A DNA stretch of 36,241 nt from an uncultured Gemmiger sp. (GTDB lineage: Bacteria > Bacillota > Clostridia > Oscillospirales > Ruminococcaceae). Position numbers and translations under genes: made by a program. The notes beneath the pieces are model-generated. The model worked only from the letters and a program-made list of their open reading frames with translations, made no database searches and was not told where the DNA came from. Where the stretch lies: contig CALWNP010000026.1 in the NCBI GenBank assembly GCA_944382835.1, positions 1 through 36,241 on the forward strand, written 5' to 3'. This document shows positions 1 to 36,241 of this stretch, piece after piece (position 1 is the stretch's first letter; each line of letters opens with the position of its first letter).

Positions 1-2
1 AG

Positions 3-30
3 CGGCCGGCAGCACTGAAGCTGCCGGCCG
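3..30 (-). terminator. Probable lysS terminator, T-tract outside window
   Basis: A perfect 10-bp inverted repeat (CGGCCGGCAG at 3-12, CTGCCGGCCG at 21-30, 8-nt loop) lies about 90 nt downstream of the lysS stop on the minus strand. Read on that strand, the stem is followed by only two bases before the window ends, so the U-tract needed to call a Rho-independent terminator cannot be checked. On the plus strand the next T-rich run is about 15 nt away, which argues against a plus-strand terminator. Confidence 0.5.
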
Positions 31-120
31 GGAAAACTTTATATTTTTTCACTGTCCTCTTGACGGGGTGCAGTTCACCGCAAAGCAGGGTGCCTGTTGT
101 TGTAGGATTGGGTTGGAGCG

Positions 121-1641
121 TTACTGGTCCAGCGGCTTCATGGTGGGGAAGAGCAGTACATCCCGGATGGAAGCCGAGTCGGTGAGCAGCATGACCAGAC
201 GATCCACGCCGAAGCCCAGGCCGCCCGTGGGGGGCAGGCCGTATTCCAGGGCGGTGACGTAGTCGTAGTCCACCTGGGCCTTGCTGGTGGGCTCCACCTT
301 CTTGCGCTCGGCCACCTGGCGCTCAAACCGGCCCTTCTGGTCGATGGGGTCGTTGAGCTCACTGAAGGCGTTGCCGAACTCGGTGGCGTTGATGAAATAC
401 TCAAACCGCTCGGTGAACATGGGATCGCTGGGCTTGCGCTTGGCCAGCGGGCTGACCTCCACCGGGTAGTCGTAGATAAAGGTGGGCTGGATCAGGTTGG
501 CCTCCACAAAGGCGTCAAAGAACTCGGCCAGAATGGCGCCCTTGGTGGGAATCTCGGGCAGCTCCACATGGTGCTCCTTGGCCAGGGCGATGGCCTCCTC
601 GTCCGAAGCCACCGTGTCGAAGTCCACGCCGGAGTACTTCTTGACGGCCTCCACCATGGTCATCCGCTCCCAGTGGGACAGATCAATCTGCTGGCCCTGG
701 TAGGGGATGGTCAGGCTGCCGCAGACCTTCTGGGCCACCGTTTTCATCATCTCCTCCACCAGGTCCATCATGCCGTGGTAGTCGGTGTAGGCCTGGTAGA
801 GCTCGATGGTGGTGAACTCGGGGTTGTGCTTGGGGTCCATGCCCTCGTTGCGGAAGATCCGGCCCACCTCATACACCCGATCCATGCCGCCCACGATCAG
901 CCGCTTCAGATACAGCTCGGTCTCGATGCGCAGCACCATGTCCATATCCAGGGTGTTGTGGTGGGTGGTGAAGGGACGGGCCGAGGCGCCGATCTCGAAG
1001 GGGGTCAGGATGGGGGTCTCCACCTCCAGGAAGCCCTTGGCGTCCAGGAAGGCGCGCAGCTCCCGCAGAATGGCGCTGCGCTTGATAAAGGTCTGCTTGA
1101 CATCAGGGTTGACGATCAGGTCCACATAGCGCTGGCGGTAGCGGGCCTCCCGGTCGGTCAGGCCGTGGAACTTTTCGGGCAGGGGCAGCAGGCTCTTGGC
1201 CAGCAGGGTGATCTCGGTCACCCGGACGCTGAGCTCGCCCATCTTGGTGCGGAACACCTCTCCCTTGCAGCCGATGATGTCACCGATGTCCAGCTTTTTG
1301 AAAGCGGCATAGGGCTCGTCGCCCAGCACATCCCGCTTGGCAAAGATCTGGATGTCGCCCTTGGCATCCCGCAGGTGGGCAAAGCTGGCCTTGCCCATGA
1401 TCCGTTTGGACATCAGGCGGCCGGCCAGGCAGACCACCTTGCCGGTCTCGCTCTCGGCGGGCAGATCCCGGAACTCCTCTTTCAGATCGGCTGAGAAGGC
1501 ATCCTGGGGATATTTGGTGATGGTGAAGGGGTCGTGGCCGGCGGCGCACAGGTCGGCCAGCTTCTGGCGGCGGACGGCCGCCTGCTGGGTCAGATCCTGC
1601 TCCGGCGCGGCCTGGGCGCTGTTTTGCTGCTTTTGCTGCAT
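121..1641 (-). CDS. lysS: Lysyl-tRNA synthetase, class II
   Basis: This gene encodes the cytoplasmic enzyme that charges tRNA-Lys with lysine using ATP. The 506-residue length is normal for bacterial class II LysRS. An OB-fold anticodon-binding domain occupies about residues 66-150. It is followed by class II motif 1 (KGFLEVETPIL, from about 202), motif 2 (FRNEGMDPKHNPEFTTIE, 263-280) and motif 3 (GLGFGVDRLVMLL, from about 474). The ATG at 1639-1641 is preceded by a GGAAAGGAA ribosome binding site. It lies 45 nt downstream of greA and is probably cotranscribed from the greA promoter, a common Clostridia pairing. The N-terminal 20 residues are Gln/Ala-rich and poorly conserved in the family. 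I see no T-box leader. Confidence 0.97.
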   Translation of the reverse strand: MQQKQQNSAQAAPEQDLTQQAAVRRQKLADLCAAGHDPFTITKYPQDAFSADLKEEFRDLPAESETGKVVCLAGRLMSKRIMGKASFAHLRDAKGDIQIFAKRDVLGDEPYAAFKKLDIGDIIGCKGEVFRTKMGELSVRVTEITLLAKSLLPLPEKFHGLTDREARYRQRYVDLIVNPDVKQTFIKRSAILRELRAFLDAKGFLEVETPILTPFEIGASARPFTTHHNTLDMDMVLRIETELYLKRLIVGGMDRVYEVGRIFRNEGMDPKHNPEFTTIELYQAYTDYHGMMDLVEEMMKTVAQKVCGSLTIPYQGQQIDLSHWERMTMVEAVKKYSGVDFDTVASDEEAIALAKEHHVELPEIPTKGAILAEFFDAFVEANLIQPTFIYDYPVEVSPLAKRKPSDPMFTERFEYFINATEFGNAFSELNDPIDQKGRFERQVAERKKVEPTSKAQVDYDYVTALEYGLPPTGGLGFGVDRLVMLLTDSASIRDVLLFPTMKPLDQ

Positions 1642-1686
1642 GGTGGTGTTCCTTTCCTGTATTGAGGTGAGAGGCTGCCCCCCCGC

Positions 1687-2175
1687 TTACTTGCTGCGGG
1701 TGACCGCGAGAATCTTGTAGCCGATGATGTTGCCGTTGGGCAGGGTGACTTCCACTTCCTCGCCGGCCTTATGGCCGATGAGGGCGGCGCCCACCGGGCT
1801 CTCGTCGCTGATGCGGTTCAGGTCCATGTCCGCTTCGGTGGAGCCGGTGATGTCGTATTCCTCGGCGTCCTCCTCGTCGTCGCCCTCGGCCAGGATGCGC
1901 ACCCGCATGCCGATGGAGACGGTGCCGGCGGACAGGTCGTTGTCGTCGATGATGCGGGCCACCTTCAGGGTGGCTTCCAGGTCGGCGATGCGGGCCTCGA
2001 CGATGGCCTGCTCCTCCTTGGCGGCGTCGTACTCGGCGTTTTCCGAAAGGTCGCCGTAGCCGCGGGCGACCTTGATTTTATCTGCCACTTCCTTGCGCTT
2101 GACGGTGCGCAGGTTGTCCAGTTCTTTCTCCAGCTTCTCGTATCCCTCGTGGGTTACAACAACTTCTTTTGCCAT
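1687..2175 (-). CDS. greA: Transcription elongation factor GreA
   Basis: GreA enters the RNA polymerase secondary channel and stimulates cleavage of backtracked transcripts. The 162-residue protein has the expected N-terminal coiled coil (about 1-75) with the tip motif GDLSENAEYD, whose Asp42 and Glu45 are the acidic residues that act in cleavage. A C-terminal FKBP-like domain follows (GHKAGEEVEVTLPNG). An acidic insertion (EGDDEEDAEE) sits between the two domains. The ATG at 2173-2175 is chosen over an upstream frame-open ATG because AGGAGA lies at correct spacing and residues from MAKEVVVT match the family start. It is first in a greA-lysS operon and has an excellent promoter and a leader stem-loop. 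Confidence 0.97.
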   Translation of the reverse strand: MAKEVVVTHEGYEKLEKELDNLRTVKRKEVADKIKVARGYGDLSENAEYDAAKEEQAIVEARIADLEATLKVARIIDDNDLSAGTVSIGMRVRILAEGDDEEDAEEYDITGSTEADMDLNRISDESPVGAALIGHKAGEEVEVTLPNGNIIGYKILAVTRSK

Positions 2176-2206
2176 AGCCGGTAATCTCCTTAAAACAGTA
2201 AAAGTT

Positions 2207-2227
2207 GTGCGGCCCATCGGGCCGCAC
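2207..2227 (-). other. Perfect stem-loop at the 5' end of greA mRNA
   Basis: A perfect 9-bp inverted repeat (GTGCGGCCC / GGGCCGCAC, 3-nt loop) starts 10 nt after the greA -10 box, so it would occupy about +4 to +25 of the transcript. It precedes the ribosome binding site by about 17 nt. The following bases are T-rich but interrupted (AACTTTTACTGTTTT), so weak attenuation or termination of upstream trpS transcription is possible. A 5'-stabilising role is equally compatible. Confidence 0.6.
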
Positions 2228-2237
2228 CAGTTAGTAT

Positions 2238-2266
2238 ATTATAGGAAAAATATGTATCGTTGTCAA
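2238..2266 (-). promoter_or_regulatory. greA-lysS promoter, full consensus
   Basis: On the minus strand a perfect TTGACA (-35, complement of 2261-2266) and a perfect TATAAT (-10, complement of 2238-2243) are separated by exactly 17 bp. This is the best promoter in the window and suggests strong constitutive sigma-A transcription of greA and lysS. Confidence 0.93.
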
Positions 2267-2289
2267 GTGAATTTGACTCTCAAAAACCA

Positions 2290-3312
2290 TCAGTGGCGGT
2301 CCAGCTGCAGCAGGCCCACCTTGCGGTAGACCTTGCTGACGGTGCGGTTGGCAAGGCGGGAGGCCCGCTCGGCGCCGTCCCGCAGCACGCTGTCCACATA
2401 GTCCTTGTCGGCCAGGATGCGGTCGTATTCGGTCTGCACCGGCACCAGGGCGTCGGCGGTCGCCTCGGCCACCGCCAGCTTGAAATCGCCGTAGCCGCGG
2501 CCGGCAAACTCGGCCTCGATCTCCTCCATCGTCTTGCCGGTGAAGACCGAGTAAATGGTCATCAGGTTGGAGACGCCGGGCTTGTTCTCCCGGTCAAACC
2601 GCACCTGGCCGTCCGAGTCGGTGACCGCCCGCTTGAACTTGCGGACGATGGTGTCCTTGTCGTCGGTCATCAGGACAAAGCTGTTCAGGTTGGTGTCGCT
2701 CTTGCTCATCTTCTTGGTGGGCTCGGCCAGCGACATCAGCTTGGCCCCGGCGGCGGGCACATAGCCCTCGGGCAGGGTGAAGGTGTCGCCGTAGACCCCG
2801 TTGAACCGGCCGGCGATGTTGCGGGCCAGCTCCAGGTGCTGGGTCTGGTCCTGGCCCACCGGCACCAGGTCGGCGTTGTAGATCAGGATGTCGGCGGCCA
2901 TCAGGACGGGGTAGGTGAAAAGCCCGCCGTTGACGTTGTCGGGATGCTTGGCGCTCTTGTCCTTGAACTGGGTCATCCGGGACAGCTCGCCGAACTGGGT
3001 GTTGCAGGCCAGAATCCAGGACAGCTCGCAGTGGGCGGGCACATGGCTCTGGACAAAGAGGACGTTCTTCACCGGATCAATGCCGGTGGCCAGCAGCAGG
3101 GCAGCCAGCTCCCGGGTGCGGCGGCGCAGGTCGGCGGGGACCTGGCGCACCGTCAGAGCGTGCAGGTCGGCGATCATATACAGGCAGTCGTAATCCTTCT
3201 GCAGCAGGGCCCAGTTGCGCACCGCACCCACATAGTTGCCCAGGGTGGGCGTGCCGGTGGGCTGGATGCCGGACAGAATGCGTTTGCGCTTTTCGGTTTG
3301 TGCTTCAGACAT
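2290..3312 (-). CDS. trpS: Tryptophanyl-tRNA synthetase
   Basis: This gene encodes the class I synthetase that charges tRNA-Trp. The 340-residue length fits the compact bacterial TrpRS. The HIGH-equivalent signature GIQPTGTPTLGNYVGA is at 15-30 and the KMSKS loop at 201-205. The ATG at 3310-3312 has an AAGGGAG ribosome binding site 10 nt upstream and its own divergent promoter. The leader is only about 45 nt and holds no T-box or trp leader peptide that I can see. The gene ends just before the greA promoter, and no obvious terminator separates them apart from the greA leader hairpin. Confidence 0.97.
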   Translation of the reverse strand: MSEAQTEKRKRILSGIQPTGTPTLGNYVGAVRNWALLQKDYDCLYMIADLHALTVRQVPADLRRRTRELAALLLATGIDPVKNVLFVQSHVPAHCELSWILACNTQFGELSRMTQFKDKSAKHPDNVNGGLFTYPVLMAADILIYNADLVPVGQDQTQHLELARNIAGRFNGVYGDTFTLPEGYVPAAGAKLMSLAEPTKKMSKSDTNLNSFVLMTDDKDTIVRKFKRAVTDSDGQVRFDRENKPGVSNLMTIYSVFTGKTMEEIEAEFAGRGYGDFKLAVAEATADALVPVQTEYDRILADKDYVDSVLRDGAERASRLANRTVSKVYRKVGLLQLDRH

Positions 3313-3361
3313 ATACGTTCAACTCCCTTGAAAGAATGACACTTTATTTATAAACGGATTT

Positions 3362-3390
3362 ATCATACCACAACGGGTAGGGATGCGCAA
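3362..3390 (-). promoter_or_regulatory. trpS promoter
   Basis: On the minus strand TTGCGC (complement of 3385-3390) and TATGAT (complement of 3362-3367) are 17 bp apart. The promoter is divergent from that of gltX, with about 60 bp between the two -35 elements. Confidence 0.8.
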
Positions 3391-3449
3391 GCCGTACCAT
3401 GCGTGGGTAACATATGTTACAGACATTGGCCCGGACCGGGGCTTCACGG

Positions 3450-3478
3450 TTGACAAACGCCGGTCTTGCCGCTAAACT
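3450..3478 (+). promoter_or_regulatory. gltX promoter
   Basis: A perfect TTGACA (3450-3455) and TAAACT (3473-3478, four of six consensus positions) are spaced 17 bp apart. The predicted start leaves a leader of about 45 nt. Confidence 0.72.
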
Positions 3479-3529
3479 CAAGGTTAGAAAATCCGTCGAT
3501 TACAGATCCAAGCAAAGGGGATACCGTCT

Positions 3530-4975
3530 ATGTCCAATACAGTCCGCACCCGTTTTGCGCCCTCGCCCACCGGCTACATGCACGTGGGCAACCTGCGCAC
3601 CGCGCTGTACACCTATCTGCAGGCCCGGCACAACGGCGGGACCTTCATCCTTCGCATCGAAGACACCGACCAGGGCCGCCTGGTGGAAGGTGCCACCGAC
3701 ATCATCTACAACACCCTGCGGGACACCGGCCTGACCTGGGACGAGGGTCCCGACATCGGCGGCCCGGTGGGCCCCTACATCCAGAGCCAGCGGATGGGGA
3801 TGTTCAAGCAGTACGCCGAGCAGCTGGTCAAGGAGGGCAAGGCTTACTACTGCTTCTGCACCGAGGAACGGCTGCAGGCGCTGCACGAGGAGCAGAAGGC
3901 CAAGGGCGAGGTCAGCCATTACGACGGCTGCTGCCGCAACCTGACCGAGGCCGAGGTGGCGGAAAAGCTGGCCGCCGGTCTGCCCTATGTGATCCGGCAG
4001 AAGATCCCCACCGAAGGGGTGACCAGCTTTGACGACGTGGTCTACGGCCATATCGAGGTGAACAACAGCGAGCTGGACGACCAGATCCTGCTCAAGAGCG
4101 ACGGCATGCCCACCTACAACTTTGCCAACGTGGTGGACGACCACCTCATGGGCATTACCCATGTCATCCGGGGCAGCGAGTATCTGTCCAGCACCCCCAA
4201 GTACAACCTGCTTTACCAGGCCTTCGGCTGGGAGCTGCCCACCTACATCCACTGCCCGCCGGTGATGAAGGACGCCCAGAACAAGCTGTCCAAGCGCAAC
4301 GGCGACGCCAGCTACCAGGACCTGGTGGCCAAGGGCTATCTGCCCCAGGCGGTGCTCAACTATCTGCTGCTGCTGGGCTGGGCGCCGGAAGGGGAGCAGG
4401 AGATCTTCTCGCTGGAGGAGATGGTCAAGATCTGGAACCCCGCCCGTATCTCCAAGTCCCCCGCCATCTTTGACCCCCTCAAGCTGCGGGCCATCAACGC
4501 GGCCTACATCCGCGCCCTGCCCGCCCAGGAGTTCCGCCGCCTGGCTGATCCCTTCATCGACGGCGCGGTGCACCGGGAGATTGACCGGGACCTGCTCTGC
4601 GCCAACCTGCAGCCCCGCTGCGAGGTGCTGGAGGACATCCCGCCCCAGCTGGACTTCTTTGACGCGGTGCTGCCCTTTGACACCGAGCTCTACCGCAACA
4701 AGAAGCAGAAGACCACCCCCGAGTCGGCCAAGGAGGCCCTGGAGGCGCTGCTGCCCCTGCTGGAGGGGATGGCCGACTGGAACCGGGACGCTATCTTTGA
4801 ACAGTGCAAGGTCAAGGCCGAGGAGCTGGGCAAAAAGAACGGCTGGCTGCTCTACCCGCTGGGCATCGCCCTGTCGGGCAAGGCCCGCACCCCCGGCGGC
4901 GGCACCGACCTGGCCGCCATGCTGGGCCGGGAGGAAACCCTGGCCCGTCTGAAGGCCGCTCTGGCCGCCCTGTAA
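3530..4975 (+). CDS. gltX: Glutamyl-tRNA synthetase
   Basis: This gene encodes a class I synthetase that charges tRNA-Glu. In many Clostridia it also mischarges tRNA-Gln for GatCAB. The HIGH-equivalent motif is PSPTGYMHVGNLRTALY (about 10-26) and the KLSKR motif is at 252-256, both normal. The usual connective sequence FANVVDDHLMGITHVIRG is present, followed by an all-helical anticodon-binding C-terminus. The 481 residues match the family. The ATG at 3530 follows an AAAGGGG ribosome binding site. It is monocistronic: its own promoter lies upstream and a bidirectional terminator lies about 80 nt downstream. Whether the enzyme is discriminating or not cannot be told from the motifs I can read. 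Confidence 0.97.
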   Translation: MSNTVRTRFAPSPTGYMHVGNLRTALYTYLQARHNGGTFILRIEDTDQGRLVEGATDIIYNTLRDTGLTWDEGPDIGGPVGPYIQSQRMGMFKQYAEQLVKEGKAYYCFCTEERLQALHEEQKAKGEVSHYDGCCRNLTEAEVAEKLAAGLPYVIRQKIPTEGVTSFDDVVYGHIEVNNSELDDQILLKSDGMPTYNFANVVDDHLMGITHVIRGSEYLSSTPKYNLLYQAFGWELPTYIHCPPVMKDAQNKLSKRNGDASYQDLVAKGYLPQAVLNYLLLLGWAPEGEQEIFSLEEMVKIWNPARISKSPAIFDPLKLRAINAAYIRALPAQEFRRLADPFIDGAVHREIDRDLLCANLQPRCEVLEDIPPQLDFFDAVLPFDTELYRNKKQKTTPESAKEALEALLPLLEGMADWNRDAIFEQCKVKAEELGKKNGWLLYPLGIALSGKARTPGGGTDLAAMLGREETLARLKAALAAL

Positions 4976-5052
4976 GGGAAAAGAACCGAAACGACGGGAA
5001 AAGAATCGGATTCCGGCTGGCAAGCCCGGGACCCTGACAGCTCAAAATACAA

Positions 5053-5100
5053 AAAGGACGTTGGAAAGCAGTAGAACTTTCCAGCGTCCTTTCGTTTTAT
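5053..5100. terminator. Bidirectional terminator between gltX and cls
   Basis: A 16-bp stem with one G.T pair (5053-5068 with 5077-5092, 8-nt loop) is followed on the plus strand by a T-rich stretch (TTTCGTTTTATTTC). On the minus strand it is followed by TTTTT. It serves the two convergent genes gltX and cls. Confidence 0.9.
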
Positions 5101-5112
5101 TTCGGCAAACTC

Positions 5113-6660
5113 TCACATCAGCGGGCTGAACAGCCGCAGCAGACAGTCCACCCCGCGCAGCGCCACCGGGCGGTCGCGGTACTGCCCGGTGACCTCGGTG
5201 CTCTGGGCAAAGAGATCGGCAAAGTCCCGGGCCACATCGGCCACCGCCGGGCAGCCGGTGAACCAGCAGGCGTTTTCAAAGTGGAGGTAGAGGCTGCGGT
5301 AGTCCAGGTTGATGGTGCCCACCACTGCGGCGGCCCCGTCGGCCACCGCCTGCTTGGCGTGGAGGAAGCCGGGGGTGTACTCGTAGATCCGCACCCCCTG
5401 GGCGGCCAGCCGAGCATAGTGGCTGCGGGTTACCCGGAAGATCAGCTTTTTATCGGGGATGCCGGGGGTCACAATCCGCACATCCACCCCCCGGTGGGCC
5501 GCCAGCACCAGCGCCCGCTGCATCTCATCGCTGATGATCAGATAGGGGGTGGTCAGATAGACAAAGTCCTGGGCGCCGTTGATGAGGTTGATGTAGACGT
5601 TTTCCCCCACAGGCTCGTCGTCCAGCGGAGTGTCGGCGTAGGGAATCACCACCCCCGGGGCCTCGGCGGGGGACACCGGCGGCAGATAGGGCCGGATCTC
5701 CAGCGGGGTACTCTGGGTGGCGCCCCACATCTGGAGGAAGATCAGAGTCAGCCCCCGCACCGCCTCCCCCTCCAGCCGCAGGCCGCTGTCCTTCCACCGG
5801 CCGTAGGGAAGGGTCAGGTTGAAGTACTCATCGGCCAGGTTGTAGCCGCCGGTAAAGCCGATCTGGCCATCCACCACCGTGATCTTGCGGTGGTCCCGGT
5901 TGTTCATGATGATGTTCATCCAGGGGATCAGCGGGTTGAAGACCCGGCACTGGATGCCCTTGGCCCGCAGCCGCCGGGCAAAGGGCGGGCTGATGAAGCC
6001 CATGCTGCCCACATCGTCGTAAAAGACCCGCACCTCCACCCCGGCGGCGGCCCGCTCGGTCAGGATCTCCTCCAGGCTCTGCCAGGCGGTGGAATCCTCG
6101 ATGGCGTGGTACTCCAGAAAGATGAACTTTTTGGCGCCGGCCAGAGCCTGCCGCTGGGCCTCCAGCGCCTGGACGGTGTCGCTATAATAGGTCACCCGGG
6201 TGTTGCGGTAGACCGGAAAGCCCGCCCGGTCCCGCAGATAACGGGCCTGACCCGGCAGCACCGGGTCCCGCTCGCCCAGGTCCTCGGGCGCAGGGCCGGC
6301 CTGGCGTTCCCCTTCCAGGGCGGGGGCCAGGGCGGCATCGGCGGCCCGGAACCGCCGCCGCATCGGCGCCACCGCCAGCGGGGTGCCGAAGAGCAGGTAA
6401 AGGCAGGTGCCCAGCACCGGGAAGAGGAGGATCACGATGATCCAGGTCATCCGGAAGGCGGCGTTCATGTTGCGCCCGTAGACCGAAAAGACCACCAGCA
6501 GGGCAATCAGGCTGGCGGCCAGCTGAATCAGGGCATAGTACCGGGTCAGGTAGAGGGCAAAGCCCATGATCCAGCACACCTGCAGCAGAAAGGAGAGCGC
6601 CACAAAGACGGCGCGTCCGATGCTGTTGGGAATCTGTTGGCGTTTTTCCTCGGTTTGCAC
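5113..6660 (-). CDS. cls: Cardiolipin synthase (phospholipase D family)
   Basis: This membrane enzyme condenses two phosphatidylglycerol molecules into cardiolipin and glycerol. The 515 residues carry a hydrophobic N-terminus with about three membrane segments (about 14-38, 42-62 and 68-92; PLDc_N region). Two HKD catalytic motifs follow: H257-x-K259-x4-D264 in DHRKITVVDG, and H434-x-K436-x4-D441 in HAKQAVADG followed by GTINLDYRS. The start is a GTG at 6658-6660 with GAAGGG about 9 nt upstream. The gene is monocistronic from a divergent promoter and terminates at the shared terminator with gltX. Divergence from spoIIE places two membrane/septum-related genes back to back, but no functional link is shown. 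Confidence 0.93.
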   Translation of the reverse strand: MQTEEKRQQIPNSIGRAVFVALSFLLQVCWIMGFALYLTRYYALIQLAASLIALLVVFSVYGRNMNAAFRMTWIIVILLFPVLGTCLYLLFGTPLAVAPMRRRFRAADAALAPALEGERQAGPAPEDLGERDPVLPGQARYLRDRAGFPVYRNTRVTYYSDTVQALEAQRQALAGAKKFIFLEYHAIEDSTAWQSLEEILTERAAAGVEVRVFYDDVGSMGFISPPFARRLRAKGIQCRVFNPLIPWMNIIMNNRDHRKITVVDGQIGFTGGYNLADEYFNLTLPYGRWKDSGLRLEGEAVRGLTLIFLQMWGATQSTPLEIRPYLPPVSPAEAPGVVIPYADTPLDDEPVGENVYINLINGAQDFVYLTTPYLIISDEMQRALVLAAHRGVDVRIVTPGIPDKKLIFRVTRSHYARLAAQGVRIYEYTPGFLHAKQAVADGAAAVVGTINLDYRSLYLHFENACWFTGCPAVADVARDFADLFAQSTEVTGQYRDRPVALRGVDCLLRLFSPLM

Positions 6661-6995
6661 GGCGGATCCCTTCCTTCGTCAAAGTTCTTCTGCTGCCATT
6701 GTAGCCCAAAACCCGGCGGGTGTAAATGGACAGTGGCCGGGCTGTGTCAGGAAAGGCAGTGGCCCTGGCAAGGCAGCTGACTTTACAACGCTCCTTCGCA
6801 GCTTTTTGACAAGAGCTTTCTGCCGAAAGCCCGGTCAGGACTGCCGTTTTTTCAGCGAGGAGCGGACATTGTGGGGCGGCGGCAATGGTTTTGCCCTGTT
6901 TTGGGGTTTCGGTGCGGTGCGGCAAAAACTGCGGGGCGGGGCGGCTATACTCGGCATCAACCGAAGTTGGATCACAGACAGAGGAGGAATCATTG
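6661..6995. other. Intergenic region between cls and spoIIE
   Basis: These 335 bases hold the cls promoter at one end and the spoIIE ribosome binding site (AGGAGG, 6982-6987) at the other. In between I see a TATACT (6946-6951) that could be a spoIIE -10 box without a convincing -35, and TGCCGAA (6820-6826), which matches the Spo0A-box consensus TGNCGAA. A TTGACA (6805-6810) is present without a matching -10. No open frame in this stretch looks like a gene. Confidence 0.5.
6698..6726 (-). promoter_or_regulatory. cls promoter
   Basis: On the minus strand TTTACA (complement of 6721-6726) and TACAAT (complement of 6698-6703) are 17 bp apart, about 40 nt before the GTG start of cls. Confidence 0.75.
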
Positions 6996-9296
6996 ATGCC
7001 GATTTTTGTGAAGGACAAGCCACCTGTCCAAGGCTCGGGCGCCCCCGCCCGGCCGGCGCTGCCCCGCAGCCGCTCCGCCCTGCTGTGGCAGGCGGCCGCC
7101 GCCCTGGCCGGCGGGGTGCTGGCGGCCGGGCAGGTCTACGGGGGCGCGGCCCCCTTCGGGCTGGCACTGGTCATGGGCTGTGCGCCGGGGTATCTGCTGC
7201 CGGCGGCGGTGGGAGCAGCGCTGGGCAGTTTGCTGGCCCTGCCCATGGACCTGGCCCTCAAGCTGATGGGGGCGATCCTGGCCGCCGCCATGGCCCGGCT
7301 GGCCGGGCGGCAGCTCCGCCGGGAGGAAACCCGGCTGGCGGTGGGGGCCGGCAGCGGCGCCCTGCTGCTGGAACAGGGGATTGTGGGGCTGGGCAGTGGC
7401 CTGGCCGTCTCGCCGGGGTCCAACGCCGCGGTGCTGGGCACCGCCGTGCTGGCCGCGGGGCTGGGGCTGGCCATCCATGCCTTTCCCACTGATAAGCCCC
7501 GGGGGGCCTGCCTCTGGCTGGCCATGCTCACCGCCTGCGCCCAGCGGCTGACGGTGGGAGGCTTTGCCCCCGGCCTGGCCCTGGCCGCCGCCGGGGGACT
7601 CTGTGCTGCCTACGCCGGCAGCCTGGAACAGAGCGCCGTGCTGGCGGTGGCCCTGGCCGCCGCCCTCACCGCCGCCACCCCCGGCCTGGCCTACGGGGCG
7701 CTGGCCGTCGCCCTGGGCACCCTGGGGGCGGCTGCCTTCTGTGCCGGGCGGCGCTGGTCCTGCGCCGGGGTCTTTGTGCTAGGCTGCGGGCTGGGCGCCC
7801 TGGCGGCCCCGGGCTGGTTCCAGGCCGCCGGCATCCTGGCCGGGGCAGCCTCCGGCGTGCTGCTGTACATTCTGACCCCGCCCGCCCTGCTGCGGGCTCT
7901 CTTTCCGCCGCCGGCCCCGCCGGCCGCCAGCCAGAGCCTCTCGGGGGCAGCCCGGCGGCTGGCCACCGTGGCCGACACCCTGTCGGACATTGCCGACACC
8001 GTCAACGCGGTCTGCGCCCGGCAGCTGCCGCCCCGGGGGGAGACCTATGACTTTGTGGTGGACTACGCGGCCCAGCATGTCTGCCAGCAGTGCAACCGGC
8101 GGGAACAGTGCTGGATCAAGGGCTTTTCCACCGCCATGGACGGGCTCTACCAGCTGCGGGGGGTTCTGGAAGCCAACGGCCGGGCGGAGGTGGAAAATCT
8201 GCCGCCCCAGCTCACCGTCTGCACCCATCCCTCCGACCTCTGCGCCGCGGTGACCCACGGTTACCGGCTGTGGTGCAGCCGCCGCCAGACCCGGGCCCGG
8301 GCCAACACCCTGCGCACCGCCCTCACCGAGCAGTACAGCGCCATGGCCACCGCCCTGGCCCAGCTCTCCAATCGGTTGGGCCAGGCGGGGCTGCCCGATC
8401 CCCGGGCCCAGAACAAGGTCAGCCAGCTCTTCGGGGCCATCGGCCTGGAGGCGCTGGAGTGCAGCGTCACCACCGATGTGGCCGGCCGGGCCACCGCCAA
8501 CGTCACGGTGCCCCGCACCAACCTGACCCAGGAGGAATGCCGGGCCCTCTCCGACGAGATGAGCCGGATCTGCCGTCGGGACTTTGACCTGCCCGATGTG
8601 GCCAACTGCCGCACCGTCACCATGCTCAGCTTCGGCGAACGGCCCCTCTACCGGGCCCGGTTCGGGGCGGCCAGCCGTCCCGCCCCCGGGGAGACGGTCT
8701 GCGGCGACGCCCACGAGGAGTTCTGCGATCATGTGGGCCGGGCCCAGATGCTGCTCTGCGACGGGATGGGCACCGGCCGGGCCGCCGCGGTGGACGGCCG
8801 GCTGGCGGCCAAACTCACCGGCCAGCTGCTGCGGGCGGGCTTTGCCGCCGAGAGCGCGGCCCGGCTGGTGAATGTGGCCATGGGGCTGAAAAACGGCGAC
8901 CAGGAATCCGGCGCCACCCTGGACCTGCTGACGGTGGACCTCTTCACCGGCCGGGCGGGGCTGTTCAAGGCCGGGGCGGCCCCCAGCTTCCTGGTGCGGG
9001 ACGGGGAGCCCCGAATGCTGGAGGGGGCCAGCCTGCCCATGGGAATCCTGGGCTCGGTGGTGGGGCGGTCCAACGCCCTCAACCTCTGCAGCGGGGATCT
9101 GGTGGTGCTGGTGTCGGACGGCGCCCTCTGCGACGGCAGCGAGTGGCTGATGCAGCAGCTCCAGCTCTGTGCCCGGCTGGGCCACACCCCCCAGCAGGTG
9201 GCCGATGCGGTGGCCGATAGCGCGGTGCGCCGGGCCACCGGACACCGGGATGACATCACCGTCACCGTGCTGGCCCTGGAGGCGGGCGGGAAATGA
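6996..9296 (+). CDS. spoIIE: Stage II sporulation protein E, PP2C-type phosphatase
   Basis: In endospore formers this septum-associated phosphatase dephosphorylates SpoIIAA to release sigma-F in the forespore. The 766 residues show a long Ala/Leu/Gly-rich multi-pass membrane region (about 30-330) and a cytoplasmic linker with a Cys cluster (CQQCNRREQCW). A C-terminal PP2C domain follows: metal-binding GD at Asp571, DGMGTG at 589, a later SDG, and DDITV at 752. All metal-binding acidic residues appear intact. The ATG at 6996 is chosen for AGGAGG 8 nt upstream, and the longer frame to 6885 lacks one. Length is slightly below the roughly 820 residues of Bacillus. It stands alone, with no terminator obvious downstream. 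Presence suggests sporulation ancestry, not proof that the organism sporulates. Confidence 0.92.
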   Translation: MPIFVKDKPPVQGSGAPARPALPRSRSALLWQAAAALAGGVLAAGQVYGGAAPFGLALVMGCAPGYLLPAAVGAALGSLLALPMDLALKLMGAILAAAMARLAGRQLRREETRLAVGAGSGALLLEQGIVGLGSGLAVSPGSNAAVLGTAVLAAGLGLAIHAFPTDKPRGACLWLAMLTACAQRLTVGGFAPGLALAAAGGLCAAYAGSLEQSAVLAVALAAALTAATPGLAYGALAVALGTLGAAAFCAGRRWSCAGVFVLGCGLGALAAPGWFQAAGILAGAASGVLLYILTPPALLRALFPPPAPPAASQSLSGAARRLATVADTLSDIADTVNAVCARQLPPRGETYDFVVDYAAQHVCQQCNRREQCWIKGFSTAMDGLYQLRGVLEANGRAEVENLPPQLTVCTHPSDLCAAVTHGYRLWCSRRQTRARANTLRTALTEQYSAMATALAQLSNRLGQAGLPDPRAQNKVSQLFGAIGLEALECSVTTDVAGRATANVTVPRTNLTQEECRALSDEMSRICRRDFDLPDVANCRTVTMLSFGERPLYRARFGAASRPAPGETVCGDAHEEFCDHVGRAQMLLCDGMGTGRAAAVDGRLAAKLTGQLLRAGFAAESAARLVNVAMGLKNGDQESGATLDLLTVDLFTGRAGLFKAGAAPSFLVRDGEPRMLEGASLPMGILGSVVGRSNALNLCSGDLVVLVSDGALCDGSEWLMQQLQLCARLGHTPQQVADAVADSAVRRATGHRDDITVTVLALEAGGK

Positions 9297-9357
9297 CGCT
9301 GGGCCGTCCCTATCGCCATCTTTGTACAAAAATTTTGAAAAATCATGAAAAAAACTG

Positions 9358-9386
9358 TTTAATTTTTTCTCAAACTGTGGTACAGT
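9358..9386 (+). promoter_or_regulatory. Possible promoter of the EF-G paralogue
   Basis: TTTAAT (9358-9363) and TACAGT (9381-9386) are spaced 17 bp apart in an otherwise A/T-rich patch between spoIIE and the EF-G-like gene. Neither hexamer is perfect. The implied leader is about 115 nt. Confidence 0.45.
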
Positions 9387-9508
9387 AGAGATATTCCGAG
9401 CGGACTGAAAGAGAACCGCCGCAATGACAAAACGCCGGTCGGGGAGATTTGACACATTGACTTTGGCCCATGGCGAGGGGCCCCGGCGCGAAAAGAGGTT
9501 AGATAACG

Positions 9509-11587
9509 ATGGAATACGCCAGCAAAGACATCCGCAACATTCTGGTGGCCGGCCACGCCGGCTGCGGCAAAACGACTTTGGTAGAGGCGCTGCTGTATCA
9601 GAGCGGCGCCCTGGAGCGGATGGGCCGCGTGGAAGACGGCACCACCGCCAGCGACTTTGACCCCGAGGAGATCCGGCGCAAGGCCTCCCTCAATTCCAGC
9701 GTGATTCCGGTGGAGATCGGCGGCATCAAGTACAACCTGATCGACGTACCCGGCCTGTTTGATTTCGAGACCGGCGCGGCCGAGGGCATCACCGCCGCCG
9801 AGAGCGTGCTGATCTGTGTGTCCGGCCGTTCGGGGGTCACCGTCGGCGCCGAGAAAGCCTACCGCCTGGCGGTGCGCCACAACAAGGCCCGGATGATCTT
9901 TATCACCAAGACCGACCTGGAAAACGCCGACTACTTCAAGATTCTGGAACAGATGAAGATTGAGTTCGGCCCCAGCGTCTGCCCCTGCGTGGTGCCGGTC
10001 CGGCTGGACGACGGCACCGTCGCCTACATCAACCTGTTCAGCCAGAAGGCGTTCAAATATGAGAGCGGCAAGCAGATCCAGATTGAGCTGCCCGACATCG
10101 GCCACCGCTTCGAGGGCCTGATCCAGGCCATGAACGAGGCCATCGCCGAGACCGACGAGACCCTGATGGAAAAATTCTTCGAGGGTGAGCCCTTCACCAC
10201 CGAGGAGATCGTCCAGGGCATGGCCGCCGGTGTCCGCTCGGGGCAGATCACCCCGGTGTTCTGCGGCAGCGCGGTCAACCAGCAGGCGCTGGATATGCTG
10301 ATCTACAACATGAAGGAGCTGCTGCCCAGCGCCGCCACCGCCACCGCGGTGGGGGAGACCAAGGAGGGCGAGCCGGTGGAGATCACCGCCGACCCCGAGG
10401 CCCCGCTCTGCGCCTATGTCTTCAAGACGGTGGCCGATCCCTTTGTGGGCAAGCTCAGCTTCATCAAGGTGCTGTCCGGCCGGCTGACCGCAACCTCCAA
10501 CGCGGTCAACGCCCGCACCGGTCAGCCCGAGCGGCTGGGCAAGACCATGACCGTCTGCGGCAAGCGCCAGTCTGACGCCGCCGCCATCCCCGCCGGGGAC
10601 ATCGGCGCCGTGGCCAAGCTGGCCACCGCCAAGACCGGCGATACCCTCTGCGATCCCGCCCGGGTGGTGGCACTGCCCGCCCCGGTTTATCCCAACGCCT
10701 GCCACCGGATGGCCATTACCGTGGCCAAGAAGGGGGACGAGGGCAAGGTCTCCGGCGCTTTGGCCCGCCTCATGGAGGAGGACCCCGCCATCACCTTTGC
10801 GGTGGACCCCGAGACCAAACAGCAGATCATCGGCGGCCTGGGCCCCCAGCACCTGGAGGTGGCTGTGGCCAAGCTCAAGAACAAGTTCGGCGTCGAGATC
10901 ACCCTGGATACCCCCCGGGTGCCCTACCGGGAATCCATCCGCAAGTCCTGCAAGGCCCAGGGCCGTCACAAGAAACAGACCGGCGGCCACGGCCAGTTCG
11001 GCGATGTCTGGATCCAGTTCGAGCCCTGCGAGGGGGATGAGATCCAGTTCGAGGAGAAGGTGTTCGGCGGCAGCGTGCCCAAGAACTTCTTCCCGGCGGT
11101 GGAAAAGGGTGTGCGCCAGGCGGCGGCCCACGGCGTGCTGGCCGGCTACCCCATGGTGGGGATGAAGGCCACCCTGCTGGACGGCAGCTACCATCCGGTG
11201 GACTCCAGTGAAATGGCCTTCATCATGGCCGCCAAGCTGGCCTACAAGGCCGCCATCCCCGAGGCTGGTCCGGTGCTGCTGGAACCCATCGGCACCCTGA
11301 AAGCCCTGGTTCCCGCCGACAACACCGGCGACATCATGGGCGAGGTGACCAAGCGCCGTGGCCGGGTGCTGGGCATGACCCCCGACGCCGACGGCATGCA
11401 GGTGGTGGAGGCCGAGGTTCCCATGGCCGAGATGCAGGACTTTACCACCTATCTGCGGCAGCTGACCCAGGGCCGCGGCTCCTTTACCTTTGACTTCGTC
11501 CGCTACGAGACCCTGCCCCAAATGCTGGAGGCCAAGGTCATCGAGCAGGCCAAGAAGCTGGGCAACCTGGCCGAGGACGACGCCTGA
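9509..11587 (+). CDS. Elongation factor G paralogue with altered GTPase motifs
   Basis: This 692-residue translational-GTPase homologue has the full EF-G layout: a G domain, domain II, and a domain IV with GGHGQFGDVWIQFEP and KNFFPAVEKGV, then a domain V. Its G motifs differ from canonical EF-G. G1 is GHAGCGKTT (15-23). The switch I segment reads EEIRRKASLNSSV where EF-G has ERERGITI. G3 is DVPGLFDF (79-86), so the catalytic His of DTPGHVDF is Leu83. G4 is TKTD (133-136), where EF-G has NKxD. Such paralogues occur in Clostridia and Thermotogae beside the true fusA, and their role is unclear. The usual fusA neighbours (rpsL, rpsG, tuf) are absent, so this is not the main EF-G. A strong terminator follows. 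Confidence 0.88.
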   Translation: MEYASKDIRNILVAGHAGCGKTTLVEALLYQSGALERMGRVEDGTTASDFDPEEIRRKASLNSSVIPVEIGGIKYNLIDVPGLFDFETGAAEGITAAESVLICVSGRSGVTVGAEKAYRLAVRHNKARMIFITKTDLENADYFKILEQMKIEFGPSVCPCVVPVRLDDGTVAYINLFSQKAFKYESGKQIQIELPDIGHRFEGLIQAMNEAIAETDETLMEKFFEGEPFTTEEIVQGMAAGVRSGQITPVFCGSAVNQQALDMLIYNMKELLPSAATATAVGETKEGEPVEITADPEAPLCAYVFKTVADPFVGKLSFIKVLSGRLTATSNAVNARTGQPERLGKTMTVCGKRQSDAAAIPAGDIGAVAKLATAKTGDTLCDPARVVALPAPVYPNACHRMAITVAKKGDEGKVSGALARLMEEDPAITFAVDPETKQQIIGGLGPQHLEVAVAKLKNKFGVEITLDTPRVPYRESIRKSCKAQGRHKKQTGGHGQFGDVWIQFEPCEGDEIQFEEKVFGGSVPKNFFPAVEKGVRQAAAHGVLAGYPMVGMKATLLDGSYHPVDSSEMAFIMAAKLAYKAAIPEAGPVLLEPIGTLKALVPADNTGDIMGEVTKRRGRVLGMTPDADGMQVVEAEVPMAEMQDFTTYLRQLTQGRGSFTFDFVRYETLPQMLEAKVIEQAKKLGNLAEDDA

Positions 11588-11624
11588 TTTCTTTGCCATC
11601 TCTTCTGATTCCTTTCTCTACATA

Positions 11625-11669
11625 GCCTGCGGGGCCCTGCCGGAAACGGCGGGGCCCCGCAGGCGTTTT
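11625..11669 (+). terminator. Terminator of the EF-G paralogue
   Basis: An 18-bp stem with one T.G wobble (11625-11642 with 11647-11664) is closed by a GAAA tetraloop and followed by GTTTTGG. The T-run is short, but the stem is very stable. Confidence 0.82.
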
Positions 11670-11733
11670 GGGGCAGTGGGACAGGGGGCGGAATCTGTGG
11701 GGAAAATACCGTTAAAAAACTATCAATTTCCTC

Positions 11734-11762
11734 TTGCGCATCCGGAAATTTCTGCGTATAAT
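11734..11762 (+). promoter_or_regulatory. pgk-tpiA-gpmI promoter
   Basis: TTGCGC (11734-11739) and a perfect TATAAT (11757-11762) are 17 bp apart. The leader to the pgk start is about 75 nt and contains possible secondary structure. Confidence 0.88.
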
Positions 11763-11771
11763 GGAGTCATA

Positions 11772-11804
11772 GCATCGGGGGCCGTGCGCCCGTTTTTCGG
11801 ATGC
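11772..11804 (+). other. Weak nested stem-loop in the pgk leader
   Basis: An outer 5-bp stem (GCATC 11772-11776 with GATGC 11800-11804) encloses a 4-bp GGGC/GCCC hairpin (11779-11782 with 11788-11791) followed by GTTTTTC. It begins about 3 nt after the predicted transcription start. Stems are short, so this is marginal. It could be an attenuator-like or 5'-protective element. Confidence 0.3.
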
Positions 11805-11842
11805 AGAACAAAAACAATCAGGATCGAGAGGAGATTTTTACC

Positions 11843-13051
11843 ATGGGTTTGGGCAAAAAAACAATCGACGATCAGAACTATGCCGGTAAGCGGGTCCTGG
11901 TCCGCTGCGACTTCAACGTTCCGATGAAGGACGGCGTGATCACCAACGACAACCGCATCAACGCGGCTCTGCCGACCATCCAGAAGCTCATCAAGGACGG
12001 CGCCAAGGTCATCCTGTGCAGCCATCTGGGCAAGCCGAAGAACGGCCCCGAAGCCAAGTTCAGCCTGGCTCCCGTTGCGGTCCGCCTGTCCGAAAAGCTG
12101 GGCCAGCCGGTCACCTTCGCCGACGATGACAACGTGGTGGGCGACAAGGCCAAGGCTGCCGTTGCCACCATGCAGAACGGCGATGTGGTGCTGCTGCAGA
12201 ACACCCGCTTCCGCAAGGAAGAGACCAAGAACATCGACACCTTCAGTGAGGAGCTGGCTTCCCTGGCCGATGCCTATGTGGACGACGCTTTCGGCTCCTG
12301 CCACCGTGCTCACTGCTCCACCGCCGGCGTCACCAAGTATATCAAGGACACCGCTGTGGGCTACCTGATGGAAAAAGAAATCAAGTACCTGGGCAACGCC
12401 GTCAACGATCCCGTCCGTCCCTTCACCGCCATCCTGGGCGGCGCCAAGGTTGCCGACAAGCTCAACGTCATCTCCAACCTGCTGGAGAAGGTTGACACCC
12501 TGATCATCGGCGGCGGCATGGCCTACACCTTCCTCAAGGCCGAGGGCTACGAGATCGGCAAGAGCCTGTGCGACGACAGCAAGCTGGACTACTGCAAGGA
12601 CATGATGGCCAAGGCCAAGGAGAAGGGCGTCAAGCTGCTGCTGCCCGTTGACACCGCCTGTGTCAAGGACTTCCCCGATCCCATCGACGCTCCGGTGGAG
12701 ACCACCGTTGTGTCGGTCGACGCCATCCCCGCTGATATGGAAGGCTGCGACATCGGCCCCGAGACCATGAAGCTCTTTGCCGATGCCGTCAAGAGCTCCA
12801 AGACCGTTGTCTGGAACGGACCCATGGGCGTCTTCGAGAACCCGACCCTGGCTGCCGGCACCCTGGCTGTTGCCAAGGCCATGGCAGAGAGCGATGCCAC
12901 CACCGTCATCGGCGGCGGCGACTCCGCTGCGGCTGTCCAGCAGATGGGCCTGGGCGACAAGATGACCCACATCTCCACCGGCGGCGGCGCCTCTCTGGAG
13001 TACCTGGAGGGCAAGGAGCTGCCCGGCATCGCGGTCATCGAGAACGCATAA
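11843..13051 (+). CDS. pgk: Phosphoglycerate kinase
   Basis: This glycolytic enzyme transfers the acyl phosphate of 1,3-bisphosphoglycerate to ADP, giving ATP and 3-phosphoglycerate. The 402 residues are of normal length. The N-terminal substrate loop VRCDFNVP lies at 20-27, and the C-terminal nucleotide-binding GGGDSAAAV is present. Start chosen at ATG 11843 because AGGAG lies about 10 nt upstream and the protein aligns from MGLGKKTI. An in-frame ATG at 11801 lacks a binding site. It is first in a pgk-tpiA-gpmI operon. No GAPDH gene precedes it in the window, unlike many Firmicutes where gapA leads the cluster. Confidence 0.97.
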
Positions 13052-13076
13052 TGTAATTGTGGGCAAACCTCGCTGT

Positions 13077-13098
13077 CTGTCCGCCGCGCGGCGGACAG
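13077..13098 (+). other. First stem-loop in the pgk-tpiA gap
   Basis: A perfect 9-bp inverted repeat (CTGTCCGCC / GGCGGACAG, 4-nt loop) lies 26 nt after the pgk stop. No T-run follows. It could protect the pgk mRNA 3' end or mark a processing site. Confidence 0.6.
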
Positions 13099-13124
13099 CG
13101 GATGCCCCAACATCACCGCAACAG

Positions 13125-13155
13125 GGCGCGGCGGCTGGGCCGCCGCGCCTTTGCC
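13125..13155 (+). terminator. Second stem-loop in the pgk-tpiA gap, partial terminator
   Basis: A perfect 11-bp inverted repeat (13125-13135 with 13139-13149, 3-nt loop) is followed by TTTGCCTT. The short interrupted T-run suggests incomplete termination, which would lower tpiA and gpmI relative to pgk. No separate tpiA promoter is visible. Confidence 0.5.
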
Positions 13156-13190
13156 TTCCCGCACAGGGAAACGGAAAGGAGTAAATTGTT

Positions 13191-13958
13191 ATGGATAAGC
13201 AAAACCGCAAGGCAATCATTGCCGGTAACTGGAAAATGAATATGACCCCCACCGAGGCGGGCCATCTGATCGACGCCCTGATCCCCGCCGTGCAGAACGC
13301 CGGCTGCGAAGTGGTCATCTGCGTGCCCTTCACCGACCTCTGCGTGGCCGTGGCCAAGTGCAGCGGCACCAACATCCATGTGGGCGCCGAGAACGTCCAC
13401 TTTGAGAAGTCCGGTGCCTTCACCGGCGAAATCTCCGCCGACATGCTCACCGATCTGGGCGTGGAGTACGTTGTGGTCGGCCACAGCGAGCGCCGCCAGT
13501 ACTTCGCCGAGACCGACGAGACCGTCAACAAGCGCGCCCTGGCTGCCCTGGCCGGCGGCCTCAAGCCCATCATCTGCGTGGGCGAGAGCCTGGCCCAGCG
13601 GGAGCAGGGTGTCACCGAGGAACTGGTCCGGATGCAGGTCAAGATTGCCCTGCAGGGTGTCACCGCCGAACAGCTGAAGAACGTGGTCATCGCCTACGAG
13701 CCTGTCTGGGCCATCGGCACCGGCAAGACTGCCACCGCCGACCAGGCCGAGGAGGTCTGCGCCGCCATCCGCAAGGTGGTGGGCGAGCTCTACGGCGAGG
13801 ATGCCGCCAAGGCCCTCACCGTCCAGTACGGCGGCAGCATGAACGCCAAGAACGCCGAGGAACTGCTCTCCAAGCCCGACGTGGACGGCGGCCTGATCGG
13901 CGGCGCTTCCCTCAAGGCGGATCAGTTCGCCATCATCGTGGACGCGGCCAGCAAGTAA
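13191..13958 (+). CDS. tpiA: Triosephosphate isomerase
   Basis: This enzyme interconverts dihydroxyacetone phosphate and glyceraldehyde 3-phosphate. The 255 residues form a TIM barrel with the substrate residues Asn13 and Lys15 (GNWKMN), the electrophile His98 (VGHSERRQYF) and the catalytic base Glu170 (AYEPVWAIGTG, whose IGTG begins the mobile loop). The C-terminal phosphate site YGGS is also present. ATG at 13191 has AAAGGAG about 10 nt upstream. It is the second gene of the glycolytic operon, separated from pgk by a 139-nt structured spacer and from gpmI by 45 nt. Confidence 0.97.
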   Translation: MDKQNRKAIIAGNWKMNMTPTEAGHLIDALIPAVQNAGCEVVICVPFTDLCVAVAKCSGTNIHVGAENVHFEKSGAFTGEISADMLTDLGVEYVVVGHSERRQYFAETDETVNKRALAALAGGLKPIICVGESLAQREQGVTEELVRMQVKIALQGVTAEQLKNVVIAYEPVWAIGTGKTATADQAEEVCAAIRKVVGELYGEDAAKALTVQYGGSMNAKNAEELLSKPDVDGGLIGGASLKADQFAIIVDAASK

Positions 13959-14003
13959 TTTTCCCCCTCCGCGCAATTCAAAACAACTAAGGAGACAACA
14001 TTC

Positions 14004-15530
14004 ATGTCGAAAAAACCTGTCCTTCTCTGCATCATGGACGGTTTCGGCTGGACCCCGGAGCACACCTTCGGCAACGCCGTCACCGCCGCCAAGACCCCGC
14101 ATCTGGACGAGATCTTCAAGAACTACCCCATGACCACCATCCAGGCCTCCGGCATGGCTGTCGGCCTGCCCGACGGCCAGATGGGCAACAGCGAAGTCGG
14201 CCACACCAACATGGGCGCCGGCCGCATTGTCTACCAGCAGCTCACCCTCATCACCAAGTCCATCCGGGACGGCAGCATGAAGGAGAACCCGGTGCTGGTC
14301 AAGAACATGAAGGCTGCCATCGATGCCGGCAAGGCCATCCATCTGATGGGCCTGGTGGGCACCGGCGGTGTCCACAGCCATGCCGACCACTGGTTCGGCG
14401 TGCTGGACATGGCCAAGCACATGGGCGCCACCAAGGTCTACCTCCACTGCATCATGGACGGCCGTGACACCGACCCCCACAGCGGCAAGGGCTTTTTGGC
14501 CGATCTGCAGGCCAAGCTGGACGAGCTGGGCATCGGTCAGATTGCCACCGTCACCGGCCGTTACTACGCCATGGACCGGGACAACAACTGGGACCGTGAG
14601 GAGAAGGCCTATGCCGCCTTCGTCTACGGCGAGGGCAACCACGCCGCCAACGCCCAGGAGGCCATCGAGGCTTCCTATGCCGCCGATGTCACCGACGAGT
14701 TCGTGGTGCCCTGCGTCACCTGCGAGGGCGGCCGGGTTCAGGAAGGCGACACCGTCATCTTCATGAACTTCCGCCCCGACCGTGCCCGTCAGATGACCCG
14801 CATCTTTGTGGACGACGAGTTCAAGGGCTTCGAGCGCCGCTATGGCCGCTTCCCGGTCCACTACGTCTGCATGGCCGAGTACGACGCCACCATGCCCAAC
14901 TGCGAAGTGGCCTATCCGCCGGTGGAGCTGAAGAACGTCCTGGGCGAGTACCTGTCCAAGAACGGCAAGACCCAGCTGCGCATCGCCGAGACCGAGAAGT
15001 ATGCCCATGTGACCTTCTTCTTCAACGGCGGCGTGGAGGCTCCCTACGAGGGCGAGGACCGCAAGGTCGTTCCCAGCCCCAAGGTTGCCACCTACGACCT
15101 CAAGCCCGAGATGAGCGCCCCCGAGGTGGCCGCCGAGTGCAAGGCCCGCATTGAGAGCGGCAAGTATGATGTGATCATCCTCAACTTCGCCAACTGCGAC
15201 ATGGTCGGCCACACCGGCGTCTTTGACGCTGCGGTCAAGGCTGTGGAGGCGGTGGATGCCGCCGTCAACGAGGTGGTCACCGCCACCCTCAAGATGGGCG
15301 GTGTGGTCTTCCTGACCGCCGACCACGGCAATGCCGAGAAGATGGAGAACGAGGACGGCACCCCCTTCACCGCTCACACCACCAACCCGGTGCCCTTCGC
15401 CGTCATCGGCGCAGGGGATGTGAAGCTGCGGGAGGGCGGCTGCCTGGCCGACATCGCCCCCACCATGCTGCCCTATATCGGGCTGCCTGTTCCGGCTGAG
15501 ATGACCGGCAAGAGCATCATCGTCGAGTAA
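14004..15530 (+). CDS. gpmI: Phosphoglycerate mutase, cofactor-independent
   Basis: This Mn-dependent alkaline-phosphatase-superfamily enzyme converts 3-phosphoglycerate to 2-phosphoglycerate. The 508 residues are the usual iPGM length. Metal-ligand Asp12 sits in IMDGFGW and the phosphorylated Ser63 in GNSEVGHTNMGAG. Later metal-site motifs include FRPDRARQ, NFANCDMVGHTG and TADHGNAEKM. ATG at 14004 follows AAGGAGA. It closes the pgk-tpiA-gpmI operon, and a textbook terminator starts 10 nt after the stop. Enolase, the next pathway step, is not in the window. Confidence 0.97.
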   Translation: MSKKPVLLCIMDGFGWTPEHTFGNAVTAAKTPHLDEIFKNYPMTTIQASGMAVGLPDGQMGNSEVGHTNMGAGRIVYQQLTLITKSIRDGSMKENPVLVKNMKAAIDAGKAIHLMGLVGTGGVHSHADHWFGVLDMAKHMGATKVYLHCIMDGRDTDPHSGKGFLADLQAKLDELGIGQIATVTGRYYAMDRDNNWDREEKAYAAFVYGEGNHAANAQEAIEASYAADVTDEFVVPCVTCEGGRVQEGDTVIFMNFRPDRARQMTRIFVDDEFKGFERRYGRFPVHYVCMAEYDATMPNCEVAYPPVELKNVLGEYLSKNGKTQLRIAETEKYAHVTFFFNGGVEAPYEGEDRKVVPSPKVATYDLKPEMSAPEVAAECKARIESGKYDVIILNFANCDMVGHTGVFDAAVKAVEAVDAAVNEVVTATLKMGGVVFLTADHGNAEKMENEDGTPFTAHTTNPVPFAVIGAGDVKLREGGCLADIAPTMLPYIGLPVPAEMTGKSIIVE

Positions 15531-15540
15531 TCTGCCTGCC

Positions 15541-15576
15541 AGAGCGCCTTTCCTTTGTGGAAAGGCGCTCTTTTTT
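15541..15576 (+). terminator. Terminator of the glycolytic operon
   Basis: A perfect 13-bp stem (AGAGCGCCTTTCC 15541-15553 with 15559-15571, 5-nt loop) runs into six consecutive T residues. This is the clearest Rho-independent terminator in the window. Confidence 0.97.
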
Positions 15577-15629
15577 GCCGCTGCGGGCGGAAAATGGCGG
15601 AATTTGGCCGGCGGAGGGGCAAACTGGCC

Positions 15630-15658
15630 TTGCGGTCGGGACGAAAATCGGGTATAGT
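15630..15658 (+). promoter_or_regulatory. Promoter of the first amidotransferase unit
   Basis: TTGCGG (15630-15635) and TATAGT (15653-15658) are 17 bp apart, about 65 nt before the first PP-loop gene. Confidence 0.8.
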
Positions 15659-15723
15659 AAATTCAGGTGTAAGAATCCCGGGGTGCGCCCTGCGTCCCGA
15701 TTGTGGAAAAAAGGAGAACCGCT

Positions 15724-16845
15724 ATGCGTTACTGTAAAAAGTGTACCATGCCCGATACCCGGCCCGGCATCACCTTTGACGCCGAGGGCGTCTGCAGCGC
15801 CTGCCGCCACTACGAAAACCGCAAAAACATCGACTGGGATGCCCGGTTCAAGGAGTTTGAACAATTCTGCGACAAATACCGCGGCATGAACGGCCCCGGC
15901 GGCTATGACTGTGCCGTGGCGGTCTCGGGCGGCAAGGACAGCCACTTCCAGGTCTGGATGCTCAAGGAAGTCATGCACATGAACCCCATCCTCTTCAGCG
16001 TGGAGGACAACTTCCCCATGACCCAGGCCGGCATCCACAACCTCAAGAACCTCAGCGAGGAGTTCGGCTGCACCATCATCTCCTGCAAGCCCAACATCAA
16101 GGTCCAGAAGGTGCTGATGCGCAAATTCTTTGAGAAGTACGGCAAGCCCACCTGGTATGTGGACCGTCTGATCTACACCTTCCCGCTGCACATGGCGGCC
16201 AAGTTCAACACCCCCATGCTCTGCTACGGCGAGAACGTCAGCTTTGAGTACGGCGGCAACGCCGACGAGGAGACCTACTCCGCCATGGACCAGATCGAAA
16301 ACGGGGTGGCCGTGGGCTTCCCCATGGAGGAACTGGTGGGGGACGGCGTCACCGAGAAGGACCTGAGCCTGACCCTGGCCCCCTCCGCCGAGGAGCGGGC
16401 CAAGCTGGACCCCTTCTACCTGAGCTACTTTGTGCCCTGGAACAGCTACAAGAACTACCAGATCGCCAAGGCCCACGGCTTCCACGACCTGACCCACGAG
16501 TGGGACCGCACCCACCACGCCGAGAACTTTGACCAGATCGACTCCCGGGCTTACCTGGTCCACTCCTGGCTCAAGTATCCCAAGTTCGGCCACGCCGCCG
16601 CCACCGACTACACCGCCCGCTACATCCGCTACGGCATGATGACCCGGGAGGAGGCCATCCCCATCATCAAGGCCCGAGACGGCAAGCTGGACCCCCTCTG
16701 TGTGCGGGATTTCTGCGACTTCTGCGGTTACACCGAGAGCGAGTTCTGGGCCATCCTGGACAAGTTCTACAACCGGGATCTCTTTGAGAAAAACGAGTAC
16801 GGCGAGTGGGTCCTCAAGCATCCCATCTGGGAGGAGAAGGCGTGA
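15724..16845 (+). CDS. N-acetyl sugar amidotransferase-like PP-loop protein (first copy)
   Basis: The 373-residue protein looks like the WbpG/PseA family of ATP-dependent enzymes that turn an N-acetyl group on a sugar into an acetamidino group using ammonia. Visible features are a Cys4 probable zinc site (Cys4, Cys7, Cys24, Cys27 in CKKCTMPDT and GVCSACRHY) and an ATP-PPase loop SGGKDS at 68-73. CYGENVSFEYGG (middle) and a Cys cluster CDFCGYTESEFW (about 331-342) follow. ATG at 15724 follows AAGGAG. It overlaps the next gene by 4 nt. The family supports amidation chemistry, but the sugar substrate is unknown, since no sugar-nucleotide pathway is adjacent. The HisF/HisH-like pair 2 kb downstream is the likely ammonia source. 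Confidence 0.82.
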   Translation: MRYCKKCTMPDTRPGITFDAEGVCSACRHYENRKNIDWDARFKEFEQFCDKYRGMNGPGGYDCAVAVSGGKDSHFQVWMLKEVMHMNPILFSVEDNFPMTQAGIHNLKNLSEEFGCTIISCKPNIKVQKVLMRKFFEKYGKPTWYVDRLIYTFPLHMAAKFNTPMLCYGENVSFEYGGNADEETYSAMDQIENGVAVGFPMEELVGDGVTEKDLSLTLAPSAEERAKLDPFYLSYFVPWNSYKNYQIAKAHGFHDLTHEWDRTHHAENFDQIDSRAYLVHSWLKYPKFGHAAATDYTARYIRYGMMTREEAIPIIKARDGKLDPLCVRDFCDFCGYTESEFWAILDKFYNRDLFEKNEYGEWVLKHPIWEEKA

Positions 16846-17048
16846 ACCGGGAGGAAAAACTGGCCGCCTATGAGCGGATGCAGGCTGCCGTCCGGGCCGA
16901 GTACGACAGCACCGCCACCAAAATGGCGGAGCTCAAGGCCAAGGGGCGGGAAAAATCTGCCACCTACCGCCAGCTGTTCGCCCGCAAGCTCACCCTGGGG
17001 GAGCTGCTGAGCTGGTACAAAACCTACGACCTGGCCGATGACAACTAA
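16842..17048 (+). CDS. Small charged helical protein, unknown function
   Basis: This gene encodes 68 residues from a GTG that overlaps the stop of the upstream amidotransferase (GTGA, 16842-16845), with GAGGAG 5 nt before it. The overlap and binding site make translational coupling likely. The protein is rich in Lys, Glu, Arg and Ala and should be mostly alpha-helical (KLAAYERMQAAVRAEYDS, then KMAELKAKGREKSATY). It ends in a more hydrophobic GELLSWYKTYDL stretch. I do not recognise a family. It may be an accessory subunit of the PP-loop enzyme, but position is the only evidence. Confidence 0.65.
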   Translation: MNREEKLAAYERMQAAVRAEYDSTATKMAELKAKGREKSATYRQLFARKLTLGELLSWYKTYDLADDN

Positions 17049-17064
17049 GGACAAAGGAGAAACT

Positions 17065-17367
17065 ATGGTCAAACATCTGATCCTCTGGCAGCTCCGGGAT
17101 GAGCTGACCGATTCCGAAAAACAGACCGTCAAGGCCGAGATCAAGGCCGGGCTGGAGGGCCTGGCCGGCAAGATCCCCGGCCTGGTGGAGATCCATGTCC
17201 AGACCGACTGCCTGCCCACCTCCAACGCCGACCTGCTGCTGGATTCCACCTTCACCGATGCGGCCGCCCTCCAGGGCTACTCGGTCCATCCCGACCACCT
17301 GGCGGTGGCCAACGGCAAGGTGCGCCCCAACACCAAGTCACGCACCTGCATGGATTTTGAGGTCTGA
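17065..17367 (+). CDS. Dabb-family (stress-responsive alpha/beta barrel) protein
   Basis: This 100-residue protein has the features of a Dabb ferredoxin-like domain. It begins MVKHLILWQLRDE and contains KIPGLVEIHVQTD and DLLLDSTFTDAAALQGY, with the characteristic late YSVHPDHLAVAN segment. Dabb proteins usually form dimers with a central barrel; some bind small ligands and many have no assigned role. ATG at 17065 follows AAAGGAG and lies 16 nt after the small upstream gene, so it is probably the last gene of the first amidotransferase unit. The next promoter begins 5 nt after its stop. A link to sugar amidation is untested. Confidence 0.8.
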   Translation: MVKHLILWQLRDELTDSEKQTVKAEIKAGLEGLAGKIPGLVEIHVQTDCLPTSNADLLLDSTFTDAAALQGYSVHPDHLAVANGKVRPNTKSRTCMDFEV

Positions 17368-17372
17368 CCCCC

Positions 17373-17401
17373 TTGCAAATGACCGGGGAATGTGCTATAA
17401 T
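17373..17401 (+). promoter_or_regulatory. Promoter of amidotransferase-hisF-hisH unit
   Basis: TTGCAA (17373-17378) and a perfect TATAAT (17396-17401) are 17 bp apart. The predicted start, near 17408, lies just before a strong stem-loop. Confidence 0.87.
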
Positions 17402-17424
17402 CCCCATGTATAAACGGCAAGGAT

Positions 17425-17464
17425 GCCGCACCGACAGGGGTACTGTCGGTGCGGCCCTTTTCGT
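17425..17464 (+). terminator. Terminator or attenuator in the leader of the second unit
   Basis: A perfect 13-bp stem (17425-17437 with 17443-17455, 5-nt loop) is followed by CCTTTTCGTTT. It lies downstream of the TATAAT promoter and upstream of the ribosome binding site. It can therefore end read-through from the first unit, and it must also be passed by transcripts starting at the new promoter. Confidence 0.7.
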
Positions 17465-17502
17465 TTACCGCTTGCTATGGTGATAATGGAGTGAGAAAAA
17501 CT

Positions 17503-18876
17503 ATGGAAAAAATGCCGCGCTATGTCGAGATCGACTATGCCAAGTATGCCCCCGACCTGCCGCTGGAACAGCGGGAGGCCTACTACGGGCTGCCAAAAGA
17601 AGTCAAATTCTGCAAAGAATGTGTCATGAGCAACCAGAAGCCCAACTCCTGCTACGAGTTTGAGCACACCATCCATTCCAAAAAGAAGACGATGGTCATT
17701 CAGGAGGACGGGGTCTGCGATGCCTGCCACGCCTGCCACAACAAGGCCAACGGCCACATCGACTGGGCCCTGCGGGAAAAGGAACTGCGGGAGCTCTGCG
17801 ACCAGTACCGCAAGAACGACGGCAGCTACGACTGCCTGGTGCCCGGCTCCGGCGGCAAGGACAGCTTCTACGCTGCCCATCTGCTGCGCTACAAGTACGG
17901 CATGCACCCCCTGACCGTCACCTGGGCGCCTCACATCTACACCCCCTGGGGCTGGCAGAACATGCAGGCCTGGATTCACGCCGGCTTTGACAACTATCTC
18001 TGCACCCCCAACGGCATGACCCACCGTCTGCTGACCCGTCTGGCCACCGAAAACCTCTTCCATCCCTTCCAGCCCTTCATCCTGGGGCAGAAGCAGCTGG
18101 CCCCCAAGATGGCGGCCAAGTTCGGCATCCCCCTGGTCTTCTACGGCGAGAACGAGGCCGAGTTCGGCAACCCCATCGCCGACAACAACAGCGCGCTGCG
18201 GGATGAGCATTTCTTCTCGGTGAACGATTACGACCATATCTATCTGGGCGGCGTCAGCCTGCGCCAGCTGGAGGAGGACTACAAGGTGGACAAGGCCGAC
18301 CTGGCCATCTACCTGCCCTCCGAAACCTCCAACCTGGAAAAGAACCATGTCCAGGTGCGGTATCTGGGCTACTACGAGAAGTGGCATCCCCAGGGCGCCT
18401 ACTACTACGCGGTGGAGCACGGTGGCTTCCGCCCCGCCCCCGAGCGCACCCAGGGCACCTACTCCAAGTACAACTCCATCGATGACAAGATCGACGACTT
18501 CTTCTACTACACCACCTATATCAAGTACGGCATCGGCCGCACCACCTACGACGCTGCCCAGGAAATCCGCAACGAGGAGATCACCCTGGAAGAAGGCAAG
18601 GCCCTCTGCAAGCGGTTCGACGGCGAGTACCCCGACCGTTTCGAGAAGGAGATCATGGATTATCTCTCGCTGGATCCCCAGCACTTCCCCTGGGCCAGCC
18701 AGCTCTTTGAGCAGCCGATGATGGACCGGGAGTACTTCATGCACCTGGCCGACCGGTTCCGCTCTCCCCACCTCTGGAAGTGGGAGGACGGCATGTGGAA
18801 GCTGCGCTACACCCCCTATGAGGGGGACAGCGAGGTGCTTTGGGGCGATCCCAAGGGTACCCACCACGAAATCTGA
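17503..18876 (+). CDS. N-acetyl sugar amidotransferase-like PP-loop protein (second copy)
   Basis: The 457-residue protein belongs to the same broad WbpG/PseA-like family as the gene at 15724 but is clearly different: it is longer at the N-terminus and diverged throughout. It has a probable zinc site (Cys37, Cys40, Cys72, Cys75, with Cys78 nearby) and a PP-loop SGGKDS at 116-121 within PGSGGKDSFYAA. A substrate-side segment reads FYGENEAEFGNP. Predicted reaction: ATP-dependent amidation of an N-acetylated sugar with ammonia from HisH/HisF. ATG at 17503 follows GGAGTGAG; in-frame upstream codons lie inside the leader hairpin and were rejected. It is first in a unit with the hisF- and hisH-like genes 12 nt downstream. 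Confidence 0.83.
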   Translation: MEKMPRYVEIDYAKYAPDLPLEQREAYYGLPKEVKFCKECVMSNQKPNSCYEFEHTIHSKKKTMVIQEDGVCDACHACHNKANGHIDWALREKELRELCDQYRKNDGSYDCLVPGSGGKDSFYAAHLLRYKYGMHPLTVTWAPHIYTPWGWQNMQAWIHAGFDNYLCTPNGMTHRLLTRLATENLFHPFQPFILGQKQLAPKMAAKFGIPLVFYGENEAEFGNPIADNNSALRDEHFFSVNDYDHIYLGGVSLRQLEEDYKVDKADLAIYLPSETSNLEKNHVQVRYLGYYEKWHPQGAYYYAVEHGGFRPAPERTQGTYSKYNSIDDKIDDFFYYTTYIKYGIGRTTYDAAQEIRNEEITLEEGKALCKRFDGEYPDRFEKEIMDYLSLDPQHFPWASQLFEQPMMDREYFMHLADRFRSPHLWKWEDGMWKLRYTPYEGDSEVLWGDPKGTHHEI

Positions 18877-18888
18877 GGAGGCGGCATC

Positions 18889-19662
18889 ATGGCAAAAAAG
18901 ATCCGCCTGATTGCCCGGCTGGATGTCAAGGGCAGCAACCTGGTCAAGGGCATCCAGCTGGAAGGGCTGCGCAAGCTGGGCGACCCCAACCACTTCGCCC
19001 GGGAATACTACGAGCAGGGCATTGATGAACTGCTCTACATCGATATTGTGGCCAGCCTGTACAACCGCAACAACCTCTCCGACATCGTCCGCAAGACGGT
19101 GCAGGAGGTCTATGTGCCGGTCTGCGTGGGCGGCGGCCTGCGCAGTGTGGAGGACGTGCGGGCCATCCTGTCCGCCGGCGCCGACAAGGCGGCCATCAAC
19201 ACCGCCGCCGTCAAGCGCCCCGAGCTGATCTCGGAGGTGGCGGCGGCCTTCGGCAGCCAGTGCATGGTGCTCTCCATCCAGGCCAAGCGCAGCGGCCCCG
19301 GCCGCTGGGAGGCCTATTATGACAACGGCCGCGCCCATTCCGGCTACGATGTGGTGGAATGGGCCAAGCGGGGCGTGGAACTGGGGGCAGGGGAGATCCT
19401 GCTCACCAGCGTGGACAACGAGGGCCTGCAGCGGGGCATGGATCTGGAACTGATCCGTGCGGTGAGCCAGGCCGTGGATGTCCCGGTGATCTGCGGCGGC
19501 GGTGTGGGCTGTGCGGCCGACGCCGTGGCCGGTGCCAAGGCCGGGGCTGACGCCATCGCCTGTGCGGCGGTGCTGCATTACGGCAAGGAGACGGTTTCGG
19601 GGCTCAAGACAGCCCTGCGGGCCGCCGGAGTGGAGGTGCGCCATGAAAGTGACCGTCATTGA
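18889..19662 (+). CDS. hisF: HisF-family subunit, probable ammonia-channel partner of the amidotransferase
   Basis: This 257-residue (beta/alpha)8 protein is homologous to the cyclase subunit of imidazole glycerol phosphate synthase. It has the N-terminal LDVKG (Asp12 equals catalytic Asp11 of HisF) and the phosphate-site loops VGGGLRS and CGGGVG, plus [14 protein letters not shown]. The second catalytic Asp of HisF (Asp130, in IDAKR) is Gln131 here (SIQAKR), so histidine-pathway cyclase activity is doubtful. HisF-like proteins beside WbpG-type enzymes (HisF2/AglZ type) deliver ammonia for acetamidino-sugar formation. The strong AGGAGG overlaps the upstream stop region, and the gene overlaps the hisH-like start by 20 nt. 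The symbol is the family name only. Confidence 0.82.
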
Positions 19663-20296
19663 TTACGGCTTGTCCAACCTCTTCAGCGTCCAGCGGGCCT
19701 TCACCCATCTGGGCGCCGAGGTGGAGGTGGTCAACCAGCCCCAGCAGGTGCAGGAGGCTTCGGCCCTGGTGCTGCCGGGGGTGGGCGCCTTCCAGGACGG
19801 CATGGACGGCCTGGCCAAGCTGGGCCTGATCCAGCCCATCCGGGACAAGGCCGCCGCCGGTACCCCGCTGCTGGGCATCTGCCTGGGAATGCAGATGCTC
19901 TTTGACGAATCTGAAGAGTTCGGCCTCCACCAGGGGCTGGGCCTGATCCCCGGCCGGGTGGTGCGGATCCCGTCGGTGGACACTGACAACGCGCCCCAGC
20001 GGGTGCCCCACATCGGGTGGGACCCACTGCTGCCGGCGCAGGGGCGGACGGATTTTGGGGGCAGCGCCCTGGCGGGGCTGCATCCCGGAGAAGAGTGCTA
20101 TTTCATCCACAGCTATGAGGCCAAGCCCACCCGGGAGACCGACCGGCTGGCCGATACCCTCTATGGCGGGCGGCGTGTCTGTGCGGCAGCCGCCTGCGGC
20201 AGTGTGCTGGGGGTCCAGTTCCATCCCGAAAAATCCGGCCCGGTGGGGCTGGAGATCCTGCGGGGCTGGCTGGCCCAGTGCGAAGGGCGGGCCTGA
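19643..20296 (+). CDS. hisH: HisH-family class I glutaminase subunit
   Basis: This 217-residue glutamine amidotransferase resembles HisH and should hydrolyse glutamine and pass ammonia into the HisF-like barrel. The catalytic triad is intact: nucleophile Cys80 (GICLGMQ), His194 and Glu196 (QFHPEKS). The oxyanion strand PGVGAF (45-50) and the HisF-interface signature VPHIGWD are also present. ATG at 19643 lies inside the end of the hisF-like gene, a typical coupled arrangement. No hisA, hisI, hisB or other histidine gene is nearby, and the partner is a PP-loop amidotransferase, so a role in sugar amidation is favoured over histidine synthesis. The symbol reflects family only. Confidence 0.85.
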   Translation: MKVTVIDYGLSNLFSVQRAFTHLGAEVEVVNQPQQVQEASALVLPGVGAFQDGMDGLAKLGLIQPIRDKAAAGTPLLGICLGMQMLFDESEEFGLHQGLGLIPGRVVRIPSVDTDNAPQRVPHIGWDPLLPAQGRTDFGGSALAGLHPGEECYFIHSYEAKPTRETDRLADTLYGGRRVCAAAACGSVLGVQFHPEKSGPVGLEILRGWLAQCEGRA

Positions 20297-20328
20297 AGAG
20301 ATTTTTTTGAGTTTTTTTGAAAAAATGC

Positions 20329-20357
20329 TTGACTTTCTCACGATCATCTGGTATAGT
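20329..20357 (+). promoter_or_regulatory. tRNA-Val promoter
   Basis: TTGACT (20329-20334) and TATAGT (20352-20357) are 17 bp apart. The mature tRNA begins 17 nt after the -10 box. Confidence 0.88.
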
Positions 20358-20373
20358 AAACAAGTCGTGAGAC

Positions 20374-20449
20374 GCGCGGTTAGCTCAGCTGGTAGAGCAT
20401 CTGCTTGACGTGCAGGAGGTCACAGGTTCGAGTCCTGTACCGCGCACCA
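20374..20449 (+). tRNA. tRNA-Val (anticodon GAC)
   Basis: The 76-nt gene has a 7-bp acceptor stem (GCGCGGT with ACCGCGC), a D arm (GCTC/GAGC) and an anticodon arm TCTGC-TTGACGT-GCAGG. The T arm is ACAGG-TTCGAGT-CCTGT. The anticodon loop places GAC at positions 34-36, reading GUC and GUU valine codons. The 3' CCA is encoded (20447-20449). It is monocistronic, between its own promoter and a UUCG-loop terminator. Confidence 0.97.
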
Positions 20450-20453
20450 AAAC

Positions 20454-20486
20454 AAAGACCCCGGAACTTCGGTTCCGGGGTCTTTT
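20454..20486 (+). terminator. tRNA-Val terminator
   Basis: A perfect 14-bp stem (20454-20467 with 20472-20485) is closed by a TTCG tetraloop and ends in TCTTTTC, 5 nt after the tRNA. Confidence 0.92.
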
Positions 20487-20505
20487 CTTGCTGCCTGGAC
20501 CACAC

Positions 20506-20535
20506 AAAAAGGCCCCGGTCCCTGGGGACCGGGGC
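20506..20535 (-). terminator. Terminator of the CAP-domain gene
   Basis: An 11-bp inverted repeat (20512-20522 with 20525-20535) reads on the minus strand into CTTTTTG (complement of 20506-20510). It ends the minus-strand gene 9 nt after its stop and sits end to end with the tRNA terminator. Confidence 0.88.
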
Positions 20536-20543
20536 ATGACAGA

Positions 20544-22259
20544 TCAATGGCAGATGGGGCAGGGGGTGTAGCCGATGTTGACGGCGTCCTGCAGCAGCAG
20601 GGGCACGCTGCGCTTGCTGCCCATACCGGCGCAACCGCCGACGTGGTAGCTGTTGTCATTGGCCACCACATAGACCATCTGGCCCTGGGTGGGGGCCAGG
20701 CCAAAGCTGTTGAGGATGGTGTTGAACTCGGCGGATTTGGAGATGCCGTACATGAGGGCTTCCCGCTTCATCCCGTCCTTCAGGCGGCTGACCCAGTCCG
20801 CCAGCCCCTGCTTGTCGGGGGTGCGGTCCAGGAAGACGCGGTAGAGCAGGGTGACAAATTCCTCATCCGAAAGATTCTTTTTCTCCATCTCGGGGGAGAA
20901 GAAGAAGCCGTACCCCACCTGTTCGGGGGTGTTCACCCCGTTCAGGATGGCGGAGGTCCAGTTGTTCAGGCCGTTGACATCGGGGGTGCGGGAGAGGGCG
21001 ATGCTGTACAGCCGGGAGACAAAGCCGGTGACGCCGGCGTTCTGATCCCGGGCTTCGGTCAGAGCCACCGAGCCGCGGATGATGCCGGCATTGCTGCAGA
21101 TCTGGGAGAACTCGTTGGATTCGGCAAAGCCCCGGAAGATGTAGGTGCGGGAGAACCCGGTCTTGAGGTTGTTCAGCCAGTTGTTCATTCCGCCCTGGTC
21201 GGCCTCCCGGTTCAGCATGGTCCGGTAGAGGATCTGGATGAAGGTGGTGTCGGAGGTCTTCTTGTTGAGGAACTCGTCGCTGAAGAAGAAGCCCTGGGCC
21301 GCCTGGGCGCCGGAGTTCTTTCCGGTGGTGATGGCGGTGTACCAGTTGGCCAGGCCGCTCACGTCGGGGGAGCGCTCCAGCACCAGCTCATACAGCCGGA
21401 TGACGAAGTTCTTGACCAGAAGCTGGGCGTCGGTGCCGGCGGCCTCGGAGATGACGGTGCTGGTGGTGGTGCCGGAGTAGGCGTACTGGCCGTTGCCGGT
21501 GCCGCTGGTAAAGTTCTGGGACCAATAGTACCCGTAGGTGGTGCCGTCCACCTGGGCCATGGAGACTGCCATGGTGGTGTAGCCGGGGTTGAGGATGTTG
21601 GCGCGGTGACCCGGCGAGTTCATCCAGAGGTTGACCACCTGCTCGGCGGTGCGGGAGCCGGCGGCGATGTTCTCACCGCCCAGCCGCACCCCGCTAGGGT
21701 AGGCACTGAAGCAGTCCTGCCCGTTGGGGCGGGTGTGGCTGAAGGACACGGTGCACTCGGCGGCACGCAGGGCGGCGGTCTGCTCCAGGGTGGAATCCCA
21801 GCTCAGGGGATTCAGCCCGTACTGGGCCCGGATCTGGTTGACCAGGGTCAGCACCTTGTGGGCCTCGTCATAGTGGAAGGTGGCGGTGATGGAGGCGGGC
21901 ACCATCCGGGAGTTGGGGTCCAGCAGGGAAGACCCCGAGGTGCCTGCCTCAAAGGTGGACTGGGAACCCTCTTCCCCCACCACACCGGTCAGCTCCTCCT
22001 CCGTCACGGGGGCGGGCTGGGGCGTCTGCTCCGCCGCGGCCTCGGGCTGGACGGCGGGAACTTCCACGCTCTCGGAAACCGGAGCCGGCTGCGGGGTGGC
22101 AGCGGGCTCGGTGACCGGGGCAGATTCTTCCTCCAGCAGGATGCCCTCGGTCTGGGGCAGCGCGGACTCGGGGGTGGCGGCGGCCAGGGCACCGGTGGAC
22201 AGGGACAGGGCCAGGGCACCGGTCAGAACCAGGGAAACAAAGCGACGTCTGGGATACAA
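20544..22259 (-). CDS. Secreted CAP-domain protein with DUF4214-like repeats and Cys/His tail
   Basis: The 571-residue predicted exported protein starts with a signal peptide (RRR, then a Leu/Ala core ending near ALAAA at about 27). A Pro/Glu/Ala-rich linker runs to about 120. A CAP (SCP/YkwD-like) domain covers about 130-255, with His175 (FSHTRP), Glu196 (GENIAAG) and His218 (SPGHRANIL), the residues that line the CAP cavity. Two repeats of about 105 residues follow (about 283-385 and 411-515), resembling DUF4214: each has RLY near the start, S/TPD..GL.NW, FFFS and YR..L.R. The tail (538-571) has Cys543, Cys567, Cys570 and His571 in GYTPCPICH, probably a metal site. A TTG start is chosen from ribosome binding site spacing. 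The role is unknown, probably at the cell surface. Confidence 0.85.
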   Translation of the reverse strand: MYPRRRFVSLVLTGALALSLSTGALAAATPESALPQTEGILLEEESAPVTEPAATPQPAPVSESVEVPAVQPEAAAEQTPQPAPVTEEELTGVVGEEGSQSTFEAGTSGSSLLDPNSRMVPASITATFHYDEAHKVLTLVNQIRAQYGLNPLSWDSTLEQTAALRAAECTVSFSHTRPNGQDCFSAYPSGVRLGGENIAAGSRTAEQVVNLWMNSPGHRANILNPGYTTMAVSMAQVDGTTYGYYWSQNFTSGTGNGQYAYSGTTTSTVISEAAGTDAQLLVKNFVIRLYELVLERSPDVSGLANWYTAITTGKNSGAQAAQGFFFSDEFLNKKTSDTTFIQILYRTMLNREADQGGMNNWLNNLKTGFSRTYIFRGFAESNEFSQICSNAGIIRGSVALTEARDQNAGVTGFVSRLYSIALSRTPDVNGLNNWTSAILNGVNTPEQVGYGFFFSPEMEKKNLSDEEFVTLLYRVFLDRTPDKQGLADWVSRLKDGMKREALMYGISKSAEFNTILNSFGLAPTQGQMVYVVANDNSYHVGGCAGMGSKRSVPLLLQDAVNIGYTPCPICH

Positions 22260-22268
22260 AATCACATT

Positions 22269-22273
22269 CCTCC
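22269..22273 (-). promoter_or_regulatory. Ribosome binding site that sets a TTG start
   Basis: GGAGG on the minus strand lies 9 nt before TTG (22257-22259) but only 3 nt before an in-frame GTG (22263-22265). The frame continues upstream to an ATG at 22320-22322 that overlaps the -10 box and so cannot be the start of this transcript. Confidence 0.7.
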
Positions 22274-22289
22274 TTTTTGGGGTCTTTGG

Positions 22290-22305
22290 GCCGGAAAGGT
22301 CCGGC
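22290..22305 (-). other. Stem-loop at the 5' end of the CAP-gene mRNA
   Basis: A perfect 6-bp stem (GCCGGA / TCCGGC) with a 4-nt loop lies 15 nt after the -10 box, at about +10 of the transcript and well upstream of the ribosome binding site. No T-run follows. Confidence 0.5.
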
Positions 22306-22320
22306 AAAATGATTACTTCC

Positions 22321-22350
22321 ATTATAGAAAGGGCGCCCCACAGGTGTCAA
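22321..22350 (-). promoter_or_regulatory. CAP-gene promoter
   Basis: On the minus strand a perfect TTGACA (complement of 22345-22350) and a perfect TATAAT (complement of 22321-22326) are 18 bp apart. It is divergent from the ruvC promoter. Confidence 0.88.
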
Positions 22351-22414
22351 TCAAGGGCCGGGGGTCAAAACAGAGAAAAACGCCATGAAATTTCTGTGGA
22401 ACCTGCTGCCTTCC

Positions 22415-22443
22415 TTGCCCGGAAATGGGTTTTGTGGTATACT
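22415..22443 (+). promoter_or_regulatory. ruvCAB operon promoter
   Basis: TTGCCC (22415-22420) and TATACT (22438-22443) are 17 bp apart, about 30 nt before ruvC. It is the only clear promoter I find for the run of genes from ruvC to the CvpA-family gene. Confidence 0.75.
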
Positions 22444-22473
22444 AGTACGGTTAATCTGGGGAGGTGTAGGGAT

Positions 22474-22971
22474 ATGCGGGTACTGGGCATTGACCCTGGC
22501 TATGCCATTGTGGGCTGGGGGGTCATCGAGTACGTGGGCAACCGGTTTGCGCCGGTGGGCTACGGCGCCGTCTGCACCGACAAGGACACCCCCTTTGAAC
22601 ATCGTCTGGTGGAAATCTACGAGGGCATCACCGATGTCTGCCGCCGTTACCAGCCCGAGGCCCTGGCCATCGAAAAGCTCTACTACCAGCACAACCAGAC
22701 CACCGTCATCGGGGTGGCCGAGGCCCGCGGGGTGATCCTCCTGGCGGCGGCCCAGTGCGGCATCCCGATCTTTGAATACACCCCCATGCAGGTCAAGCAG
22801 GCGGTCACCGGCTACGGCAAGGCGGTCAAAAAGCAGATCCAGGAGATGACCCGGATTCTGCTCCACCTGGAATCCATCCCCAAGCCCGACGACACCGCCG
22901 ACGCCCTGGCCATGGCGGTGGCCCACTGCCACTGCAGCCGCAGTCGTCTGATGGGCACCAGCCCCCACTGA
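22474..22971 (+). CDS. ruvC: Holliday junction resolvase RuvC
   Basis: This Mg-dependent endonuclease cuts Holliday junctions symmetrically during recombination. The 165 residues have an RNase H fold with all four catalytic acids: Asp7 (GIDPG), Glu67 (AIEKLYY), Asp140 and Asp143 (KPDDTADALAMA). The start is ATG 22474 with GGGGAGG upstream; the frame stays open much further 5' but only through the divergent CAP gene. First gene of a ruvC-ruvA-ruvB series, with ruvA 14 nt downstream. Confidence 0.97.
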   Translation: MRVLGIDPGYAIVGWGVIEYVGNRFAPVGYGAVCTDKDTPFEHRLVEIYEGITDVCRRYQPEALAIEKLYYQHNQTTVIGVAEARGVILLAAAQCGIPIFEYTPMQVKQAVTGYGKAVKKQIQEMTRILLHLESIPKPDDTADALAMAVAHCHCSRSRLMGTSPH

Positions 22972-22985
22972 GAAAGGAAATTCCC

Positions 22986-23588
22986 ATGATCTATTGTCTG
23001 ACCGGCAAACTGCTGAAAAAGACCACCGACACCGCGGTGCTCTCCTGCGGCGGGGTGGGATACCTGGTGCACCTGCCCGCCAGCGCGGCGGACGCCCTGC
23101 CCGCCCCCGGCAAGGAGGCCACCCTCTACACCGTCATGAACGTCACCGAGAACGATGTCTCCCTCTACGGCTTTGCCAGCGAGGAACAGCGCGCCTGCTT
23201 CAAGATGCTCACCGCCGTCAGCGGGGTGGGCCCCAAGGCGGGGCTGGCCATCCTCTCGGTGCTCAGCCCCGAAAAGATTGCCCTGGCCGCCTCCAGCGGG
23301 GACCACAAGGCCTTCACCGCGGCGGCCGGGGTGGGCCCCAAGCTGGCTCAGCGCATCGCTCTGGAGCTCAAGGACAAGGTGGGCAAGGGGCTGGCCGCCG
23401 GCACCGGCTTTGCCGGGAACACTGTGGCGGCCCCGGTGCCCGCCAGCGCCCCCGCCCAGGCGGTGGCTGCCCTGGTGGCCCTGGGCTACACCGCCTCGGA
23501 GGCTTCCGCCGCGGTGGCCCGGGTGGACGACACCCTCTCGGTGCAGGAGATCATCAAGATCGCGCTGCGCGGGCTGTCCCGCGCCTGA
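22986..23588 (+). CDS. ruvA: Holliday junction DNA helicase subunit RuvA
   Basis: RuvA forms the tetramer that binds the Holliday junction and loads RuvB. The 200-residue protein has an N-terminal OB domain (MIYCLTGKLL to about 65) and tandem helix-hairpin-helix motifs (VSGVGPKAGLAIL and AAGVGPKLAQRIALELKDK). A flexible Ala/Pro-rich linker leads to domain III (AVAALVALGYTASEASAAV), which contacts RuvB. ATG at 22986 has AAAGGAAA upstream. Spacing to ruvB is 22 nt. Confidence 0.97.
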   Translation: MIYCLTGKLLKKTTDTAVLSCGGVGYLVHLPASAADALPAPGKEATLYTVMNVTENDVSLYGFASEEQRACFKMLTAVSGVGPKAGLAILSVLSPEKIALAASSGDHKAFTAAAGVGPKLAQRIALELKDKVGKGLAAGTGFAGNTVAAPVPASAPAQAVAALVALGYTASEASAAVARVDDTLSVQEIIKIALRGLSRA

Positions 23589-23610
23589 GGTTTGAGGAAG
23601 GATTTTGCAT

Positions 23611-24675
23611 ATGAACCAGGAATACACCGTCGATCCGTCCCGGCTGGTCAGCCCCGACAGCACCCCCTCCGATGCCGAGGAGATCAACCTGCGCCCCAAA
23701 ACGCTGGACGACTATGTGGGCCAGGAAAAGGCCAAGGGCAACCTGCGGATCTATCTGCGGGCGGCCCAGCAGCGGGGGGAACCCATGGACCACATCCTGC
23801 TCTACGGCCCTCCCGGCCTGGGCAAAACCACCCTGGCCGGCATCGTGGCCCAGGAGATGGGGGTGCAGATCCGGATCACCTCCGGCCCGGCCATCGAAAA
23901 GCCGGGGGACCTGGCCGCCCTGCTGACCAACCTGCAGGAGGGGGACATCCTCTTTATTGACGAGATCCACCGCCTCTCCCGCCAGGTGGAGGAGGTGCTC
24001 TACCCGGCGCTGGAGGACTTCGCCCTGGACATCATGATCGGCAAGGGCCCCAGCGCCCAGAGCATCCGGATCAACCTGCCCCGCTTCACCCTGATCGGGG
24101 CCACCACCCGGGCGGGGCAGCTCACCGGCCCGCTGCGGGACCGGTTCGGCATCCTGCTCAAGCTGGAGCCTTACAGCCCCGACGAGCTGGCCCAGATCAT
24201 CACCCGCAGCGCCGGCATCCTGGGCATCCCCATCACCCCCGAAGGGGCGCTGGAGCTGGCCCGGTGCAGCCGGGGCACCCCCCGGATTGCCAACCGGTTG
24301 CTCAAGCGGGTGCGGGACTTCGCCACCGTCCAGGGGGACGGCACCATCGACGGGGAGATCGCCGTCACCGCCCGCAAACAGATGGAGATTGACGCCCTGG
24401 GCCTGGATGAATTGGACCGCAGCCTGCTGCGGGCGATCATCGAGCTCTACGGCGGCGGGCCGGTGGGGCTGGAAACCCTGGCCGCCGCTCTGGGGGAGGA
24501 GAGCGTCACCCTGGAGGATGTCTGCGAGCCCTATCTGATGCAGATGGGCTTTCTCACCCGCACCCCCCGGGGCCGCTGTGTGACCCGGGCGGCCTATGAG
24601 CACCTGCATCTAACGGTGCCCCGGCATCTGCGGGCCGACGACGACCCCGAGGACGGACAACAGAGCATGTATTGA
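23611..24675 (+). CDS. ruvB: Holliday junction branch migration ATPase RuvB
   Basis: RuvB is the hexameric AAA+ motor that drives branch migration. The 354 residues carry Walker [10 protein letters not shown] (66-74), Walker [10 protein letters not shown], sensor [10 protein letters not shown] and an arginine finger region PLRDRFG. The C-terminal winged helix is represented by [18 protein letters not shown] and [18 protein letters not shown] at 23611 is preferred over a TTG two codons upstream because of spacing from GAGGAAGG. The C-terminal tail is acidic (DDDPEDGQQ). Confidence 0.97.
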
Positions 24676-24690
24676 GAAAAGGAGGCTGCC

Positions 24691-25563
24691 ATGCGACCCG
24701 CATCTACCTGGCAGGACTATGAACTGATCGACGCCACCGCCCACAACCGGCTGGAGCGCTGGGGCAAGACCATCCTGATCCGCCCCGACCCCCAGGTCAT
24801 CTGGAAAAATGAACCCTCCAGCCCGCTGTGGGACCGGGCTGATGCCGTCTACCACCGCTCGGCCAAGGGGGGCGGCAGCTGGGAAACCCGCCGCACCCTG
24901 CCCCAACGCTGGAAGATCGGCTGGCAGGACCTGACCCTCATCGTCAGCCCCACCGGCTTCAAGCACACCGGGGTCTTCCCCGAGCAGGCGGTCAACTGGG
25001 CCTGGTACCGGCAAAAGATCGGGGCGGCCGGCCGCCCCATCCGGGTGCTCAACCTCTTCGGCTACACCGGCGGCGCCACCCTGGCCTGCCTGGCCGCCGG
25101 AGCCTCGGTGACCCATGTGGACGCCAGCAAGGGGATGGTGGCCTGGGCGCGGGAGAACGCCGCCGCCAGCCATCTGGCCGACCGGCCCTGCCGCTGGATT
25201 GTGGACGACTGCGCCAAGTTTGTGGCCCGGGAGATCCGCCGGGGCAACCTTTACGACGCCGTCATCATGGACCCGCCCAGCTACGGCCGGGGCCCCGGCG
25301 GGGAGATCTGGAAGCTGGAGGACAACGTCTACGACCTGATCACCCTCTGCGCCGGGGTCCTCAGCGACCACCCCCTCTTCTTTGCCATCAACAGCTACAC
25401 CGAAGGTCTGAGCCCCGCGGTGATGGAGTACATCCTCAAAACCACCCTCTGCCCCCGTCTGGGCGGGCAGACCACCTGTGATGAGATCGGGCTGCCGGTC
25501 TCGGCCACCGGCGGCGTGGTGCCCTGCGGCGCCACCGCCCTCTGGCAGGAGGAAGAAGCATGA
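24691..25563 (+). CDS. Class I SAM-dependent methyltransferase (RlmI-like)
   Basis: This 290-residue protein resembles the Methyltrans_SAM/RlmI branch of rRNA cytosine-C5 methyltransferases but lacks an N-terminal PUA domain. The SAM-binding motif I is VLNLFGYTGGATLACLAAGA (119-138). An acidic VDAS (143-146) follows, and a catalytic-type motif DPPSYGRG begins at 194. The N-terminal 90 residues form a small beta-rich substrate domain. The target RNA or protein cannot be assigned. It begins 15 nt after ruvB and overlaps ecfA1 by 4 nt (ATGA), so it is translationally coupled to the ECF genes. Confidence 0.83.
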   Translation: MRPASTWQDYELIDATAHNRLERWGKTILIRPDPQVIWKNEPSSPLWDRADAVYHRSAKGGGSWETRRTLPQRWKIGWQDLTLIVSPTGFKHTGVFPEQAVNWAWYRQKIGAAGRPIRVLNLFGYTGGATLACLAAGASVTHVDASKGMVAWARENAAASHLADRPCRWIVDDCAKFVAREIRRGNLYDAVIMDPPSYGRGPGGEIWKLEDNVYDLITLCAGVLSDHPLFFAINSYTEGLSPAVMEYILKTTLCPRLGGQTTCDEIGLPVSATGGVVPCGATALWQEEEA

Positions 25564-26411
25564 ACACCAAACCGATGCTGCAGGTCCGGGACCTGCATTT
25601 CCGCTACGACCCCGAGCAGCCGACCTACGCGGTGAACGGGGTGAGCATGGAGGTTCACCGGGGGGAGTTTGTCGCGGTGCTGGGGGCCAACGGCTGCGGC
25701 AAATCCACCCTGGCCAAGCACCTCAACGCCATTCTGCTGCCCGAAACCGGCACCGTGCTGGTGGAGGGGATGGACACCCGGGAGGAAGACCACCTCTATG
25801 ACATCCGCCAGAAGGTGGGGATGGTCTTCCAGAACCCCGACAACCAGATCGTCGCCACCATTGTGGAGGAGGATGTGGCCTTCGCCCTGGAAAACCTGGG
25901 GGTGCCCACCCCCGAGATCCGCACCCGGATCGACGAGGCAATGAAGATGGCCGGCATCTACGACAAGAAGGACAAGGCCCCCTACAAGCTGTCGGGCGGC
26001 CAGAAACAGCGGGTGGCCATCGCCGGGGTCATTGCCATGCGCCCCGACTGCCTGGTGCTGGACGAGGCCACCGCCATGCTGGACCCCCGGGGCCGTGCCC
26101 AGGTCATGCAGACCATCCGCACCCTGCGGGCGGCGGGCATCTCCATCGTCTCCATCACCCACTATATGGAGGAGGCCGCCCAGGCCGACCGGGTGCTGGT
26201 GATGAACCAGGGCAAGATCGTCATGGAGGGCACCCCCGAGGAGGTCTTCAGCCAGACCGAGCGGCTGAAATCCTACCACCTGGATGTGCCCCAGGCCGCC
26301 GAGCTGCGGGACCAGCTGGTGGCCGCCGGCCTGCCCATGCCGGAGAATGTCATCACCCCCGAAGCCTGTGCCGAGGCCCTGTTCCAGCTGCTGCAGGGCA
26401 GCCCGGCCTGA
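25560..26411 (+). CDS. ecfA1: ECF transporter ATPase EcfA1
   Basis: One of two ABC ATPases that power energy-coupling-factor vitamin and metal uptake. The 283 residues contain Walker A GANGCGKST (42-50), Q-loop VFQNPDNQIV, signature LSGGQKQR and Walker B CLVLDEATAMLD, with the switch His in SITHYMEE. The DEATAMLD form and the NPDNQ Q-loop are typical of EcfA1. It overlaps the preceding methyltransferase by 4 nt and is followed 82 nt later by ecfA2. No substrate-binding S component is nearby, which fits a group II shared module. Confidence 0.95.
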   Translation: MNTKPMLQVRDLHFRYDPEQPTYAVNGVSMEVHRGEFVAVLGANGCGKSTLAKHLNAILLPETGTVLVEGMDTREEDHLYDIRQKVGMVFQNPDNQIVATIVEEDVAFALENLGVPTPEIRTRIDEAMKMAGIYDKKDKAPYKLSGGQKQRVAIAGVIAMRPDCLVLDEATAMLDPRGRAQVMQTIRTLRAAGISIVSITHYMEEAAQADRVLVMNQGKIVMEGTPEEVFSQTERLKSYHLDVPQAAELRDQLVAAGLPMPENVITPEACAEALFQLLQGSPA

Positions 26412-26493
26412 GCAGGAAGATCAAGTAAAAATCCCATGATTGGCCGGAACGGCACCCCACCCGGGGGCGGTATCCGGCGGGAAGGAAGACGCT

Positions 26494-27399
26494 GTGTCAG
26501 AGATTATCCGCGCAGAACACCTGCGCTATGTCTACAACCCCGGCATGCCGGATGAGACCGCCGCCCTGGACGATGTCAGCTTCTCCATCGAGGAGGGGGA
26601 CTTCGTGGGGGTGATCGGCTCCACCGGCAGCGGAAAATCCACCCTCATCAGCCATTTCAACGGCCTCAACCGGCCCACCTCGGGCCGGATCCTGGTGGAC
26701 GGCCGGGACATGTGGTCGTCCGGCGAGGACTTGCGGTCCTTCCGGTTCCTGGTGGGTCTGGTGTTCCAGTACCCCGAATATCAGTTGTTTGAGGAAACCT
26801 GCGCCAAGGACATCGCCTACGGCCCCCGCAACATGGGGCTGGACGAGGCCGAGGTCCAGCGCCGGGTCCAGGAGGCCGCGGCCTTCACCGGCCTCGGCCC
26901 CGACCTGCTGGCGCGCAGCCCCTTCGAGCTCTCGGGCGGGCAGAAGCGCCGGGTGGCCATCGCCGGTGTCATGGCCATGCGGCCCCGCATCCTGGTGCTG
27001 GACGAACCCGCCGCCGGCCTGGACCCGGCGGGACGGGACACCATCCTCTCCCAGATCCGGGACTACCACGAGAAGACCGGCATCACGGTGGTGCTGGTCA
27101 GCCATTCCATGGAGGACATCGCCCGCTACGCCAACCGGGTCCTGGTCATGAGCCACGCCAAGGTGGCCATGTACGACACGGTGGAGCGGATCTTTGCCCG
27201 GGCGCCGGAACTGTTGGAGCTGGGCCTCTCGGTGCCCCAGGTCACCCAGATCTTCCTCAAGCTGCGGCAGATGGGGCTGGACATCCCCACCGATGTCTAC
27301 ACCACCCCCTATGCGGTCAAGACCATCCTCAAGGCCTGGAACGCCCGGCATCCCGAACATCCCATCCCGTTGGAAGGAGGCGGCGTCCATGCTTCGTGA
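26494..27399 (+). CDS. ecfA2: ECF transporter ATPase EcfA2
   Basis: This is the partner ATPase of EcfA1. The 301 residues contain Walker A GSTGSGKST (42-50), Q-loop VFQYPEYQLFEETC, signature LSGGQKRR, Walker B ILVLDEPAAGLD and the switch His in VSHSMEDIA. The QYPEYQLFEET segment is characteristic of EcfA2. A GTG at 26494 is taken as start because GAAGGAAG lies upstream and the fold begins there. It overlaps ecfT by 11 nt, consistent with assembly of a 1:1 ATPase pair with the transmembrane protein. Confidence 0.95.
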   Translation: MSEIIRAEHLRYVYNPGMPDETAALDDVSFSIEEGDFVGVIGSTGSGKSTLISHFNGLNRPTSGRILVDGRDMWSSGEDLRSFRFLVGLVFQYPEYQLFEETCAKDIAYGPRNMGLDEAEVQRRVQEAAAFTGLGPDLLARSPFELSGGQKRRVAIAGVMAMRPRILVLDEPAAGLDPAGRDTILSQIRDYHEKTGITVVLVSHSMEDIARYANRVLVMSHAKVAMYDTVERIFARAPELLELGLSVPQVTQIFLKLRQMGLDIPTDVYTTPYAVKTILKAWNARHPEHPIPLEGGGVHAS

Positions 27400-28192
27400 C
27401 ATCACCATCGGCCAGCATTTCCCCGGCAACTCGATTTTGCACCGGTGTGATCCCCGGCTCAAGATCGTCATGACCATCGCCTACATTGTGGTGCTCTTTG
27501 TGGCCTCCAACCCCCTGGGCATCCTGCTCTCGCTGGCGCTGCTGGCTCTGCTGTACAGCCTGGCCAAGATCCCCTACCGGCTCATCCTCAAAAGCCTCAA
27601 GCCCATTGTGCCCATCGTGATCTTCACCGCGGTGCTCAACCTCTTTTTCATGGGCGGGGAAGGGGAGCCCCTCTTCCACTGGTGGCTGCTCTCCATCTAC
27701 GCCGAGGGCATCCGCTATGCCATCCTCATGTCGGTGCGGGTCATCGCCCTCATTGCCGGCACCAGCCTGCTCACCTACACCACCAGCCCCATTGTGCTGA
27801 CCGACGCCATCGAAAGCCTGCTCCGCCCGCTGGAAAAGGTCCATTTTCCGGTGCATGAGCTGGCCATGATGATGACCATTGCCCTGCGGTTCATCCCCAC
27901 CCTCATCGAGGAGACCGAAAAGATCATGAACGCCCAGAAGGCCCGGGGCGCCAAGCTGGACAACGGCAAATTCACCGAGCGGATCCACGCCCTGATCCCC
28001 ATCCTGATCCCGCTCTTCATCAGCGCCTTCCGCCGGGCCGACGAGCTGGCCATGGCCATGGAGTGCCGCTGCTACCACGGCGGCCAGGGCCGTACCCGGC
28101 TCAAGGTACTGCGGTTCACCCGGCAGGACGGGCTGTGCGCCCTGGCCATGGCCGCCATGCTGGCGGTGATTGTGGCCACCCGGTTTCTCTGA
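27389..28192 (+). CDS. ecfT: ECF transporter transmembrane protein EcfT
   Basis: EcfT is the membrane scaffold linking the two ATPases to exchangeable S components. The 267 residues have about five hydrophobic segments and the two cytoplasmic coupling motifs: QKARGAKLD, and AFRRADELAMAMECRCY near residue 220. ATG at 27389 sits inside the end of ecfA2, with GGAAGGAGG upstream. It is followed 15 nt later by truA, an order (ecfA1-ecfA2-ecfT-truA) that is common in Firmicutes. Confidence 0.95.
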   Translation: MLRDITIGQHFPGNSILHRCDPRLKIVMTIAYIVVLFVASNPLGILLSLALLALLYSLAKIPYRLILKSLKPIVPIVIFTAVLNLFFMGGEGEPLFHWWLLSIYAEGIRYAILMSVRVIALIAGTSLLTYTTSPIVLTDAIESLLRPLEKVHFPVHELAMMMTIALRFIPTLIEETEKIMNAQKARGAKLDNGKFTERIHALIPILIPLFISAFRRADELAMAMECRCYHGGQGRTRLKVLRFTRQDGLCALAMAAMLAVIVATRFL

Positions 28193-28207
28193 TCGGGGAG
28201 GGCGCCC

Positions 28208-28978
28208 ATGAACATTCTGCTCTGGATCCGCTACAAGGGCACCCATTTTGCGGGGTTTCAGGTCCAGCCCAACGGCCGCACCGTCTGCGCCGTGCTCCAG
28301 GACGCCATGGAGGCGGCGCTGGGCTGCCGTCCCGACGTAAAAGGCTGTTCCCGCACCGATTCCGGCGTTCATGCGCAGCGTTTCGCGCTCAGTTTCCGGT
28401 ATGATGGAAGGGTACCGCTGCAAAAGCTGGTGCCCGCCCTCAACGCCCGGCTGCCCGACGACCTGCGAGCTTTCGGCGCCCAGCAGGTGCCCGAGGACTT
28501 TCACGCCCGGTACGCCGCCCACACCAAGACCTACTGCTACCGCATCCGCAACGACCGCATCGACGACCCCTTTGACCTGGAAACCTGCTGCCGCATCGCC
28601 GGCCCGCTGGATCTGGCGGCGATGCAGGCGGCAGCCGACCGGTTTGTGGGGCGGCATGATTTCGCCGCCCTCTGCGCTGCGGGGTCCTCGGCGGCAGCCC
28701 ACGGGGACACGGTGCGCACCATCACCGGATGCCGGGTGGAACGGCAGGGCAAGATCATCACCATCACGGTGGAGGCCGACGGCTATCTGTACAACATGGT
28801 GCGGATTCTGGCCGGCACCCTGGTGGAGGCCGGTCGGGGCAAACTGGACCCCGCCGCCATCCCCGCCCTGCTGGAAAGCCGGGACCGCCGCCGGGCCGGG
28901 CCCACCCTGCCCGCCCGGGGCTTGTTTTTGGTGGATGTGGCCTACCCCGATCTCCCGTCCGACCCCGACCGGCCCTGA
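28208..28978 (+). CDS. truA: tRNA pseudouridine(38-40) synthase TruA
   Basis: TruA isomerises uridines at positions 38-40 of the tRNA anticodon arm. The 256 residues include the catalytic Asp51 in SRTDSGVHA, the conserved DDLRAFGAQQVPEDFHARY and KTYCYRI segments, and YLYNMVRILAGTLVEAGRG near the C-terminus. The start ATG 28208 follows GGGGAGGG. It is coupled to the ECF genes by position only. Confidence 0.96.
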   Translation: MNILLWIRYKGTHFAGFQVQPNGRTVCAVLQDAMEAALGCRPDVKGCSRTDSGVHAQRFALSFRYDGRVPLQKLVPALNARLPDDLRAFGAQQVPEDFHARYAAHTKTYCYRIRNDRIDDPFDLETCCRIAGPLDLAAMQAAADRFVGRHDFAALCAAGSSAAAHGDTVRTITGCRVERQGKIITITVEADGYLYNMVRILAGTLVEAGRGKLDPAAIPALLESRDRRRAGPTLPARGLFLVDVAYPDLPSDPDRP

Positions 28979-29004
28979 GCGCCGGTCCTTTTGAATCTGA
29001 CCCC

Positions 29005-29010
29005 AGGAGG
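29005..29010 (+). promoter_or_regulatory. Ribosome binding site that sets a TTG start
   Basis: A perfect AGGAGG lies 7 nt before TTG at 29018. The longer frame starting at 28991 would place the start upstream of this site and has no binding site of its own. Confidence 0.75.
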
Positions 29011-29017
29011 TACCGCC

Positions 29018-30367
29018 TTGAACCGTGAAGAACGAGAACGCCGGGAACGCCAGCAGCGGATGCTGCGGCGGGAACAGGGCGGCTCCCTGCCCGAAGGGGC
29101 CACGCTGGGCACCCGGGACAACGCCCCGGGGGTCCGGGTGCCCAAGCGGGTGCGGCGGTCGGCGGACCCCCCGCCCTCCCGCCGCCAGACCGAAACCCCG
29201 CCGGAACCCCGCAGCAATCTGCGGCCGGTGAGCGAGCTGATCCGCCGCCGGCAGCGCCGCCGCCGGATTTTCTGGACGGCGGTGGTGCTGGTGGCCGCCC
29301 TGATTTTTGCCGGCTTCACCGGGGTGCTGGGCAACTCGCTGGCCATGCTGTCGGATGTGGCCGACAGCGTCTACCTCTCCATCAACCAGACCGGCGGGGG
29401 CTGGCCGGTGAACACCGGCATCCAGGAACCCCTCCAGGTGGAGGAGCTGGCCGGCGGCTTTGTGGTCATGGACAGCAAGGATGTGGCGGTCTACTCGGCC
29501 TATGGGGTCAAGGTGCGCAGCATTCAGCCCGGCTACGCCCGGCCCGCTCTGGCGGTGGGCAACACCCGGTTTGTGGTCTACAACCGGGGCGGTACCGAGC
29601 TTACGGTGGGCAGCCGCACCCGGGACCTCTACAACCAGAAGCTCAGCAACGCCATCATGCTCTGCTCCATCGCCAACAACGGCACCCTGGCCATCGTCAC
29701 CGAGTCGGAGCGCTACACCGCCGAGGTGCAGATCTACGACCCCGCCTTCCGGGATATTTACAGCTGGTATCTGACCCAGGCCGAAGGCACCCCGGTGGCG
29801 CTGCAGTTCGCCAGCGACAACCACCGCTTTGCGGTGGGCACCATCGCCGCCCGGGACGGCCAGCTGGCCACCACCCTCTACCTGATGGATACCGCCACCG
29901 AGGGGGTCACCGCCACCTACACCGCCGACACCGGCAGCATGGTGGTCAGCCTGGAATGGATCAGCAGCCGCAAACTGCTGGCGGTCTTTGACGATTACCT
30001 GGCCCTCGTCGACCCATCCACCGGCGCCGAGCTGGCCCGCTACGACTACGACGGCGCGGCACTGCAGAGCGTTTCGGCCAAGGGCAGCAGTTTGGCGCTG
30101 CTGCTCTCGGTGCGGGGCGGCAACAACCTGGTCACCCTGGACGAGAACCTCACCCCGCTGGCCATCATCCCGGCGGGCCAGGCCGAGACCGTCTGCTGCA
30201 CCCAGACCGAGGTCTATCTGCTCTCGGGCACCGTGGTGGAGTGCTACGGCTTTGACGGGGTCCAGCGCTGGCAGCAGACGCTGGATGCCCGCCCCACCAC
30301 CGTGCTGGATGCAGCCCAAACCCTCGTCTTCGCGGGCGGTTACGCCCGTGTTTTGACCGCACCCTGA
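29018..30367 (+). CDS. DUF5711-type single-pass membrane protein
   Basis: The 449-residue protein starts with a very basic, Arg/Glu-rich cytoplasmic tail (NREERERRERQQRMLRREQ and onward to about 83). One membrane span follows (about 84-104), then a long extracytoplasmic domain made of repeated short beta-strand units: FVVMDSKDVAVYSAYG, then LAVGNTRFVVYNRGG, ALQFASDNHRFAVGT, LLAVFDDYLALVDP and others. The pattern suggests a beta-propeller. It resembles the DUF5711 family of Clostridia, whose function is not known. A TTG start is chosen because of AGGAGG at 29005. The CvpA-family gene follows 37 nt later. Confidence 0.78.
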   Translation: MNREERERRERQQRMLRREQGGSLPEGATLGTRDNAPGVRVPKRVRRSADPPPSRRQTETPPEPRSNLRPVSELIRRRQRRRRIFWTAVVLVAALIFAGFTGVLGNSLAMLSDVADSVYLSINQTGGGWPVNTGIQEPLQVEELAGGFVVMDSKDVAVYSAYGVKVRSIQPGYARPALAVGNTRFVVYNRGGTELTVGSRTRDLYNQKLSNAIMLCSIANNGTLAIVTESERYTAEVQIYDPAFRDIYSWYLTQAEGTPVALQFASDNHRFAVGTIAARDGQLATTLYLMDTATEGVTATYTADTGSMVVSLEWISSRKLLAVFDDYLALVDPSTGAELARYDYDGAALQSVSAKGSSLALLLSVRGGNNLVTLDENLTPLAIIPAGQAETVCCTQTEVYLLSGTVVECYGFDGVQRWQQTLDARPTTVLDAAQTLVFAGGYARVLTAP

Positions 30368-30404
30368 TCCGGGGTACGGCATAATACATGGAGGAATATT
30401 TTTC

Positions 30405-31073
30405 ATGACTATTACAACTGGTATTATCTACGACCTGATCTTCCTGGCCGTGGTACTGTTTGTTGCCTTCCGGGGCAAAAGCAACGGCCTGCTGGCGGGG
30501 GTCGCGGGGCTGGTGGGGTCCCTGGTGGGGGTCTTCGGCGCCATCTGGGCCGCCCGCGCCTGGTCGGTGCCCCTCTACACCAACTTTCTGGGGGCCAGCA
30601 TCGGGGAAAAGGTGAATGAGGCCATCGCCCAGTCGGGCGGGGACTTTGCCGCCGCCATCGCGGGGCTGGAAATGCTGCCCGAGAGCATTCGCACCGCCCT
30701 GGCCCAGCTGGCCCAGGATGCCACCGGAGACATTGCCCCCCGGGTCATCACGGCGCTGGAGCCGCTGCTGCTGCCCCTGGTCCAGGCGGTGATCTTTTTG
30801 GTGGCCTGTGTGGTCATCAAGCTGGTCTTTTCGGTTCTGGTCCACCTGCTGCGCAGCTTCAACGATCTGCCGCTGCTGGGCTCGCTGAACCAGATGCTGG
30901 GCTTTGCCTTCGGCTTTGTCATTGGCCTGGTGGACTGCTGGCTGCTGAGCATCGCCCTCTGGCTGGTGGCCAACCTGACCAACGGCTCCCTCTCCTTCCT
31001 CAACCAGGGGGTGCTGGATGGCAGCTTTTTCTACCCGATTCTTGCAACAGCCAACCCATTTTTGGCACACTAA
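30405..31073 (+). CDS. CvpA family membrane protein
   Basis: The 222-residue protein shows the CvpA-type layout. A first hydrophobic helix (IIYDLIFLAVVLFVAFRGKS) ends in the conserved short basic turn. A second follows (LLAGVAGLVGSLVGVFGAIWAAR). There is then a soluble region of about 60 residues and two to three more helices (LVQAVIFLVACVVIKLVF, then the GFAFGFVIGLVDCWLLSIAL region). CvpA is needed for colicin V export in E. coli, but its homologues have broad envelope-related roles. ATG at 30405 follows GGAGGAA. It is the last gene before the Clp promoter, and no terminator is visible after it. Confidence 0.85.
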   Translation: MTITTGIIYDLIFLAVVLFVAFRGKSNGLLAGVAGLVGSLVGVFGAIWAARAWSVPLYTNFLGASIGEKVNEAIAQSGGDFAAAIAGLEMLPESIRTALAQLAQDATGDIAPRVITALEPLLLPLVQAVIFLVACVVIKLVFSVLVHLLRSFNDLPLLGSLNQMLGFAFGFVIGLVDCWLLSIALWLVANLTNGSLSFLNQGVLDGSFFYPILATANPFLAH

Positions 31074-31118
31074 CGAGGGTGCGGCTATGAACAATGTCTG
31101 AACATTACGCCGCTGCCC

Positions 31119-31148
31119 TTGCCAAATACCGCCCCGGAATGGGATAAT
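31119..31148 (+). promoter_or_regulatory. Promoter of the Clp ATPase operon
   Basis: TTGCCA (31119-31124) and GATAAT (31143-31148) are 18 bp apart. I see no CtsR-type heptad repeat (GGTCAAA) or CIRCE element around it. Confidence 0.68.
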
Positions 31149-31155
31149 AGAGAAA

Positions 31156-31170
31156 CAGGGCAAAGCCCTG
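31156..31170 (+). other. Stem-loop at the 5' end of the Clp mRNA
   Basis: A perfect 6-bp stem (CAGGGC / GCCCTG) with an AAA loop starts 8 nt after the -10 box, essentially at the predicted +1. It ends 9 nt before the ribosome binding site. Confidence 0.55.
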
Positions 31171-31179
31171 CGATACAGT

Positions 31180-31186
31180 GAGGTGA
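31180..31186 (+). promoter_or_regulatory. Ribosome binding site choosing between two nearby ATG codons
   Basis: GAGGTGA abuts an ATG at 31187 and lies 6 nt before a second in-frame ATG at 31193. Only the second has workable spacing. Confidence 0.65.
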
Positions 31187-31192
31187 ATGATT

Positions 31193-33499
31193 ATGCTATG
31201 TGTCCGCTGCAAAAAGAGAACGGCGGTCGTTTTTATACAACGCATGGAAAACGGGAAACCCATCCAGGAAGGCTACTGCCTGACCTGCGCCAAGGCCCTG
31301 CACATCAAACCGGTGGACGATTTGATGCAGCGGTTCGGGATGAGTGACCAGGACCTGGAAAACATGGAGGAACGGATGAGCAGCTTCCTGGAGGAAGCCG
31401 CCCAGGGTGGGCTGGTGCCCACCGATTCCGACGGCGACGAGGCCGACCAGGAGGACTTTGTCCCCGGCGGCAGCCCGGCCTTCCCCTTCGGCATCGGCGG
31501 GACCGCCCCGGCCGAGGAGAAAAAGAACGGCCGCGGCAAGAAAGACAAGGCCCCCAAGCGCAAGTACCTGGACAACTACTGCGAGAACCTGACCAAAAAG
31601 GCCAAGGAGGGCAAGACAGACCGGATCATCGGCCGGGACCGGGAGATCTACCGCACCATCCAGATCCTCTGCCGCCGCCAGAAGAACAACCCCTGTCTGA
31701 TCGGTGAAGCCGGCGTGGGCAAGACGGCCATCGCCGAGGGCATCGCCCAGCGCATCGCCGAGGGCAAGGTCCCGGCCCGCCTGCAGGACAAGGAGATCTA
31801 TCTGCTGGACCTGACCGCTCTGGTGGCCGGCACCCAGTTCCGCGGCCAGTTCGAGCAGCGGGTCAAGGGGCTGATCAGCGAGGTCAAGAGCGCCGGCAAC
31901 GTCATCCTCTTCATCGACGAGATCCACAACATTGTGGGGGCCGGCGATTCCGACGGGGCGATGAACGCCGCCAACATCATGAAACCCGCCCTCTCCCGGG
32001 GGCAGGTGCAGGTCATCGGCGCCACCACCTTTGCCGAATACCGCAAATATATCGAGAAGGACTCTGCCCTGGAGCGCCGGTTCCAGCCGGTCAAGGTGGA
32101 GGAGCCCAACATCAACGACACCATCGAGGTGCTCAAGGGCATCCGGGTCTACTACGAAAAGCACCACTGCGTCCGGGTGGCCGATCCCATCGTGACCAGT
32201 GTGGTCCAGCTGTCCGAGCGGTACATCACCGACCGCTATCTGCCCGACAAGGCCATCGACCTGCTGGACGAATCCTGCGCCTGCTGCAACCTGCGCCACC
32301 CCGAAATCACCGAGTATTTCCAGCTGCAGCGCCAGGTGGCCGACCTGGAAAACCAGGAGCATGATCTGGAAAACCCCGACCCCGACAACCAGGGGGACGG
32401 CGCGGTGGACTACGAGGAGCTGGCCAAGGTCAAGACCGAGCTGGCCCGGCTGCGGGAACGCCTGCCGGCGCTGGAGCTGCAGGTGGCCGACATCCAGGTG
32501 ACCATGGACGATGTGGCCCAGGTCATCGAGCTCTGGACCGGCATCCCCGCCGTCAAGATCAAGGAGAGCGAGTACGGCCGCCTCATGGGGCTGGAAGACG
32601 CCCTCAAGGCCAAGATCATCGGCCAGGACGAGGCGGTGCACAGCGTGGCCCAGGCGGTCAAGCGGGCCCGGGCGGATCTGTCCGGCCGGCATCGCCCTGC
32701 CAGCTTCATCTTTGTGGGCCCCACCGGCGTGGGTAAGACCGAGCTGGTCAAACAGCTGGCCAAACAGCTCTTTGACACGGTGGATCCGCTGATCTCCATT
32801 GACATGAGCGAGTATATGGAAAAGTACGCGGTCTCCCGCCTCATCGGGTCCCCTCCGGGCTACGTGGGCTACGACGAGGCCGGCCAGCTCACCGAGAAAG
32901 TCCGCCGCCATCCCTACAGCGTGGTCCTCTTTGATGAGATCGAGAAGGCCCACCCCGATGTGATGAACATTCTGCTCCAGATTCTGGACGAGGGCAAGAT
33001 CAACGACGCCCAGGGCCGCACGGTGGACTTTTCCAACACCGTCATCTGCATGACCTCCAATGCCGGCTCCACCGACCGGGTGGGGCTGACCGGCTTCAAC
33101 CGCACCGAGGAACAGGCCAGCCGGGAAAAGAGCATGAAGGCGCTGCAGGAGTTCCTGCGCCCCGAGTTCCTGGGCCGTGTGGATGAGGTCATTGTCTTCC
33201 ACCCGCTGGCCCAGGCCGATCTGGAAAAGATCGCCGCCCTGATGCTGGACGAATACAAGCCCGGCATGGCCACCCGCGGGGTGACCCTGGAATACACCCC
33301 GGCGGCCCTCACCGCCGTGGTGGCCGAGACCTCCACCCGGTTTGGTGCCCGGGAACTGCGCCGCACCATCCGCAAAGAGGTGGAGGACCCGGTGGCCGAG
33401 GCGATGATCGAGGGCAAGCTGCCCAGCGGCAGCACCGTGACCCTGGATGCCGAGGCGGGCAAGCCGGTTCTGCATCTGCCCCAGCCGGCCCAGGCATGA
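31193..33499 (+). CDS. clpE: ClpE-type AAA+ ATPase with N-terminal zinc finger
   Basis: This HSP100 unfoldase would feed substrates to ClpP or act as a disaggregase. The 768 residues begin with a four-Cys zinc finger (Cys3, Cys6, Cys29, Cys32), with no double Clp_N repeat. An acidic linker and a basic hinge ([15 protein letters not shown]) follow. The first AAA+ module has Walker [10 protein letters not shown] (about 171-179). A coiled-coil middle domain ([15 protein letters not shown] to [10 protein letters not shown]) comes next, then the second module with Walker [10 protein letters not shown] (about 509-517) and Walker [13 protein letters not shown]. Zinc finger plus missing Clp_N favours ClpE over ClpC or ClpB. 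The stop overlaps the next gene by 4 nt. ClpP is not in the window. Confidence 0.85.
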
Positions 33500-34494
33500 T
33501 CCGGCGCCGGGCGCTGGGATGGCTGGCCGCCGCGGCGGTGGGGCTGCTGCTGGCGGGCTGTGTGGCCGGCCGGCGGGAGTTCTCCGCTGTCATCCCCGAG
33601 ATTGACTCCGGACGGTCCTCCACCGCCATCCCCCATATTCTCGACAACACCCAGGACCAGCAGCGCACCGAAGAGCAGAAAGCCTACGGCAGTGCCGGGC
33701 TCATCGCCTGGCCCACCGCGGTGGTCAGCGTCTATCTGGATTCCACCGACGGCACCGCCTGGGACGAGGCCTCCATCGCCGAGACCCGGGCCAAACTGGA
33801 CCTGGCGGTGGACTGGATTGATGGGCAGGCCGCCCGCTACGGCATGAGCACTACCCTCTACCACGACGACGGCACCGAGGACAGCGGTTTGTTTTACCGC
33901 GAAACCTTCGACGGCAGCTTTGTGGGCGGGGTGGACGGGGAGGAATCCGAAGCCCTCTATGCCCGGATTTCCGCCCTCTGCCGCAGCCTGGACAGCCGGG
34001 CGCTGCATCAAAAGTACAACACCTCCAGCGTGGCTTTTCTCTTCTTTCTGCCGGTGTCCGGCTCCTCTTACAGCATTGTGCACTATCTGGAGGACGGCAG
34101 CGCCAACTATTACGAGTACAGCATCCTCTATGCGGGGGATGCCTACACCGACGCCCCCGAAACCCCGGCGGTCTACGCCCATGAGCTGCTGCACCAGTAC
34201 GGGGCGCCGGATCTCTACGAGGGCAGCAGCGATTACTATGTCACCCCCATGCTCTCCCGGTATGTGGCGCTGCACTGGCCCGATGCCATCATGTACGACA
34301 CCTACAACCCCGACGGCAGCATGAGCTGGGACGAGATTCCCCAGCAGCTGTGCCCCCTGACGGCCTACCGCCTGGGGCTTTGCAGCGGCTTTGCGGGGCT
34401 GGAAAGCTGGCCCGACGTGGGCGGCAATCCGCCCGGCACCTTTGCTGAGGAAGCTGTGGAGGAAAGCGATCTGCGTCAGGAGGTGGCGGTATGA
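33496..34494 (+). CDS. Lipoprotein with metzincin-like HExxHxxGxxD signature
   Basis: The 332-residue protein has a basic start (MIRRR) and a hydrophobic core, with lipobox LLAGC, so Cys22 should be lipidated and the protein anchored outside the membrane. The segment AHELLHQYGAPDLY contains His229, Glu230, His233, Gly236 and Asp239, i.e. HExxHxxGxxD, a zinc-protease signature in which Asp would be the third ligand, as in snapalysin-type metzincins. I do not recognise a named family for the rest, and activity is inference from the motif. The start overlaps the Clp ATPase stop (ATGA) and the stop overlaps the AraC-type gene (ATGA), so all three are translationally coupled. Confidence 0.78.
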   Translation: MIRRRALGWLAAAAVGLLLAGCVAGRREFSAVIPEIDSGRSSTAIPHILDNTQDQQRTEEQKAYGSAGLIAWPTAVVSVYLDSTDGTAWDEASIAETRAKLDLAVDWIDGQAARYGMSTTLYHDDGTEDSGLFYRETFDGSFVGGVDGEESEALYARISALCRSLDSRALHQKYNTSSVAFLFFLPVSGSSYSIVHYLEDGSANYYEYSILYAGDAYTDAPETPAVYAHELLHQYGAPDLYEGSSDYYVTPMLSRYVALHWPDAIMYDTYNPDGSMSWDEIPQQLCPLTAYRLGLCSGFAGLESWPDVGGNPPGTFAEEAVEESDLRQEVAV

Positions 34495-35372
34495 GTGACG
34501 GTGTGTCGCGGGAAAATGTTCCCTTCCGGCTCACCGAGCTGGTCTGCGCCTCCCTCACCGAATGGCGCACCGGCGAGACCCTGCCCGCCCGCACCAGCGA
34601 GGCCTGGCAGCTGGTCTATCTGCGCAGCGGGGTCATTGAGGAGCAGTGCGACACCCATTGGATTACGGTGCGCCGGGGCGGACTGCTCTTTCACCAGCCC
34701 AACGAGCGGCATGCCATGCGGGCGGTGAGCGAGGTCCCGCCGGAGGTGCTGCGCATCGAGTTCCGGTGTGACGGTGCTGCCATGGACCTCTTCCGGGGCC
34801 GCAGCCTGGTGGCCAACGCGGGGGAAAAGGCCTGCCTGCGGGCGCTGAGCGCCAGTGTGGAGGAGGTCTTCGAGGCCCCCGACCAGCCCGACCAGCCGGC
34901 AGCCCTGCGGCAGGACGCCCCCTTCGGCGCCCAGCAGCTCATGGGGGTCCAGCTGATCTGGCTGCTCATCATGCTCACCCGGCGGCTGCGCCGCCCCCAC
35001 AAACCCTCCCCCCGCGCCCGGATGGAACAGGACCAGGCATCCCTGGTGGAGGCGGTGCGGCAGTACTTTGCCCACCACATCGAGCGGGAGCTGCGGCTGG
35101 AGGAGATCTGCACCGAAAACGAGTGCGGCCGGGTCCAGCTGCAGAACGCCTTCCGGGCCCGCACCAAGATGGGGCCGATGGAATATTTCGGCATGATGCG
35201 GCTGGAGCACGCCGGAACCCTGCTGGCCCAGGGCTACACCCCCGGCCAGGTGGCCCAGCGGATGCATTACAGCTCGGGGGCCTACTTTGCCCACCGGTTC
35301 AAGGAGGTCACCGGCCAGACCCCCAGCGCCTACCGCAAAAAACCGCAGCCGCTGCATTTGTGCAACAAATAG
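34491..35372 (+). CDS. AraC-family transcriptional regulator
   Basis: The 293-residue protein has an N-terminal cupin-like sensor region (about 10-100, with LVYLRSGVIEEQ and RRGGLLFHQPNERHAMRA) and a C-terminal AraC/XylS double helix-turn-helix (about 185-285). The latter includes LRLEEICTENECGRVQLQNAF, and YSSGAYFAHRFKEVTGQTPSAYR at the end. The cupin suggests a small-molecule ligand. It overlaps the metalloprotease-like lipoprotein by 4 nt. Targets are unknown: it could control its own operon or galE, whose promoter starts about 25 nt after this gene. Confidence 0.9.
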   Translation: MSDGVSRENVPFRLTELVCASLTEWRTGETLPARTSEAWQLVYLRSGVIEEQCDTHWITVRRGGLLFHQPNERHAMRAVSEVPPEVLRIEFRCDGAAMDLFRGRSLVANAGEKACLRALSASVEEVFEAPDQPDQPAALRQDAPFGAQQLMGVQLIWLLIMLTRRLRRPHKPSPRARMEQDQASLVEAVRQYFAHHIERELRLEEICTENECGRVQLQNAFRARTKMGPMEYFGMMRLEHAGTLLAQGYTPGQVAQRMHYSSGAYFAHRFKEVTGQTPSAYRKKPQPLHLCNK

Positions 35373-35396
35373 CTATGCGGCACGAAAAAACGTCTA

Positions 35397-35426
35397 TTCT
35401 CACGCTGCGCCGTGGGGGTATACAAT
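35397..35426 (+). promoter_or_regulatory. Probable galE promoter
   Basis: TACAAT (35421-35426), preceded by GTA, forms a good -10. The best -35 is TTCTCA (35397-35402) with an 18-bp spacer, which is weak and would fit an activator-dependent promoter. Confidence 0.5.
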
Positions 35427-35440
35427 AAAGCTGTCGGAAC

Positions 35441-35457
35441 GGGGAACTATCTTCCCC
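35441..35457 (+). other. Stem-loop at the 5' end of galE mRNA
   Basis: A perfect 6-bp stem (GGGGAA / TTCCCC) with a 5-nt loop lies 14 nt after the -10 box, at about +9 of the transcript and 20 nt before the AAAGGAG ribosome binding site. Confidence 0.5.
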
Positions 35458-35492
35458 CAAAATGTATATACCGTGCAAAAGGAGTGTTCACT

Positions 35493-36241
35493 ATGGCAAT
35501 TTTGGTCAGTGGCGGCGCCGGTTACATCGGCAGCCATACCTGTGTTGAACTGCTGCAGGCGGGTTACGACATCGTGGTGGCGGACAACTACTACAACTCC
35601 TGCCCCGAGGCCCTGGCCCGGGTCAAACAGATCACCGGCAAGGACTTCCGCTTTGTGGAGGCCGATATGACCGACAAGAAGGCCGTGGAGGCCATCTTCC
35701 AGGCCAACCCCGACATCGACTGTGTCATCCAGTTCGCCGCCTACAAGGCGGTGGGGGAGAGCGTCTCCAAGCCCATCGAGTACTACTCCAACAACCTGGC
35801 CTGCACCCTGAACATCCTGGACGTGATGCGCCGGCACAACTGCCACAACATCATCTTCTCCTCCTCGGCCACCGTCTACGGTGACCCTGCCAGCGTGCCC
35901 ATCACCGAGGACTTCCCGGTGGGCGGCACCACCAACCCCTACGGCACCACCAAGGTCTTCACCGAGCGCATCCTCACCGACTGCTGCAAGGCGGACCCCG
36001 AGCTGAATGTGGCGCTGCTGCGCTACTTCAACCCCATCGGTGCCCATCCCTCCGGCCTGATCGGCGAGGACCCCAACGGTATCCCCAACAACCTGGTGCC
36101 CTACATCGCCAAGGTGGCGGTGGGCAAGCTGGAGAAGGTCCATGTCTTCGGCAATGACTATCCCACCCCCGACGGCACCGGCGTGCGGGACTACATCCAT
36201 GTGGTGGACCTGGCCCGCGGCCATGTGGCGGCCATCCGCAA
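35493..36241 (+). CDS. galE: UDP-glucose 4-epimerase, 5' part (runs off window)
   Basis: GalE interconverts UDP-glucose and UDP-galactose (some members also act on the N-acetyl forms) using bound NAD. The 249 complete codons present show the Rossmann motif GGAGYIGSHT (7-16) and the IQFAAYKAVGESV loop. The catalytic SSSATVYG and YGTTK (Tyr-x3-Lys) follow, then ALLRYFNPIGAHPSGLIGEDP and GTGVRDYIHVVDLA. About 90 residues should lie beyond the window end. ATG at 35493 follows AAAGGAG. It could supply UDP-Gal or UDP-GalNAc for surface glycans, but there is no direct tie to the amidotransferase block 15 kb away. Confidence 0.95.
   Translation, partial: MAILVSGGAGYIGSHTCVELLQAGYDIVVADNYYNSCPEALARVKQITGKDFRFVEADMTDKKAVEAIFQANPDIDCVIQFAAYKAVGESVSKPIEYYSNNLACTLNILDVMRRHNCHNIIFSSSATVYGDPASVPITEDFPVGGTTNPYGTTKVFTERILTDCCKADPELNVALLRYFNPIGAHPSGLIGEDPNGIPNNLVPYIAKVAVGKLEKVHVFGNDYPTPDGTGVRDYIHVVDLARGHVAAIR

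Follow-up and report, generated by a model that had tools for sequence, protein, structure and literature searches.

Described systems for the amidination of surface sugars

Amidino-nonulosonic acids have been described for the O-antigen of Legionella and for the flagella of Campylobacter, and two gene trios of related make-up are known, WbpG-HisH2-HisF2 in Pseudomonas and WbuX-WbuY-WbuZ in E. coli. The Legionella pneumophila amidotransferase LpNASAT (PDB 8WEX) is presumably encoded by the ptmG-like gene lpg0748. The O-antigen sugar of L. pneumophila is legionaminic acid with a 5-acetamidino group, Leg5Am7Ac (PMC3766260), a HisF-type gene, lpg0749, is listed for this species (PMC3694923), and LpNASAT carries between its cysteine pairs an extra segment which is absent from the other members described there (PMC10607449). 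In C. jejuni, PtmG is named as the CMP-Leg5Am7Ac and PseA as the CMP-Pse5Ac7Am acetamidino-synthase (PMC13317340, PMC3766260), and for WbpG and WbuX a mannuronate or fucosamine derivative is given as substrate (PMC10607449). On the regulatory side, the ANTAR leaders (EutV, NasR) are described with a hexanucleotide loop that has A1 and G4 and with an overlap with the terminator; the genes behind them belong to nitrogen metabolism, those for glutamine and glutamate synthases among them (PMC3369931, PMC3369936).

Two amidotransferases in one block

The window, namely the whole stretch of 36,241 nucleotides that was analysed from an uncultured Gemmiger sp., carries an amidation block with the following features and neighbours, their gene identities being taken from BLAST and family searches.

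11801-13051, PGK, glycolysis neighbour
13191-13958, TIM, glycolysis neighbour
14004-15530, GPMI, glycolysis neighbour
15724-20296, + strand, amidation block (A, B, HisF-like, HisH-like)
15724..16845, + strand, amidotransferase A (TIGR03573), 373 aa, short form without lid insert
17503..18876, + strand, amidotransferase B (TIGR03573), ATG start, long form with lid insert, LpNASAT type
18889..19662, + strand, HisF-like (WbuZ-like) barrel, PF00977 208.5 bits
19643..20296, + strand, HisH-like glutaminase, TIGR01855 190.9 bits against a cut-off of 105.4, Cys-His-Glu triad
20374-20449, tRNA-Val, other flank of the block

The position between glycolysis genes and a tRNA agrees with an earlier sequence-only reading of this DNA, and so does the assignment of the two PP-loop proteins to the sugar amidotransferase type: against TIGR03573, with its cut-off of 203.2, A scores 350.7 bits and B 336.4 bits (stretch scored from 17494), so that a grouping with tRNA-thiolation or asparagine-synthetase-like families, which that reading had named as the alternative, is not borne out. 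Both proteins carry SGGKDS and four cysteines, the PP-loop and the tetracysteine motif recur in all aligned close relatives, and among the A proteins SGGKDS and Cys4, 7, 24 and 27 are invariant (14/14 aligned). Judged from their sequences, A and B are intact N-acetyl sugar amidotransferases of TIGR03573, and they probably convert acetyl to amidine on a sialic-acid-like surface sugar.

The cysteines of A span 24 residues and those of B 39, the latter span being the same as in LpNASAT, whose extra segment between the cysteine pairs is also found in B; in fact B matches 8WEX over residues 14-440 with 645 bits (E 4.9e-193). The Gemmiger relative differs from Legionella in that its genes are split over three contigs, in its second amidotransferase and in a link to a glutamine cluster. 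C. jejuni likewise has two amidotransferases in one genome, a likeness by description; its PtmG and PseA, however, each serve a separate sugar that is carried by flagellin, while here a single nonulosonate synthase exceeds 200 bits in the genome and flagellin has no match.

The four amidation genes are not all adjacent, as an 80-aa ORF (o80) and a Dabb-domain gene (17065-17367) intervene between A and B. These two were set aside as parts of the system; they occur in 8 and 17 of 80 named loci, respectively, and in none of those is a Leg or surf_polysacc gene found within 10 kb. The window proteins from outside the block that were run against Pfam gave no glycan gene, which is what the sequence-only reading had stated, and the contig end (35496-36059) holds one weak LegB-like SDR match of 64.5 bits.

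A leader hairpin before B and the glutamine genes

Upstream of the B start codon the following features were read.

17373..17401, + strand, promoter-like site TTGCAA-17-TATAAT of the B leader (consensus scan, 10/12, with TG)
17415..17428, + strand, hexaloop hairpin CGGC-AAGGAT-GCCG (A1, G4) of ANTAR-target type, its 3' strand overlapping the terminator
17425..17455, + strand, intrinsic terminator-like hairpin of the B leader, upstream of the start codon, 13 pairs, 10 of them G-C, T-rich tail

In the stretch 15400-20600, the consensus scan gives 3 promoter-like sites where 1.1 would be expected, and terminator-like hairpins number 11 against 4.0 expected; Rfam over six sources returned a tRNA, a TPP riboswitch and SRP RNA only, with no match for the B leader. 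Like the leaders of EutV and NasR, the B leader has a hexaloop with A1 and G4 that overlaps a terminator, and it differs from them in having one hairpin instead of two and in placing a sugar-amidation operon among the predicted targets.

It is possible, though we doubt it, that this hairpin acts as a common attenuator or terminator without being an ANTAR target, with B constitutive or otherwise controlled. Such a reading would fit the single hexaloop hairpin, given that an upstream candidate for a P1/P2 pair appears in 2 of 28 B leaders against 4.5 expected by shuffling; it would also fit the loop of the window, AAGGAT, which is off the usual AAAGGC and not among the 38 matches of the RNA model in its own genome (30 of the 38 examined), the status as ANTAR target being a prediction from sequence. 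A scan for five-pair hexaloop stems likewise gives no site in the window, and the overlap of hexaloop and terminator was read there and in 5 B leaders of that scan. Against an ordinary attenuator stands the recurrence of the element: a hexaloop hairpin (3-7 pairs) followed by a T-run is found in 28/28 B leaders but in 28/1120 dinucleotide shuffles, 92/2000 stretches drawn at random from these loci and 4/79 A leaders, and before A in the window no hexaloop hairpin reaches 4 stem pairs. Moreover, there are 18 hairpin-plus-terminator sites where a single block shuffle gave 2, and 15 of the 18 precede B or amino-acid/glutamine genes; the A1/G4 loop with its C-G closing pair recurs ahead of B, glnN, glnA and pyrG on stems that differ in sequence. 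The covariation score of the leaders, 0.706 against 0.238 for shuffled ones, points the same way and is biased upward, the sequences having been preselected for the stem: all 42 leaders found were chosen for at least 4 pairs, and 31 entered the alignment (A3), from which 9 near-identical Gemmiger-type B leaders were left out together with L054_glnA and L116, two hits that lie 214 and 237 bases away from the gene.

Gene order also speaks against an ordinary attenuator. Of the 11 B loci of relatives that were examined, which include neither the window nor the 16 Gemmiger-type B loci, 8 show glnA, an ANTAR gene and B-HisF-HisH in this order. The own genome has glnN-glnA-ANTAR-pyrG, where the ANTAR gene (PF03861, 50.5 bits against 27.3) adjoins glnA on contig C9, and Pfam confirmed ANTAR in this genome and in locus L044. 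B appears to be switched together with the glutamine genes of the cell by an RNA hairpin.

Candidate legionaminic acid genes and the predicted substrate

The block had been called stand-alone and the modified molecule unknown, because the window holds just one of three contigs with pathway genes. The first claim does not survive a search of the whole genome: a LegB candidate lies on a second contig, and LegC-PtmE-LegI-LegG-LegF candidates lie on a third. LegB (TIGR04180, 498.2 bits against a cut-off of 475), LegI (TIGR03569, 459.4 against 399.65) and LegG (TIGR03568, 379.3 against 235.9) exceed their cut-offs, LegC stays below its own (354.2 against 420, scored from an internal start), and LegF is a weak cytidylyltransferase match (PF02348, 39.2 against 22.6; PseF model, 70.5 against 205.7). 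Since the LegI and LegG models carry N-acetylneuraminate gene names, the assignment to legionaminic acid rests on LegB, LegC and the gene order. In a search of the NeuD type, the one acetyltransferase family covered, a clear LegH (7-N-acetyltransferase) was not found, and NeuD as LegH was dropped, as its matches stay below the cut-off in all 12 genomes searched. The block lies outside any flagellar locus, as had been noted, and flagellin (PF00669) has no match in the own genome, which is 90.9% complete; flagellin was rejected as acceptor for this genome on that ground.

Among 148 genomes of the family, 32 are TIGR03573-positive and 116 are not. LegB above cut-off occurs in 28/32 positive genomes and in 2/116 others, these two being the genomes with LegB and no TIGR03573; NeuB above 300 bits occurs in 30/32 against 3/116, and above 200 bits in 31/32 against 14/116, while flagellin occurs in 8/32 against 41/116 (p 0.30), Fisher values that come from related genomes and hence from tests that are not independent. 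Across the family, the amidotransferases go with LegB and NeuB and show no such tie to flagellin. As to gene neighbourhoods, the relatives listed were 80 of 270, and the tally takes non-overlapping best hits at 80 named loci. A Leg or surf_polysacc gene lies within 10 kb of A in 48 of the 80, at least four Leg genes lie near A in 4, and of the 56 loci that lack Gemmiger-type neighbours, 8 have neither kind near A, some of these 8 lying on short contigs. In relatives A adjoins or sits inside the legionaminic acid genes; with the Leg genes on the other contigs of the own genome, this makes the modified molecule predictable as legionaminic acid, in place of the unknown one assumed before.

It seems to us unlikely, if still worth weighing, that the two enzymes differ in substrate, with legionaminic acid for one of them and, for the other, an acetamido sugar in the same glycan that is not a nonulosonate. 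The identity between A and B is just 26.8%; in most of the relatives examined B belongs to the glutamine cluster, and at none of the named loci does B occur together with a Leg or surf_polysacc gene in the neighbourhood of A. In addition, other members of TIGR03573 use ManNAc3NAc-uronate or FucNAc (PMC10607449). Yet B never occurs without A in the 19 B genomes, and by our own count 17 of the 19 genomes with both contain a single NeuB-type synthase above 200 bits. Farther afield, B relatives of Pseudohalocynthiibacter and Rhizobium lie with neuB and neuC genes, and in Rhizobium WL3 the B relative stands in one run with Leg genes, WbuZ and HisH; for the B relative of Azospirillum lipoferum, HisF, HisH and neuB are not listed in the 25 kb shown, where the gene table is incomplete. 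A free-standing pathway for the amidation of a small molecule would agree with the lack of glycan genes among the window proteins scanned outside the block, but with Leg genes in the same genome and A beside them in relatives it is very improbable.

HisF-like and HisH-like partners

The HisF-like barrel scores 263.1 against the WbuZ model TIGR03572 (cut-off 299.7) and 258.6 against the hisF model TIGR00735 (cut-off 294.55); being below both cut-offs with WbuZ as the best model by score, it is called WbuZ-like only. The B-HisF-HisH set shares the PP-loop enzyme, HisH and HisF types and the protein families with the WbpG and WbuX trios, and it differs from them in this sub-cut-off score and in its predicted substrate. 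The HisH-like glutaminase has Cys80, His194 and Glu196 (counted by eye on the translation), which upholds the intact triad claimed before, and the motifs GICLG and QFHPEK are present in 12/12 aligned sequences. We take Asp11 and Asp130 to be the catalytic aspartates of the HisF cyclase. Asp11 is kept in the HisF-like barrel, the position of Asp130 is Gln in 11/11 aligned B-linked copies, and the separate hisF of the own genome has Asp at position 130 in the alignment. Among the 23 of 28 HisF loci that fit the strict pattern, the ARLD start goes with Gln in 6 and the PCLD start with Asp in 17, and none is mixed.

That the pair is a second imidazole glycerol phosphate synthase, kept for histidine synthesis, can practically be dismissed: the HisH-like protein does exceed the cut-off of the histidine HisH model (TIGR01855), but the genome has its own hisF-hisA-hisH elsewhere (the search covered these three his genes, and the case that the sequence-only reading had named as a refutation, a histidine operon lacking hisF and hisH, did not turn up), the second cyclase aspartate is replaced by Gln, and the two HisF classes do not mix.

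The pair had been assigned to both PP-loop proteins, which holds for B and fails for A. A second HisF-type gene adjoins B in 18/19 B genomes against 0/13 A-only genomes, several of the latter being incomplete, and on an Alistipes plasmid, where the A relative lies between neuC and a flippase gene, HisF and HisH are not listed in the stretch. HisF and HisH are partners of B, and A occurs without them; two classes of sugar amidotransferase are set apart, one tied to HisF/HisH and one not.

A proposed pathway

Taken together, we consider it likely that A and B amidinate legionaminic acid for a non-flagellar glycan, with B fed by HisH/HisF and its expression coupled to glutamine. In the order of steps that we propose, LegB and LegC-PtmE-LegI-LegG-LegF, encoded on the other contigs, would make legionaminic acid, and A and B would convert, in an ATP-dependent way, the N-acetyl groups of legionaminic acid or of its CMP form to acetamidino groups. 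HisH would split glutamine and the HisF-like barrel, having presumably lost imidazole glycerol phosphate synthesis, would pass the ammonia on to B, while A would act without this pair. The amidinated product would be exported as part of a surface glycan, probably O-acylated, and not onto flagellin; a non-flagellar surface glycan is its probable destination. As for expression, the B leader may fold as either a terminator or a small hexaloop hairpin of the ANTAR-bound kind, by which the ANTAR gene beside glnA could couple B-HisF-HisH to glutamine metabolism.

A more specific version also gives the sugar a role. Here A and B would act on the same legionaminic acid to give a 5,7-diacetamidino residue, which bears two positive groups beside a single carboxylate, and a one-hairpin ANTAR attenuator would switch B-HisF-HisH, so that the surface charge follows the nitrogen status. 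This we regard as rather improbable.

Implications for the family

Among the literature matches listed, we found no report of amidino-legionaminic acid in Gemmiger or its relatives, nor one of an ANTAR-controlled sugar amidotransferase. What appears to be new here is the predicted ANTAR-type hexaloop hairpin with its T-run in the B leaders, which is also seen before glutamine genes. It would link a sugar modification to glutamine metabolism through an RNA switch that can be tested. The division of the amidotransferases into those tied and those not tied to HisF/HisH bears on the ammonia source of each enzyme. Candidates can be named for every pathway gene except LegH, and the prediction that follows is that amidino-nonulosonic acids may serve as non-flagellar surface sugars in this family of gut Firmicutes.

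Association of the amidotransferases with legionaminic acid genes

The window is an entire contig (C26, 36,241 bases); the genome it belongs to is 90.9% complete and comprises 2,518,402 bases on 83 contigs. The nearest named relatives of its gene A are Gemmiger records.

Genes of the block
15724-16845, +, amidotransferase A (TIGR03573)
16806-17048 in the gene list, start perhaps at 16842, +, 80-aa ORF matching no family, between A and B
17065-17367, +, Dabb-domain gene, between A and B
17503-18876 (from ATG), +, amidotransferase B (TIGR03573)
18889-19662, +, HisF-like barrel
19643-20296, +, HisH-like glutaminase
20374-20449, tRNA-Val, 3' of the HisH-like gene

Both A and B far exceed the TIGR03573 cut-off, and they are 26.8% identical to each other. 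Across the family, 32 of 148 genomes have TIGR03573 above cut-off, and LegB of the legionaminic acid pathway is above cut-off in 28 of these as against 2 of the 116 others; in the four remaining positive genomes the LegB matches are split, partial or at 460.7 bits. NeuB above 300 bits is found in 30 of the 32 as against 3 of the 116, above 200 bits in 31 as against 14, and flagellin in 8 as against 41, although the p-values of such co-occurrence are too strong because the 148 genomes share ancestry.

The neighbourhoods were compared in the best 80 of 270 relatives of A. Gemmiger-type loci, which have at least one of B, the Dabb gene, the 80-aa ORF, PGK, TIM or GPMI near A, number 24; B is present in 16 of them, the HisF-like and HisH-like genes in 14 and glycolysis genes in 12, and none of the 24 has a legionaminic acid (Leg) or surf_polysacc (TIGR04396) gene near A. 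In the other 56 loci, where B is absent by definition, surf_polysacc is found in 43, LegB in 33 and one or more Leg genes in 36; 48 have a Leg gene or surf_polysacc and 8 have neither. At three loci (L174, L178, L183) A stands together with LegB, LegC, PtmE, LegI, LegG and LegF. A is likely a member of the legionaminic acid gene set that, in the lineage of the window, has come apart from the others. Genus names at NCBI are loose here: several records called Gemmiger fall among the 56.

Several other features were seen. The 80-aa ORF and Dabb gene (window 16806-17367) are, among named relatives, confined to Gemmiger-type loci, a group itself defined partly by them. The window also encodes a CAP-domain protein that has four DUF4214 stretches (20544-22322, -) and, at the contig end (35496-36059), a weak LegB-like SDR match (64.5 bits, 32% identity) adjoined by an AraC-type regulator gene (34491-35369). 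One family genome has a third TIGR03573-type match, split into two pieces of which one contains an internal stop (G020:C1:931158-932164), with a second NeuB of 220 bits about 6 kb away.

Six plasmid contexts with incomplete gene tables were examined. On a Rhizobium plasmid, a B relative (62.6% identity) lies in a run of LegB, LegC, neuC, neuB, acetyltransferase, nucleotidyltransferase, oxidoreductase, cytidylyltransferase, SDR, amidotransferase, WbuZ and HisH genes. An A relative on an Alistipes plasmid (47.7%) is flanked by neuC and a flippase gene, with NeuB-family and cytidylyltransferase genes just upstream, and no HisF or HisH is listed in the 16 kb shown of that incomplete table. The B relative of Pseudohalocynthiibacter lies with HisF- and HisH-type genes, a NeuB-family gene and neuC; more distant members in Azospirillum TSA2s and strain SC52 have HisF and HisH adjoining. 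The legionaminic acid reading is not supported by Azospirillum lipoferum: some 10 kb separate its B relative (63.2%) from a cytidylyltransferase, and the incomplete gene table lists no HisF, HisH or neuB. Relatives of A (88%) and of B (82%) lie on two Subdoligranulum variabile records, each about 300 kb long and given as a plasmid (OY725868.1, OY725857.1).

Candidate legionaminic acid genes in the same genome

The window's own genome has LegB on contig C14 (G000:C14:39335-40315; TIGR04180, 498.2 bits against 475). On contig C7, LegC, a PtmE-like nucleotidyltransferase, LegI, LegG, two genes (one with a Gfo/Idh match) and a CMP-sugar synthetase gene run in one direction. LegI (TIGR03569) and LegG (TIGR03568) are above cut-off, and since these models carry N-acetylneuraminate gene names, it is LegB, LegC and the gene order that point to legionaminic acid. 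The curated scores of LegC and LegF are weak; LegH was not found, the NeuD-type matches being all below cut-off in 12 of 12 genomes. No flagellin was found in this 90.9% complete genome.

Further genes on contig C14 are surf_polysacc (TIGR04396, 274.5 against 125), an MBOAT-like gene and one resembling the relatives' SGNH-type neighbour, SGNH being our own label (DUF1574, 26 bits against 29.1, below cut-off). The membrane protein beside them, without family match, was read by eye as a flippase. A match of surf_polysacc to the BFO_1060 transferase model, below cut-off, suggests it as only a candidate glycosyltransferase. Large predicted proteins, membrane-protein-like by look, are encoded in a run after LegB (G000:C14:40340-47400; L072 2340-9367); the first is similar to a relative's DUF2142 protein, and the run possibly includes glycosyltransferases, the two proteins searched having no family match.

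Different partners of A and B

A and B were sorted by match length, and also by sequence for the copies retrieved, which came from 27 of the 32 genomes for A and from 16 of the 19 for B. A is present in all 32 TIGR03573-positive genomes, in two of them only partially, and B in 19, each of which has A. A second HisF-type gene adjoins B in 18 of the 19; in the exception, G110, it is on a different contig with a HisH-like neighbour. In 8 of the 13 genomes with A alone the sole hisF is hisA-linked, and 5 lack a strong HisF match, including G081 (99% complete) and G101 (100%), with completeness of others as low as 64%. Because the 13 have no second HisF-type gene, A seems not to need HisF and HisH.

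B scores 645 bits and A 101 bits against the solved L. pneumophila enzyme (8WEX), and the cysteine span is 39 residues in B versus 24 in A. The longer span agrees with a disordered segment of that enzyme, missing from other family members according to PMC10607449. Exactly one NeuB-type synthase above 200 bits is found in 17 of the 19 genomes holding both, so the two amidotransferases may serve one sugar; in the boldest reading, A and B may act on one sugar at perhaps two positions.

A histidine role of the window's HisF/HisH pair was rejected in view of a separate set on contig C9, where hisF and hisA are adjacent (PF00977 search) and hisH adjoins them (TIGR01855 search), and of Gln in place of the second aspartate of hisF. 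We take both aspartate positions as cyclase residues; the first is kept in the window's HisF-like protein, and Gln stands at the second in 11 of 11 aligned B-linked copies, as against Asp in the genome's own hisF. Of 28 HisF loci, 23 fitted a strict pattern; Gln goes with an ARLD start in 6 of these and Asp with a PCLD start in 17, and no locus is mixed. The HisH triad motifs are kept in 12 of 12 aligned sequences. Across genera (loci such as L038, L041, L046), B is 78-94% and A 72-94% identical to the window, and the HisF-like (62-83%) and HisH-like (47-71%) proteins are less conserved.

A leader hairpin and a glutamine cluster

In 8 of the 11 relatives' B loci examined, the order glnA, ANTAR gene, B, HisF-like, HisH-like is found in one direction, the exceptions for glnA-ANTAR being L038 (a congener), L046 and L232 (a stretch of only 8 kb). 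Pfam confirmed the ANTAR domain in L044 and the own genome; elsewhere it rests on BLAST matches. The type III glutamine synthetase gene glnN is nearby in 6 of the 11 and pyrG in 7. The own genome has glnN, glnA, the ANTAR gene and pyrG together on C9, away from B.

The leader of B in the window combines a promoter-like site with a hairpin (CGGC-AAGGAT-GCCG) whose 3' strand is overlapped by a terminator. All 28 B leaders examined have a 3-7-pair hairpin whose six-base loop starts with A and carries G as its fourth base, and a T-run comes after it. Among the controls, this rule holds for 28 of 1120 dinucleotide-shuffled versions of these leaders, for 92 of 2000 random stretches drawn from these loci and for 4 of 79 leaders of A; requiring at least 4 pairs leaves 24 of 28, 10 of 1120, 58 of 2000 and 4 of 79, respectively. 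By the 4-pair rule the hairpin also precedes glnA (5 of 8), glnN (4 of 6) and pyrG (7 of 7). As to covariation, in sequences that had been selected for a stem, both sides changed in 46 cells versus 17.4 in shuffles, and 89.7% versus 64.3% of cells were paired.

A wider scan of 444,870 strand-bases for hexaloop hairpins of at least 5 pairs with overlapping terminators found 18 sites, compared with 2 in a single block-shuffled control; the window, with its 4-pair stem, has none. Fifteen of them precede B (5), glnN (4), GATase_2 genes (2, assigned by us as gltB) or four others, namely pyrG, an asparagine-synthase-like gene, an aminotransferase gene and a gene without Pfam match that we assign as a class II glutaminase. 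Sites not at B include L050 about 3423 (-), L054 about 2811 (-), L051 about 14284 (-), L039 13161 (+) and L041 15305 (+), the genes there being two GATase_2 (gltB by eye), an asparagine-synthase-like, an aminotransferase (dapL by eye) and a glutaminase-looking gene. An RNA model gave 38 matches in the own genome (best E 0.02), the window's B leader not among them; they include glnN and gltB leaders with overlapping terminators scoring 37.5 and 43.5, and the terminator score is at least 24 in 5 of the 30 matches examined. Such leaders beyond B perhaps form a wider glutamine regulon.

Known ANTAR targets, according to PMC3369931 and PMC3369936, have two hairpins and serve mostly to regulate nitrogen genes, whereas B leaders have one. 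A second hexaloop hairpin is absent from B leaders (2 of 28, against 4.5 expected), and in 19 of the 28 little space is left for it, because the distance from the start of a -10-like box to the closing base of the loop is just 17 to 25 bases.

Proposed mechanism

The scheme below is considered the most likely as a whole, its chemistry being predicted. The cell would synthesize CMP-legionaminic acid, and A and B would each swap an acetamido oxygen for NH in an ATP-dependent manner, B receiving ammonia from glutamine via HisH and the HisF-like barrel and A being supplied by another route. The amidinated sugar would then be exported within a surface glycan, whose O-acylation is suggested by the MBOAT and SGNH-type genes. 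Upon a shift in glutamine supply, the ANTAR protein would hold the hexaloop hairpin and prevent the terminator, so that B and its HisF-like and HisH-like partners would be transcribed.
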